From contig RQOL01000374.1 of NCBI GenBank assembly GCA_013076295.1, positions 1,488,001 through 1,552,000 of the forward strand: a stretch of DNA of 64,000 bases, written 5' to 3'. This DNA comes from Sanderia malayensis. Its lineage: Eukaryota > Cnidaria > Scyphozoa > Semaeostomeae > Pelagiidae. The notes under the pieces are model-generated. The model searched no databases and was not told the origin of the DNA. It saw only the letters and a list, made by a program, of their open reading frames with translations. Position numbers and translations under genes: made by a program. Of this stretch, positions 1 through 64,000 are shown piece after piece; the first letter of the stretch is position 1, and each line of letters starts with the position of its first letter.

Positions 1-361
1 CCTGTTCAAATTCTATACCCAGAAAATATGACAATTTTCCTAGATCTTTCATTTTGAATCTTTCTTGAAGCATCATTTTTGTCTCATTCATAGTTTCATT
101 GTCACTGGCAGCAATTATAAGATTATCAACCTTAATCAAGATAAATACCTTTTTCTCACCAACTTCTTTCCTGTAGATGCAATGATCAACTGAGCTCTGC
201 GCAAAATTGTTCTCTATCAAACACTTGTGTAGTAGCATGTTCCAATTTCTTCCAGATTGCTTTAGTCCATAAAGTAACTTGTTTAGCTTGTACACTAACC
301 TTTCATTTTCATCAGAGTTAGGAGTCTCAAAACCTTCTGTTTGTTCCATGTAGATCTCGCA
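1..361 (-). pseudogene. Ty1/copia reverse transcriptase fragment
   Basis: On the minus strand an uninterrupted frame of about 115 codons runs off the left window edge. It reads like the palm region of copia-type pol: EIYMEQTEGFE at the beginning, KLNKLLYGLKQSGRNW next, then VDNLIIAASD where active elements have a YVDD-type box, and finally MKDLGKLSYFLGIEFEQ. In the catalytic box the second Asp is Asn (VDN), so this copy is probably inactive. The match stops abruptly near 361, where a SINE begins. The reverse transcriptase would copy element RNA into DNA. Identification rests on these motifs; the rest of the element would lie to the left of the window. Confidence 0.88.
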
Positions 362-364
362 ATG

Positions 365-627
365 CAAGCAAGCAATATTTATTTGTTAACGCAGGCTGAG
401 GGTTTGGGCAGCTATACAGCTGATGTGGGCCTGCGGCTTGTTCCCCCAGAATGATATTCTAGAACGAATACCCTGGGTACTCATTTACCGACCTCGGAAG
501 GATGGACAGCTGAGTTGGCTGACGGCTTGTAGTTCGTGATTCCAACCATCCGTGGACTCGAACCCATGAAGGTTACCCTTCAAGGATACGAGATCCAGCG
601 CCTTAACCACTAGGCTACACTGATTCA
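365..627 (-). repeat. tRNA-derived SINE
   Basis: Read on the minus strand from about 625, it has a tRNA-like head with an A box (TAGCCTAGTGGTTAAGG) and a B box (GGTTCGAGTCC), the two internal RNA polymerase III promoter elements. A body of about 150 bp follows, then an AT-rich tail ending near 365. A B box this close to consensus with an attached non-tRNA body indicates a SINE rather than a working tRNA gene. It lies between a copia fragment and a LINE fragment. Confidence 0.7.
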
Positions 628-628
628 G

Positions 629-1212
629 ATGTCATCCTTACGTGTGATCTTTGTATTTATTACAGTTGATATTAAAATTAATAACGATTCCATTAAAGAA
701 AAAGACTACATAAAATATCTTGGCGTTCTTCTTGACAACAAATTAAACTGGAAACAACACGCTCAATATGTCAATAGGAAAACTTCAAAAGGTATGAGAC
801 ATTGCGAAAATGAGACATTTTGTATCAACTGATATACTTTGACAATTATATCACACTTTTATTGCTCCGCGCATAAGATACGCCCTCATATATTGGGGTA
901 GTGCCTCAAAGTGCGCAATCACTAATTTAAGTCATAGTCTCAAGAAAGCAGTTAGAATTATGTCTTTTGCAGATTGTAGAGCTAACTCACAGCCTTTATT
1001 TACTAAATTAGGTCTTTTAAATTTTGAAAATCTTCACAAATTAGAAGTTGCTAAATTCATGTATGACATAAGTAACAACAATTTAACATCGTTAATATGT
1101 GATTTATTTTAAAAAACAAAAATGAGACATAGTTACAAAACCCGTCAAGCCACTAAACACCAATTTTCTTTACCTTTGACTACTACAGAATGGCGAAAAA
1201 AATTCATCACTT
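629..1212 (+). pseudogene. non-LTR retrotransposon RT C-terminus (5' part, interrupted)
   Basis: The frame reads YIKYLGVLLDNKLNWKQHAQYV, the typical reverse-transcriptase thumb region of CR1/Jockey-like LINEs, then after small frame shifts HIRYALIYWGSA-like and KAVRIMSFADCRANSQPLF residues up to about 1200. The match stops where a Helitron begins (1213) and resumes after it at 2012 with GIKIWNEIPF. The element is 5' truncated at about 629, next to a SINE. It is degraded by several single-base shifts. Confidence 0.82.
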
Positions 1213-2011
1213 TCTAATATATATATTCTGTGATGTCACGTGACGGTGGCGAAACTCTGCCTAAAACAATAGATTCGACCCGACACAATAGGTCGAACGC
1301 CCCAAAACAATGGGCCGAAACGGCGAACAAGGTATCCATAAGGGCTTTTTTTTGAGGCCCTCAATCTGCCCTATTTTTGAGTGAGTTGTTCTTTGCCTGC
1401 TGAACCAAAAAGTTATCTATATGAGAGCTCACAGTTTCCACTAAAAGGTTTGGAAATTCTTTGTTTTTGTTCGCCTAATTGGCTATCACGAATAGACCAC
1501 GGTTTACGCTGGCGAAACTTCCAAATTCGCGTCGCGAATTCCAATTTCGAACAAAGCGTTCGCTCTTCACGTGACGCGTTTCGCCTTTTACTGCAATTTG
1601 ATTGGCTCTTTTTGCCCGACCCGCGTGGTAGGCCTAATGTAAACAAGCCCAAAGTTTTAATCAACAAATTATGATAAGGGGTTATCAGGCGAGCGCAGCG
1701 AGCTAACCTATTGTACGTGGGGTTGAAAGAGGCATGAGCGTTAGCGAATGCAGCGCACGAAGTGCGCCAACCACAGGCGAGCGCAGCGAGCTAACCTATT
1801 GTACGTGGGGTTGAAAGAAGCATGAGCGTGAGCGAATGCAGCGCACGAAGTGCGCCAACCGCAGGCGAGGGCAGCGAGCTAACCCATTGTAGGTGGGGTT
1901 GAAAGGGGCATGAGCGTAAGCGAATGCAGCGCACGAAGTGCGCCAACCACATTAAGTTTTTTCACTTGCCCCCCTCCGGGAAGCGAGCGTACGCGAGCGC
2001 CCCCGGCTAGT
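1213..2011 (+). mobile_element. non-autonomous Helitron (copy H1)
   Basis: Begins with TC (TCTAATATATATATTCTG) and ends CTAGT at 2007-2011, the canonical Helitron termini. Just inside the 3' end is a GC-rich hairpin with a CCGGG/CCCGG stem and a GTAC core. It interrupts a LINE reading frame. Its right half carries about three tandem units of roughly 88 bp rich in GCGCACGAAGTGCGC-type palindromes. The same family recurs at 30293, 35409 (minus), 45938, 49991 and 60820. No protein is encoded; it must borrow Rep/helicase in trans. Confidence 0.85.
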
Positions 2012-2535
2012 CAATGGTATTAAAATATGGAATGAAATTCCATTCGAAATTTGCTCGATGTCAAAAATACTTATTCAATAAAAATCTCTTCAAATGGTTA
2101 CTGCAAAATTCTTAGAAATAATCTTTAAATCTGCTACAAATGATCTATCATAAAACAATCGTCTTCTACTTCCCCCTTCCCTTCTCCCATATTTTCTTTT
2201 AATTGCCACAGTTCTTTTTATTTTGCTATTTGTTCTGTTTAAAAAAAATAATTTCATTCAATTCAAACTTTGTTAAATGTATTGCGTAATGTTTCAATTG
2301 TACTTCTGCGTAAACAATTTTATTAATCTCTAATCAAAGGGCACTGGGCTCGAAAGCCTTAGGGTTTATCTCAGTGTCCTTGACAACATTTACTGTAATT
2401 TTAAATAAATATTTTGCTGCTTATTAATTTATATTTCGTTACTTCATCTATTTTACGCTAAATTTTTGTTGTATACTTTAAATCAATTACCTGTAAAATT
2501 GTTGTTGAAATTAAATTGATTTGATTTGAATTGAA
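2012..2535 (+). pseudogene. non-LTR retrotransposon 3' end (continuation)
   Basis: Continues the LINE at 629-1212 after the Helitron: GIKIWNEIPFEIC followed after a frameshift by YLFNKNLFKWLL, the usual last residues of CR1-like proteins. An AT-rich 3' untranslated region follows, including a stretch 'gggcactgggctcgaaagcc', and the match fades around 2535. The host gap across the Helitron is seamless within a few bases, which dates the Helitron as younger than the LINE. Confidence 0.7.
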
Positions 2536-3474
2536 AATTTCACGGGCACTGCGAATCAGTGCCTGGTTCATAGAAATAAAAGCTTCTTTGATCCCATCAA
2601 GAAATCCAGGTTAAAAGCAGGCATGGAAAAAAGAAAGAAAACACAACGAGTAATGTCACTACTCAAAGAAGATCTTCAATTTACCATATTAATCCTGGAA
2701 ATGACATCATCAATCGTAATGACCCCCATATTTTGCAACAATAAATTGAAATCTAGCACAGCAGTCCATAGATATGATGAAAAAAGCACTTTTATAGCGA
2801 AATATTTCATTTATTTCAATTCCCTGTCCTGCAATACTGCAAAAAAAGTGTTAATGATGTCATGAATTTTATCCGGGATATCTCCCAGAGGGGAATAAGG
2901 GCATATATATTGGCTCCTCGTGGTTCTCACAGTCCTCTAGCAAAAGTACACCAAGTGAGAGAAGTTGAATTGTCAAAGTTTTGGTTGCCCACACACCTCC
3001 CGCAGCGACGAGCGCCAACTCCTCCCTTCTCCTTTCAAATAGCAAAGCCTCCTTCGCACTTGCCACATCTTATCCATATTTGAAAGGAGAAGAATAGAGA
3101 ACGGTGAGGATAGAGTACTACAAAGATGTAGGGCTTCTGCCCACAGGCAGGGTTGCCACATCACTTTGGTCTGCCGAGGCCAGAGTTAGATTCGCGGGAG
3201 GCCAAATTCTTGCTCTTTGTAGCCAAATTTTCAAAAGAAAATAGCCATTGTTTTAGAACAAAAGATTAAATGTCTCAAAACAAAAGACGCATTCTTTAAA
3301 TAACAAAGAACAATATTTAAGTAAAAAATGTAATCAATTTGCAAGGCAACTTTAAAACAAGAAACAAAGGAGAAAGTGTTGATTTTTATAAATACTCGGA
3401 TAAGTTCATTTCATCTGTCTCAGTTGATGATGATTCCTGGCGCATTGTGTCTCAGTTAAAAAGTTCAAGCATTT
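2536..3474. other. non-coding stretch with a perfect hairpin
   Basis: No convincing gene. Short open frames here have no recognisable motif. It contains a perfect 16-bp inverted repeat (3026-3041 with 3077-3092, 35-nt loop). At 3149 the sequence CAGGGTTGCCACATCAC resembles hAT terminal inverted repeats and may be the 3' end of the hAT element whose transposase begins at 3475; I did not find the matching opposite end. Confidence 0.5.
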
Positions 3475-5310
3475 TTAAAGTGACTTTGAAGCCTGTGCAG
3501 CATTTCCCTCTGTTTTAAGGCTGGTTCTTATTCTTATCAATGCATCCAACATTTCCAAATACATGTGATTTCTGAGCCTTGTCTTTACGCATGTTAGTTG
3601 TGAAAACACTCTTTCACAGATGGCATTGCTAAGTGGCGTAGCAAGTGCTGTAAGAGCATAAACAGAAAGTTCTTTAAATGTCCTTTCCCCTGAAGCTGTT
3701 TCGTACTTGTACACTCCAATCCGAAATTCTAAGGCAGCAGATGGAATAACACTGCAGAACACCCCTTGCGATGCCCAATCCATGTGTAGATTTTGACGAT
3801 ATTGTTCGTCAACTGCTGCAATATCTCCATCGATATGAAGCAACGGCAAAGAAATCAATAAAGGACAACCGTTGGAGACAGGATTGTCCTTGGACTGAGA
3901 TGATGCAATCCTTTAAAAACATTTTCATTGTCTGGCAAACTCTTCTCCACTTTGTCTAAGAGCTCGACCAGGAAGCTTTTGCATAGTGTTGACATCTCTT
4001 TCACGTTTGCTTTAGGGATGTCACTGTACCCTTGATTAGCCAAGTATTTCTTCATTTCAATCAAATACTTCACTCCAAAGTCAATACGAGATATAGATAG
4101 AAGTGTATCTCCACCAAAGCCATAAACTCTGTCACGTAAGAACTTCTGTAGACGAAAAAGCAGTTGCACACATTCTTCAGGGTCTGTGTTTGTCGACTGA
4201 AAGAATGCATTTACCTTCTTGAATTCTGTGACGACAGGTGACGAAAAATGAAAGTATAAGTAATTGATTGGGTCTTTCAGGGTGCTTAAAATCATTTTGC
4301 CTTATATCGCATATTTGACTTGAGGTTTGGCTCCTCCAACACAAAATAGGCCTTTATTTCTTCCCAATTTACCAAAGTGTCATAGATTATTTTTCCTGGC
4401 ACTAATCAACGAGTGGTGTACATCTTCTGGAACGGCAAGGCTTAACAGCACCTTCCTCGTTTGGGTCCATCACAATCAACAACTCTTTAAATGACTCTCT
4501 CCTTGCGATACTCTTTGAAAACCATTTCGGTACTTCTTTGAGAAGGAAGCCAAGGTTTGTAGTCATGTTTTCGAAGACGTGAGGTGTGCATAATGCTAGT
4601 GAACGGCAAATGCATTTCATTTTTGTGCAGTTTGGTGACTCTGAGTGTAATCTTGACCACACAGAATTTCTTTCCCCCATCATAGTTGATGCTCCAACCC
4701 TCGCAAATCCAAAGTAATGTGCCAAAACCAGCTGAACTTCAACAAGAGCAGCTTTCATGGCCTGAAACAAGCTCTTGCCTGTTGCATCGACTGTTGCTGC
4801 CAAGATTTTTCTTGGCAGCAACATCTGTTGTCTCATCAATCAGCACTGCAAACCCTTTCCCCTTGGCATCTTCTTGAAGTTCAACTTTAATGGCTAGTGA
4901 TACGACTTTCGTCAGTAACCGGCTGCATTTCGTTCGATGGAGACAAATTTCACCGATTGTGCTACCTTTGCGGTGCTCCACCATTATCTCGCCAAGATGA
5001 TCAACAGCCATTATTGCTGAGTGGCAGGCAATTCCAACAGCAACTTGTATCTCAGCATTCTTTATTGCATCTGTTGTTCCAGGTTTCTGTCTTTTCTCAA
5101 AGATCAATGGTCAAATTTGTTGGCTCTCTCGTTGGTACTTTGCTGCTGTGTTCTTCGCTCTATTCATGTTTTGAAATTGACCATAATTTTGGCTGAAGTG
5201 TCTTCCTGCACAACTTGCAATATGCATTGCCTTTACTATCCGAAGACTGTGATAGCCAGACATACTGATTTTCCCAACTGTTCCTATATTTTCTACCCGA
5301 ACTGTAACTG
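3475..5310 (-). pseudogene. hAT-superfamily transposase (decayed)
   Basis: Pieces of one minus-strand protein lie in order across three or four frames. Near 5190-5300 is a BED-like zinc finger (YCKLCRKTL..., then H and H). At about 4840-4870 is FAVLIDETTDVAAKK, containing the conserved Asp of hAT nucleases. Near 4290-3860 is the helical insertion region (FFQSTNTDPEECVQLLFRLQ), and at 3480-3700 the C-terminal dimerisation region (LSNAICERVFSQLTCVKTRLRNHM). Such enzymes cut and paste elements bounded by CAGGG-type ends. At least one in-frame stop follows the zinc finger and several frameshifts separate the blocks. Confidence is high for the superfamily and low for activity. Confidence 0.87.
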
Positions 5311-5377
5311 CCCGTCAAAGTAATAAATGTCCAATTTTGGTTCCGTTAGGATCTACTCTTAAATTTATTGTTCTCAC

Positions 5378-5700
5378 ATGTTTGAATGTTTAGAACATGG
5401 AGTCTCCAAAAAGGCTTCTGGTGGTGGTTTTGAGGTAACTGAGAATCTTCCAAGGAATTTTCGGCCATTGGCAAGAGTTGTTGATGTCCACACTGGAACG
5501 GATGGAATGGTTTGTTCGGCACGTTTAGAGACCAAAGATTCAGAGATGGTAAGGCCAATACACAAACTGTGCCTGCTTGAGGCTGCTGAGACATATTTAA
5601 AGTAGAGAAATTATAATAAACAGTTTCCTGAAGAACCTGTATGGGGGTGGGGATGTTATGCGCATAACAGATATTTGTGTTGTTTTTTGTCTTTTATGCT
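5378..5700 (+). pseudogene. BEL/Pao pol C-terminus and LTR start
   Basis: The plus-strand frame ending at 5605 carries NFRPLARVVDVHTGTDGMV and RLETKDSEMVRPIHKLCLLE, the conserved tail after the integrase of BEL/Pao retrotransposons. About 50 bp downstream a G-rich polypurine tract (5642-5652) precedes TGTTATGCGCATAACA (5654-5669), a perfect 16-bp palindrome starting with TG as an LTR would. The rest of pol is missing upstream. A second BEL fragment just downstream (5828-6490) lies on the opposite strand, so the locus is rearranged. Confidence 0.72.
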
Positions 5701-5827
5701 TTGTTTACTGTGTTTTTTATAGTTTCTCTAGGGCACATTCCGTGAAGTAATCAAGCATGTTTTTTTTTGTTTTTGTTTCATGATGATTGAATTTCAGCAG
5801 AGTCGCTTATTGCCATGTTGCATCCCG

Positions 5828-6490
5828 TTAACCAGGTGCAGAACGTGCCATCTGGATTGCAATCAAGAGTACAATCAAGAGTACCATCAAGAGTACCATC
5901 AAGAGTTTTGATCCATCCACACTACCAGGCAACAATCTCGGTGATGCAGCCAACCCAGCCGCGGCAATCACCTCAGAGATTGAAGCAGAAGTGGAACCAA
6001 CAGTCACTGTTTCTTCGTCATGTTCGTTGATGCTCGAGGGTTGTTTATTCCATCTCGGCCAGTCTTCTTCATTTTTCCATAAAAACTCTGGTCCTTGAAA
6101 CCACCGCTTGCTGTTAATCAATTCGTCAACCATCAATCCTCGAGAAGCATCATCAGCCGGATTCTTTTTTGAAGTAACATACATCCATTGCCTGGCAACA
6201 GATCCTTCATGTATGACTGTCAGCATATTCGCAACAAACACCTGAAACCACTTTCTTCATTGTTGATATACTTTAATACAGATGTCAGTTAATACTATCA
6301 GTCCAAAAGGTTGAATCTTATAATACAATTTCCAACTCTCGTCTTAACATTTCATCCATCTGAACGGCTAATGCAGCTGCTGTTAACTCTAGCCTCGGTA
6401 TCGTCACTCGATTCAATGGGGCTAATCTTGACTTGGCCAACAGGAATGTGCAGTGAATAATTTCACGCTTGTTCTTGATTTGCGTGCATC
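5828..6490 (-). pseudogene. BEL/Pao RNase H-region fragment
   Basis: The minus strand reads SRLAPLNRVTIPRLELTAAALA near 6430, then WTDS-type residues, then MLTVIHEGSVARQWMYVTSK and KNPADDASRGL at about 6130-6240. These mark the RNase H and connection region of BEL/Pao pol, which degrades RNA in RNA-DNA hybrids during reverse transcription. The frame runs left into a short 12-bp tandem repeat ('gtaccatcaaga' type) at 5865-5910, where similarity ends. An internal stop sits in the LELTAAALA...DEMLRRELEIVL segment. Orientation is opposite to the BEL fragment at 5378-5700. Confidence 0.82.
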
Positions 6491-8300
6491 AGCGAAAGCA
6501 AATATTAAAACGCACCGTGTGCAGTGATCCACTAGATAATCAGACAATGGGACTAGCCAATAGGACGCGTTGGAGATTTAGAGACTTAAAATAGCAGTGC
6601 AAGCAATGACTATTATGCTCAGTGATTGTTACCTGTCCAATGAACTGAACAGATTTCTATTGTAGAGATTCTTTCTATATGCAGGCTTGAAATATCAACG
6701 TAAATTATCCACTAATTGTTAACTGTCCAATGAAGTGTGATGATATATAGGCCTGAGGCTTTTATGAGGCAAAGTTTAGTTTCAGATAAAATTTCCGACA
6801 GCTATGGTGCAAAATAACAGATAGGTAAGTCATAGGATGGTCATAGGCCGTCACTCTGCACAGCTCAGCTCCTGCCTGAAGATATGGAAAAGCGGAAGTC
6901 GGGATTTTATTTTTATTTACCTGTTGCTTTATCCTTATTTGAAGTCAAATTATCAAAAAAGTTTCTGTGTAAAACCTATTTTAATTTACTTGCTTTTGAA
7001 AGCTAACTACGTACTAAGGAAACCTTAATTCATTATTTAAAAAAGAAAACACGTAACAGTATTTTGGTAGCAAAGTACCAAGCCCAAAAATTTAAGAAAC
7101 TGCCTACACCAGCCCTCTTATAAATTTTTGAAAATGAAAGCCGTCAGGACAAAATTGTGAAATGTGAATTTGCAATTTGTGTGCTTTGCTGATGGAAAGT
7201 CATATTTAAATGAAGTACAAAATTGTATTTCTGTAAATAAAATTTCATTGATTCATCACAGCTACCATGCTGATCTCCCAATCTGTGACCCTGAGTGAGT
7301 CCATTTTCAGTCACAGCCTGCAAATAAGCGTCGCATTGGCATGACACAGCAATATTGACAAACAGCATCGTTGTCGTTGGAAGTGTAGCTTCAAGATATG
7401 ACAAGCTATTGTTATTTATCCAATGGAAACACACATTCTGTCCACACAATGAAGACACACAGGCTGGAAATCAATGGAGCGCAGTGGCATCTCTCAGCGT
7501 ACTAGAAGAAACTGTAAAAGCAGTGCTCACTTGCAGAAACGCCTTTTTCCACAAAAAATTACCAGAGTCAGGTAAGAATATAATATTCTGAAAGCGACAT
7601 TCCGAGCATTCGTGATTCCCAAAGCTTTTCTTTGATTATTTTTTTTCTGTAAGTAGAATAGTAGCATTGACATTCTATTTACATCAACCCTAGCTATCTA
7701 TTTACATCAACCAACGTTTTGTTGGGATAAATTCGTCAGAATGAGCTGCTCGAAGTAGGGGTTGGGTTGTGGGTAAATGTTATTAATCATCGAGCAGCTA
7801 GCTATTTTGGTTTCTGTCTTCATTTTATCATAAAAAAGCATCAGCGTAAATCTTACAAGGGTTTCGAAAAAAATAGCCAGTTTTGAAGAAATTGTTTACC
7901 ATACCATATCCATGCGCCTACGCTACACCAAAATTGAACCGCCTCTTTGCGTTTTTTTCCATTTAGGCTAGGCCCAGGCCTAGCTAGGGACTGTTAACAA
8001 AGTTTGATGTTAACGCTGGGGTTGGGGTTGATATGGGGCCATTTGTTTGTGCAAAATGAGCGCTTTATTCTTTTAGATCTTTAGATAAAGCATGAGTTAT
8101 ATGATTTACAGCTTAATTATTTGCAGCTTTCGTTGTCATATTCAGTTGCTTTGCAGTCTTCCCGAGAAAAATGTTACAGACTAACATTGACAGAAATTTT
8201 GCTACAGACTAGCATTATTGACTAAAATTGTGTTTGATTCAAAACAAAAGAAAACATCAAATGAAATGAAATAGATTACATCAATTTGTTTAGAGCTGAT
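6491..8300. other. intergenic, no recognisable gene
   Basis: About 1.8 kb with only short frames that show no family motifs. Visible structure is limited to a short direct repeat ('ctatttacatcaacc', about 7676 and 7698) and a 10-bp inverted repeat AGCTGCTCGA / TCGAGCAGCT around 7744-7800. The Helentron-like element must begin somewhere near its right edge, but I cannot place its terminus. Confidence 0.5.
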
Positions 8301-8305
8301 ATAGC

Positions 8306-10646
8306 ATGGACGTTAAAAATTGTAATCAATTTATTTTGCCAAATGTTTATGGATACAATTTTACAAAAATAGATTACATAAGGATCTTTTCACCAGGGCA
8401 ATGCAAAATTTGGGGAAACTGCTGGAAAACAGTGTGTGTGCAATGCATTAATATCATTAATCTGGTCCAAGGTAAAAAGTATAGACCACTGGGATAGTAT
8501 TGATCTTGATAAAACTTTAAATGAAGGAGACAACTTGTACAAGCACTTGAATATTGATAGATTTCTCTCTGTAGATGATATACCATATGCTGTGAATATC
8601 AATGGTTCCACTTCAAATATCATTTTTCTCTCAAATAGAAGTGGCCTGTTGAGTTATTCTGATAGAATTGATCTTTCACTCCCTTTTGGTGAGAGACTTG
8701 GCACTGGCAGGCTTTCTTTATAAAACAATATTGCCTTTCTGTGTTTGTCACAAAAAGAAACTTTTATTTATTTGACTCTCACAGCAAGAATAGCAGGGGT
8801 GAAATTGTAGACAATGCATTCTCCATGCTTATGAAATTTTGTTGTGTTAATGACATGGAAAGTTACATTCATGAGGTTTATGTTGCAGATCTACTTGAAA
8901 CAGTTGCATTTGAAGCTCAATGCATTGATATTGAAATGAATGAAGAAAATAGATTGTCAATTTCCTATACTATTTTCAGAAACAAAAGGCAAAGTTGGGG
9001 AAAAGATCTGCTAGCAGTAATACTGACATCAACCCTGTTTCTGCAAAAATCAGAATAAAAACAAACAAAATTCAGTTAATTCCATGAAACATGAAAAACA
9101 GTGTAGCAGGTACACTAATCCAATAAGAACTATGTTGCAATGTTCAAAAATGCAATTCAGCAGGGTCCATTTTGCATATGTGTTGTTTGTCATAGATGCT
9201 TGTATCAAAGAAGTGTGGTTGCTTTTCATATGGAAAAGTATAGCCAATCTAATCTGCTATCACCATATTTAGTCAAGAGTTTTAATGGTTTAGAATATAT
9301 CTGTATAACTTGTGACAAAAATTAAAGAAAAATAACCCTCCGTGCCAGTCTGTTTGCAACAATTTGCAACTTTCTGTAATACCTGATGAAATAAAATGCC
9401 TGAAACATCTTGAAACAATCTTAATATCTGAAAGATTGCTGTTCAAAAAGGTTGTTATATTGCCTAAAGGTCAATCACCAAAAATGAAAGGGAGTATTTG
9501 CAACATCCCTGTTGATGCAGATGAAGTCTGTAATATTTTGCCAAGGGAAATAAACAGTAATTATTTAGTATTAGTAAAATTAAAGCGGTAAAATGATTTA
9601 TAATGGTCATGTGTACTTTGAGCCAGTGCGACCACAGTTTGTAAACTGTGCACTTGAATTCTTAAAGTCAAACAACTGGCTTTATGACAAAATAGAAATT
9701 GATACACAAGGAATACCAACAGAATTGATTAACCTCTCTGTGTGTGAAGAAGATGAGGTAGAGAATACTGAACTTCCAACAGATCCACATTCTGTGTTGG
9801 AAGAAGAGGATCTAATGGATGAAGGCAGAGTGAACTGTGGTCATACCATGCTAATCAGCAATATTCCATCTCATTTTTACAATGATGAAATTATGACCAT
9901 GGCCCCTGGAGAAGGAAGATACCTCTATCCATTCCTCTTGACAAACATTGTGAAGAACTAGCTTTTCCTTACCTTTTCCCAACTGGGAAGTTTGGATACA
10001 ATGTAGATCGAACTGTAAAACTTACTCCTGTTAAGTACTTTAATCAAAGACTTTTGAATTACACAAACAATTCTCATTTGACCCAGATTACATATTTTTG
10101 CTTCTTCGGTTTTGCAGCAATTGAACGTGACCAACAGCATAAACATTGCATTGAAAAAGGTGCACTCTGCAGGAATTACTGCAGGAATGCTCAATGCAAA
10201 TTACAACGATGTTGTTAAAAATTTTATTGCACATGATAAAGGATTTTCTTTTATGAAATCCATCAAAGGTACTCCTGCTTATTGGAAAAACTTTCTTTTT
10301 GATGTAATGGCAATGGTAAAGCAGTTAGGGTTACCAACTTTTTTTGTGACACTTTCTTGTGCAGATCTCAGATGGAATGAACTTGTGTCTATCATTACAA
10401 AGTTGAAAGGTAAAAACCTTACACAGGAAGACATTGATTCACTTTCCTACTTTGAAAGGTGCAGTATATTGAATAGTAATTCAGTGCTCTTGGCTAGGCA
10501 TTTTCATACAGGGTTGAATTGTTTTTTAAACATATTGTGTTAGCCAAAAATGGGCCTTTAATAATGTTGAGCAATATTCAATTCGTGTGAATTTCAAGTA
10601 GAGGGAGCCCACATATACACGCTTTTCTTTGGGTACTAATGCACCT
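8306..10646 (+). pseudogene. Helentron-like protein, 5' half (peptidase-like region and Rep N-terminus)
   Basis: Broken blocks of one large protein lie in order. At 8470-8980 is a papain-fold-like domain recognisable from FYLFDSHSKNSRGEI and WDSIDLDKTLNEGDNLYKHLN, resembling the cysteine-peptidase-like N-terminus of animal Helitrons. At 9140-9320 and 9364-9960 is a zinc-binding region (CVVCHRCLYQRSVVAF, VYFEPVRPQFV). At 9960-10560 is the start of the Helitron Rep domain (CEELAFPYLFPTGKFGYN, GTPAYWKNFLFDV, FFVTLSCADLRW, ARHFHTGLN). The HUH motif follows at about 10597 as SPHIY, with Tyr in place of the second His. The composite element at 10648 splits the gene right after it; the gene resumes at 20205. 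Rep would nick DNA for rolling-circle transposition. Several frameshifts are present. Confidence 0.85.
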
Positions 10647-10647
10647 A

Positions 10648-10934
10648 CAATCCTGGCCAAAAATGCTGGAACGCTGCTAATATTTTTCATTCCGTTCTGC
10701 AAAATTTTCTCCCTCCCCCGATACATGTTGATCTTTGTTCACTGTGTCTATTTTTCAGCGGTAATCGCTATTCACGAGTATGCTACATGCCTTACAACCA
10801 ACAACCAACATTGTTTTTTGGGGGGAGGGGAGGGAGAAGTACTGACAAGCATTTGTTGTTTGTGCTCTAAGAGGCCGCGTATTGTTTTCAGTTAGCAATA
10901 TTTTCAACCGTTCCAAGTCTTTTTGGCAGGATTG
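10648..10934. repeat. ~290-bp terminal repeat, copy 1
   Basis: Starts CAATCC and ends GGATTG with about 27-bp imperfect inverted ends. It holds a C-rich tract (cctcccccg) and a G-rich tract (ggggggaggggaggg) as subterminal inverted repeats. The left flank is TA and the right flank is TC. It is slightly shorter (287 bp) than copies 2 and 3 through several one-base deletions. Confidence 0.88.
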
Positions 10935-11428
10935 TCTCTTACTACTGAATTGAAAATTTTTGTTTTTACTTGCAGCTACATAAGTTATATCACTAAATAA
11001 CAAGCGTGGATTACATTTCTTGATAATAGATGTATTATGAATGATCATATTTAAAAATGACATCATTTTTCACCACACCCTGCTTTTGACGGTCATTTCC
11101 CTGTGCATGGCAAAGCCCAACACTGCATGTTTTGCTTGCATGAAATTGTGCAGTAATATGATGGATAATGGAGTTTATAAGTTTAGTAATTATCATTTTC
11201 ATGAAATATATTCCCACTGTCTGACAGTGGGCTTAAGCAGGAAGTTGCATGTGCGGGAGAATAGACACAAAGTAATGACGACAGTATGCGGCAAGAGATA
11301 GTTGATGCCGTTCCAGCACTCAATGCACTGTAAATATCCACACGTTGCTAACTGAGTTGACTTTACTGGCAGGGATAATAATTTCTTTAGTTTCGATGCC
11401 TCTGTAACACGAGTGGACGTATAGATAA
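10935..11428 (+). promoter_or_regulatory. upstream region of rep copy 1 with a perfect hairpin
   Basis: About 490 bp between the terminal repeat and the rep start codon. It has no gene. A 19-nt palindrome, CCCACTGTC-T-GACAGTGGG, lies at 11213-11231, roughly 200 bp before the ATG, and is damaged by indels in the second unit (about 15836-15855). It probably contains the rep promoter and might hold a Rep binding site; that role is inference. Confidence 0.45.
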
Positions 11429-12739
11429 ATGGCTTGCAATAATAATGATGAAATTATGAGTGACGAGGAAGATTTCGAGTCAGAACAGTTAGCTGTCAAA
11501 ATGAAAAGACAGGCGTACTTAGTAACTTGGAGCAGAGCAAATACAACTGAGTACGATAAGAAAAGATTTGCAGAGGCAGTGACATCTGCATTTGCAGAAG
11601 TGACGTCATCTTTAATTAAGCATTGGTGTTGCTGTGTAGAAGAGCATCAAGATGGCACGCCACATTATCATATGGCTGTTTTATTAGACAGGCCAACACG
11701 TTGGAGCCGTGTAAGACAGCATATTCAGCAAACCCATGGTATTAGTGTAAACTTCTCTGGGCATGGCGGGTACTATAGTGCGTACAACTACGTGAAGAAG
11801 AAAGACAGGCATGTGCTTTACAGTGATTCTCACCCAGATGTAGTTGTGAAGCCAAAGACCTATGCAGCAACAAATGTGAAGGTGACCAAAAAAATGGAAA
11901 AAAAAGGAAAACGCATGGGGAAGCTAGAGGTTGCTGAACTGATTGTGAAAAACAGCATTCGCGATAGAATTCACCTTCTGCAGCATGCTAATGCACTGAG
12001 AAAAGAAGGACAACCCGCCTTGTACAAATTTTGCATTGAAAGGTCTACAAAGACCATTGTAGAATTTATTACAACTGTGTGGGATGCTGAAACAGCAGAA
12101 CAGACCTTGCAGAGACAGAACATGCTGAGAATGGAGATTCTAACCAATGCCCTCGATAAGCCCTGCATTTGTGATAGGCAATGGCTAAAGTGTGCTACCG
12201 AAGTGTTGGAGCGGAATGGCATTGATGTCGTAGATTTTTCTAAGGCAGTAAAGGATCTTCTGCAGAAAGGTAGGGGCAAAGGGCGGAACATCTTGCTTAC
12301 TGGTCCAGCAAATTGCGGGAAGACATTTTTGCTAAACCCTCTCGTAGAGGTGTTTGACGCATTTTGTAACCCAGCTGCAGGAACATTTGCATGGGTCGGG
12401 GTGGAGCAAAAAGAAGTCATATTCTTGAACGACTTCCGCTGGGAAAGAAATATAATATCTTATATTTCAGATATGCTCCTGCTACTGGAAGGACAGTTAG
12501 TTCATTTTCCTGCTCCAAAGACGCACTACTCGCAAGATATCTGCTTAATCAAAGATACCCCAGTTTTCTGCACAAGCAAAGCACCCCTGATATATTTAAA
12601 AAATGGGACAATTGATGAGCGGGAAACCGAAATGATGGATGTGAGGTGGAAACATTTTGCATTACGTCATCAACTTCAGGTGGATGAATGCAAAGAGGTT
12701 CCTTGCTGTGCAAATTGCTTTGCGATGCTCATTGCATAA
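11429..12739 (+). CDS. Rep protein: HUH endonuclease + superfamily 3 helicase (copy 1, intact)
   Basis: A 436-residue open frame. An acidic N-terminus precedes an HUH endonuclease domain: motif I YLVTWSRAN (30-38), HUH motif HYHM (79-82) after DGTP, and the tyrosine motif YNYVKK (119-124). The C-terminal half is a superfamily 3 helicase with Walker A GPANCGKT (292-299), Walker B EVIFLNDFRW (329-338) and motif C VFCTSKAP (379-386). In motif C the usual Asn after TS is Lys. A Cys pair (CCANC) closes the protein. This architecture is that of replication initiators of CRESS-DNA viruses and parvoviruses: nicking at an origin, covalent attachment through Tyr, and unwinding. It ends 758 bp before the 3' end of a convergent transposase gene. 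No capsid gene accompanies it, which favours a transposon gene over an integrated virus. Confidence 0.9.
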   Translation: MACNNNDEIMSDEEDFESEQLAVKMKRQAYLVTWSRANTTEYDKKRFAEAVTSAFAEVTSSLIKHWCCCVEEHQDGTPHYHMAVLLDRPTRWSRVRQHIQQTHGISVNFSGHGGYYSAYNYVKKKDRHVLYSDSHPDVVVKPKTYAATNVKVTKKMEKKGKRMGKLEVAELIVKNSIRDRIHLLQHANALRKEGQPALYKFCIERSTKTIVEFITTVWDAETAEQTLQRQNMLRMEILTNALDKPCICDRQWLKCATEVLERNGIDVVDFSKAVKDLLQKGRGKGRNILLTGPANCGKTFLLNPLVEVFDAFCNPAAGTFAWVGVEQKEVIFLNDFRWERNIISYISDMLLLLEGQLVHFPAPKTHYSQDICLIKDTPVFCTSKAPLIYLKNGTIDERETEMMDVRWKHFALRHQLQVDECKEVPCCANCFAMLIA

Positions 12740-13497
12740 TATGTCAACAATGTGTTGTGGTCGAAGCTTTGTTCACGCTATCCACGGTGGCCACCGTGAA
12801 ACATTTTTAGTAATTTTGTGTTTGATATAATTTTCAATATATATACTCACATATTTAGATATAGCATAACATTTTCAATCGTTATAAATCACATGTGTTG
12901 TCTATTTTTTGTCTGCTCGCATTAAAACTTCACTTATGAGGGTTTTTTGTACGGTTGCCAGTAAATAATAAAGAATAGAAACGAAGATATCAAATTTCAT
13001 TTAGAAATGACTGGCCACCGTATACGTTTTGCATGAATAATGGGAGATAATTGAAAAATACTTTTTAAAGACATGCCATAAAAACAACAGATGCATAAAG
13101 ATGAGAATCTTACCTCAAAATTAATATATTGCTTAATTGTACTGCTAAATATCCGCTTTGTAAATGGCCGCCGTCGTGGTAACCGTGGATATCGTTGTTT
13201 CTCTTATTTGTCATGTCATAGGAAATTTCTAGAAATGAGAAATTAGGCCTTCATGAGCACCACATTGCTTTTTGCTAATGGTTTATACACAATTGTCAGT
13301 ATGTAAACATAAACTCCGATGAGATTTCAAATCCAAGCAGTTCATGAAATACCGTGCAATAATGCGCAGAGAGCATAGCAGAATACACTTGACGAAGAGA
13401 AATACAATTAGGTTAAAAATGTCACATCGCAAAATATCAACTTGAAACGACAAAATGAGAGATAAAATAATAAATAGACAAAAGCTCTAGTATATTT
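12740..13497. other. gap between convergent rep and transposase, bounded by inverted repeats
   Basis: No gene. Just after rep stops, CACGGTGGCCACCGTG (12783-12798) is a perfect 16-bp palindrome. The stretch 12779-12794 recurs inverted at 13176-13191 with two mismatches, so about 410 bp are bracketed by inverted repeats. The same arrangement exists in unit 2 (17400-17812). Possible roles are transcription termination, a protein-binding site or an old MITE; the sequence does not decide. Confidence 0.5.
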
Positions 13498-14603
13498 TCA
13501 GTATTTTGTTCTGTCACCCTTAGTAGCAACAATTAACTTCATACGCTGAGGCATGTTATCTATTGTTCTCTGTATAACGTCTTTGTCAAAGTTCCATAGT
13601 GTATCCAACACTCTTCTTGAAAACTCCTCATATGATTCTCTTGTTAATTTCTTAGCCAATGCTTGGTTCTGTAATGCACGCTTAACATTATGAAAAACGT
13701 TTTCAATTGGATTGAGGTCTGGTGACCTTGCTGGTATCCTCAATAACGTTGCACCGATATCGTGTAATGCATCCATGGCAAGCTTACTAGTCTGACATGG
13801 CTCATTGTCCATGACGAAGAACTTTGCCATTCTGCTTTTTCTGCACTGAACACGTGCTCCAATAAATGCACGCGGAAGCTTGCTTCTAACAAAGTCTGCA
13901 AAGAACTGTCCAGTCATTTTTTCATATGGTTCCACCATAATCACGCCTGAATTGTATGATACAGCGACAAGAACATGAAATCTTCTGCCACCGGCGAGAT
14001 TCTTTGAGCCACTTGTTGTGTATCTCAGACCTTCACTTCGCTTTCTGTAAATGCGTCCTTTTGGTTTTGAGGCTTCTTGAAATGGGTTATATTTGTGTAT
14101 AAATGATACGCCATCTAAGTAGAACGCCACTTCTTTTGTCCAGAAACTATCCTCGTGTTGCTTTAATGCTTGCCTAGCGAACCTTTTGCGGCTGACTTTA
14201 TCTTTGACAGACAACAAGCCCTTCTTTCTTGGCTGCAACTTACGATACCCGGCATCATTAAGTATACGGACATATGTTCTGTAGCTGCCATCCGTAACAC
14301 CAGCTTCATTCATTATTTCCTTTACTGTTGGATTTCGACCATCAGCACGCAATGCATGAAATGTTCGTAAAAAGTACGAGACTTGTCGCTCTGACAAAAT
14401 TCTTGGCCGTCCACGCTTCTTTTTCTCATTTCCTTGCTTCTTTGTTTTTGAGTAGAATCTATTCCTTCGGTATAGCATCGATAAACAGATGAATGTGAAA
14501 TTTTCAGAATCCTTGATACTTCTCGAAAGCTTTTACCTTGTTGGGCAACCATTAAATAGGCTAGAGCTCGTGTTTTGGAACATATCTTCTTCTTAAAGGC
14601 CAT
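13498..14603 (-). pseudogene. DD34E Tc1/mariner-type transposase (copy 1, one frameshift)
   Basis: The longest frame (14478 to 13498) gives 326 residues; the true N-terminus starts at 14603 with MAFKKKICSKTRALAYLMVA in another frame. The break is a one-base difference near 14450, where unit 2 is in frame. Order: N-terminal helix-turn-helix, GRPR AT-hook-like motif, second helix-turn-helix (PTVKEIMNEAGVTDGSYRTY), then the DDE core. Counting from 14478, catalytic residues are D122 (FYLDGVSF), D224 (FVMDNEPC) and E259 (SPDLNPIEN), with exactly 34 residues between the last two: the Tc1-type DD34E signature. It would excise and insert the element at TA, as the flanking TA shows. It is convergent with rep. 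The pseudogene label depends on one indel and may be a sequencing artefact. Confidence 0.88.
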
Positions 14604-15267
14604 TACGAAATTAGAAGTGCGTCTCTCACTGGATCTTAATATCTACTAAACCTGTGCTGTGACCCGACATTTAACAGTTATTGTAGCTGTAAACAACTAG
14701 ATTCGGCACTACATCACTGATATTGTTCTTGCTATTGTTTGTCGTTCTCTAGTGACCTCGGACTGGACAATAGATAATTTTCACGCTATTTCTATAGCTT
14801 TTGAAGCATCTCAGGGGTTTTAAACTAAAAATAGCAAAAGACGATTCAATGGATTGCTTATTACAGATGAAATTTTGAGTTTGCCACAGCTGACACTTTC
14901 TATTCTCTAGAAAAATGAGCTACTAGCGACAGCCTCGATTTCATGTTATTTTACACATTCAACTTTTCACTCATAAACATAAAGTATAGCACAGCAGGCA
15001 ATTGAAAGGCGTCCGTAAACATAAATAATCACAATTTATGAGAGCCCAGAGATGCTAAGAACATTAAAACATAATCATTATGAGAAAGTAGGGTAAAAAT
15101 GACCAAAACCCATAAAAATAGACCGTTTTGGCTCCAAATGACGTCATTTTCATTAAAGATACAGGTGAAATTGCAAAAATAATTTTATATTCGTGATTCA
15201 CAGGTCTAACTTCGTGAGGTTTTCAAAAAAATTACAGGCTTCAGCACGATTTGTATTCAAAGCGTGT
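14604..15267. other. upstream region of transposase copy 1
   Basis: About 660 bp between the transposase start (minus strand) and the second terminal repeat. It is AT-rich and holds no gene. It should contain the transposase promoter. Near the right edge 'gcgtgt' abuts repeat copy 2 directly, whereas in unit 2 four extra bases (caga) precede repeat copy 3. The matching region of unit 2 is 19244-19910. Confidence 0.45.
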
Positions 15268-15559
15268 CAATCCTGGCCAAAAATGCTGGAACGCTACTAA
15301 TATTTTCATTCCGTTCTGCAAAATTTTCTCCCCTCCCCCGATACAATGTTGATCTTTGTTCACTGTGTCTATTTTTCAGCGGGTAATCGCTATTCACGAG
15401 TATGCTACATGCCTTACAACCAACAACCAACATTGTTTTTTGGGGGGAGGGGAGGGAGAAGTACCTGACAAGCATTTGTTGTTTGTGCTCTAAGAGGCCG
15501 CGTATTGTGTTTCAGTTAGCAATATTTTCAACCGTTCCAAGTCTTTTTGGCAAGGATTG
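15268..15559. repeat. ~290-bp terminal repeat, copy 2 (shared middle)
   Basis: Same CAATCC...GGATTG unit as copies 1 and 3, 292 bp. Neither side is flanked by TA (gt on the left, tc on the right), so it is not an independent TA-targeted insertion. It is shared between the two tandem units. Confidence 0.88.
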
Positions 15560-16051
15560 TCTCTTACTACTGAATTGAAAATTTTTGTTTTTACTTGCAG
15601 CTACATAAGTTATATCACTAAATAACAAGCGTGGATTACATTCTTGATAATAGATGTATTATGAATGATCATATTTAAAAATGACATCATTTTTGACCAC
15701 ACCCTGCTTTTGACGGTCATTTCCCTGTGCATGGCAAAGCCCAACACTGCATGTTTTGCTTGCATGAAATGTGCAGTAATATGATGGATAATGGAGTTTA
15801 TAATTTAGTATTATCATTTTTCATGAAATATATTCCACTGTCTGACAAGTGGGCTTAAGCAGGAAGTTGCATGTGCGGGAGAATAGACACAAAGTAATGA
15901 CGACAGTATGCGGCAAGAGATAGTTGATGCCGTTCCAGCACTCAAATGCACTGTAAATATCCAACGTTGCTAACTGAGTTGACTTTACTGGCAGGGATAA
16001 TAATTTCTTTAGTTTCGATGCCTCTGTAACACGAGTGGACGTATAGATAAA

Positions 16052-17361
16052 ATGGCTTGCAATAATAATGATGAAATTATGAGTGACGAGGAAGATTTCG
16101 AGTCAGAACAGTTAGCTGTCAAAATGAAAAGACAGGCGTACTTAGTAACTTGGAGCAGAGCAAATACAACTGAGTACGATAAGAAAAGATTTGCAGAGGC
16201 AGTGACATCTGCATTTGCAGAAGTGACGTCATCTTTAATTAAGCATTGGTGTTGCTGTGTAGAAGAGCATCAAGATGGCACGCCACATTATCATATGGCT
16301 GTTTTATTAGACAGGCCAACACGTTGGAGCCGTGTAAGACAGCATATTCAGCAAACCCATGGTATTGTGTAAACTTCTCTGGGCATGGCGGGTACTATAG
16401 TGCGTACAACTACGTGAAGAGAAAGACAGGCATGTGCTTTACAGTGATTCTCACCCAGATGTAGTTGTGAAGCCAAAGACCTATGCAGCAACAAATGTGA
16501 AGGTGACCAAAAAAATGGAAAAAAAAAGGAAAACGCATGGGGAAGCTAGAGGTTGCTGAACTGATTGTGAAAAACAGCATTCGCGATAGAATTCACCTTC
16601 TGCAGCATGCTAATGCACTGAGAAAAGAAGGACAACCCGCCTTGTACAAATTTTGCATTGAAAGGTCTACGAAGACCATTGTAGAATTTATTACAACTGT
16701 GTGGGATGCTGAAACAGCAGAACAGACCTTGCAGAGACAGAACATGCTGAGAATGGAGATTCTAACCAATGCCCTCGATAAGCCCTGCATTTGTGATAGG
16801 CAATGGCTAAAGTGTGCTACCGAAGTGTTGGAGCGGAATGGCATTGATGTCGTAGATTTTTCTAAGGCAGTAAAGGATCTTCTGCAGAAAGGTAGGGGCA
16901 AAGGGCGGAACATCTTGCTTACTGGTCCAGCAAATTGCGGGAAGACATTTTTGCTAAACCCTCTCGTAGAGGTGTTTGACGCATTTTGTAACCCAGCTGC
17001 AGGAACATTTGCATGGGTCGGGGTGGAGCAAAAAGAAGTCATATTCTTGAACGACTTCCGCTGGGAAAGAAATATAATATCTTATATTTCAGATATGCTC
17101 CTGCTACTGGAAGGACAGTTAGTTCATTTTCCTGCTCCAAAGGCGCACTACTCGCAAGATATCTGCTTAATCAAAGATACCCCAGTTTTCTGCACAAGCA
17201 AAGCACCCCTGATATATTTAAAAAATGGGACAATTGATGAGCGGGAAACCGAAATGATGGATGTGAGGTGGAAACATTTTGCATTACGTCATCAACTTCA
17301 GGTGGATGAATGCAAAGAGGTTCCTTGCTGTGCAAATTGCTTTGCGATGCTCATCGCATAA
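16052..17361 (+). pseudogene. Rep protein copy 2 (three frame-breaking indels)
   Basis: A near-identical copy of the Rep gene at 11429. Relative to copy 1 it has a one-base deletion at about 16366 (after the HUH domain), another at about 16420 beside the tyrosine motif, and one extra A in the A-run at about 16520. These split it into an N-terminal frame (16052-16372, with HYHM) and a long C-terminal frame (16537-17361) that keeps Walker A, Walker B and the CCANC tail intact. One substitution in the helicase part (THYSQ to AHYSQ) also differs. All three breaks are single-base indels in an otherwise almost identical sequence, which suggests very recent decay or assembly error. The upstream region (15560-16051) matches 10935-11428. 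Confidence 0.87.
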
Positions 17362-18122
17362 TACGTCAACAATGTGTTGTGGTCGAAGCTTTTTTCACGC
17401 TATCCACGGTGGCCACCGTGAAACATTTTTAGTAATTTTGTGTTTGATATAATTTTCAATATATATACTCACATATTTAGATATAGCATAACATTTTCAA
17501 TCGTTATAAATCACATGTGTTGTCTATTTTTTGTCTGCTCGCATTAAAACTTCACTTATGAGGGTTTTTTGTACGGTTGCCAGTAAATAATAAAGAATAG
17601 AAACGAAGATATCAAATTTCATTTAGAAATGACTGGCCACCGTATACGTTTTGCATGAATAACGGGAAATAATTGACAAATACTTTTTAAAGACATGCCA
17701 TAAAAACAACAGATGCATAAAGATGAGAATCTTACCTCAAAATAACTAATATATTGCTTAATTGTACTGCTAAATATCCGCTTTGTAAATGGCCGCCGTC
17801 GTGGTAACCGTGGATATCGTTGTTTCTCTTATTTGTCATGTCATAGGAAATTTCTATAAATGAGAAATTAGGCCTTCATGAGCACCACATTGCTTTTTGC
17901 TAATGGTTTATACACAATTGTCAGTATGTAAACATAAACTCCGATGAGATTTCAAATCCAAGCAGTTCATGAAATACCGTGCAATAATGCGCAGAGAGCA
18001 TAGCAGAATACACTTGACGAAGAGAAATACAATTAGGTTAAAAATGTCACATCGCAAAATATAAACTTGAAACGACAAAATGAGAGATAAAATAATAAAT
18101 AGACAAAAGCTCTAGTATATTT

Positions 18123-19243
18123 TCAGTATTTTGTTCTGTCACCCTTAGTAGCAACAATTAACTTCATACGCTGAGGCATGTTATCTATTGTTCTCTGTAT
18201 AACGTCTTTGTCAAAGTTCCATAGTGTATCCAACACTCTTCTTGAAAACTCCTCATATGATTCTCTTGTTAATTTCTTAGCCAATGCTTGGTTCTGTAAT
18301 GCACGCTTAACATTATGAAAAACGTTTTCAATTGGATTGAGGTCTGGTGATCTTGCTGGTATCCTCAATAACGTTGCACCGATATCGTGTAATGCATCCA
18401 TGGCAAGTTTACTTGTCTGACATGGCTCATTGTCCATGACGAAGAACTTTGCCATTCTGCTTTTTCTGCACTGAACACGTGCTGCAATAAATGCACGCGG
18501 AAGCTTGCTTCTAACAAAGTCTGCAAAGAACTGTCCAGTCATTTTTTCATATGGTTCCACCATAATCACGCCTGAATTGTATGATACAGCGACAAGAACA
18601 TGAAATCTTCTGCCACCGGCGAGATTCTTTGAGCACTTGTTGTGTATCTCAGACCTTCACTTCGCTTTCTGTAAATGCGTCCTTTTGGTTTTGAGGCTTC
18701 TTGAAATGGGTTATATTTGTGTATAAATGATACGCCATCTAAGTAGAACGCCACTTCTTTTGTCCAGAAACTATCCTCGTGTTGCTTTAATGCTTGCCTA
18801 GCGAACCTTTTGCGGCTGACTTTATCTTTGACAGACAACAAGCCCTTCTTTCTTGGCTGCAACTTACGATACCCGGCATCATTAAGTATACGGACATATG
18901 TTCTGTAGCTGCCATCCGTAACACCAGCTTCATTCATTATTTCCTTTACTGTTGGATTTTGACCATCAGTACGCAATGCATGAAATGTTCGTAAAAAGTA
19001 CGAGACTTGTCGCTCTGACAAAATTATGACTGTTCTAATTCTTGGCCGTCCACGCTTCTTTTTCTCATTTCCTTGCTTCTTTGTTCTTTGAGTAGAATCT
19101 ATTCCTTCGCTATAGCATCGATAAACAGATGAATGTGAAATTTTCAGAATCCTTGATACTTCTCGAAAGCTTTTACCTTGTTGGGCAACCATTAAATAGG
19201 CTAGAGCTCGTGTTTTGGAACATATCTTCTTCTTAAAGGCCAT
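18123..19243 (-). pseudogene. DD34E Tc1/mariner-type transposase copy 2 (one frameshift)
   Basis: Second copy of the transposase. Here the N-terminus is in frame with the DNA-binding region (19243 to 18566: MAFKKKICSKTRALAYLMVA, AT-hook, both helix-turn-helix regions, first catalytic Asp in FYLDGVSF). The break is a one-base deletion near 18633, after which the remaining core continues (18569 to 18123), with the second Asp in FVMDNEPC and Glu in SPDLNPIEN. It has a 12-bp in-frame insertion after GRPRI relative to copy 1 (residues RTVI). The frame breaks in the two copies are at different places, so each copy is open where the other is broken. The gap 17362-18122 matches the convergent gap of unit 1. 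Confidence 0.87.
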
Positions 19244-19910
19244 TACGAAATTAGAAGTGCGTCTCTCACTGGATCTTAATATCTACTAAACCTGTGCTGT
19301 GACCCGACATTTAACAGTTATTGTAGCTGTAAACAACTAGATTCGGTACTACGTCACTGATATTGTTCTTGCTATTGTTTGTCGTTCTCTAGTGACCTCG
19401 GACTGGACAATAGATAATTTTCACGCTATTTCTATAGCTTTTGAAGCATCTCAGGGGTTTTAAACTAAAATAGCAAAAGACGATTCAATGGATTGCTTAT
19501 TACAGATGAAATTTTGAGTTTGCCACAGCTGACACTTTCTATTCTCTAGAAAAATGAACTACTAGCGACAGCCTCGATTTCATGTTATTTTACACATTCA
19601 ACTTTTCACTCATAAACATAAAGTATAGCACAGCAGGCAATTGAAAGGCGTCCGTAAACATAAATAATCACAATTTATGAGAGCCCAGAGATGCTAAGAA
19701 CATTAAAACATAATCATTATGAGAAAGTAGGGTAAAAATGACCAAAACCCATAAAAATAGACCATTTTGACTCCAAATGACGTCATTTTCATTAAAGATA
19801 CAGGTGAAATTGCAGAAATAATTTTATATTCGTGATTCACAGGTCTAACTTCGTGAGGTTTTCAAAAAAATTACAGGCTTCAGCACGATTTGTATTCAAA
19901 GCGTGTCAGA

Positions 19911-20202
19911 CAATCCTGGCCAAAAATGCTGGAACGCTGCTAATATTTTCATTCCGTTCTGCAAAATTTTCTCCCCTCCCCCGATACAATGTTGATCTTT
20001 GTTCACTGTGTCTATTTTTCAGCGGGTAATCGCTATTCACGAGTATGCTACATGCCTTACAACCAACAACCAACATTGTTTTTTGGGGGGAGGGGAGGGA
20101 GAAGTACCTGACAAGCATTTGTTGTTTGTGCTCTAAGAGGCCGCGTATTGTGTTTCAGTTAGCAATATTTTCAACCGTTCCAAGTCTTTTTGGCAAGGAT
20201 TG
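19911..20202. repeat. ~290-bp terminal repeat, copy 3 (right end)
   Basis: Same unit as copies 1 and 2. The right end is flanked by TA (20203-20204), pairing with the TA left of copy 1; the left flank is 'ga'. AATATTTTCA(TT/A)CCGTTC-type motifs occur in the same orientation at 19942-19959 and 20164-20180. The first lies between GAACG and CGTTC, a possible short stem. Confidence 0.88.
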
Positions 20203-20204
20203 TA

Positions 20205-23200
20205 CCTTCACACACAAGAAAAAAGAGGAATACCTATTTTTTGTTGATTCAATAGTCAAAGCATCAGTTCCAGATAAAATTGTCAATCCAGAACTATACC
20301 ATCTAGTTACCTCATACCAGATTCACAAACACTCAAAATCATGCCGTAAATACAAAAATGTGGAGTGTAGGTATGGATTTGGTAAATTCTTTACTGATAG
20401 AACAATAATTGCAGTGCCTATACCAAAAGACACACCTGAGGAGATACGATGCAATATTCTAAAGGAAAGAAACACCTTACTTGAAAAAGTCAAATCATAC
20501 ATTGATGCTAATCTGATCCCCTCAAATGTTAGTTTTGATTTCACATCAGGGCCTACTGCCAATATCTTATCACAAATGGGGATTGAGGAAGAGAATTACT
20601 ACCATCAACTGTCCATCTCATGTGATGACGATTTTCATATTCATCTTAGGCACCCACCAAATTCATGTTTTGTGAATAATTATTTTGAAGTTGGGTTAAG
20701 CGCATGGGAAGCAAACATTGACATCCAGCCTGTTTTTAACCATTATAAAGCAGTGTCTTACATGTGCGCATATTTCTCAGTAATCAGAGGATCAGACATC
20801 ACTTCTCATGAAACAAGCATCTCAGGAAGCTATGACACAAGGGTTTGACAAAAAAGAACAAATGAAGGAAATTTCCTTCATTTGTTCTTTTTTGTTCTTC
20901 ATTCGTTCTTTTTTCTTCATTTGTTCTTTTTCACTAGTTGTATATGCTCTTGCAATTGCAAGAGCATATACAACTAGTAGGGAATGTTCTGTTCAAGAAG
21001 CTATTTATCATTCATTACCAGAACTCTGGCTCCGTAAATGTTCCCCTGCTGTGTTATTTGCAAAGAGCAATTTGCCAGAACATCGTTAAAAAGTTTTCCT
21101 TTCTTAAGAGGAGTTAAATGATTTGCCAGAGGATAGTACAAATATTTTCAAAAGATCAATGATAAACCGCTATACAGATCGTCCAAATACATCATTTAAA
21201 AATGGAAAATACAAAGTGGTAGATACTCTTTGTTTTGCAGAATTTGTGGCATTCTATTATGTTGATTACTACTCCGTATCCTCAACTCTTACCTCTCATG
21301 GGGACCAAAGAAAAAATGAAATGCAGAAAAATACGATGTGTTTTAAGATACCACACTCCAAGCCAAGAAAAATACCCAGAGAGGTATGCCCATCATCTCC
21401 TGTTCATGTTTTACCCTTTTCGCAATGAAACAGATTTAGTCAGCTCAGAAGATGGAACTTATTATTCAAAATTAAGGGAATCTAATGTTCTTCGTATAAT
21501 TCATCAAAATAAGTTGAAATTTGAACCGTTTGGTGAGCTGGTTGATTTAGCTATGGAACGCTTTCTTTCTTTTAGACAAAATAGTAATGAACAACAGGAA
21601 GAGGAAATTGCTGAAATGATGACAGATCAGAACACAGAACTGCAAGAAAATTCATCTGCTGCCTTGGGAAGTTACAATTTAAACGCTGCTCCTTTCGTTT
21701 CTGAAGATGAGCTAACTTCCATGATACAATCTCTGAACAAAAAGCAGATGGAAATTTTTCTGACCGTAAATAAATGGGGAAGAGATTATTTAAAAAGCAT
21801 GTCATGTGTAATTAACAATGATGTACCTCCCTTACATTTGTTTATAACCGGTAATGGTGGGTGTGGTAAGTCATATTTGGTCAAAGTTATATACCAGTCT
21901 CTACGAAAATTATTTTGTTATAATGCAGGTGACTTGGATAAGGAGAGAATTTTGCTGTTATCACCAACAGGAATTGCTGCAATAAATATTGGTGGAACGA
22001 CAATTCATTCTGCATTTAGCATCCCAATTGGCAATTATTCAAAGAACATACCAAAAGTAAATGATCAGATAAGATCTGTATTAAGAAATAGATACTCTGA
22101 AGTGTCTGCCGTCATAATTGATGAAATCTCTATGGTTTCAAATATACTTTTACTGCATGTCCATCAACGTCTTGTAGAAATATTAGGATACAGTAATAAT
22201 GACAATATACCGTTTGCAGGAAAAACAGTCATTACAGTTGGAGATTTTTTTCAGTTACCTCCTGTAAATGGCAGGAAAGTGTACTCCCTTTATAAAAATG
22301 ACTGGCAAAATATAGCACATCCATGGAGACTCTTCAGGATTTGTAATCTTACGGAAGTAATGTGACAGAAAGACAACAATTTCTTCATTACTTTGTTAAA
22401 TAACGTGAGAATTGGCAAGTTAGATGATAATGACGTCCACATGTTGAAGTCAAGGTTTATTAGTGAGGACCAGTCACATTATCCTTGTGATGCATTGCAT
22501 ATCTTTGCAGAGAATGAACCTGCAAACTGTCATAATGCAAAAATGCTAAAGAGAATCAATACTGCATTGTACAATATTGAAGCAATTGACAAAATTCCTG
22601 ATGATATTGCACTACACGAAGCACAAGAAGCTTGCAACAGAAGACCAAGTCAAACAGGCGGGCTTCCAAAACTGCTTTCGTTAAAATTAGGTGCTAGGGT
22701 TATGCTAACAAATAATATTGATATAAGTGACAGATTAATTAATGGTCAAGTTGGAACAGTTGGTCACATAAAATTGGATTCACAATTAAAAGTAAAACTT
22801 ATATATGTCAAGTTTGATGATAGAAATGCTGGCTGAAAACAAATGACAATGGATGCATTTGGAAATGAAATTCTTTTGTTGCAATTGAGCGAAAAGATAC
22901 CAGCATCAAATTAAAACCTAGCAAACATTCGTCACCAACGATAACAAGATTTCAATTCCCACTAATGTTAGCCTGGGGGAGTACAATTCACAAAGTACAA
23001 GGGTTAACCCTCAGTAACGCAGTTGTTAGTTTTAATCTTTTCCGACAAAGAATGTTCAATTACGGACAAATGTATGTAGCTTTAAGCAGAGTCACGGGAA
23101 TTACTGGATTGCATTTGCTTGGGAACTTTGACTCAACAGCAATAAGATGTAATCCATCAGCTGTCACAGAATATGCAAGACTTAATGCAATTGCTGAAAT

Positions 23201-23864
23201 TAAATCATTGAATCATTGCAATTTTCAAAGCGAGTTATGCTTCACAATTTGTTTTCTTAATTGCAGATCACTAAGAAAAAATGTAGCAAAGATGAAAAAT
23301 ATTGAATCATTGTCTAAATCTGACATTATTCTTTTCACAGAAACACAGTTAAAACCCGACAGTGAAGTTACAAGTATAGTAAACACTCTCGCACAATTTG
23401 AGCTAATATTCGACAATGATGAAGATCAGTATAGTAGTTTAGCATCATGTTTAGGTACAGCAGTAGTAAATCTTGATTACGAGCATTTCAGAAGTGGTTT
23501 TACTTACCTAAAAATTAAGAAAAGATCATTTTCGTTTCCTGTTTCTATTCTGCTTCTGTACAGAAAAAGAAGTCAGCCATTGAATCAGTTTCTAGAATGT
23601 TTACAGTATTTTACACACAGTAGACAAGTTGATATAGTTTTAGGGGATTTCAATATGAATGGGTTAACTGATAACCCTGCAGCAGCATTGTTACAAAATA
23701 ATTATATATCAATGTTAAAAAGTGCTACTCACTTATCAGGTGCCATGTTAAATCATGTGTATATAAGACGATCATTGATAACTTATTATTACATTGACAC
23801 AGAAGTCATTTCAATATATTTTAGTGATCATGGTGCAGTGAAGATTTCCTTTAAAACAAATTAA
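20205..23864 (+). pseudogene. Helentron-like protein, 3' half (Rep C-terminus, PIF1 helicase, EEP endonuclease)
   Basis: Resumes the protein interrupted at 10646. First comes the Rep C-terminal part: KKKEEYLFFVDSIV, a Cys-rich segment SKSCRKYKNVECRYGFGKFF, and the paired-tyrosine motif SYMCAYFS near 20760. Then ECSVQEAIYH and KSYLVKVIYQ lead into a PIF1-type superfamily 1 helicase: Walker A GNGGCGKS (about 21850), VIIDEISMV (about 22110), VGDFFQLPPV, NGQVGTVGHI, STIHKVQG (about 22985) and YVALSRV. A C-terminal endonuclease/exonuclease/phosphatase domain ends the protein: FLNCRSL, LFTETQL, VLGDFN, SDHGAV. Rep + PIF1 + EEP is the Helentron architecture; the EEP domain resembles that of LINEs. 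About five frameshifts or stops break it, and an 84-bp foldback insertion lies at 20872-20955. Confidence 0.92.
20848..20978. repeat. two adjacent perfect palindromes (foldback insertion)
   Basis: Positions 20848-20895 form a perfect 48-bp palindrome and 20933-20978 a perfect 46-bp palindrome, separated by 37 bp of degenerate 'ttcttcattYgttcttt' repeats. Both are centred on AATT. Removing 20872-20955 (84 bp) joins the left arm of the first to the right arm of the second and restores the expected Helentron reading KEQMKEIARAYTTSREC. The insert is therefore made of inverted copies of its own flanks, and it keeps the frame open. Confidence 0.93.
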
Positions 23865-23958
23865 AGATGGATTCATATATTATATATATATATACATATA
23901 ACAAAGTTGAAATAGCTTTATTCTGCTTTTTAGGATATTAAAACACCACAAGATAGCC

Positions 23959-25211
23959 ATGGATAAAAAAAGGAAAACAACATTTCTCAGTACATCGCCC
24001 CAGAAGAAGTCATCATCTGGAGTTGGTAAGTGTTTTCTCTATACATTTCTTCACCTTTTTTTATTTTTCTCGTTAGGATTGTGTTTGGTTCATGCAATGT
24101 GCCTTACTTGAAGATTATGGCAGACACTATGGAAGCCAGGGGGTGTGGCGTTTTTTAGGAAATTTTTAATATGCCCTTTTGTTGAAACTGCAGCTTTGCT
24201 CTTCTTGATATTTTGCAAAGTAGCTTATCCCTCACTGAATTTGTGAAGAAGAACCGAAATCATATTTGTGGTACCCAATTTTTTTCACGAGAATACCTAA
24301 TTTGCAGAGTACCTGGTTTGATTGCCTATTTCTAACAATTTGCCCCATTTTTTATAGATTATTCTGGCTACATAGTTCAAGTTACCGAAGTCCTTTACAG
24401 CGAAGCAGGAAACCCATACTTTGACATCATGGTAAAAACCCAGGGTGAATCTGACCTTCACTCTGCTCCGAAGATTTTTCTCCTGATATATTTTGTGCGC
24501 CATGAGCTCACTTTTTCCTGCGCCGAAACTGCTCCAGCCTGTGTCAGCCTGCGTCAGTATATAATTTACAGGGGACTTGTTAGCTCTCCTTTGCAGTAGA
24601 TAGAAAAGTCTGCACTGAGCGCACGCTTAGGCTACATCAAGTCAGTAAAAAACTTTGTCAGAGTGCCTTTTCAGTAAAAAGTATCCAGTAAGACACAGGA
24701 TGATCAAAAATCATGAAATAAACCCAACAAATCTTTGCTTCTGCACCAAAGTGCTGCCCCAAAGTAGATTGGGGCAATTCTTTGCGCCAAAACTTTGCGC
24801 CAAAAAAATGTCTACCTAGTGCTCTGCGCTGAAGATCTTCCGGAAATAGGCACTCAGATTCACCCTGGGTCAAAACGTCTGCTGACACATCCGTTTCAGT
24901 CAGGGTAATGAAAAAATGGAATGCAACCATTAGAAGAGAAATTTTCGTAGAAAAGATGAAATCAACAGAACCAGTATGTTTCAGAAATGTGTCCACCATG
25001 TCAACAAGTACTGCATTTTTTAATTCACTAAGGGGAACTACTTTTGAAACTGCAACAGATATGGTTGACTTTGACTTCAATGAAATTAATCACGTTGACC
25101 TTGCTGATGTGAAATCAAAAACAATGAAGGTGGATGGAAAACAGACATCGTTGACTTCTTTTGCTGAAGAGTTAAACAAATATTTCCAAGAAGATGTTGT
25201 TGATACTTACT
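23959..25211 (+). CDS. small spliced gene downstream of the Helentron (possible OB-fold protein)
   Basis: Exon 1 (23959-24025) reads MDKKRKTTFLSTSPQKKSSS and ends at a consensus donor (G|GTAAGT). Exon 2 begins at 24358 after TTTTTTATAG, continues in phase as DYSGYIVQVTEVLYSEAGNP, and is interrupted by a MITE (24440-24868). Without the MITE the frame continues directly through VKTSADTSVSV and RRGT-type residues to a donor at 25212 (T|GTGAGT). The N-terminal basic Ser-rich segment followed by alternating beta-like residues resembles an OB fold such as in RPA-like ssDNA-binding proteins carried by some Helitrons. That similarity is weak and by eye only. It lies 95 bp after the Helentron stop on the same strand and could be a second Helentron gene. 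The 3' exons are not resolved; 25230-25340 may be one. Confidence 0.5.
24440..24868. mobile_element. 429-bp MITE with 15-bp perfect terminal inverted repeats
   Basis: Starts CCAGGGTGAATCTGA and ends with its exact reverse complement (24854-24868). Flanks GTAAAAAC (24432-24439) and GTCAAAAC (24869-24876) match at seven of eight bases, an 8-bp target duplication as made by hAT transposases. It contains no gene. It interrupts an exon of the gene at 23959-25211. Confidence 0.85.
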
Positions 25212-25339
25212 GTGAGTACTTACACTTGATACTTATTCTAACGTCAGCGAATTAGAAGAAAAGATATTGCTGCTAGACAACAAAGTCGACATCAACTACA
25301 ACAAGCGAAATATAATAACTATGATACAAGATTCAGAGT

Positions 25340-26427
25340 AACTGAACGTTTTATCTTATTTTTATATGCTACTGTTATAGAGACGTCGAAAGCATTTAAA
25401 AGTTGAGGGTGCATAGTAATCGAGGAACACTTTCAACATTTAGGACTTTCCAAGCAGCCCCACAGAGCGCTCATTTACACAGAAAAATGGTTGTTTTGCA
25501 GAAAAAGAGCGAAAACTCTATCATAGAGATGAAACAAGAGTTTCATAGAGCAAATGGGAGCGTTTTTAGATAAGAATTAATACTTTTACTTTTATAGAGC
25601 TTATGAAAAACATCTGTCCTTTGTGCCCCTCTTCCACGTCCATGTTTTTGTTATTCTGCTGAATGCATTGCTTACACGTTTTTTATATAAGAAACCGGTT
25701 TATAAGAAACCTAGTAGAAGAGACCCCAAAAATTTGGAAACTTTAATATATGGAAATTGATTGGAAACATCGAAAACAATTTATGCATACATATTTCTAA
25801 ATCGGGAAATAACACAGCTCCGTCTGTTTTTTCAACTGAATCCTTCAACTCTTTTAAACCTATATTTGTCATTGATATTAACAACAAGAATGATGAGTAA
25901 TAGATTTTGTTACTGTTATTAGCTTTTGAAAAAGTATGTTGTGTTGTAGACTTGCATTTTTATATGCAAGCAAAAAAAGTTTAACAAACTTGTACTGCTG
26001 TAAACTGGCTAAAAGTTAAGAAACTTTAGTACTCTAGGACCCGAGCTGGGTTTCTTATAAAAACATGTCATTTTAACTGCAACATTTAACTCCTTATACT
26101 GTATTCTATGTTTAATGCTTTCTGCATTTGATTGTCACACATTTTAATTCAAATTCAAGTACAATAAGGTAACACATTTTATTAGTTCAGTATTTAATCT
26201 CATGCTTTGTTATTGTTAGCCAGAAACCAATACAACGCCTCAGTTTCTGTTTATTTACCTTCTGTTTCTAACACAACGGAGCTGTCGTTTTTAATGGTGG
26301 ACAATGGTGGGAACCGATCTGGGTCAAATTTTGCAACGGATGTCCAATATTTTAGCTTCATTTTCATCGGGTACAAGTGTTTTCGCAAATTTATAACCAG
26401 CTATATCGGATATTTTGAAATCGTGTG
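25340..26427. other. non-coding AT-rich stretch
   Basis: No gene is recognisable. A possible weak inverted pair (tataagaaacc near 25687, ggtttcttata near 26049) might mark a small MITE, but I could not find a target duplication. Confidence 0.4.
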
Positions 26428-29089
26428 TCAAACATTATTAAAATAATGAGGTAACAAAATTTTCAATGGTCTTCCAGATTCTTCAATTCGTTTCCGCACT
26501 ATAAAAGTAACTCTCTGGCGTAGGCATGATTTTTCCTGATAGGCATGCAGTAACTTCCTGTTATTACCAAAAAAATTTATGCAGTTTCTCAGTACGCAAA
26601 TCTTCGGATAGAATATCCCTTGTTTGTTCTTAAATAAAACACTGTCCCATATCCGACTTCTGACGCATCTGAAAAGTGCGAACACCCAAATCAGCTTTCT
26701 TAATACATCTCTCAATGTTGATCTGTTCCAGCTTCACTGCTTCTGACAGCCATCTTCTCCAACGTGTTAAATGTTCATCAACGATTTCTTCATCCGAACG
26801 GATATTCTAACATGAAATTTGAAGAATCTGCTTTGCTGGCAAGATGAAGGGTGCAACGAATCCCAACGGATCAAATATCGAGGAGATGATGCTTAAAATA
26901 CCTCTTCTTGTTGGTGGGCGATCTTTATTATTTATGCTGAACTTAAACATATCGTGTCAGCATTCCACTCCAAGCCAAGCGTTCTCTCAATCAGTAGGGC
27001 ATCCTCTTCAATGTTTAGTCTACGCAGCTCTTTGGACCTTTCCGATGCAGGGATGGCATCAAGTACCTTTTGAGAATTACTGGTGCACTTGGTTAAGCGA
27101 AATCCGCCAAACGCAAGCAATTCTGTTAACTGTTTCTGCACCCAAATGGCTTCTCCAACACTCTCTACCGACTTGAGCATGTCATCGACAGAAGAGTTCC
27201 TTTTTAAGGGTATCCATGATCTCCTTCCCAAATCTCTCGGTATTATCTCATGCCGTCTTCTTCAATACTAAATTCGCGCAGCAAGCTGACCAAATCCCTC
27301 CAAAAAGGTGAACCAGCATTTGATATTCTTCAGGTTTCTTGGATAAGTCACCGTCTTCAAACCACAAAAGCCCCAGGGCGTCAACATTCTTCAGATCCAC
27401 TTTCACTTGGTGATACATCACTTCAATGTCTCCAACCAACGCTTCCGCTTCTTGTCTAAATCTACAAAGAACCCCAACCAAAGAGTTCGTCAGATTCGGT
27501 CCTTGCAAAACACTGTTATTTAGGGATACACCATGCCAGTTTGCTCTGCAGTCAAAGACAACTCTCGTTTTACCAGGTTTTTTGGGATTAACCACATTGC
27601 GATGAGGCAGATACCAGGTTATTTCTGATTTGCACTCCAGCTTCTCAGGAACCTTTCTTGCAAACCCTTTTGTCAACAGGTCGTCAATAAATTCTGTATA
27701 CCTTTTATTTTACTTGACATCAGCTGACAATCCCTTACTCAGATACTCCAGTCTCTTTTCTGTCATAACTCTGTGGTTTGGCAAACACGGGTTTTCTGCT
27801 TTCCAGGGAATGGCCATCTGATAATGACCATCTGACACTTGTAGGGAGCCTTCAAGGATCTTCAGAGCTTTCTTGTCAGAGACAGACATTCCTCTCTTGT
27901 TACACGCTGATTGATCGAATGCACAATTAAAGAACCTCAACATCTGTTCACAGGTATCATCTTGTAACGACATCTGAACGAAGTGGAAGCTGTGGAAGTG
28001 GATCATCGGTGCAGAATGAAGCAGTAGAACCATTGTACAGTAACACATACGTTAGCACATCGCTCTTTCCTCCTTTACATCTGACTCTTATAGGAATAAT
28101 AGACAGGCCTTGAACATCAGGCTTTCCACTCGAGTTATTTACCATGCCATTGAACTGATTCCGACTGTTAGGAGTGTCTTCACTACCGTCTGTTCTGATG
28201 TTGACTTCATCCGATTTCTGCACTGCCTTCCTTTCTTCTCCCGAACTGGAATTCTGGACACATATCCTCTCGTATAGCTCTACTGCACTGTGAATTGTAC
28301 CCAAATGCTTTCTCGTAGTACCACAGTTAAGAATGGTACATGCCTTCCGCTTCTTACAACCACCTGCGAAATGGAAACCTGAAAGGCAATTGTCGCATAG
28401 CTTCTTCAATCGAAGGAACTTAAACTGTTGTTCAGCACCAATCTTTTTTAATTCATCACACCAGCTCACCGGGTGGTTCTTCTCACAATAGTAGCACTTT
28501 AACTCCCGACTACCGGCACTGGCTTGTCCTGAGGCGTTTACGCTGAAGCTGACTTTTCCTCTCGATAATTCTGCTCGATTGATCAGCCTCTGCTTTGTTT
28601 TGTTGCTACCGTCAATGATAATGCCAAACACCGGGTCACACTTCTCTTTAGCAGCCATTCTGATCAGTCTTCTAATGTCTTCTACCGTAGGATCTCTTCC
28701 GTATGTTCTTAGGCCTTGCACTCGAGACTGCCATCTTGATCGTAGGTACATCGGGCACCGTTCTATTATCCTCACCAGGCTATCTTCGTGATTCAGTTAA
28801 CTCAATTGTTCCATCGATTCCATTGTGATCTGAAAATTTTGCAAGTCATCTGCTAAGTCTTGAACAGCCTCACCATCACCAGACTTGATCGCTGCACCAT
28901 CACAAACCTTCACAAGCCACGTCCTTGAGATTTGATAAGGGTCTCCAAATCTTTCTGACAAAATTCTTCTTGCCTTTATGTACCCTTGTACTGGTTGTAA
29001 CAATACACAACTTTCTATGGCCCTTCTTGCCTGTTCGGAACAGAACTGGATAAGCAGTTGCAGCCTTTTGCCAAAATCGTCAATGGTCC
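26428..29089 (-). pseudogene. BEL/Pao retrotransposon gag-pol (part)
   Basis: Reading leftwards: the gag C-terminal region (KARRILSERFGDPYQISRTW, 28900-29000) and zinc knuckles (CYYCEKNHPVSWCDELKK..., KKRKACTILNCG) at 28300-28520. The aspartic protease region near 28000-28060 reads VLLYNGSTASFC, where active elements have DNGS, so the catalytic Asp is Tyr. Reverse transcriptase follows at 27250-27680 (KKPGKTRVVFDCRANWHGVS, VGDIEVMYHQVKV, HLFGGIWSACCANLVL), then SVDDMLKSVES at about 27190 for the YVDD box, and [15 protein letters not shown] at 26850-26890. Several frameshifts occur. The 5' part of gag lies at 34170-34691, beyond a 5-kb DNA transposon inserted in gag. It would copy element RNA to DNA if intact; this copy is dead. 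LTRs were not found. Confidence 0.9.
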
Positions 29090-29529
29090 ATGGTGGCTGA
29101 GAGCCGCCATTAAAATTTTTTATTAATTCTTTTATGTGATATTTTTTTTCCTCTAATTAATTAGTTTGCCTTCTAATTAAAAAAAATCAATTTAAAAAAA
29201 CTTAAAATTGAATTGAAGTAAATTCACGTTTTCTTCACGCCACCGCCGAGAACCGTCATGTGTATACAAAATGGTATCAAGGCCGAGAACTGCTATAATT
29301 CATGAAATCGAGGTTTATGGTTGTAAGGAACTGGGAACTACTGGGTATTAGATGTTTGAGGGAGATAATAAACAGCGTTTCATTTTGAAAATGTCTCTGC
29401 ATTGATTTTGGCGCGAATGAAGCAAGGACATGGAGAAACGTTAGTTACATTTTGGAAAATTTCGGTTGCAGCCTATAGCCTAATTTAGTTACAAAAACAT
29501 GTTGGATCCAAGAAAGATCAGTTTGCCAA

Positions 29530-30264
29530 TTGGAAAAAGTTTGCAGAGGAAGTAAAAGAAAAAAGGTTGAAAAGACTGTGAAATCATCAGGAAAACAAAA
29601 GTTGGTTCGATCAGATTCTGGCAGTAGCTCCGTGATCAGCAACAAGGAAATAACTGTTCAGTTGTTAGCCTCTGAGGCGATGGACAAAGCTCAAAAGTTT
29701 GAGAGAAAAGGGCCACAAGAGTTTGTGGCATTTCCGTACGAAGATATAAATGTCCCAAACATTATCAAAGCATATAACACCCATTTTAAAATGACATGTG
29801 ATATTTTACCTGAAGAATGTGGCCCCAGTTGTAGCCGAATAGATCAACTTGCGAATTTGAAAGTTATTCACAGTAGCTTCGTGAGGACAGACCAGCATAG
29901 TGCCATGGCCTCACAACTCCTCAGTGCCGACCTTTCCAATTGTGCGCATCCTTCATTGGGAGGCATTCATTTATCGGCAGGTAATAACAGAGTTATTCCT
30001 CGGTCTTTTTCTGTTGTACCAAGTAAACGAAAGGCTGATACACCTTTCAAAACACCTTTGCCCAAAAGTCTTTGTGTAACACAAATGTTGAAGTTGGGTA
30101 AAGTGATAACTACTACTACAAAACAGCCAACAGCCATCCAGATAGCACAGTTTGACCTGGAGAAATTAGCGTGGTCTGCTCCAAAATTGGCTCATTTTGA
30201 AATTGAAGAAATGGAGCTTGGTGCAATGTGCTATAAGTTATCTATTTTTGGAAGCCTATTTTAA
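29530..30264 (+). CDS. unrecognised ORF of the rve-type transposon
   Basis: A 244-codon frame with a basic, Lys/Ser-rich N-terminus (KRKKVEKTVKSSGKQKLVRS), then a stretch with FVAFPYEDINVPNIIKAYN, a Cys segment (CDILPEECGPSCSR) and a Pro/Lys/Ser-rich C-terminal half. I do not recognise a family. The last ten or so residues (KLSIFGSLF) are encoded by Helitron sequence that recurs at about 50187 and 61019, so the original C-terminus has been cut off by the Helitron starting near 30234. It is oriented opposite to the transposase of the same element, as in the HECT-carrying element at 36.7-42.3 kb. It may be an accessory gene; the N-terminal Lys-rich tract could be a nuclear localisation signal. 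Confidence 0.5.
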   Translation: MEKVCRGSKRKKVEKTVKSSGKQKLVRSDSGSSSVISNKEITVQLLASEAMDKAQKFERKGPQEFVAFPYEDINVPNIIKAYNTHFKMTCDILPEECGPSCSRIDQLANLKVIHSSFVRTDQHSAMASQLLSADLSNCAHPSLGGIHLSAGNNRVIPRSFSVVPSKRKADTPFKTPLPKSLCVTQMLKLGKVITTTTKQPTAIQIAQFDLEKLAWSAPKLAHFEIEEMELGAMCYKLSIFGSLF

Positions 30265-32335
30265 ACAATTTGTTGAATTACTCCATTCATTATCTAATAT
30301 ATATATTCTGCGGAGTCACGTGATGACGCACTTTCCCTGCCAAAAACAATAGATTCGACCCGAAACAATAGGTCGAACGCCCAAAAACAATGGGCCGAAA
30401 CGGCGAACCGTGTAATCACAAAGGCTTTTTTGTATGTGGGTATATGGCGATGAAATTCACACTGAATGCTTAGTTTCATAATTTAACCAGGGTAATGGAT
30501 TTTGTTTTTCGATTTTCTCCCAAATTATTGAATTATTCCATTAATTATTCTGCTAATTGTGCTATCACGAAAAAACTACGGTTTACGCTGGCGAAACTTC
30601 CAAATTCGCGTCCCGAACTCCATTTTTGAACAGAGTATTCGCTCTTCACGTGACCCGTTTCGCCTTTTGCTGTAATTTGATTGGCTCTTTCGCGACTTCA
30701 CGTGGAACTGTCACGCGTATATCGTTATCATGCAAATTTGCCCTCAGGTTGAACAGCAGGTACTTTTGGAGAAGACGCGTGTTTTTGTTTTGCACACAAA
30801 GGATAACTGGGCGCCTTTCAAAGTGTTTTACGACCTGAATTATCTTTGTAAAGACTTGCTAATTGTTTGAGAGACCTCTGGAAAATTACAGGAAACAATT
30901 GAGAACACAGGTGATAGCTTTGTTTTGTTTCTTGAGTGAGATAGTTGTAGTTTAGGTAGTAGGCGACCGCCATTGTTGCTTCGGCATGCTTGCGACGCTT
31001 AGGCCTAATGTAAAAAAGCCCAAAGTTTTAATAAACAAATTATGATAAGGGGTTATCAGGCGAGCGAAGCGAGCCAAACTGTTGCAAGAGGAGTAGGCAG
31101 AGGCATGAGCGTAAGCGAATGCAGCGCACGAAGTGCGCCCAATCAGTCAATGTTTCTTGATAATAGATAGACAGGCGAGCGCAGCGAGCTAACACATTGT
31201 ACGTGGGGTTGAAAGAGGCATGAGCGAAGCGAATGCAGTGCACGAAGTGCGCCCTATCAGACAATGTTTTTTGATAATAGATAGACAGGCGATCGCAGCG
31301 AGCTAACCCATTGTACGTGGGGTTGAAAGAGGCATGAGCGAAGCGAATGCAGCGCACGAAGTGCGCCCTATCAGTAGATGTTTCTTGATAATAGATAGAC
31401 AGGCGAGTGCAGCGAGCTAACCCATTGTACGTGGGGTTGAAAGAGGCATGAGCGAAGCGAATGCAGCGCACGAAGTGCGCCCTATCAGTCAATGTTTCTT
31501 GATAATAGATAGACAGGCCAGCGCAGTGAGCTAACCCATTGTACGTGGGGTTGAAAGAGGCATGAGTGAAGCGAATGCAGCGCACGAAGTGCGCCAACCA
31601 GATTAAGCTTCTTTTACTTGACGGGCTGGGGTGAACGAGCGAAGCGAGTGATGACCCCTAGTTCCACTAATTGTGCTATCACGAGAAAACGATGGTTTAC
31701 GCTGGCGAAACTTCCAAATTATTGTCCCCGAATCCATTTTGGAACAAAGTATTCGCTCTTCACATGACCTGTTTCGTCTTTTGCTGCAATTTGATTGGAT
31801 CTTTCGCAACTTCACGTGAACAGTGACATGTTTTTCGTTATCATGCAAATTTGCCCTCGGCTGGCAGCAGGTACTTTTGGAGAAGAGGCATGTTTTTGTT
31901 TTGTACACAAAAAGTGAGATGGAGGCCTTTCAAAGTGTTTTACGAGCTGAATTATCTTTGTAAAAAGCTGTTAATTGTTTGAAAGACCCCTGGAGAGTTG
32001 CAGGAAACAATAGAGAACACAGGTGATAGCTTTGTTTTGTTTTTTGAATGAAATAGTTGTAGGTTTTTTAGTAGGCGACTGCCATTGTTGCTTCGGCATG
32101 CTAACAATGCTTAGGCCATGGTCAAAGTTTTGAATTTTTCCGGCCCTATTTGCACGTTTTTCCCCATTTCAATTTTCGACAAGTGTTGTATGATAACACA
32201 ACTAAAATAATGTGTTGTTTTTTTCTTTTATTTTTGAATTTTTTGTTGTTTTTTACGATTTCCAACAAAGTTGCTTTTCACTCAGGAAGGAGCACTTTTT
32301 CAGGCAACATGCATTGTTTTTGCATTTGCATTTTA
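30234..32335 (+). mobile_element. Helitron copy (outer, 5' truncated) containing another Helitron
   Basis: Bases 30234-30292 and 31663-32335 are continuous with each other and match the inside of Helitron copies at 50187-50260 and 61019-61730. Removing the inner copy (30293-31662) rejoins the shared segment 'attccattaatt...ccactaattgtgctatcacg'. The outer copy lacks its TC start and CTAGT end. Its 3' part contains 'caacacaactaaaataatg' sequence also found at 61600. Confidence 0.72.
30293..31662 (+). mobile_element. non-autonomous Helitron (copy H2, complete, nested)
   Basis: TC start at 30293 (preceded by A) and CTAGT end at 31658-31662 (followed by T), the A|T insertion pattern of Helitrons. 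A GGGG...CCCC-stemmed 3' hairpin lies at about 31629-31657. It holds roughly five tandem units of about 114 bp (31050-31600). The minus-strand frame through that array stays open because the unit is a multiple of three; I do not regard it as a gene. Confidence 0.88.
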
Positions 32336-32534
32336 TAAGTCAGCAGGGAGGAGGGGGTTGAACATTATCACTTTTGAGCATGCATAATTTTTTAATACTC
32401 CTGAGTTGAAACATGTTGAACACTTAAAAAATACAGAAAATAACTATTAGCATTTATAACATCACCATATTAAAATGTACACATGGTAGGCTTATTCATT
32501 ATTCACGTTATACCTCAATCTCTGAGTACTTTAT

Positions 32535-34026
32535 TTATTGAACCTGGACGAAATCACGAGGCTTTACTTTTTCACGTTCTGGTGACACATTTTTTAGCTT
32601 ATTGCGAACTTCAGTTGTGATATAATCTTTGGGGGCATCTAAAACTTCGGCCAGTTTTGTTGCTGTACATAAATCCTCTTCATTTACTGTATATCCTAAG
32701 ATTTCAATAAGTTTCAAAAATGTAGAACTTTGATATAGAATCCCAAAGAAATCAATGATTTCACCATTGATGTGATAAACATTTTGAAAATTGATTTTGA
32801 ATTGGGATTGGTTTATACCTTTATTTTCCATGTTATATGTCTCTGGAAATGCAAATATATGATTGGGTATCCCATCAGCCATTAAAGTATCTTTCTGTGC
32901 ACGAATTCGGTGACTGTTCCATACTGTTTCACGAAATTCATCAAGCTGTGGCTGCATTAGAGGGATCATGCCATAATAGATCTATGAAGGAGGATCAGTC
33001 GTGATAAACAAAGAAAACCTATTATCAATACCAACACAGACATTTCATTGCATTTTAATATGTTCTCTGTGATGCAATTTGTGTGATAATTTGTTTCTGA
33101 TACTAAAAATTAATGTACCATTGGATTTTACCTATCAAATTCATCATATGGATTCTAGTGGCATTCTTCCTTCAAGCAACGTAAACCAGTTTTGAACCAG
33201 ATTTACCCGTAAACCAACTTGGAAAGGAAAATTAATTTTGTTTGGCCAGATAAGTGACCCAAATATCTACTGTTATGTATTAGATATTAATATTCAATTT
33301 TTGCTTAGTTTGATGGTCAGAGTCCAAATATTATGGAATCTGTGGGATTCTCCAAGTCCCCTTGGAGGCCTCTCAGATAGTAGTGCATTACACTCGTGGT
33401 AGAAGTTTCTGTTCCTTTATCCAGGGCAAGTTATTTGGTAATATGTTAGTTTCCATCAAACTCTCCAGATACCACTTTCCTACCAATAGTGGATTTGAAT
33501 TTGTATTCCAGATCTTTAGCCAGATAAGCTTTCTGCTGCCAGTATCTATGCAGCCATAGATTGCCAGAGGAAATGTAGCATCCTAATAGCCGATCAGTTT
33601 GTCATAGCCGTCAAGCGAATAAGTCCAATTTGGACCCAGTGTTACAAAATGACCTTCAGGTTTCTTTGCTTTTGCACCAGGTCGTCCCTCTGCCACACCA
33701 TCAGCATCCAAGTCAAACATAATCCCATGAACCAAGTCTCTTGGGGCTTTCAAATGGTATTCTTGGCGAATTTTTTGGGTCATTGCTCTATAACCAAGCA
33801 AGGCACCAGGCCCACTCAGCTCCTCCTTAACAGCTTTCCTTATTTCAGCTGTTGGAACTTCTCGGTCAATGTATTTAATTTGAAAATGGTTGAGCCTCAA
33901 ATAACAGTCATAATCCCTCCTCATAAAATCTAGAATTTAATTTCGCTGCCCCCTTTTATCAACATATGCTTGAAGAACTGTTTTCATCTGATTGTCCTCT
34001 TTCCACTTGGGTCTTGCAGTTGCCAT
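32535..34026 (-). pseudogene. rve-type (integrase-fold) DDE transposase
   Basis: Start ATG at 34026 (MATARPKWKED). An in-frame stop occurs about 25 codons in, then a clean frame (33924-33583) with GALLGYRAMTQKIRQEY and GPNWTYSLDGYDKL, holding the first catalytic Asp. Beyond a stop the match continues (ATFPLAIYGCIDTGSRKLIW, WYLESLMETNIL) to DKGTET with the second Asp at about 33380. The block containing the catalytic Glu (33000-33300) is not recognisable. The C-terminus (32969-32535) reads MIPLMQPQLDEFRETVWNSH and RIRAQKDTLMADGIPNHIF. This is the integrase-core family of animal transposons with GPNW...DGHDKL motifs (IS3EU-like by my recollection). It would act on the 44-bp inverted repeats. 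It is inactive here. Confidence 0.82.
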
Positions 34027-34169
34027 GTTTAAAGTGATGCAAATGCTAAGCTAAACGTTGTCTATTATTTATTATTTATTATCTCCCGCCAAAATCTGAT
34101 ACCCAGTAGTTCCCAGAGTTAATGTAAAAGAATTAATAAAAAATTTTAATGGCGGCTCTCAGCCACCAT

Positions 34170-34691
34170 AGTGGTCTTCTCTGCGTTATTCTCAAATGTA
34201 TTCATAAATAGAACATAGTTCAGAGGATTACCATCAAAGTGCATCAACTCAGATCTCGGTAACAATGTTGCTGTAGCCAGGGCTTCCATTGCTTCAAAAG
34301 AAGTGGTTCCATTGTCTGGTAGGTGGTCTTCCGAAACATATCTTCTACTTGTCGATCGATATCTGTCTGTTTCTCCTGATGGGAATCTCCTAGCTCTATG
34401 CTGAACATCTGGCTCTATGGCATCCAACTGATTCCGGCAAGGGGTGCCATATACCATCCGTAGATCACGACCACCTGAAAGCGTTTTTGGTTGCCAATCT
34501 CCAGCATGGACATTCAAAGTGTGCTTGGTACTTTGTTCTGACTCACTCAACATCTGTTTCTGAGGACTTTGATCTGTCTTCCCACCACTTCTCAAAGTTT
34601 TCTCTGATTGGACGGACAGGCGATCTCTAGACTCCGCCATCTCTGAACGTCTGACTTCTATATTCCATTTGCTTTCGGTCTCTGTCTTCAC
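34170..34691 (-). pseudogene. BEL/Pao gag N-terminus
   Basis: Minus-strand frame MAESRDRLSVQSEKTLRSGG ... LLPRSELMHFDGNPLNYVLF ... MNTFENNAEKTT, the conserved start of BEL/Pao gag. It is cut by the DNA transposon at 34168 and continues at 29089 with TIDDFGKRLQLLIQFCSEQ. The upstream edge (34692) abuts a Helitron, so the 5' LTR is missing. Confidence 0.85.
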
Positions 34692-34694
34692 TTT

Positions 34695-36687
34695 CTTGGA
34701 AACTATTCAAAATCGTATCACAAACTCCTTTTTCGAACAGAGTGTTCACTCTTCATGTGACCCGTTTCGCCTTTTCCAATTTTCGTTTTTAGCCCTCGGC
34801 TTGCAGGCGACCCATGCAAATTTTCGGTCGTTTTTCGTTATTCGCCCTCGGTGCAGCAGGTACTTTTGCAGAAGATGCATGTTTTTGTTTTGGACACAAA
34901 GGGCGCCTTTCAAACTGTTTTACGAGCTGAATTATCTTTGTAAAGAGCTGCCAATTGTTTCAAAGACCCCTGGAGAGTTGCAGGAAACAATTGGGAACAC
35001 AGGTGATAGCTTTGTTTTGTATTTTGAGTTGTTGAAATAGTTATAGTTTTCGTAGTAAGGGTTGCTTCGGCATGCTTGCAACGCTTAGGCCCAATGAAAA
35101 CAAAATCAAAGTTATGAATTTTTCAGGCGCTATTTGCACGATTTTCCCCATTTAAACTTTCCACAAGTGTTTGTATGTTTGTATAGTAGGTATAGTAGGA
35201 ATAGTATGTTTTTATAATAGGTATAGTATGTATAGTATGTTTTTATAGTATGTATAGTAGGTTTTGTATGTGAAGTATGTTTTTATAGTAGGTATAGTAT
35301 GTATAGTATGTTTTTATAGTAGGTATAGTAGGTATAGTATGTTTTTATAGTAGGTATAGTATGTATAGTATGTTTTTATAGTAGGTATAGTATGTTTTTA
35401 TAGTAGGTACTAGCCGGGGGCGCTCGCGTTGGCTCGCTTCCCGGAGGGGGGCAAGTGAAAAAAACTTAATGTGGTTGGCGCACTTCGTGCGCTGCATTCG
35501 CTGATGCTCATGCCCCTTTCAACCCCACTTACAATGGGTTAGCTCGCTACGCTCGCCTGTGGTTGGCGCACTTCGTGCGCTGCATTCGCTGCCGCTCATG
35601 CCCCTTTCAACCCCACGTAGAATGGGTTAGCTCGCTGCGCTCGCCTGTCTATTTATTATCCAGAAACATTGACTGATAGGGCGCACTTCGTGCGCTGCAT
35701 TCGCTTACGCTCATGCCTCTGCCTACTCCTCTTACACAGCTTGGCTCGCTCCGCTCGCCTGATAATCCCTGATAAAACTTTGGGCTTGTTTACATTAGGC
35801 TTAAGCATCGCAACTGTTCTCGTGAAGTCGGAAAAGAGCCAATCAAATTGCAGCAAAAGGCGAAACCCGTCACGTGAACAGCGAACGCTTTGTTCGAAAT
35901 TGGAGTTCGCAACACGAATTTGGAATTTTCGCCACCGTAAACTGTAGTTTTTTCGTGATAGCCAATTAGGCGAACTTTAACGAAGAATTTCCTAACCTTT
36001 TAGTCGAAACTGTAAGCTCTCATATAGATAACTTTCTGGTTCAGCCGGCAAGGAACAGCTCACTTAAAAATAGGGCAGATTAAGGGCCAGAAAAAAAAGC
36101 CTTTATGGATACCTCGTTCGCCGTTTCGGCCCATTGTTTTGAGGCGTTCGACCTATTGTTTCGGGTCGAATCTATTGTTTTTGGCAGGGAAAGTGCGTCA
36201 TCACGTGACTCCGTAGAATATACATATTAGATAGTATGGATAGTATGTTTTTATAGTAGGTATAGTAGGTATAGTATGTTGGTATAGTATGTTGGTATAG
36301 TAGGTATAGTATGGTGGTATGGTATGTAGGTATAGTATGATTTTATAGTAGGTATAGTATGTTGGTATAGTATGTATGTATGTATGTATGTATGTATGTA
36401 TGTAGGGGCATGAGCGGCAGCGAATGCAGCGCACGAAGTGCGCCAACCATAGGCGAGCACAGGGAGCTGACCCATTGTAGGTGGGGTAGAAAGGGGCATG
36501 AGCGTTAGCGAATGCAGCGCACGAAGTGCGCCAAGTACAGGCGAACGTAGCGAGCTAACCCATTATAAGTGGGGTAGAAAGGGGCATGAGCATGAGCGAA
36601 TGCAGCGCGCGAAGCGCACCAACCAGATTAAGTTTTTTTTACTTGACGGGCTGGGGCGAACGAGCGAAGGGAGTGAGGACCCCTAGT
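34695..36687 (+). mobile_element. Helitron copy (5' truncated) with microsatellite and inner Helitron
   Basis: Starts inside the element (match to 46265 onward) and ends CTAGT at 36683-36687, followed by T. Contains a (tatagtaggtatagtatgttttta)-type microsatellite at 35175-35408, continuing at 36236-36400 beyond an inner Helitron, then (gtat)n and two to three CG-rich units. It abuts the long inverted repeat of the next element, which it probably interrupted. Confidence 0.8.
35409..36231 (-). mobile_element. non-autonomous Helitron (minus strand, nested in microsatellite)
   Basis: On the minus strand it starts TCTAATATG at 36231 and ends CTAGT at 35409, with the CCGGG/CCCGG-type 3' hairpin also seen in copy H1 (same subfamily). 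It has three CG-rich units. It lies in the middle of the (tatagta)n microsatellite of the outer Helitron, which continues on both sides. Confidence 0.85.
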
Positions 36688-36965
36688 TGCAGTATGAAAT
36701 GTGAGATCTTTGTTCGGAATGCAAAATGGGAGTTTGCGATGTAAGAATGCAATTCACAATCTCACAATAAACAGGCAATTTATTAATTCACAACATTGAC
36801 TTGATTTATGCTAATGTTCATTGTAATTTGATAAGTCATCAAAGTGACTGTCGAATGCATCAAGTCAAACGTGCAAGGCAAGATGGCAATTCATAATGTT
36901 AATGCTTTGAGCTCCTTGATATTTTGGCGGCAAAACCCATCAACTGTGCTCTTCTTTCACAAACC

Positions 36966-37853
36966 ATGGCGTCTTCTAGTAATTGGGAATCTAATGGCGA
37001 ACTGTTACAACGGTTTTGTGAGTATACGAAGAATGCCCTCACAGAGTGTCTGAGAAACTTTGAGGATGGGAAGAGTTTAGACTATATTTTATATCATTTA
37101 GAATATACCTTGTTGACTGTGATGCAAATGGAGTTCGTTGGGCCCAACAAATTTATTTTAACTTTACGACAGTTACTCTTGGAAGTTCATCAAATCCTAG
37201 AAAATCTTCTTTATGCCTGGTCGACCATCTTTTGAGATTGGATATAACATTTTACAGTTTTATGTTGAAAGTGGTTTCAAGGCACGGCATATCTCAGAGA
37301 TGCTTGACCTTAGCAAAAGCACAATTTTTCGACAACTGAGAGCATATGGTTTATCCACAAAATCTGAAGGGGTCTATATTACAGATGGAGAACTAGACAA
37401 AGAAGCTGATTTGGCTGTAAAAGATTTCCTCGAATCAACAGGCATCTCAAGTTGTTTACCGATGGTTGGAATGAGCATCCCTTGCGTACAGAGGGTAATA
37501 TGTCCCCAATACAGAAATGGATACATGGCTCAGCGCTTTATAACCAGACTAGTGATGATATTTCTCCTGACTTTGGTATAGACTGGAATGGTCCTATGTC
37601 TTCCGGGAGGTATCCTGGTAGTGAAGGACACAAGGGCGTGCAAATTCCGGAGATTCAAACTGATCTATCTGAGGAAGAGGAACAATTTCTGGTCAGTAGC
37701 ATTGACCCTCTTGATCCGAGTGAAAACTTTGGTTGCGACATATTCTTCAGAGCTATTCAAGTACTAGATCAAATACATCGTGGCAGAGCAACTTGCAAGA
37801 AAACAACTTTTTTAACAAAACATGTTGTCAAGGAAAATAACAGAACATCGTAA
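36966..37853 (+). pseudogene. rve-type transposase with internal deletion
   Basis: MASSSNWESNGELL begins a helical N-terminal region. After a frameshift near 37212 comes MPGRPSFEIGYNILQFYV with a helix-turn-helix (HISEMLDLSKSTIFRQLRAYG), the DNA-binding part of animal integrase-core transposases. At about 37440 the sequence jumps to the C-terminal region (DGWNEHPLRTEGNMSPIQKW ... GIDWNGPM ... EIQTDLSEEEEQFLVSSIDP). The whole catalytic core, including the expected GPN..W.DG.HKL block, is absent. The join looks like a clean internal deletion with a frame change. Non-autonomous copies often form in this way. Poly(A)-signal-like sequence (aataaa) follows the stop at about 37902. Confidence 0.78.
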
Positions 37854-40089
37854 ACATTTGTAATGATTATACTTGATATCGTTTGAACTCAACAATAATT
37901 AAATAAAAACGCACTGGAACATATTTGGAACAGGCCCGTAGCAAGCGGGGGAGGGCTATTCTTAAATGGAGCTATTACTTTGGTAAAAGTGTGTTAGTTT
38001 ATAATTTTTATAAATTGAATAAAATTTAAAAAGGAAATAACCGTAATACACAATGCAACTTAATTCTCAGCATGTTTGTTTATTTCTGTATTTGCATGCA
38101 TTACTTTCTATGGTAACTTTCTCTTTGTTACCAATCTGTTACCACTGCCATAGAAGCCAAGTGACTCATATTCCAAAGCTTGTGATAAATATTTACAGAA
38201 AGTGAGTTTTGATGTGTGCACCGTTGGCAGATAAATAATTTGAAAGCACACCATTGCCTCAGGAAAAAGTTTTTCATCATCATCTTCCAGGAACTTTACA
38301 ACTATATTCTTGCTCAAACCCCATGGTGGAATTGACTGAAGGGCTGTTGAAAAGCACAGAAATTGTGAAAGGATCTCCTGTGTTGACTCTTCGATAAACT
38401 CCAAAAACCATGACTTAACTTGCTCTTGCGTTCTGTCTTCTGTCTCAATAGGACCAAGTAAATTTATGAAACTTGCAGATGTAACTGGCACTGATCCTCC
38501 AACAAAAACTGGCCTGCACAATTCTGGAAATGCTTCAATGTGATTCAAAAACCCAACATGAGTCAAACCTCCTCTAATTGCAGTAATCTGCTCCTTTCTT
38601 TTCAGAACAAGCTCATCATAAATGATTTCAGTGATAACCCTTCCTTTTGACTCCATATTTACAACTTCTGTGGGATCCCATTGGGATGAATTGATAATTT
38701 GCATGTAATTAGGTGTGTCCAGAATGACATCAATGGATGCATTGTCTGTACATTTATCCAGTAAATCTATTACCTCTAATGCTGTGCTGGATGCTGCATT
38801 TAAAGGAATCATGGCCTTTGTTATCTTGGTTGCAACATCATCAAATGCCATCTTTCTGCTTATCATATCATAAACCCATGATGCTATAACAGGTAAAAGT
38901 GGACCCCTATGGAGCAATGAATGCCCAATCAGCATACCCAATATTACAAAGTTAGTAACATTCCCTCCACTCCTTTTTGGCACCAAGTTGTTTTCCATCC
39001 CTTCAAGCAACCTCAAAGATGCTTCCTTCAAAAGAGCACCAAAAAAATTCAGTAGCCAATGCACCAGCATCCATGCTTCACTGTTCTCCTGTTAAGCCAG
39101 TGAAGTTCACTTCAACATTCATGTGAAGTCGGCCTGGGTTTGCAATACCTTTTTTGTAAAACAAAAGACCACAACGCCAAACTTCATCTCTGTCAACAGA
39201 AATCTTGACTTCTTGGGTAGAATGATATTCCTCTTGAAACTGAACTAATAGTTGTTGAAGTGAAGAAATGGTTGCTGTTTCCACATCGTTGTATGATGCT
39301 GGGCCTGTGGGTTGGTCAACAACAGACGATGTTGGTAAATCTCCCCTCTGGGCATCTAAAATGACATCAACTGCTGTATGAACATCAGAAGATTGTGTAG
39401 CAGCTCGTTGAAGCTCCTCTATCTCTTTATCAACAAATATGGTTTGTAATGTGTGCGAGATGGAATTTGAATTTACAACTTTATGATCATATCCCTTGAC
39501 CTCAGACGGAAGAACACAGTCATCAATTGAGGCATTCATTTTGGGGCAATTTGCAGTGTGATCATTGAATTTACTTAATTCCACTTCTGAATTACAATTC
39601 TGACATTGAGCCATTGCAATATTTCCCTGATATACAGTCTGTGGAACATCAGGCAAAACACTTTCCATTGACAGACTTGTTTGCATTGGCCTTATGTAAA
39701 TGGTGGATGATTTGCATACTTCTTTCAGCAAAGAGATAGGATAACCATCAACTCCCATTGGAATAACTGATAATTCTCGTGTTCCACATCCACCTGATAG
39801 ACATCTTAGCAGCTGAAATGTACCATTCTGTAATGCAAGCTTTGGGTAGTATTGTTCAAGGGTTGCCCTTACATGTGCATGATTACCTCTTTTATCTTCA
39901 AATACCACCTTGCACCTTCCCAATCCAGCCTTTTGCATTGTATCAATCTGTGATCTCTCAGGTGTGTGATGAGCAGATGATTTACTCAGCAGAAAAAACT
40001 CATGAGTCCAAGTTGTAGGTGGAACAAAATAGGGTGCAGGAAATCTTGTGCTTGCGGCTCTCTTTCTTCTTCCTTTTGGATTAGGAATT

Positions 40090-41645
40090 TTTTTTTTTTT
40101 TTTCTATCAACAATAAATGAAATAATAAATTAAAATTAGCAAAATTTTACAAAGCTAAAGGCTAAAATTATTTAAAATAAAACAGTAAATGTTAAAAGTT
40201 CTCAAATTAAATGAACTCATAGTTGGGTCTGTGTGGTGTCAGATTGAGGGAGGCATAACCCATCTTCTTATCGTGTTCAATCCTCCCTCTCACTCCCCGA
40301 ATAGCAATTAGGATACTTTTTAATAGAGCAAATCTAAGTTTTGTTCTTATGTGATTGATTACATCAGCATATCTTTCATCCCGTTTATTTGCAATCATCT
40401 CCGCAACTCTTTTCACAATGGTAGCACATTCTGGACCCATTCCACCTGTTGTGAGGAACACTAGAGGCGCAAAGGAACCTTTCTCAGAGTTGATGACTCT
40501 TTCCTCATACATATCCTTCTTTTCTTTTTCATTCTTTCTGTATACTTCATTGAGGGTCAGGGTAACATTTGATGGCGCATTTGGGTTAGATACCCTTACG
40601 TCAAAATATGTGCGCTCAAATGATCCCTGCACACCTATAGCTGAAATATCCAGACGTGCACCTTCGGAGGTATTTGTTCTCGACTGATAGTCATTTGGGT
40701 TGACGGGGAGAAGTTGAGGTTCGACTCTGACATCCGCGCAGACTTCTTTCAAAGTGTTTGCCAGGCAGTCTCTCAAGGCATTGTGTCTCATTGTGACATA
40801 ACCTCCCTTTTTACATGTTAGAGCATGCGTGATATCATTTTTTATGCCACAAGCGCAGTATTTGGGGATACCTTGGATATCAAAATTGTATCTCAGGCAT
40901 ATAGCATCCCTAAACTGCTGTTTGTTAAAGGTGTACCCCAAATGTCGCAGAGGGAGTACAGTCAGCCATGACGACGCAGATTTTTCTCTTGATGCTTCCA
41001 AACATCTTTGCTTCAAAGGTGATATATTTGCAATTAGGTATTTGAGTTCTTCCTTATACTGGTTTTCTTTTGCAATCTTTAATTCTTGCTTTGTTTTTTT
41101 AACTTTTGTATGGTCCATTGTTTCTATGGATGTATTTTGGCTGACAATGAGCTCTTTCAAACCCTCAGTTATTTTCCGGGAGGCATTATATTCAAATGCA
41201 GCTGTCTTTGTAGGATCATGAATACCTAGTCCACCAAACCTCACTGGAAGTGCAAGTATGCGTCTTTCAATGGGATTTACTGGGTTACCAAGCATAGCTG
41301 GAATGAAAATGTTATGGATTGCTTCTTCAAGTGGACGAAAAAGATGCCCGATATCTCTAACAGTCCTTTGAATGTAGGTCCAACGCATACAAAGTCCCTT
41401 GACAAAAGCACTATACGCTGCCTGTGGTTCATCGATGGCAATTTCAGCTAGTTGTTTGACATCTTCAACCCATCCATTTACCTTTGCTTTGATGTATTCG
41501 TCCCGAAAAGTCTCCGAGCCTATGACAGCACCTAGGTGCCTGTCTCCGTCAGTTGTGATTACAAGATTGGGGTAATCCTTGAAGATATTCTTTGCCTTTT
41601 TTGCCAGTTCTTTATTTTTAACAATGAGTACACATTTCTCATTTC
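40090..41645 (-). mobile_element. 5'-truncated LINE insertion with poly(A) and 7-bp target duplication
   Basis: On the minus strand it ends in about 14 A (plus-strand T run 40090-40103), and AGGAATT occurs on both sides (40083-40089 and 41646-41652). This is the footprint of target-primed reverse transcription. Removing the LINE and one duplicate restores the HECT gene's reading frame exactly. The open frame inside is nearly undamaged, so the insertion is young. Confidence 0.9.
40207..41644 (-). CDS. LINE ORF C-terminal part (RT tail, zinc knuckle, restriction-like endonuclease)
   Basis: Over 470 codons stay open from the truncation point to the stop; the first internal Met is at 41388. It begins in the RT thumb region (NEKCVLIVKNKELAKKAK ... 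ITTDGDRHLGAVIGSETFRD ... MRWTYIQRTV ... RILALPVRFGGLGI). A zinc-binding motif follows (CACGIKNDITHALTCKKGG, then MRHN), and then a restriction-like endonuclease-type segment (GARLDISAIGVQGSFERTYF, DVRV) with the spaced Asp residues of a PD-(D/E)XK fold. This order matches LINEs of the R2/NeSL type that carry a C-terminal endonuclease and often choose specific target sites. Lacking its N-terminal part it cannot act, but the frame is intact, so decay has barely begun. Confidence 0.82.
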
Positions 41646-42255
41646 AGGAATTCCCCTGGCTGCCGGAAAACATCTAGAAAAAGCAGTGTGTGCACTTTCC
41701 CCAGATGGGATTCGCCTGGAAGGCATGCCGTTGATGGACATATGTGATGGTGACGTGGGCCTAGGTGCACGATCCAGTTGCAGCTGACCAAGGCCTGTTG
41801 GCTGACTTTGGTCACTGGTATTCAGACTTCCCCAGTTGGAACCTGAATTTAGGCCTACAAGTTGTATAGCATTTCTCAACAATGTAGCTATCCTTTCGCA
41901 ATCCATTTGATTCTGTTGCGACGGACTCTCCCTGCTATTGTCATTGCCATCCATTTTCCTTCCGTTGCGAATGACACAAATGAACACGAGCTGAATTTCC
42001 TGCCAAAATATTAAGGAGCGCAAAGCATTAACATTATGAATTGCCATCTTGCCTCGAACGTTTGACTTGACGCATTGGGCAGTCACTTTGATGACTTATC
42101 AAATTACAATGAACATTAGCATAAATCAAGTCAATGTTGTGAAATAATAAATTGCCTGCTTTGCGTTTAATGTGACATTGTGAATTTGCATTCTTACATC
42201 GCAAACTCCCATTTTGCATTCCGAACAAAGATCTCACATTCCATACTCCAATGTT

Positions 42256-44402
42256 GCATTCCAAATGTGGATTTTGAATTTTGACATCGATATAACTCCA
42301 TACTATATTTATGGGCGCGTAAATATTCTTCACAGGGCTATGTTTACGGCAAACAAACTGAGCAAGCGCATTATCACCAACCTGACACTTAGATTTTTTT
42401 CTTGGTTTAATCAAAAATCAAATGTGTTGATTTGAAGGAAACAGAACATAATGGCGCCAAATCAACTTGCTGTGGGAACTGAGTTTTTAAAAAAACTTGT
42501 ATGAATCGTAAACAACTCTTTGCAGATTATTTTTACGGCAATGACCAAATAGTCAATGGTTTCGAATTAATTGTGTTCTTTCAAATACTTTTAGATAAAC
42601 CAGGTTTTTCTCAGATAATTTTAGTTTTATCATTGAGTTGAGCTGAAAAATGCCCCAAACTGGAAAAAATCCAGCAAGTTCAGTCAATCGAAATTTTCTC
42701 ATGCTAAAATGATTGCTTTTCTTATATTTGCTGGTTTTCTTTTTGTTGGTTTTTCATCAACACTTGGAAGTGAAAAATTCAGAATCTTCTCAAAATAATG
42801 ATTCCAGCAGTATACAGCTGGTTGGGTTATATTTAACCTACCTACTCTCTGGTCTCTAATAGACGGGGAGGGGGGCTCGAATAATAGGGGGGTTGGAAAA
42901 AATCTAAAAATTTAATAGCCGGGGGTTGGAATAATAGGGGGGTTGGAAAATATCTCAAAAATCAATTGCAGGGGGGCTGGAAAAATCATAATGCAATGGA
43001 AGCTTTAACAATAACATAACATAATAACAATAACAAGACAAATTCACTTGCAATTTCTAAAAGACTATCGTTGTCCTCATTTGAATCGGTATGGTCATTC
43101 TTTTGCCCTGCCATGACCTTTCTCTGGGCAAAAAGCAAAAAATGAATTATTGGCAGTCAATAATTCGTACGTTCTTCATATAGCGACAGTAAGACTTAAA
43201 AATACCATGCAATGACTTCACAGATTTCGCTCGGAAGTCCCAATTTTGTTGTGCAGATTTTGTCTTGCTTGGAACTTGTTGCCAGAATTAATAAGCTAGG
43301 GGTTGGAATAAGAATGTCTTTGGTGGAAAATTTATCCATGCGTTTTGGCCTGAAAATATCTGCTTTTTGACCCAAAAAGTCATGAAACACTCAAAATCTT
43401 AAAAGAAGGTACATAATTACTTTTCATCTTCAGTGTGTTTTTTGTCAGAAAGAAAAATAGAAATACCAGAAATACACAAAAATAGCAGAAAATCCCAAAG
43501 AGATGTGTTTATTTGTCAAAGCCAAAATACGGACCTGTTTCAATACAATCACATGGTGAATCCAACGGGGACAATAAACATTTTGTCCATCACAGCGCAA
43601 AAAACTGCAACATTTAACAAACACTCATAAACAGTAAATAATGGACCAAATTATGATAAAGCTAAAAGAAAGGTTGAAAATGGGTGCACATACCAATAAT
43701 TGGCAAAAACTTGTCAAAATCTGCCATAAACCAACATTAACTTAATCCAGCTGCTTATTTTTTCACTTATAAGCTCATTCCACTTCCTATTAATCTACAA
43801 GTGTTTGCTTATTTCTAAATGCAAACAACAAAGGACAATGACAATCCAGTTTTTTTTACATTATTTTGTTTGAAATCTAGCTTGTTGACATCTGACTACC
43901 CACCCTTTATATTAATTTGACGATTCTAACACCTTCATTTTCCCTCAAATTTTGACAATTTTGGTAGGAGGACAATTCTAATCAAATCTTGTCGTTTTTC
44001 CTCAAACTTTTGACACTTGCCATATTTGGCCATTCGACACGGCAATCCAAAATAAAATTTGATTAAAATATGAGGAAAACCAGGATTATCTGAGAACAAC
44101 TACGGTTAACTAAAGCAAGCAGACTTTTAAAAAAATTGTGCACTTGCCATATTTCCCATACTGGAGATACTCAAAATCAAAACCTACACGTTTTTTTATG
44201 AGAAAGTTTTTTTTATAACAAAGCTTTGTTTAGCTTTTGTTTTGTTTTTCTTAAGACTTCTTAGCATAAGTTGGCCAATTTTATACTAAAGGGGAAGATC
44301 AAATTAAACGAAATTTTTCAACTTTCTTATGTTTGAAAAACCCAGTACTGAACTTTCTTAATTTTTTACGATCAGGGCCTAACTTTTTTATAAAACATTT
44401 TC
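42256..44402. other. non-coding stretch with short G-rich repeats
   Basis: About 2.1 kb with no recognisable gene. At 42860-42990 an irregular repeat of 'ggggggttggaaaa' occurs three to four times, about 50 bp apart. The rest is AT-rich. Confidence 0.5.
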
Positions 44403-44459
44403 TTATAAAAAAACCTGTATTTCATTAACCAGAGTTCCAATAATAATAAAACTTGTATA

Positions 44460-47400
44460 CACAGGTAGTTCAGCAAGCATGGCATGAACGGCACATCTAA
44501 TATCTGCTTTTTGGACGCTTACGCAAACCAACACAAGCCATATGCATCCATCCAAGACAGCTGTCACAGCCAATGCTTTCGCTATCCTCAAGACGGCCTT
44601 GGAAGCAGAAACAAGACCGTTCCCCCTTTTCTTCCAGCACACTCACCACACTTTGTACACACTTCCATCCATCAAAAGTGAAATATTTCTTGATTTGGTT
44701 GATGGTTACACCTGGATCAAGGCACTTTATTGGCACATTTTCTGGGCAAACCTCTCCTATCTGTGTCTTTCCTTTCAATGCATTATTCACATGTTTTGCT
44801 TCAACAAACCAATTCAACATAACTGGAAGTTAATTTATGAAAATTTAATGAATTTCTTCTACAAACGCTTAACACTGGTTGCTCCAGTTGATCATGTGTG
44901 TTGTGTAATAAACTATACTCAGGTAACTTCATCTTGTAATACCATTCTAATTGCACTCATAGCACGTTAAAATCTCTCAAATTGGTCTGAAAATTTTTTT
45001 GCACCCCTTTGGGAGCTTCATCATTGATGAGCAAAAAAATGTTGAGACCATTTGATATATTTTGACATCATATGTGTGCAGTTAGAATGGTATTAAAATA
45101 TAAATTTACCAAAAAGCAATTTAATGGTAATTTTCCTTATTCTCTCTAGAACATAACATAAGACAACTCACTCTTTTCTTTTTCTTTGACAGATTTCTTA
45201 AAAAATGGAACACACTTCGTTGCTTCATTCTTTTTCTTCTTTGGTAAACCAATTACTGTCAATCCAGCCTGCTTTGGCCTACCTCTTTTCAGCATCTTTA
45301 GGGGGAGTTTTATGCAATTTACTGAAATTTCTGTAAATGAAGATATATATAATTGTAAAAAGACTGTCTATTTTCTGGGTTTGATGAATAAATACTTGCC
45401 TTTCCTTTACTTCTCTAACATATATATACAATATACAGCATATACAATGACATATACCTTCTGAGTTACTCCCTGGCCTTTGCAAGTCTTTATTTTCTGT
45501 ATTCGGTGTTTCGTTGATTTGCTGACTGTCATTGTTCACTGTCACATCTTCACTAGTAACCGACTCGCCATTACTACTGCCACTTTCAGAAATGTTGATA
45601 TAAAAATAATTAAATGGTACAGTATAAGACAATAGAAATTACAGTAATAAAAAATAATAAGCTCTAAAGTATATGTAGTATGCATATACCTTGGCTGCTA
45701 TTTTCAAAAACCTTTGTCAAAGAGAATTTTTCTCCTTTACTCCAGGCTAACTGAATCTCTCTGATTATGTTCATGTTTGACAGGAATTCCTTGGTACCAA
45801 AATGGGATAAATATACAGCAAGGGGATGCAATGCCTCGACTGCCATTTTGTATTTTCGTTGCTCAGCAAGGGGCCTTTTTTCACTTGTTGCCATTTCAGA
45901 AGATTCAACTGTAACATCAGCAGGATTGCTTTCTAAATCTAATATATATATTCTGTGATGTCAAGTGCCAAGGGCTCGAAACTACGCTGAAACAATAGAT
46001 TCGACCGGAAACAATAGGTCGAACGCCCCAAAACAATGGGCCGAAATGGCGAATGAGGTATCCATAAAGGCTTTTTTCTAAGGCCCTCAATCTGCCCTAT
46101 TTTTAAGTAAGTTGTTCTTTGCCAGCTGAACCAAAAAGTTATCTATATGAGAGCTTACAGTTTCGACTAAAAGGTTAGGAAATTCTTTGTTTTTGTTCGC
46201 CTAATTGGCTATCACGGCAAAAACCACGGTTTACGCTGGCGAAACTTCCAAATTCATGTCACGAACTCCATTTTCGAACAAAGTATTCGCTCTTCATGTG
46301 ACCCGTTTCGCCATTTCCTGCAATTTGATTGGCTCTTTTCGGGCGACCCACGTGGGTTGTCGATCCTTTTTCGTTATTCGTGCTCGGCTTGCAGGCGATC
46401 CATGTGAATTTTCGGTCGTTTTTCGTTATTCGTCCTCGGTTGCAGCAGGTACTTTTGGAGAAGACGTGTGTTTTTGTTTTGCACACAAAGGGCACCTTTC
46501 AAACTGTTTTACGAGCTGAATTATCTTTGTAAAGAGCTGCTAATTGTTTCAAAGACCATGGAGAGTTGCAGGAAACAATAGCAGACACAGGTGTTAGCTT
46601 TGTTTTGAATTTTAAGTTGAAATAGTTATTGTTTTTGTAGTAGGCGTTGCTTCGGCATGCTTGCAACGCTTAGGCCCAATGAAAACAATGTGAATGTTAT
46701 GAATTTTTCAGGCGCTATTTGCACGATTTTCCTCATTTAAACATTCGACAAGTGTTTGTATAGCAGGTATAGTATGTATACTATGTTTTTGTAGTAGGCA
46801 TAGTAGGTATAGTATGTTTGTATAGTAGGTATAGTATGTTTGTATAATAGGTATAGTAGGTATAGTATGTTTGTATAGTCGGTATAGTAGGTATAGTATG
46901 TTTTTATAGTAGGTATAGTAGGTATAGTATGTTTGTATAGTAGGTATAATATGTTTTTATAGTAGGTATAGTAGGTATAGTTTGTTTGTATAGTAGGTAT
47001 ATAATAGATTTATATGTAGGTATCTATGTATGTAGGTATGTATGTATGTATGTATGTATGTATGTATGTATGTATGTATGTAGGTATGTATGTATGTATG
47101 GGCATGTGCGGGAGCGAATGCAGCGCGCGAAGCGCCCAACCAGATGAAGCTTTTTTTACTTCACTGGCTGGGGCGAACGGGCGAAGCGAGTGATGACCCC
47201 TAGTTGTTAAAGACTCTGTGCGAACTCTTAACTGTTTTCATTTTCCACCCTTCTCAACACAAGCTTTCATCCAACACGGCTTTGTTTGAAAACTTCCTCA
47301 CAGCAAAGATGTGACGACATGGAAGCTTCATGCATGAAAAAAATCTACAACCACAGCTACTGATATTGATATTTTGTCTTTCATTTCCTCTAATAAACGG

Positions 47401-47900
47401 GATTTCATGGCCAACTTTCTCTATTACATAGCTTGCTGATTGGTCAAGCTGTCTACTGACAAATTCATAGGGATATGGAGTTAGCAAATTGGCAAATGAT
47501 TTGTGGTCTTCAGTCTGTAAACTTGCAAGCGGAACCTTTAGCACTGTATCAAGTGCTCTGTGATTCCTTTCCCACTTCAATTAATCAACACATTTCATTA
47601 GATCTGGGAAAAACTCTGTCATCCCTGAGTATCTACTGATGACACTTTTTAGCTTGGAGTTGATGGACTCTAAACCATTGTTTGTCTTTTTCATATAATT
47701 GCAGCTGTTTTCTTGAGCCCTTCAACCCATTCATACTTAATTTCATCCCAGTTGTCATCAAAGTATTTGATGACAGTTCTTGGTGCACTATCTTTAAGTT
47801 GGTCTTTTAGCCACTCATAGCTTCCCGTATTCTTGGCATACGCCATTCTTAAGAGAGTCTCAAGCGACAGATTACTTATCTCCAAATGTTGCCCTTCACA
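44460..47900 (-). pseudogene. MULE-type transposase C-terminal part with SWIM and PHD fingers, split by a Helitron
   Basis: Reading leftwards: NWDEIKYEWVEGLK and NYMKKTNNGLESINSKLKSV (47640-47760), typical of MULE/ZSWIM-like transposases, then a SWIM zinc finger CGCRFFSCMKLPCRHIFAVR (47300-47360). A Helitron (45938-47204) cuts in. The protein resumes with ESNPADVTVESSEMATSEKR, PLAVYLSHFGTKEF, a block of acidic spacer, KRGRPKQAGLTVIGLPKKKK with PFFKKSVKEKE (45186-45300), NWFVEAKHVNNALKGKTQIG, and a PHD-like finger (CFCFQGRLEDSESIGCDSCL, GWMHMACVGLRKRPKS) at 44500-44620. SWIM and PHD fingers bind DNA, protein or histone tails. The N-terminal catalytic DDE part is not identified, so classification rests on the C-terminal modules. 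Introns seem likely between the last blocks. Confidence 0.72.
45938..47204 (+). mobile_element. non-autonomous Helitron (copy H4, complete)
   Basis: TC start at 45938 (preceded by A) and CTAGT end at 47200-47204 (followed by T). Contains a (tatagtaggtatagtatgtttg)-type microsatellite at 46755-47000 and (gtat)n at 47000-47100, then a single CG-rich unit and the 3' hairpin. It is inserted in an exon of the MULE-type gene. Confidence 0.9.
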
Positions 47901-49935
47901 AATATGGGGCGTCTGAGAAACAAATTTGACACATTTAGAAAACTTATTTAAGCCAAGTTTAGAGTAAGCTGTCTTGTCAACAGGTGTAAACTCCCAATTC
48001 TTCTCTCCAGCAACAGCAATGAACAACCTTCCCAAATCAAGACATGCACTTAACAGTACGTTCAGTTCAGAAAAACTGTTTCTGTACCTTTCATTAAGGT
48101 TTTACAAAATTTTATCCCCAAACTCTTTCACATCTTTTCTGCAATCATCCAGATCCCTAGCTCTCCATTTTACAGGTAAACCTTCCTTCTACTCCACAAT
48201 TAGCCAACCAATTTCCAGTTCACTTTTTCCAAATGTTAAATTGCGAATACCATCTATGGATTTACCGAGCCAAGAACAAACAGCCTTTGAAATGATATCA
48301 TTCTCTATTTCCAGCAGCACTTTTCTTATTTCTTCTCTTGCCAGAGGAAGACACCTGACAAATTTCCAACCTGGGCATCATTGTGCTTGCCCTTCCAGCA
48401 TTAATACAACTAAAGGCCATAAAAGCTCCAGTGTACCAAGGAGATCGAAAATAAAATCCTGACAATACAATTTATATCCTATCTCATCACGGTTGTCAAG
48501 GTCTTTGTATGCTTTAATGTAAGCCAAATTTTTCAATGACAAGTAGCTCGAGCTCATAAGTCTTTGCTGAGCAAAAGCATTTGTTACCCGAAATGGCAAT
48601 GACAGCTCTTTTGCTGTGGCTTTTGCAATACAGTGCATCTTTCCATTTCTGAATAGTTAATGGTATAAAGCAGTCCTCTTCAATAGCCTGTCAATAAATG
48701 CCACATCCTTGAGGTCATTAAATACTTTGTCCAGCCAATGACCTGGATCCCATTAAAGAGGCCACCAAAAGGAATCACAAACTTCAAACATGTCAACACT
48801 ATTCATTTTTCCATACATCTCCAGCCAATCTGTAATAGGTTTGTTGATTTCAGTTATAAAAGGTGTGTTTAAATACTGCCTACATCAGCTTTTCTCCCTG
48901 GATCCCTGGATACCAGCATGATTTTTCAAATCAGATATAATGGCTGCAGCCAAATCTTTCCCTTTACCTGTATCCCCATCTGATGTGAAATACACAGGAC
49001 TCAAATTTACAGGAATACCTTGTCGTTTTCCATTTACAATAGGGCAAACCATAGTTACTTGATCTGGAATCCTGGCAGCATTTTTAACCATGTTAGTTCT
49101 CCTTCTTTCACCTTCTTTCACCTTCTTTCACTTTCATCCATTTCTTTCTTATATTGCAAAGAAATCACATGTGTATCTTTTGACATATGGGATATCATCT
49201 TATGCTGTAAATCATACCACTTTTTTGCAATGACCAACAATGATAGCTCATCAGGCAATAAAGTAAGTCCCATTGCCAAAGAGCCATTTGCATTGATTGA
49301 CAACTTTCCTACTTCACGGCACTTGTCAAAGTGGCTTTGTATATATGCAATGCATACAGAGCATTTCAAAACATGAATGTATTTTTCATCTTCTGAAACT
49401 TGAAAATCTGGAAATGTTGTCAAAAACTCATTCAGGTTCGTTAGTTCTCTGGTGCATTCATTAAACGGAGAGTTTTTCAAATTTCCTGGTGTGATTTCTT
49501 TCTTTCTAAGAAGGTCTGCCACTTTCAATGTAATATTTGTTGCAAGGTAATCGGTTTTTATAGATCAAGCATCACATGTTGATGCAGTAGAAACAAGCAT
49601 ACCAATGCTCCTTGCAAAATTCTTGACTGTTTTGACTGGCTTTCATTTTGAGAGTTCATATCAAATCCGAAACCATGAACAAATTTTTTAAGATAATTTT
49701 TCCTTTGCAATTACAAGTACTTTAGGGAAACCCTTTTCTATTGAAATTGCATTTTGAAGGTATTTAGCAAGTTCAAATTGCTTTAGAATTTAGAAGGCTC
49801 AATGTAATTGCCTGGTCAGAAATATTTGTTAAAGGAAATATATATTCCAAATACTCACAATGTAGAATCAGATACATCTGTTGAAGCATTGCTATCATCA
49901 CATGATAATTCAAATTCTGAGATTGGATCATTCCT
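47900..49935 (-). pseudogene. unclassified transposon gene
   Basis: A string of minus-strand blocks: an acidic exon-like piece NDPISEFELSCDDSNASTDV ending at a possible donor (49860), then TRELTNLNEFLTTFPDFQVS and KCSVCIAYIQSHFDKCREVG (possible zinc-binding C..C...H...C, 49300-49450). KRQGIPVNLSPVYFTSDGDT-like residues follow (48900-49050), then FRVTNAFAQQRLMSSSYLSL and YKLYCQDFIFDLLGTLELLW (48400-48600), and SELNVLLSACLDLGRLFIAV (about 48000). The layout resembles large animal transposon proteins with a TTF-like finger, possibly hAT-related, but I could not place a DDE core. Frameshifts and a few stops are present. It borders the MULE-type fragment on the left, with the boundary uncertain, and Helitron H5 on the right. 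Confidence 0.45.
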
Positions 49936-49990
49936 TAGAAAATAAGGAAATAACATTTTATGTATATCTAATACCATTACTTTGTATGTA

Positions 49991-51638
49991 TCTAATATAT
50001 ATATTCTACGGAGTCACGTGATGACGCACTTCCCCTGCAAAAAACAATAGATTCGACCCGAAACAATAGGTCGAACACCCAAAAACAATGGGCCGAAACG
50101 GCGAATCGGTGATCAATAAGGCTTTTTTGAATGGGGGCGCACAAGGTTGGCACTTGCATGGAAAGGCTCCGTTTCTGGAGTAGGCAAAAGTTATCTATTT
50201 TTGGAAGCCTATTTTAAAAGAATTTTTGAGTTATTCCATTAATTACTCCACTAATTGTGCTATCACGAAAAAACGACGGTTTACGCTGGCGAAACTTCCA
50301 AATTCGCGTCGCGAACTCCAATTTCGAAGAAAGCGTTCCCTCTTCACGTGACGGCGAGCGCAGCGAGCTAACCCATTGTACGTGAGGTTGAAAGAGGCAT
50401 GAGCGAAGCGAATGCAGCGCACGAAGTGCGCCCTATCAGTCAATGTTTCTTGATAATAGATAGACAGGCGAGCGCAGCGAGCTAACCCATTGTACGTGGG
50501 GTTGAAAGAGGCATGAGCGAAGCGAATGCAGCGCACGAAGTGCGCCCTATCAGTTAATGTTTCTTGATAAAAGATAGACAGGCGAGCGCAGCGAGCTAAC
50601 CTATTGTACGTGGGGTTGAAAAAGGCATGAGCGAAGCGAATGCAGCGCACGAAGTGCGCCCTATCAGTCAATGTTTCTTAATAAAAGATAGACAGGCGAG
50701 CGCAGCGAGCTAACGCGTTGTACGTGGGGTTGAAAGAGGCATGAGCGAAGCGAATGCAGCGCACAAAGTGCGCCCTATCAGTCAATGTTTCTTGATAAAA
50801 GATAGACAGGCGAGCGCAGCGAGCTAACCCATTGTACGTGGGGTTGAAAGAGGCATGAGTGAAGCGAATGCAGCGCACGAAGTGCGCCCTATCAGTCAAT
50901 GTTTCTTGATAAAAGATAGACAGGCGAGCGCAGCGAGCTAACCCATTGTACGTGGGGTTGAAAGAGGCATGAGCGAAGCGAATGCAGCGCACGAAGTGCG
51001 CCCTATCAGTCAATGTTTCTTGATAATAGATAGACAGGCGAGCGCAGCGAGCTAACCCATTGTAAGTGGGGTTGAAAGAGGCATGAGCGAAGCGAATGCA
51101 GCGCACGAAGTGCGCCCTACCAGTCAATGTTTCTTGATAATTGATAGACAGGCGAGCGCAGCGAGCTAACCCATTGTAAGTGGGGTTGAAAGAGGCATGA
51201 GCGAAGCGAATGCAGCGCACGAAGTGCGCCCTATCAGTCAATGTTTCTTGATAATAGATAGACAGGCGAGCGCAGCGAGCTAACCCATTGTACGTGGGGT
51301 TGAAAGAGGCATGAGCGAAGCGAATGCAGCGCACGAAGTGCGCCCTACCAGTCAATGTTTCTTGATAATAGATAGACAGGCGAGCGCAGCGAGCTAACCC
51401 ATTGTACGTGGGTTGAAAGAGGCATGAGCGAAGCGAATGCAGCGCACGAAGTGCGCCCTACCAGTCAATGTTTCTTGATAATAGATAGACAGGCGAGCGC
51501 AGCGAGCTAACCCATTGTAAGTGGGGTTGAAGGTGGCATGAGCGAACCGAATGCAGCGCACGAAGTGTGCCAACCAGATTAAGCCTTTTTTACTTGACGG
51601 GCTGGGGCGAAAGAGCGAAGCGAGTGATAACCCCTAGT
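49991..51638 (+). mobile_element. non-autonomous Helitron (copy H5, complete, longest minisatellite)
   Basis: TC start at 49991 after A; CTAGT end at 51634-51638 before T. Between 50350 and 51550 it has about ten tandem units of about 114 bp. Each holds the hairpin GCGCAC-GAA-GTGCGC and other CG-rich near-palindromes (gcgagcgcagcgagc). The minus-strand frames across the array (50243-51355) are open only because the unit is 38 codons long. Confidence 0.9.
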
Positions 51639-51811
51639 TTTATAATAACAAGCATAGAAGTAATTTCTACTACAATGATTTCAACAAAGTGGGGCAATAA
51701 AATGAGCAGAGGGAGGGCACCTGAAATGTAAAGATTTCAAACAAAAGTGCACCTATTATTACCCAGGAAGTCTCACCGTGGTTTTGACTTTTTTGTAATG
51801 ATTCTATAGTT

Positions 51812-52855
51812 TTACATTGCTTCACTGGCAACCATGGCATTTTCCGGTACAAGATCATGTAAACAAACGCCTTCATTCTTGTGTGAGCTTTGAAGATGCT
51901 TTTTAACAGTTGATTGGTTATAGCGACTGAGCCAAAACTTTTCTTTTTCATCTTTGAAACATCTTAAACAAATTGCCATTTGTGTTGCCACATGTCCTGA
52001 CCTCTGCTTCTTCTGTTTCACATCTATCTCATCACGAGTTTGTGTTTTAAAATGTTGTAGGAAAGCTACATAGGTGGATGAAAAATGCAATACATCAGTT
52101 TGAGGTACCAGGTCCAAAGTATAAGCTCCAGTGCAGTCAATGTGCATGGTGAAATAGAAAGTGCAGTGTCTCTGAATATATTCCTTCTGCTCATAATAAG
52201 GGTTACAACTGCAACACTCTGCCATTTGCCTGTTAAAATAACAATAATCACAAAGTTGATAAATTAACTGAATACAGCTGAAATAACCCTTATCTGAATT
52301 TCGATGTAAATTATCCATTTTGCACTTCATAAATTTCTTGCCTGCTAGATTTTCTGTTATCTGATAGCACGCAACACATACGACAGTTGCAATACAAGTC
52401 AAGGCTGAATTTCTTTCCTTTACACATTGTGCCTTTTTCAGCAAGAGGAAAATTATCAAGTTTTTCTTCGGCCAAAGCACGTAAAAGGTGATGTCTCATT
52501 ACTGTGTGGTCAAATGTTACTTCCACTGGATATGTATTCAGAGTTATCAAATATACGAAATGAAACCTATTGCAAAAATACCACAGTGGACACTATTTGT
52601 CTGCTGTTGTACAGGTAATACTTTGATCCTCAATGAATCTGGTTCTGTATTCAGGATGCTGCAAATTTGAAGCTTTAGTTTGTCAGGTAGCTTTCCATGG
52701 AATAGGCTGTCCATATAACAAACCTCACCTGGCTGAAAGTTGTAGGTGCTAATGGCAACCCAATGAAAATTACCATCATGTAAGATTTGGGCAAATGGCT
52801 TATTTCTGTAAACGTTAAAATGTAAATTGGAGCCTAGCACTGGGTCCTGCAAGCC
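51812..52855 (-). pseudogene. transposon-borne Ulp1-like peptidase with zinc fingers
   Basis: The frame from 52852 carries a Ulp1/C48-type peptidase: NFHWVAISTYN (catalytic His), YMDSLFHGKLPDKLK (Asp), VQQQTNSVHCGIFAIGF (Gln and Cys). After a shift come VMRHHLLRALAEEKLDNFPL and a Cys pair (YCNCRMCC) at 52311-52550. A further block (52321-51812) has a BED-like finger (ICLRCFKDEK ... TVKKHLQSSH). C48 peptidases cleave ubiquitin-like tails, and transposon versions are often found beside PHD/OTU modules. All four catalytic residues are present, although the frame is broken after the catalytic block. It begins 15-20 bp from a promoter-like CCAAT region on its right and is cut off on the left by Helitron H5. 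It may belong to the same element as 44.4-49.9 kb. Confidence 0.7.
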
Positions 52856-52869
52856 ACCTTACAGACAAG

Positions 52870-53000
52870 GAAGTCGATTATGCCAATCCGAATGTTGATG
52901 TAACCATTAACCAATCAACAGTTGATTACGCCACCTTTCGAATGATGATGTAGAAATTAGCCAATCAGCAGTCAATTTTGTTGCTTTTCGAATAATGATG
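52870..53000 (-). promoter_or_regulatory. putative promoter with repeated CCAAT boxes
   Basis: Three imperfect ~50-bp repeats contain 'CGAATgatGATGTA' followed, in the first two, by 'taRCCAATCARCAGT' (about 52908 and 52960). They lie just upstream of the minus-strand Ulp1-like gene, where CCAAT boxes would be expected. A regulatory role is inference from position. Confidence 0.35.
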
Positions 53001-53274
53001 TAATAATGATTACGCCGTCTTGATATTACATATCAAGTTTTTAACTTTCTTACTTTCTAGTCATATTTCCTTGTAAAACATATCTGTTCCTAGGAGATAA
53101 TTTAATTTATTTGTTCTTAAGGCGCAAAGTCCTTAACCATTATACTAAGGTTTTGGTTGTTCTTTCCATTAAAGTTTGGTGATTTATTTACAGAATGTTA
53201 CAGACTTAACTTCCCCAAATGCTACCTATCTATCTAATCAATAATGTACAGAACCAAGTTATTGGCATTACGTA

Positions 53275-54309
53275 CAGTGTTTGTTAATATAAAAAATAAA
53301 AAATAAATAAGATAGGTAAATAAATAAGATAGATAAATAAATGAGATAGATAAATAAATAAGATAAATAAATAAATAACTAAATAAATAAACAAAAGTTT
53401 TGAAGCAACAAGGTTAACTTAATGAAATGTCTATCAATTTGCAATTAGTGTCTATTAATTTGCAATTGTTTTCTTTTCTAGTTGTAGTTTTAGGGCATCT
53501 ACTGAACCTAAGGCTCTTATATCTGGTGTTAAGCAGTTCCATATTTTTGCTCCTGCTGGAACAAATGAGTATTTAAATGTATCTGTTCTACAAAAGGGAA
53601 TGATGACGACCTGCTCTGAGCGACGCCCGTGTGGATTTGCAGGCTTAAAATAAGTAACGGGGATGTCAATAAGTTTTTTATAGATTTTAAACATCATTAT
53701 TGTTTTAGCCTTCTTTCGCCTCTCAGCTAAGCTCTCCCAACCCAACTGGCTCATCATTTCTGAAGGACTCGCAGTTCTACCATAATTGTTGAAGACAAAT
53801 CTTGCGCTCCTTCTCTGCACCATTTCAATTTTATCGATATTTTTTGCTGTATGCGGATCCCAAACTGTTGATGAGTATTCCATTATTGCCCTTATAAGGG
53901 TTTTGTAACAGCTTGCTTTCACATCACGTGGACAATTGCTCACGTTTCTTCTAAGGAGACCAAGAATACAATTTGCTTTAGAGCATGTTTTATCAACATG
54001 GGTGTTCCAACTTAACCATTTATGCAGTGTAACCCCCAGGTACTTTGTAGTATCTACTTCTTTAAGACTTTGCCCTTCTATCATATATGAAGATATCAAT
54101 GGCTTTCTTTTGTTTGTCGCTCTAAGAATTTCACATTTGTCGGGATGCAGATACATCAGCCAATCCCTACACCACTGCTGGATATTATTCAGGTCTTTTT
54201 GTAGGGAAAGAGCATCATGCTCGTTTTTTATCTGGTTGCCAAGCAGGAGTTGACCGATTGGTATAAGACATGCTTTACTTTCACCAGCTTTATTGCTTTT
54301 GATGCTCAA
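53275..54309 (-). pseudogene. 5'-truncated CR1/Jockey-like LINE fragment
   Basis: A 284-codon minus-strand frame (54309-53455) contains QQWCRDWLMYLHPDKCEIL, TTKYLGVTLHKWLSWNTHV, SSTVWDPHTAKNIDKIEMVQ and RRSARFVFN, and ends AGAKIWNCLTPDIRALGSVD and KLQLEKK. This is the thumb and C-terminus of a CR1/Jockey-type reverse transcriptase. The 3' end is a (taaataaataagatagataaa)-type microsatellite tail at 53285-53390. The frame is intact but the first two thirds of the protein, with the catalytic YADD box, are missing through 5' truncation. No target duplication is obvious. It lies directly upstream of the OTU-PHD-Ulp1 gene and may have displaced its first exon or promoter. Confidence 0.87.
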
Positions 54310-54451
54310 TATATTTTGAAATTTTCTTAAGTTTTCTTACTTTTTATCTTGATTGCAAACACGAATGTTTTAGGTGAAATTGCAAAACTAATACAATGAA
54401 TTATTTTCTAGTAACATCGAAACGTAACTGCAAACTTTCTTCTTCACACAG

Positions 54452-57400
54452 GCTTCTAATTGCAAAGACGTATTGACATCCTTTGCACATTGTAAGTCAT
54501 GGGAGTCATTTCTGACAATTGCCGAAAATCAGGGAGATGTTCATCAGGAAATGTTCATCAGGAAATTCTTGCCTGTGTAGCTGGCATGAAACATGAATTT
54601 ACAATTGAAGATTTGCCTGCTAGAGTAAAGAATATTGATAGCAGGTTTGTGTACGATAAAATTTGGAATGATGTTTGATTTGCTTCTCCCCCAACTTGAT
54701 AGTCAGTCATTGTCCCAAACAAGAACTTCACTTTACAATTGTCTTTTTGGTTCAAAAATTATTCAACTGTTTCGCTCTGTTAGAGAAATGAGCCAACAAT
54801 AAATAAAAGACTCTCCTTTTACAGATGTACAAAAATGAAGAATTTGCCATCAGGCAAGTGCCGAATTCGAACAACTGCAGATGGAAATTGCCTGTACAAT
54901 TCTATTAGAATTTCGCTCCTTGGTACAGAAAATGTTGCAGCAATCCTGAGGCTTGCTAGTGTTTTTGCTGGAATAAGTCACATCGATCACTTTGTTGATA
55001 GTGTGAGTCAGTACATTTCATTGTTTGTATTTAAAATGCTGGACCTTGTGGAAAATTTACTCCAGATATTCTCAATACCAACAGTACTAACCAATCAATT
55101 AATCAGCTCCTCAAAATAAAACCGATCATTAAACTTATATTAATTGAAAAGTCTTACTTCAGCCGACCAGGAGCTTTTATTACGTCGTACAAATAAAATG
55201 CAATTTACAAATAATTAACTAACTTTCAAAACAGTATGGACCAGGACTTACTTCGATGGCCGATACTGTACAGTTCATTTGGTCAACGACAACACAGGAG
55301 GTTCTGCAATTGGTGTTATCAAGGCAGTACAACGATTACCACCAGATGCTTACGGACACGGTGAAAGCAGAAATAATGGAAACTGCAAAGGAGAAGTTAT
55401 ATTCAGGTAAATATAAAAAGGCGATGCTTTGTCATCATATGTTTATCATTGCTATGGTCAAATCATCTCTGTGGTCGAATTTGTCACATACCGTTATTCC
55501 CTGTTGAGGGTACCGAAATGGTACCCTTCAACATGTTGGGACCTTATACGCAGGAAACTCATTTCTTAGCAACAGTTGTTTCATTAGAACATTGATACAG
55601 TGTCTCTGTGGTCGAATTTGTCACATACCGATATTCCCTGTTGAGGGTACCGAAATGGTACCCTTCAACATGTTGATGTTGATATTTCTCAAAAAGTGTA
55701 TCGTAGAATTTGTTTTGCCTGTTGAATATGAGAAATTTTGAATAATACAAACTTACCGAATGTTGTTCTTTTCCTAACTATGACAGCGCCAGACATGTAC
55801 CTTGGTGTGCTCGGCAAACACTAATTTTCCTTGGTGACTGGTCTGTGGTTTTATAAAATTATGTATGCTCCAGGGACACGATTCTCTCTACAACTGAACT
55901 CATACTACACGCGGTAATGTCCAGACGTGAATAATATCAGTTTGGAATGCCAACGAAAACAGATTATCTAGTGTTTTTTCTTCGCAGGTTACTTGCAGAT
56001 TAGATTTATTTGCACCGCTCTGGTCGAAACTATTCGCCTTGATAACCAAGACAACATAGAATTTTATTCTGGATTAATTCCACCTTGTCTTTGTCAACCT
56101 TCTTCGGATGTGAAATGCCATGTATTTTTTGTAAAGTCTGCACGAACGAACGTGTTCAATCATTTTGTGCCGTTGCTGGCATGTCGAGGTTAGATGTCAC
56201 ATGATCTTTAATTGAGAGCGTCAGTGATTCTTTACATTTAATGATTCTGCTGATTAATGCCACTAACCAAAATATTTTAGCTACAAGATTACAAAAGAAG
56301 AGATCGGGGCAAAATGAACACACTCTGGGTGAACCAACAAAAGAGAGATTTTGTGCTGGTTTGAAGAAACTTGGTTGCATTTGTACAAAGAATTGTGCTC
56401 CTTGGGTGCAGTGTACAAGATGCAAACTTTATTATCATGATTGTTGCGCGGGTGTCAAAGCTACAAACAACAGGGAAGCATCAAATTTTCTTTGTTGCGC
56501 TGACTTAACTGCCAGGACATCATACACGGACCCTAACTTCGTTGGGAAAGAGCTAGTTAAATGGAGGCATGTCAACTTTTTGCGATCTTCTGAAGGTTCT
56601 TAATTCTTTTTAAAAATGCCTCAGCAAAATAAGAACGAAAATAAATTAATAATAACAATACCCTCTTGCTTTTCAGGCTTTTCCAATGACCAATCAAAAC
56701 CGGTGAACACCATCAAAGAAAGCATGAATGTAATGCCGTGGATATAAACATGTTTGACTTGTTTTCCATTCATTGTCATGGTATAACATCTGCAGGGATG
56801 ACCTTTGGTATAAGGTACGGAAGCAAAACATTTAAATAATGAACTGTCTTTGTTAATTACATGCTATATGTATATTATTTTTTATTACTTTTGTACCTTA
56901 GGTAAATTTTCTCCAAATGTTTGTATTATTAATACGTCATTCATTGTTGCCTCAAAGCAACCATTACTTTCCTGCAGACACATTCAACAAGGATTAACAT
57001 CTAATTGTGTCTTCATTGCTGATCATCTTCTTTGGCAAAGAATTGCTAAGTGTGAAACACCTGTGCAAATGCTCCAGCAACATAGACGAGTGTTCCCACA
57101 TGAACATATTTTGCAGAAAGACCTTTTGATTTTTGCTTGCAACATCAGGTTATAACTCTTTTTGCTCAACTTCCCTTTTCATGGTCTACCTACCTCAAAA
57201 GGGGGATTTACTCCTTGGTAGTATACAACAATAATAACTTCAAATGCAATCTCTCCAAGAAGCGATATACTGTTATCTAGACATCAAACACGTGTGTCAT
57301 TAAATGAAAGTTGTCAACTACAGTGCTATTCGAGAGACTCAGTAGCTGTTTGAAGTTTGTACTTTGTTTTAATGTCTTTTATACCAATTTTCCATCTAGT

Positions 57401-58521
57401 GAAAAGTGGCACTGGGTTTCAGTCGCAATCTCATTGAAGAACGATGGTTGGTAAGCAATGCACTTATCATTCTCTTAGCGGAAATATACCACAAAAGCCG
57501 ATAGCTACCCGTTTGAACTGGGAATTTGGTTGACATAGGTTATGGTTTACGTTTAGTACAAACAAATGGTAAGTAAACTCTTACATTGTGTGTATGTTCC
57601 AACCTTGTAAAGAGAAGGCTCTGCACTTTCTACAGGGTTGCTGTCTTGGATTCACTTGGCTGTCAATCCAGTAATGATGCCATTGCTGATAAGTTTGTAA
57701 AGTACGTTGCAGCACTTAGGCAAACAGAGCACGACAAACCAGTGCCAAAGCTAAAGATCATTAATTCGATGGTAAGTTCCAAAAATTGCAATGTATATGG
57801 AAAGAAATCTATGGTGCACAATTTGCAAAAGGTTGACACAATTGGCAAAAAGAAGCACAATTTCACACCATGATAAAATTTATATATCTATGGAAGGACA
57901 ATGTTACTTCAAGCTATTGACGCCGTCAAGAGTAAAACTCCGGGCGCTCACAATGTATAGCTTCATACAAAATTTGAAATACATGTAATCTAATTTGGTT
58001 ATGTCATATTTCAAAGTTGAAGCAATGACATATGACATAACAGTTCCATTACTAAACAGAATAACTATTGATGCTTCAGCCACCTACACGCGTGAATGTA
58101 GCCAAGCAATGATGACTGCAATCAAATATAATTCTTTGATTGTCGTATCATGATTTGGCACGGCAGGCGCCAAGCATACTCTTAAAATTTACTAAACTTG
58201 TAACAATCAGCAACCTATTATAATAACAATATTACATACACTTCAGGTTCCAAAGCAACAAAATGGATTAGACTGTGGCCTAATTACACTGCACAACATA
58301 AAATGTCTTGCACGAAAGGTAAGTCTTGATGATATTATGATAGCTTGAGAAATTTAAACACTCGTACCTTCAATATCCAGCTAGAAATATTATGAATGTA
58401 GCAGGATATTCTGATAAAAATGATAATAAAATGATAATGTGAATCCTATTACTCCTGACAGGAATTCAAAGTTACTGAACAAGGGGTAGAAGTTGATGGT
58501 GATTTCAGGGTTGCTGATTAA
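54452..58521 (+). CDS. 11-exon OTU-PHD-Ulp1 gene of a KDZ transposon
   Basis: Exons (approximate): 54452-54644, 54825-55002, 55235-55406, 55988-56188, 56281-56594, 56677-56805, 56902-57148, 57400-57449, 57635-57771, 58247-58318, 58462-58521. Most have consensus GT/AG sites (the donors at 56595 and 57149 are weaker) and phases that join in frame. An OTU peptidase comes first: DGNCLYNSIR (Asp and Cys, exon 2) and NHFVPLL (His, exon 4). A PHD-type finger follows in exon 5 (CICTKNCAPWVQCTRCKLYY, then HDCC and C..C), then a Ulp1-type peptidase: HWVSVAI (His, exon 8), VLDSLG (Asp, exon 9), KQQNGLDCG (Gln and Cys, exon 10). It ends at TAA 58521. Both peptidases would remove ubiquitin-like tags. Two breaks: a 14-bp tandem duplication in exon 1 (54537-54564) and one frameshift in exon 6. 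The gene converges on the KDZ transposase. The first exon may be missing. Confidence 0.83.
55466..55675. repeat. 73-bp direct duplication containing a hairpin
   Basis: 55466-55538 and 55603-55675 are identical apart from one mismatch (gttatt/gatatt). Each contains AGGGTACC-gaaat-GGTACCCT, an 8-bp-stem hairpin. Both copies lie in the third intron of the OTU-PHD-Ulp1 gene. Confidence 0.9.
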
Positions 58522-58619
58522 AAAAGAATTGAATTAATCAGTAAAATATACCAGCTGCAATAGGAGTCAAGTAAGGTATGAATCATAGAGTTAAAGTGAA
58601 TGGATATTTTTAGTAGTTC

Positions 58620-58663
58620 GAAAGTCTCCCAAGTAGTTTTTCATCTCTACTTGGGAGACTTTC
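58620..58663. terminator. 17-bp perfect hairpin between convergent genes
   Basis: Arms 58620-58636 and 58647-58663 are perfect inverted repeats with a 10-nt loop (core AGTCTCCCAAGTAG). It sits in the 220-bp gap between the stops of two convergent genes (58521 and 58742). A 3'-end or insulating role is inference. Confidence 0.5.
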
Positions 58664-58741
58664 TATATATAAACATTGCCAAGTAGAAATCACAAACGCA
58701 CTATAAAATATCCAGCTTCACTCACCAGCAACAGCAAACTT

Positions 58742-60819
58742 TGCTTATTCATCTAGATTTTTCCTTTCTCTCGTCTTTTTATTCCGGTACCAAATATACA
58801 AAGCACAATGATTCATGAAATTCATATGTGTCATGTACGATAGCTGCGGCTTGATCCGTTTCAAACAAGAGTTGGTTTGTTCATTGATTTGGCTATTAAT
58901 TGTTTGCAATGGTGGGTAGCTTGCCAAATTATACCCAACACTGCATCCTATAAAACACAAAGATAAAGCAGACTTAAGAAATAAACAATAGTATCAATTC
59001 AATAGCTGGATACTACAAGTCTATAGATGTTCAGACAAAATTTAAATGAAAGTAGGTTCACGACGCTCACCAACATGATTTTTCCAATGCAGCCGATCGA
59101 CAAGAAACTTTGTATTCGAAAAGAAAGAAGGCTGGCGATTTAAGCAATAGTCATGCAGATTACAGCAGTTGTCGTAGATGCAATATTCTGGTGCTAAGAA
59201 GCAAACAAACTGATTACTATTGTCTTTCGTAAAATATAATAATGTAACTAGAATTTGTTACTCATTTCAATAAAAATAATACTTAATAACGAATAACATT
59301 GCCACGTAAAGAATTTAGACTTGTTTTGGAATACCACATGAACCACAAAAAATCCAACGGTTTGCAAAATGCGGAGAAAAATGTAAATTGGCGTCTCTTT
59401 GTTCATTGCTGTCATAAACCAAAAAGTCCTGCACACGTCAACGAAAAAGAAATACACAAAAAACCTTGTTGAAAACGAGTAAACAATACAGTGAACGGAA
59501 CGTCTGGAGACTCGTTTGATAGCATCACTTCAAACCCATAACAAATTTCTGCAACAAGAATATGTCACACGTGATTAAATGGGGTCATAGCTAGATTTGT
59601 TATAGCAGTATGACAGTATAACTGTCGATTTTTTCATACTGTACAAGTTTGTCTACTACATGTACATAGCTGTGTTTTAAGTATCTTTCAGTGTTGAACT
59701 GTAAAGTAACAGCCGTGCAAAAAATTTATTAACATAATTACCATGTTCACAGAAAAGAGTGAAAATTCCTGGAAGAAGAACTGGGTGCCCTTTGCTAAGT
59801 TTGTTGCACACAGCTCCATCATCTTTTTTCTTCTTTTCAACTTCGTAGCTACCTCTCTCTCTCAACAGTGGCAGTGCTGGCCAATAACCATACGGACTTT
59901 GTACAGTATTGATAGAAGAGGGTGGAGCAGAAGGAGTTTTGAATGGTGCCACAGACAACAACAAAAGCTTTTTCAATACCGGAGAAAGTTCAAGTGGGGG
60001 TTTCCATTCCGGAAAAGAAACAATCAAATCGTAAGGCAGTGGAAAACCATTTTTAACTACCAGCATATCACTTTCATCCTGCACCTGACACTTGGCGATA
60101 TTTTCAGCAACCCTATCAACAACCAAGACTTATGTCATTGTGAAGCAAACCACAAACAGGAGTTGCTGAAGACACACCAGAAAATAGCGGTCTCCAAATA
60201 CGAGGGCAAACAAAAATGGAAGGATCAATCTGTGTATAGAAATGATCTTCTTGAAGTATAACAGATTCATGGACTGTTATGAAAAGACGATATAACTCGT
60301 CATGATGGCACCTAGGAAGCACACGGGGCTCATCGAAATTTGCATAGTCAAGAGGACTAGTTCTCCCTTTCCTGCTTCTGCCCAGTGTGTACCGTTCAAG
60401 CAATTCTCTACAACGTTTATCAGGAACATAAATTCTCTCCCTGAAAATGCTAATGATTAGAGAAATATATTAGCTGTGGTATCGCAAGCTTTCATTCAAC
60501 ATAACGTATTTATATTTTTCAAAAAAGGCAAACCTGACTCTTGGAATAATTTCCTGATTTATGGTCTTGTTTCTCGCCAGAAAACAATTCCATGCCATCA
60601 CCATCTCCTTGCGAAACGATAAAGACTTTGCATCCATAATACACATTCGTGGGTGATCTTGACAAATATTAGAGCTGAATCCATTTTGGAAATTTATATC
60701 CAGCAATCCCAAGAAAGCATACCAGGTATCTTTAAATTTGTTATAACTGAACTGACTGATGTTGAAACCCATCTCGGTCATATCAGTACAGTAAACAGTA
60801 TAATATGTGAACATTGGCA
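58742..60819 (-). CDS. KDZ-superfamily transposase, spliced, 5' end cut by a Helitron
   Basis: Exons on the minus strand: 60819-60534 (HPRMCIMDAKSLSFRKEM, first catalytic Asp), 60440-59740 (ERIYVPDKRCRELLERYTLG, RSRKGR), 59547-59462 (CYGFEVMLSNESPDVPFTVL), about 59210-59072 (YCIYDNCCNLHDYCLNRQPS, FLVDRLHWKNH; YDN holds the second Asp) and 58950-58742 (CSVGYNLASYPPLQTINSQI, NEQTN with the Glu, then MNHCALYIWYRN). This motif set is that of Kyakuja-Dileera-Zisupton transposases. Splice sites and phases join, except for a frameshift in exon 2 near 60115. A Helitron at 60820 removes the N-terminus, and I see no continuation at 63.2 kb. It is convergent with the OTU-PHD-Ulp1 gene, consistent with one large KDZ element. 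Confidence 0.86.
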
Positions 60820-63168
60820 TCTAATATTACTATTCTGCGATGTCACATGACGGTGGCGAAACTCTGCCTAAAACAATAGATTCGATCCGAAACAATAGGT
60901 TGAACGCCCAAAAACAATGGGACGAAACAGGGAATCGGTGATCAATAAGGCTTTTTTGAATGGGGGCGCACAAGGTTGGCACTTGCATGGAAAGGCTCCG
61001 TTTCTGGAGTAGGCAAAAGTTATCTATTTTTGGAAGCTTATTTTAAAAGAATTTTTGAGTTATTCCATTAATTGTTCTCCTGATTGTGCTATCACGAAAA
61101 AACGACGGTTTACGCTGGCGAAACTTCCAAATTAGCGTCCCGATTCCATTTTCGAACAAAGTATTCGCTCTTCACATGACCTGTTTCGTCTTTTGCTGCA
61201 ATTTGATTGGATCTTTCGCAACTTCACGTGAACAGTGACATGTTTTTCGTTATCATGCAAATTTGCCCTCGGCTGGCAGCAGGTACTTTTGGAGAAGAGG
61301 CATGTTTTTGTTTTGTACACAAAAAGGTGAGGTGGACGCCTTTCAAAGTGTTTTACCAGCTGGATTTTCTTTGCAATGAGCTGTTAATTGTTTCAAAGAC
61401 CCCCGGAGAGTTGCAGGAAACAATAGAGAACACAGGTGATAGCTTTGTTTTGTTTTTTGAATGAAATAGTTGTAGGTTTTGTAACAGGCGACCAGCATTG
61501 TTGCTTCGGCATGCTAACAACGCTTAGGCCATGGTCAAAGTTTTCAATTTTTCTGGCCCTATTGGCACAATTTTGCCCATTAAAAATTTTGACAAGTGTT
61601 GTTTGATAACACAACTAAAATAATGTATTTGTTTCTTCTGTTATTTTTGTTTTTTTTTTGCGATTTTCAGCAAAGTGGCTTTTTCACTTGGGAAGGAGCA
61701 ACTTTATGCAACATGCGTTGTTTTGGCATTTGCAAAAATTCAATGTTAGCCTGCCACAATTGATTATTTTTTACCCAAAATAAATTTGCAACATGTTCGC
61801 TGTTTCCTTAGCTACAGTTTGATATATTTTTTATTACAGATTGAGTTTAAATTTTCCAGGATGGGTTAGGTTTTTGAAAGTAACTATTTTTTTTCAAACT
61901 TCACACTTTTCAATCCCACGTACAATAGATTAGCTCGCTGCGCTCGCCAACTTCAGAAACGACTTTCAGGGAGCAGCGTGGGCGCGAGGCTGTCGCTTGC
62001 TAGGGGGGAAGATTTGACCTCCCACCTTTACTTTCTTTAGAAATGTTACGTCGTAGTATGTATAGTAAGGTATGTATAGTAAGGTATGTATAGTAGGGTA
62101 TGTATAGTAGGGTATGTATAGTAGGGTATGTATAGTAGGGTATGTATAGTAGGGTATGTATTGTAGGGTATGTATTGTGGGGTATGTATTGTAGGGTATG
62201 TGTTGTATTGTATGTATTGTAGGGTATGTATTGTAGGGTATGTATTGTAGGAAATGTATTGTAGGGTATGTATTGTAGGGTAGGTATTGCAGGGTATGTA
62301 TTGTATGGTATGTATTGTAGGGTATGTATGTAGGGTATGTATTCTAGGGTATGTATTGTAGGATATGTATGTAGTATGTTTGTATGTATGTATGTATGTA
62401 TGTATGTATGTATGGGCATGAGCGCAAGCGAATGCAGCGCACGAAGTGCGCCCTATCAGTCAATGTTTCTTGATAATAGATAAACAGGCGAGCGCAGCGA
62501 GCTAATCTATTGTACGTGGGGTTGAAAGAGGCATGAGCGCAAGCGAATGCAGCGCACGAAGTGCGCCCTATCAGTCAATGTTTCTTGATAATAGATAAAC
62601 AGGCGAGCGCAACGAGCTAATCTATTGTACGTGGGGTTGAAAGAGGCATGAGCGCAAGCGATTGCAGCGCACGAAGTGCGCCCTATCAGTCAATGTTTCT
62701 TGATAATAGATAAACAGGCGAGCGCAGCGAGCTAATTTATTGTACGTGGGGTTGAAAGAGGCATGAGCACAAGCCAATGCAGCGCACGAAGTGCGCCCTC
62801 TCAGTCAATGTTTCTTGATAATAGATAAACAGGCGAGCGCAGCGAGCTAATCTATTGTACGTGGGGTTGAAAGAGGCATGAGCGCAAGCGAATGCAGCGC
62901 ACGAAGTGCGCCCTATCAGTCAATGTTTCTTGATAATAGATAAACAGGCGAGCGCAACGAGCTAATCTATTGTACGTGGGGTTGAAAGAGGCATGAGCGC
63001 AAGCGATTGCAGCGCACGAAGTGCGCCCTATCAGTCAATGTTTCTTGATAATTGATAAACAGGCGAGCGCAGCGAGCTGATCTATTGTACGTGGGGTTGA
63101 AAGAGGCATGAGAGCAAGCGAATGCAGCGCACGAAGTGCGCCCTATCAGTCAATGTTTCTTGATAATA
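60820..63168 (+). mobile_element. non-autonomous Helitron (copy H6, 3' end lost)
   Basis: Starts TCTAATATTACTATTCTGCG after A, then follows the family interior. It includes a (gtatgtattgtagg)-type microsatellite at 62050-62412 and about six to seven CG-rich tandem units of 115 bp (62412-63165), one base longer than in H2 and H5. No CTAGT end or 3' hairpin follows; similarity stops in mid-unit at about 63168. It interrupts the KDZ transposase gene. Confidence 0.82.
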
Positions 63169-64000
63169 TACAACATATATATTAGAAAGTGTGATACAAG
63201 ATAGTATTGCATGATCATATATATATGGTATCAGATAGTATAGTATTGCATGGTCATGTATAGTATTTTTGGGTATGTTGTAGCATTATATTTATATTTA
63301 TATTTTTAATGTTGTATTGAATTGAATAGCATGTTCAAGCAGTTTTTTAGGTTTTTGTAGGCAATCATATGTTCTCCAATTTGTTAATTTGTTTCTATAA
63401 TTTGCAATACCCTTCATTGGTAAATACACATGAATGAAGAAGATGCATGATTGATGATAGAATATTAAGAACACACAACAAAGGTTGAAAGGAGATGACT
63501 TCAACTTATAAATTTTATAGTTGCAACAAAATCTGTATATCTTACAACATAAATGCACTATTTACCTCAATATAATTTACCAGTGAAGGGTGCAACATTA
63601 CATATGTTTCTCTTGAAAAGTCTTCATTTTCTGTAGTCATTTCTCATAACTAAATTTCAGACTATAAGGCCACTACCAGGGTGGTTCCACCCACATACTA
63701 ACAATATCATTCTGTGTGACATTTCCAGGAGGCCTCGATTTCAGTTATCTATATTTTATTATAAGTCCATCTTCAATCTGTTGCTGTGGTGTTCATATTC
63801 AAAATTATCTTCAACGCGCCAAAATATTTTCCGTTCGTCCATTGTCAAAAGCAGAGCCACAGCCACAGTCAACAGGTAAAATGTTTTTACCTCATTGCTA
63901 ATATTTTATACCTTTACATATTAATAAAGACAATTACAAATAATACCCGAATTTTTTATTACATGCACAACTATTTCCATGTATTTAATCACTGATGATC
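63169..64000. other. no recognisable gene
   Basis: AT-rich, with 'tagtatagtattgcatggtcatgtatag'-type partial repeats up to 63280. A possible plus-strand exon lies at 63730-63880 (acceptor 'ttccag', donor 'cag|gtaaaa'), but it shows no motif I can assign. Confidence 0.4.

Follow-up and report, generated by a model that had tools for sequence, protein, structure and literature searches.

A Tc1/mariner-type element family with hairpin-prone direct repeats and a parvovirus-like Rep in Sanderia malayensis

How does a Rep protein of viral type come to lie next to a cut-and-paste transposase in an animal genome, and do the two genes belong to one mobile element or are they neighbors by accident? The question is raised by a stretch of 64,000 nucleotides from the scyphozoan Sanderia malayensis (the window). 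Here, two head-to-tail units are found in the order TA, DR1, rep, transposase, DR2, rep, transposase, DR3, TA, with the middle repeat (DR2) common to both units. The features are as follows.

10112..10647, + strand: host site, Helitron N-terminal domain coding sequence (Helitron_like_N), split by the array
10646..10647: TA, target duplication at the left edge; the empty Helitron paralogue has a single 2-bp CA there
10648..10934: DR1, left terminal direct repeat, 287 bp, inverted ends CAATCC/GGATTG
11429..12739, + strand: rep of unit 1, intact, 436 aa, HUH endonuclease and SF3 helicase
13498..14603, − strand: Tc1/mariner DD34E transposase of unit 1, frame interrupted (overlapping ORFs 13498-14478 and 14322-14603)
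15268..15559: DR2, common to units 1 and 2; GTGT before it, without CAGA
16052..17361, + strand: rep of unit 2, broken (ORFs 16052-16372 and 16537-17361)
18123..19243, − strand: transposase of unit 2, broken (ORFs 18123-18569 and 18566-19243)
19911..20202: DR3, right terminal repeat, 292 bp (from repeat comparison and folding)
19971..20003: predicted inner stem of DR3, left arm, a C-rich run and CAATGTTG
20065..20097: predicted inner stem of DR3, right arm, CAACATTG and a G-rich run
20203..20204: TA, target duplication at the right edge
20205..22365, + strand: continuation of the host Helitron, with a Pif1 helicase ORF at 21235-22365

The first-pass annotation had taken CAATCC and GGATTG as the ends of one transposon carrying both genes. 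The two motifs are indeed present, starting at 10648 and ending at 20202 with TA outside, but they bound a direct repeat of 287-292 bp rather than one simple transposon, and the terminal direct repeats, three copies in the window in the same orientation, had been overlooked. Every copy has inverted ends of its own, with a stem inside. CAATCC occurs 36 times in the window against 32.9 expected; the motif by itself is therefore no evidence, and it is the copies of the repeat that count. DR3 and DR1 show no substitution across 286 aligned bases. The direct repeats are predicted to fold as hairpins (z of −3.64 for DR3). That the array inserted cleanly is seen from an empty Helitron paralogue (at C679), where CA stands in place of TA.

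The same design recurs in five divergent lineages (A to E), whose Reps are 41-52% identical: all have terminal direct repeats of about 254-292 bp, an inner stem and insertions that are mostly flanked by TA. In lineage A, TA is present at 36 of 41 host-side ends and absent at five; in lineages B-E, it is present at 21 of 24 ends and absent at three. Solo repeats, single units and arrays are all found between TAs in most cases. Tc1/mariner excision leaves short footprints of two end bases. Where a repeat is absent, the scars are mostly 0-2 bp (TG, CA), as expected if an enzyme of the Tc1 type cuts out the repeat alone.

The description of the transposase as convergent with rep and of the D-D-34-E type is borne out, with frames that are interrupted in both units. 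It matches DDE_3 (E 4.5e-16), and its catalytic residues (D162, D264, and E299, 34 residues separating the last D from E) are invariant in 12 aligned proteins. The catalytic domain and the TA duplication fit membership in Tc1/mariner. The simple structure of that group, one pair of terminal inverted repeats around transposase-only coding, does not, since at least two direct repeats are present, each of which has both ends, and Rep is encoded as well. Rep had been called intact or near-intact in each unit, which holds for unit 1 (436 aa, with HYHM, YNYVKK, and GPANCGKT) but not for unit 2, where it is broken. Uninterrupted copies of the frames broken in the window are present elsewhere. Besides Rep and the transposase, the window units have no ORF longer than 149 aa. 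An LTR retrotransposon was rejected on the same count: the ORFs of this size between the repeats encode Rep and the DDE_3 transposase, not reverse transcriptase or integrase.

When PDB was searched by Rep sequence only, no hit reached significance (best E 0.35 and 0.16), and a fold model was used for this reason. Nearest to the predicted fold are AAV2 Rep68 (bound to AAVS1) and parvovirus NS1. Geminivirus Rep was also matched by the HUH domain of the model, and the HUH plus SF3 fold as predicted agrees with Rep/NS1 of the Parvoviridae. The Pfam family Parvo_NS1 is over the cut-off in lineages D and E, just under it in A, and not listed for B and C. The HUH histidines, the tyrosine and the Walker A lysine are invariant among 27 divergent Reps. 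No relatives were found among the viral contigs of IMG/VR (tblastn, single and alignment queries; records near the window's genome may be absent there), and PHROGs gave no match.

Are the two genes together by chance, a possibility that the first-pass annotation itself had raised? In the host genome, a related transposase lies within 3 kb of Rep in 72 of 89 Rep loci, convergent in 65 of the 72. At the remaining 17 Rep loci, and at 47 of the 121 transposase loci, no partner is found within that distance. Rep and transposase sit between borders of the same type in five lineages. The pairing is thus real and survives the test; the 72 loci rule out chance neighbors. The distance matrices of the two proteins are also correlated (Mantel r 0.47; 3 of 10,000 permutations equally high) over 12 pairs, seven of which are foreign and matched only by identical size of the longest contig. 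Eight such coincidences of longest-contig size arose when 119 hits for Rep were compared with 119 for the transposase, all with a contig size on record. The three above 5 kb are beyond chance (none at 100 shifts); the five below 5 kb are not clearly so (shifted offsets gave a mean of 1.37 and as many as 5). One of the eight (P0005/P0146) was left out before the tree, and another (x4631), among the seven foreign pairs, is placed discordantly in the Rep and transposase trees and may be a false pair.

Units 1 and 2 of the window are not copies of a single circle: unit 1 resembles unit 2 over its first ~2 kb, and beyond that it has no substitution against C456 across about 2.6 kb. The array is a mosaic of lineages, so a plain rolling-circle origin from one circle is unsupported; it points to a share of recombination, or of repair from another copy, in its making. 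Two further arrays (on C781) combine lineages. In the small contigs C754 and C36, the parts examined lie within arrays. The junctions of lineage A follow a pattern of their own: five repeats preceded by GTGT are all inter-unit, and 11 preceded by GTGTCAGA are at right ends, ten of them followed by TA and the remaining one (on C781) by GG and sequence like a unit start. Such a pattern would be expected neither from a plain circle nor from plain recombination.

On balance we favor, as somewhat the likelier account, a Tc1/mariner-type family with hairpin-prone direct repeats in which the transposase moves repeat-bounded DNA to TA and Rep copies an extrachromosomal form. Each repeat would be a complete minimal transposon with a left end, a right end and probably the putative origin of Rep. 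The transposase would excise DNA bounded by repeats and insert it at TA. Pairing of a left end with the right end of the same repeat would give a solo insertion, with that of the next repeat one unit, and with that of one further on an array. Starting at the hairpin of the repeat, Rep would copy a form that is circular or concatemeric, and arrays would come from concatemers made by Rep or from recombination between repeats. Amplification by Rep and integration by the transposase in a capsid-free cycle, as the first-pass annotation had proposed, is inferred; neither circular nor single-stranded forms, nor concatemers apart from those in the assembly, were seen.

A more ordinary composite is an unlikely but serious competitor. 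Two mobile repeats would bracket a segment, the transposase would suffice for movement, Rep would be a retained passenger, and arrays would arise by unequal recombination or gap repair. The separate loss of repeats with short scars speaks for it, as do the mosaic and the mixed-lineage arrays, which point to recombination. There is also a precedent, in that Sleeping Beauty mobilized from chromosomal concatemers is described as producing genome rearrangements (PMC1584263). A useless passenger, however, is expected to decay, and the catalytic residues of the 27 Reps have not; nor does the composite sit well with the company of Rep and transposase in five lineages, with correlated distances, or with the GTGT junction of lineage A, which differs from the product of a crossover between CAGA-DR-TA and TA-DR-TCT.

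With AAV2 Rep68 bound to AAVS1 as the nearest fold, Rep might itself both replicate and integrate the element, in the manner of AAV Rep at that site, leaving the transposase to mobilize solo repeats only. This is improbable: units and arrays also lie mostly between TAs at the same repeat ends, the signature of Tc1/mariner. Taken by itself, Rep looks viral in its predicted fold, and one could think of an endogenous parvovirus-like sequence hit by a chance Tc1 transposon. The recurrence of the pair at 72 of 89 loci and in five lineages with common borders, together with window units that have no other ORF above the size limit, makes such an accident hardly credible.

On a further-reaching reading, somewhat less likely than not, the elements would be a distinct class in animals (corals and brittle stars included). 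They would live as AAV-like episomes with no capsid, which Rep replicates from a hairpin repeat, and would re-enter chromosomes as solo repeats, units or concatemers, forms that would follow from each repeat being a complete Tc1-type transposon. If Rep does replicate the element, a cut-and-paste transposon would have acquired a viral copying engine, which would explain how such an element multiplies. It would link parvovirus-like replicons to transposons as an intermediate, and the old question of interconversion between ssDNA viruses and transposons would become testable within one genome. A transposon end that is a mobile unit and a hairpin at once would be new in design.

Several known systems share parts of this organization. 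Sleeping Beauty and Mos1, of Tc1/mariner, are alike in the DDE_3 DD34E transposase, the TA target and the short scars; here Rep is added, and each terminus is an entire direct repeat that has left and right ends of its own. The AAV Rep68 replicon and other Parvoviridae have the Rep fold predicted here and, at either end, self-complementary repeats a few hundred bases long, whereas the present repeats are direct, have ends of transposon type and are inserted at TA. Going by the size of their ORFs, the window units may also lack a usual capsid gene. In the literature found, the only precedent for Rep plus transposase is a repeated element of Tuber melanosporum with a geminivirus-like Rep, two broken transposase ORFs, 37-bp terminal inverted repeats and a target duplication that is not evident (Liu et al., 2011; PMC3198968). 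Going by that description, the present family differs in its parvovirus/AAV-like Rep fold, its one DD34E transposase and its TA duplication, and also in its arrays and its hairpin-prone terminal direct repeats of ~254-292 bp that are lost separately; the passage on the truffle element speaks of neither direct repeats nor arrays. Teratorn is likewise described as a cut-and-paste transposon fused with viral genes, a piggyBac and herpesvirus fusion of about 180 kb, whose transposase and viral genes are unlike those here (PMC10175614). Finally, Helitrons are also eukaryotic transposons with an HUH endonuclease fused to a helicase, but the helicase here is SF3 and not Pif1, the ends are different and TA is duplicated; the true Helitron of the window is the host site.

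The array in the window is made of three direct repeats (DR) with two tandem units between them, and is bounded by TA:

10646-10647: TA at the left edge, outside DR1
10648-10934: direct repeat DR1
15268-15559: direct repeat DR2
19911-20202: direct repeat DR3
20203-20204: TA at the right edge, outside DR3

In each unit, rep (+) faces a convergent Tc1/mariner transposase gene (-), and every other ORF inside the units is 149 aa or shorter. Unit 1 encodes an intact Rep of 436 aa, whereas rep of unit 2 is interrupted; the transposase frame is interrupted in both. DR1 and DR3 show 0 substitutions in 286 aligned bases, with 7 gap positions, and the units have 24 differences in 4323. The indels between the units are mostly single-base (16 of 19) and crowd into the first 1.5 kb; they may reflect assembly error rather than decay, which may then also account for the broken frames of unit 2.

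The array splits a Helitron, leaving a Helitron_like_N match on its left and Pif1 on its right. Joined at one TA, the host flanks match a Helitron paralogue on host contig C679 over the full 181 bases (94%). At the junction this paralogue lacks an insert and shows one 2-bp sequence, CA, so the entire two-unit array occupies one insertion site. Another host contig (C774 of G000, 23 kb) holds an array of the same shape in the same host flanks, and is a haplotig or duplicated segment relative to the window site. In the Helitron 3′ of the array are two perfect head-to-head palindromes without spacer (20848-20895 and 20933-20978; 24- and 23-nt arms), possibly assembly artefacts or nested hairpins.

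The first-pass annotation proposed that a virus-like Rep is paired here with a Tc1/mariner transposase, and the pairing recurs. The genome search gave at least 120 Rep and at least 124 transposase matches. A transposase lies within 3 kb of Rep at 72 of 89 merged Rep loci, against about 0.45% expected at a random locus; of the 72 pairs, 65 are convergent, 3 are on the same strand and 4 are divergent; conversely, 74 of 121 merged transposase loci have a Rep nearby. Relatives elsewhere number 536 for Rep at E 1e-3 (Amphiura filiformis and Acropora millepora are named among the best 120) and 627 for the transposase (Dendronephthya gigantea among the best 120). Three longest-contig sizes above 5 kb are equal between the two sets (6,982; 1,663,187; 2,671,645), which suggests, from sizes rather than contig sequences, that Rep and transposase share contigs in other assemblies too. 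Across 12 pairs, five from this genome and seven of eight foreign pairs matched through equal-sized longest contigs, Rep and transposase distances correlate at r 0.47, a value reached in 3 of 10,000 permutations; when the two weakest pairs are dropped, r is 0.455 and 40 of 10,000 permutations reach it. Both trees unite lineages C, D and E, and both unite B with three foreign pairs; the placement of foreign pair x4631 disagrees between them.

The literature searched yielded one printed precedent for Rep and transposase within a single element, from truffle (Liu et al., 2011). By its description, the truffle element has another type of Rep, other ends and a different target duplication. Repbase may list single copies of the present element as Mariner families. 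A survey of HUH replicons covers Helitron, IS91 and IS200/605 transposons without the word mariner (PMC6668415), and a review gives Rep as the presumed but unconfirmed means by which endogenous geminiviruses, circoviruses and parvoviruses integrate (PMC10175614).

The repeats begin with CAATCC and finish with GGATTG, and the imperfect inverted ends extend inwards. A second pair of arms lies within (C-rich then CAATGTTG; CAACATTG then G-rich). Lineages A-D share one plan (255-292 bp), and their predicted folding is better than every one of 200 shuffles (z -3.64, -7.89, -8.51, -3.42). The terminal repeats of lineage E (locus L089), 254-255 bp long and with 96.5% mutual identity, have the same CAATGTTG/CAACATTG arms. 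In all five lineages, the unit starts with TCT after the left repeat and finishes with AGA before the right one, except before lineage A inter-unit repeats. Lineage B carries extra tandem repeats of about 356 bp between the 5′ ends of rep and transposase (L061 1-426 and 4782-5850, contig C754), beside the terminal-type repeat and additional to it. Within rep of the lineage E copy, 813 bp are duplicated in tandem (L089 2524-4144; 99.8% identical).

Flanks were read at 41 of 42 lineage A repeats. TA is present at 21 of 22 host-side left ends and 15 of 19 right ends. Six repeats are solo, four with TA on both sides, and C170 has a repeat pair without a unit, TA on each side; the other forms are single units, two-unit arrays and one four-unit array. 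In lineages B-E, TA is found at 21 of 24 readable host-side ends, one more left end of E being ambiguous. The exceptions are the two ends of L064 and one at L096; at L064, CA at each side is possibly still a 2-bp duplication. No repeat was found at L093 and L104. Lineages A (window), B (C859) and C (C303:3.449-3.457 Mb) all include two-unit arrays with TA at both outer edges.

Inter-unit and right-end repeats of lineage A have different junctions, a difference not shown by lineage C. Five inter-unit repeats directly follow GTGT (four clear, one with a damaged right side). Eleven follow GTGTCAGA and are right ends, with TA next in 10; the remaining one (C781:4160118) is followed by GG and then sequence resembling a unit start, and is perhaps an inter-unit repeat that has decayed. 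On C25, a twelfth has GTGTCAAA. Among these loci, C774 probably duplicates the window site and C403 probably duplicates C303:4.63 Mb. Going from GTGTCAGACAATCC to GTGTCAATCC, four bases are lost between two CA dinucleotides; we conjecture that the repeat was cut at its left end and the break repaired by end joining.

In some arrays the inter-unit repeat is absent. The lineage A joints then read GTGTCAGA-TG-TCTCTT (3), the same with -G- (2), CAGA direct to CTCTT (1) and GTGT-AG-TCTCTT (1), and at L015 CAGA-TG-TA replaces one terminal repeat. Those of lineage C are AAAGA-TCTGC (2), AAAGA-CA-TCTGC (1) and one deletion, against five inter-unit joints examined in which the repeat is intact. TG is the final two bases of the repeat and CA the first two; Tc1-type excision leaves such a two-base end footprint. 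The units of the four-unit C829 array differ at only 0-1 of about 1760 bases, yet its three scars are all different, and therefore each repeat departed separately. The scars are the best sequence evidence for the repeat being itself a transposon.

At the level of sequence, the anatomy of the element, the pairing of its two genes, its insertion between TA dinucleotides and the scars are established. As to mechanism, the transposase would recognise the repeat ends and use any left end with any downstream right end, and Rep would start replication at the predicted hairpin in the repeat, giving circles or concatemers. The arrays on C829 (four units) and C492 (two units) are homogeneous. On small contigs C754 (1-9000, 19700-23254) and C36 (both ends), the parts examined, contig ends included, lie within arrays; this would fit a concatemer, and a chromosomal array that breaks the assembly would look identical. 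A single-circle origin of the window array is disfavoured because unit 1 combines a unit 2-like start (4 substitutions in the first 2 kb) with a remainder that has 0 substitutions against C456, from which unit 2 differs throughout. Two C781 arrays are of mixed lineages (12 and 16 differences). Crossing over with a different copy, integration of a circle and post-excision gap repair could each yield such mosaics.

Elsewhere in the window, the minus strand carries a weak, below-cut-off reverse transcriptase match (53455-54309; RVT_1, E 0.00037) and a HECT-domain ORF (38108-39070; PF00632, E 1.9e-17).
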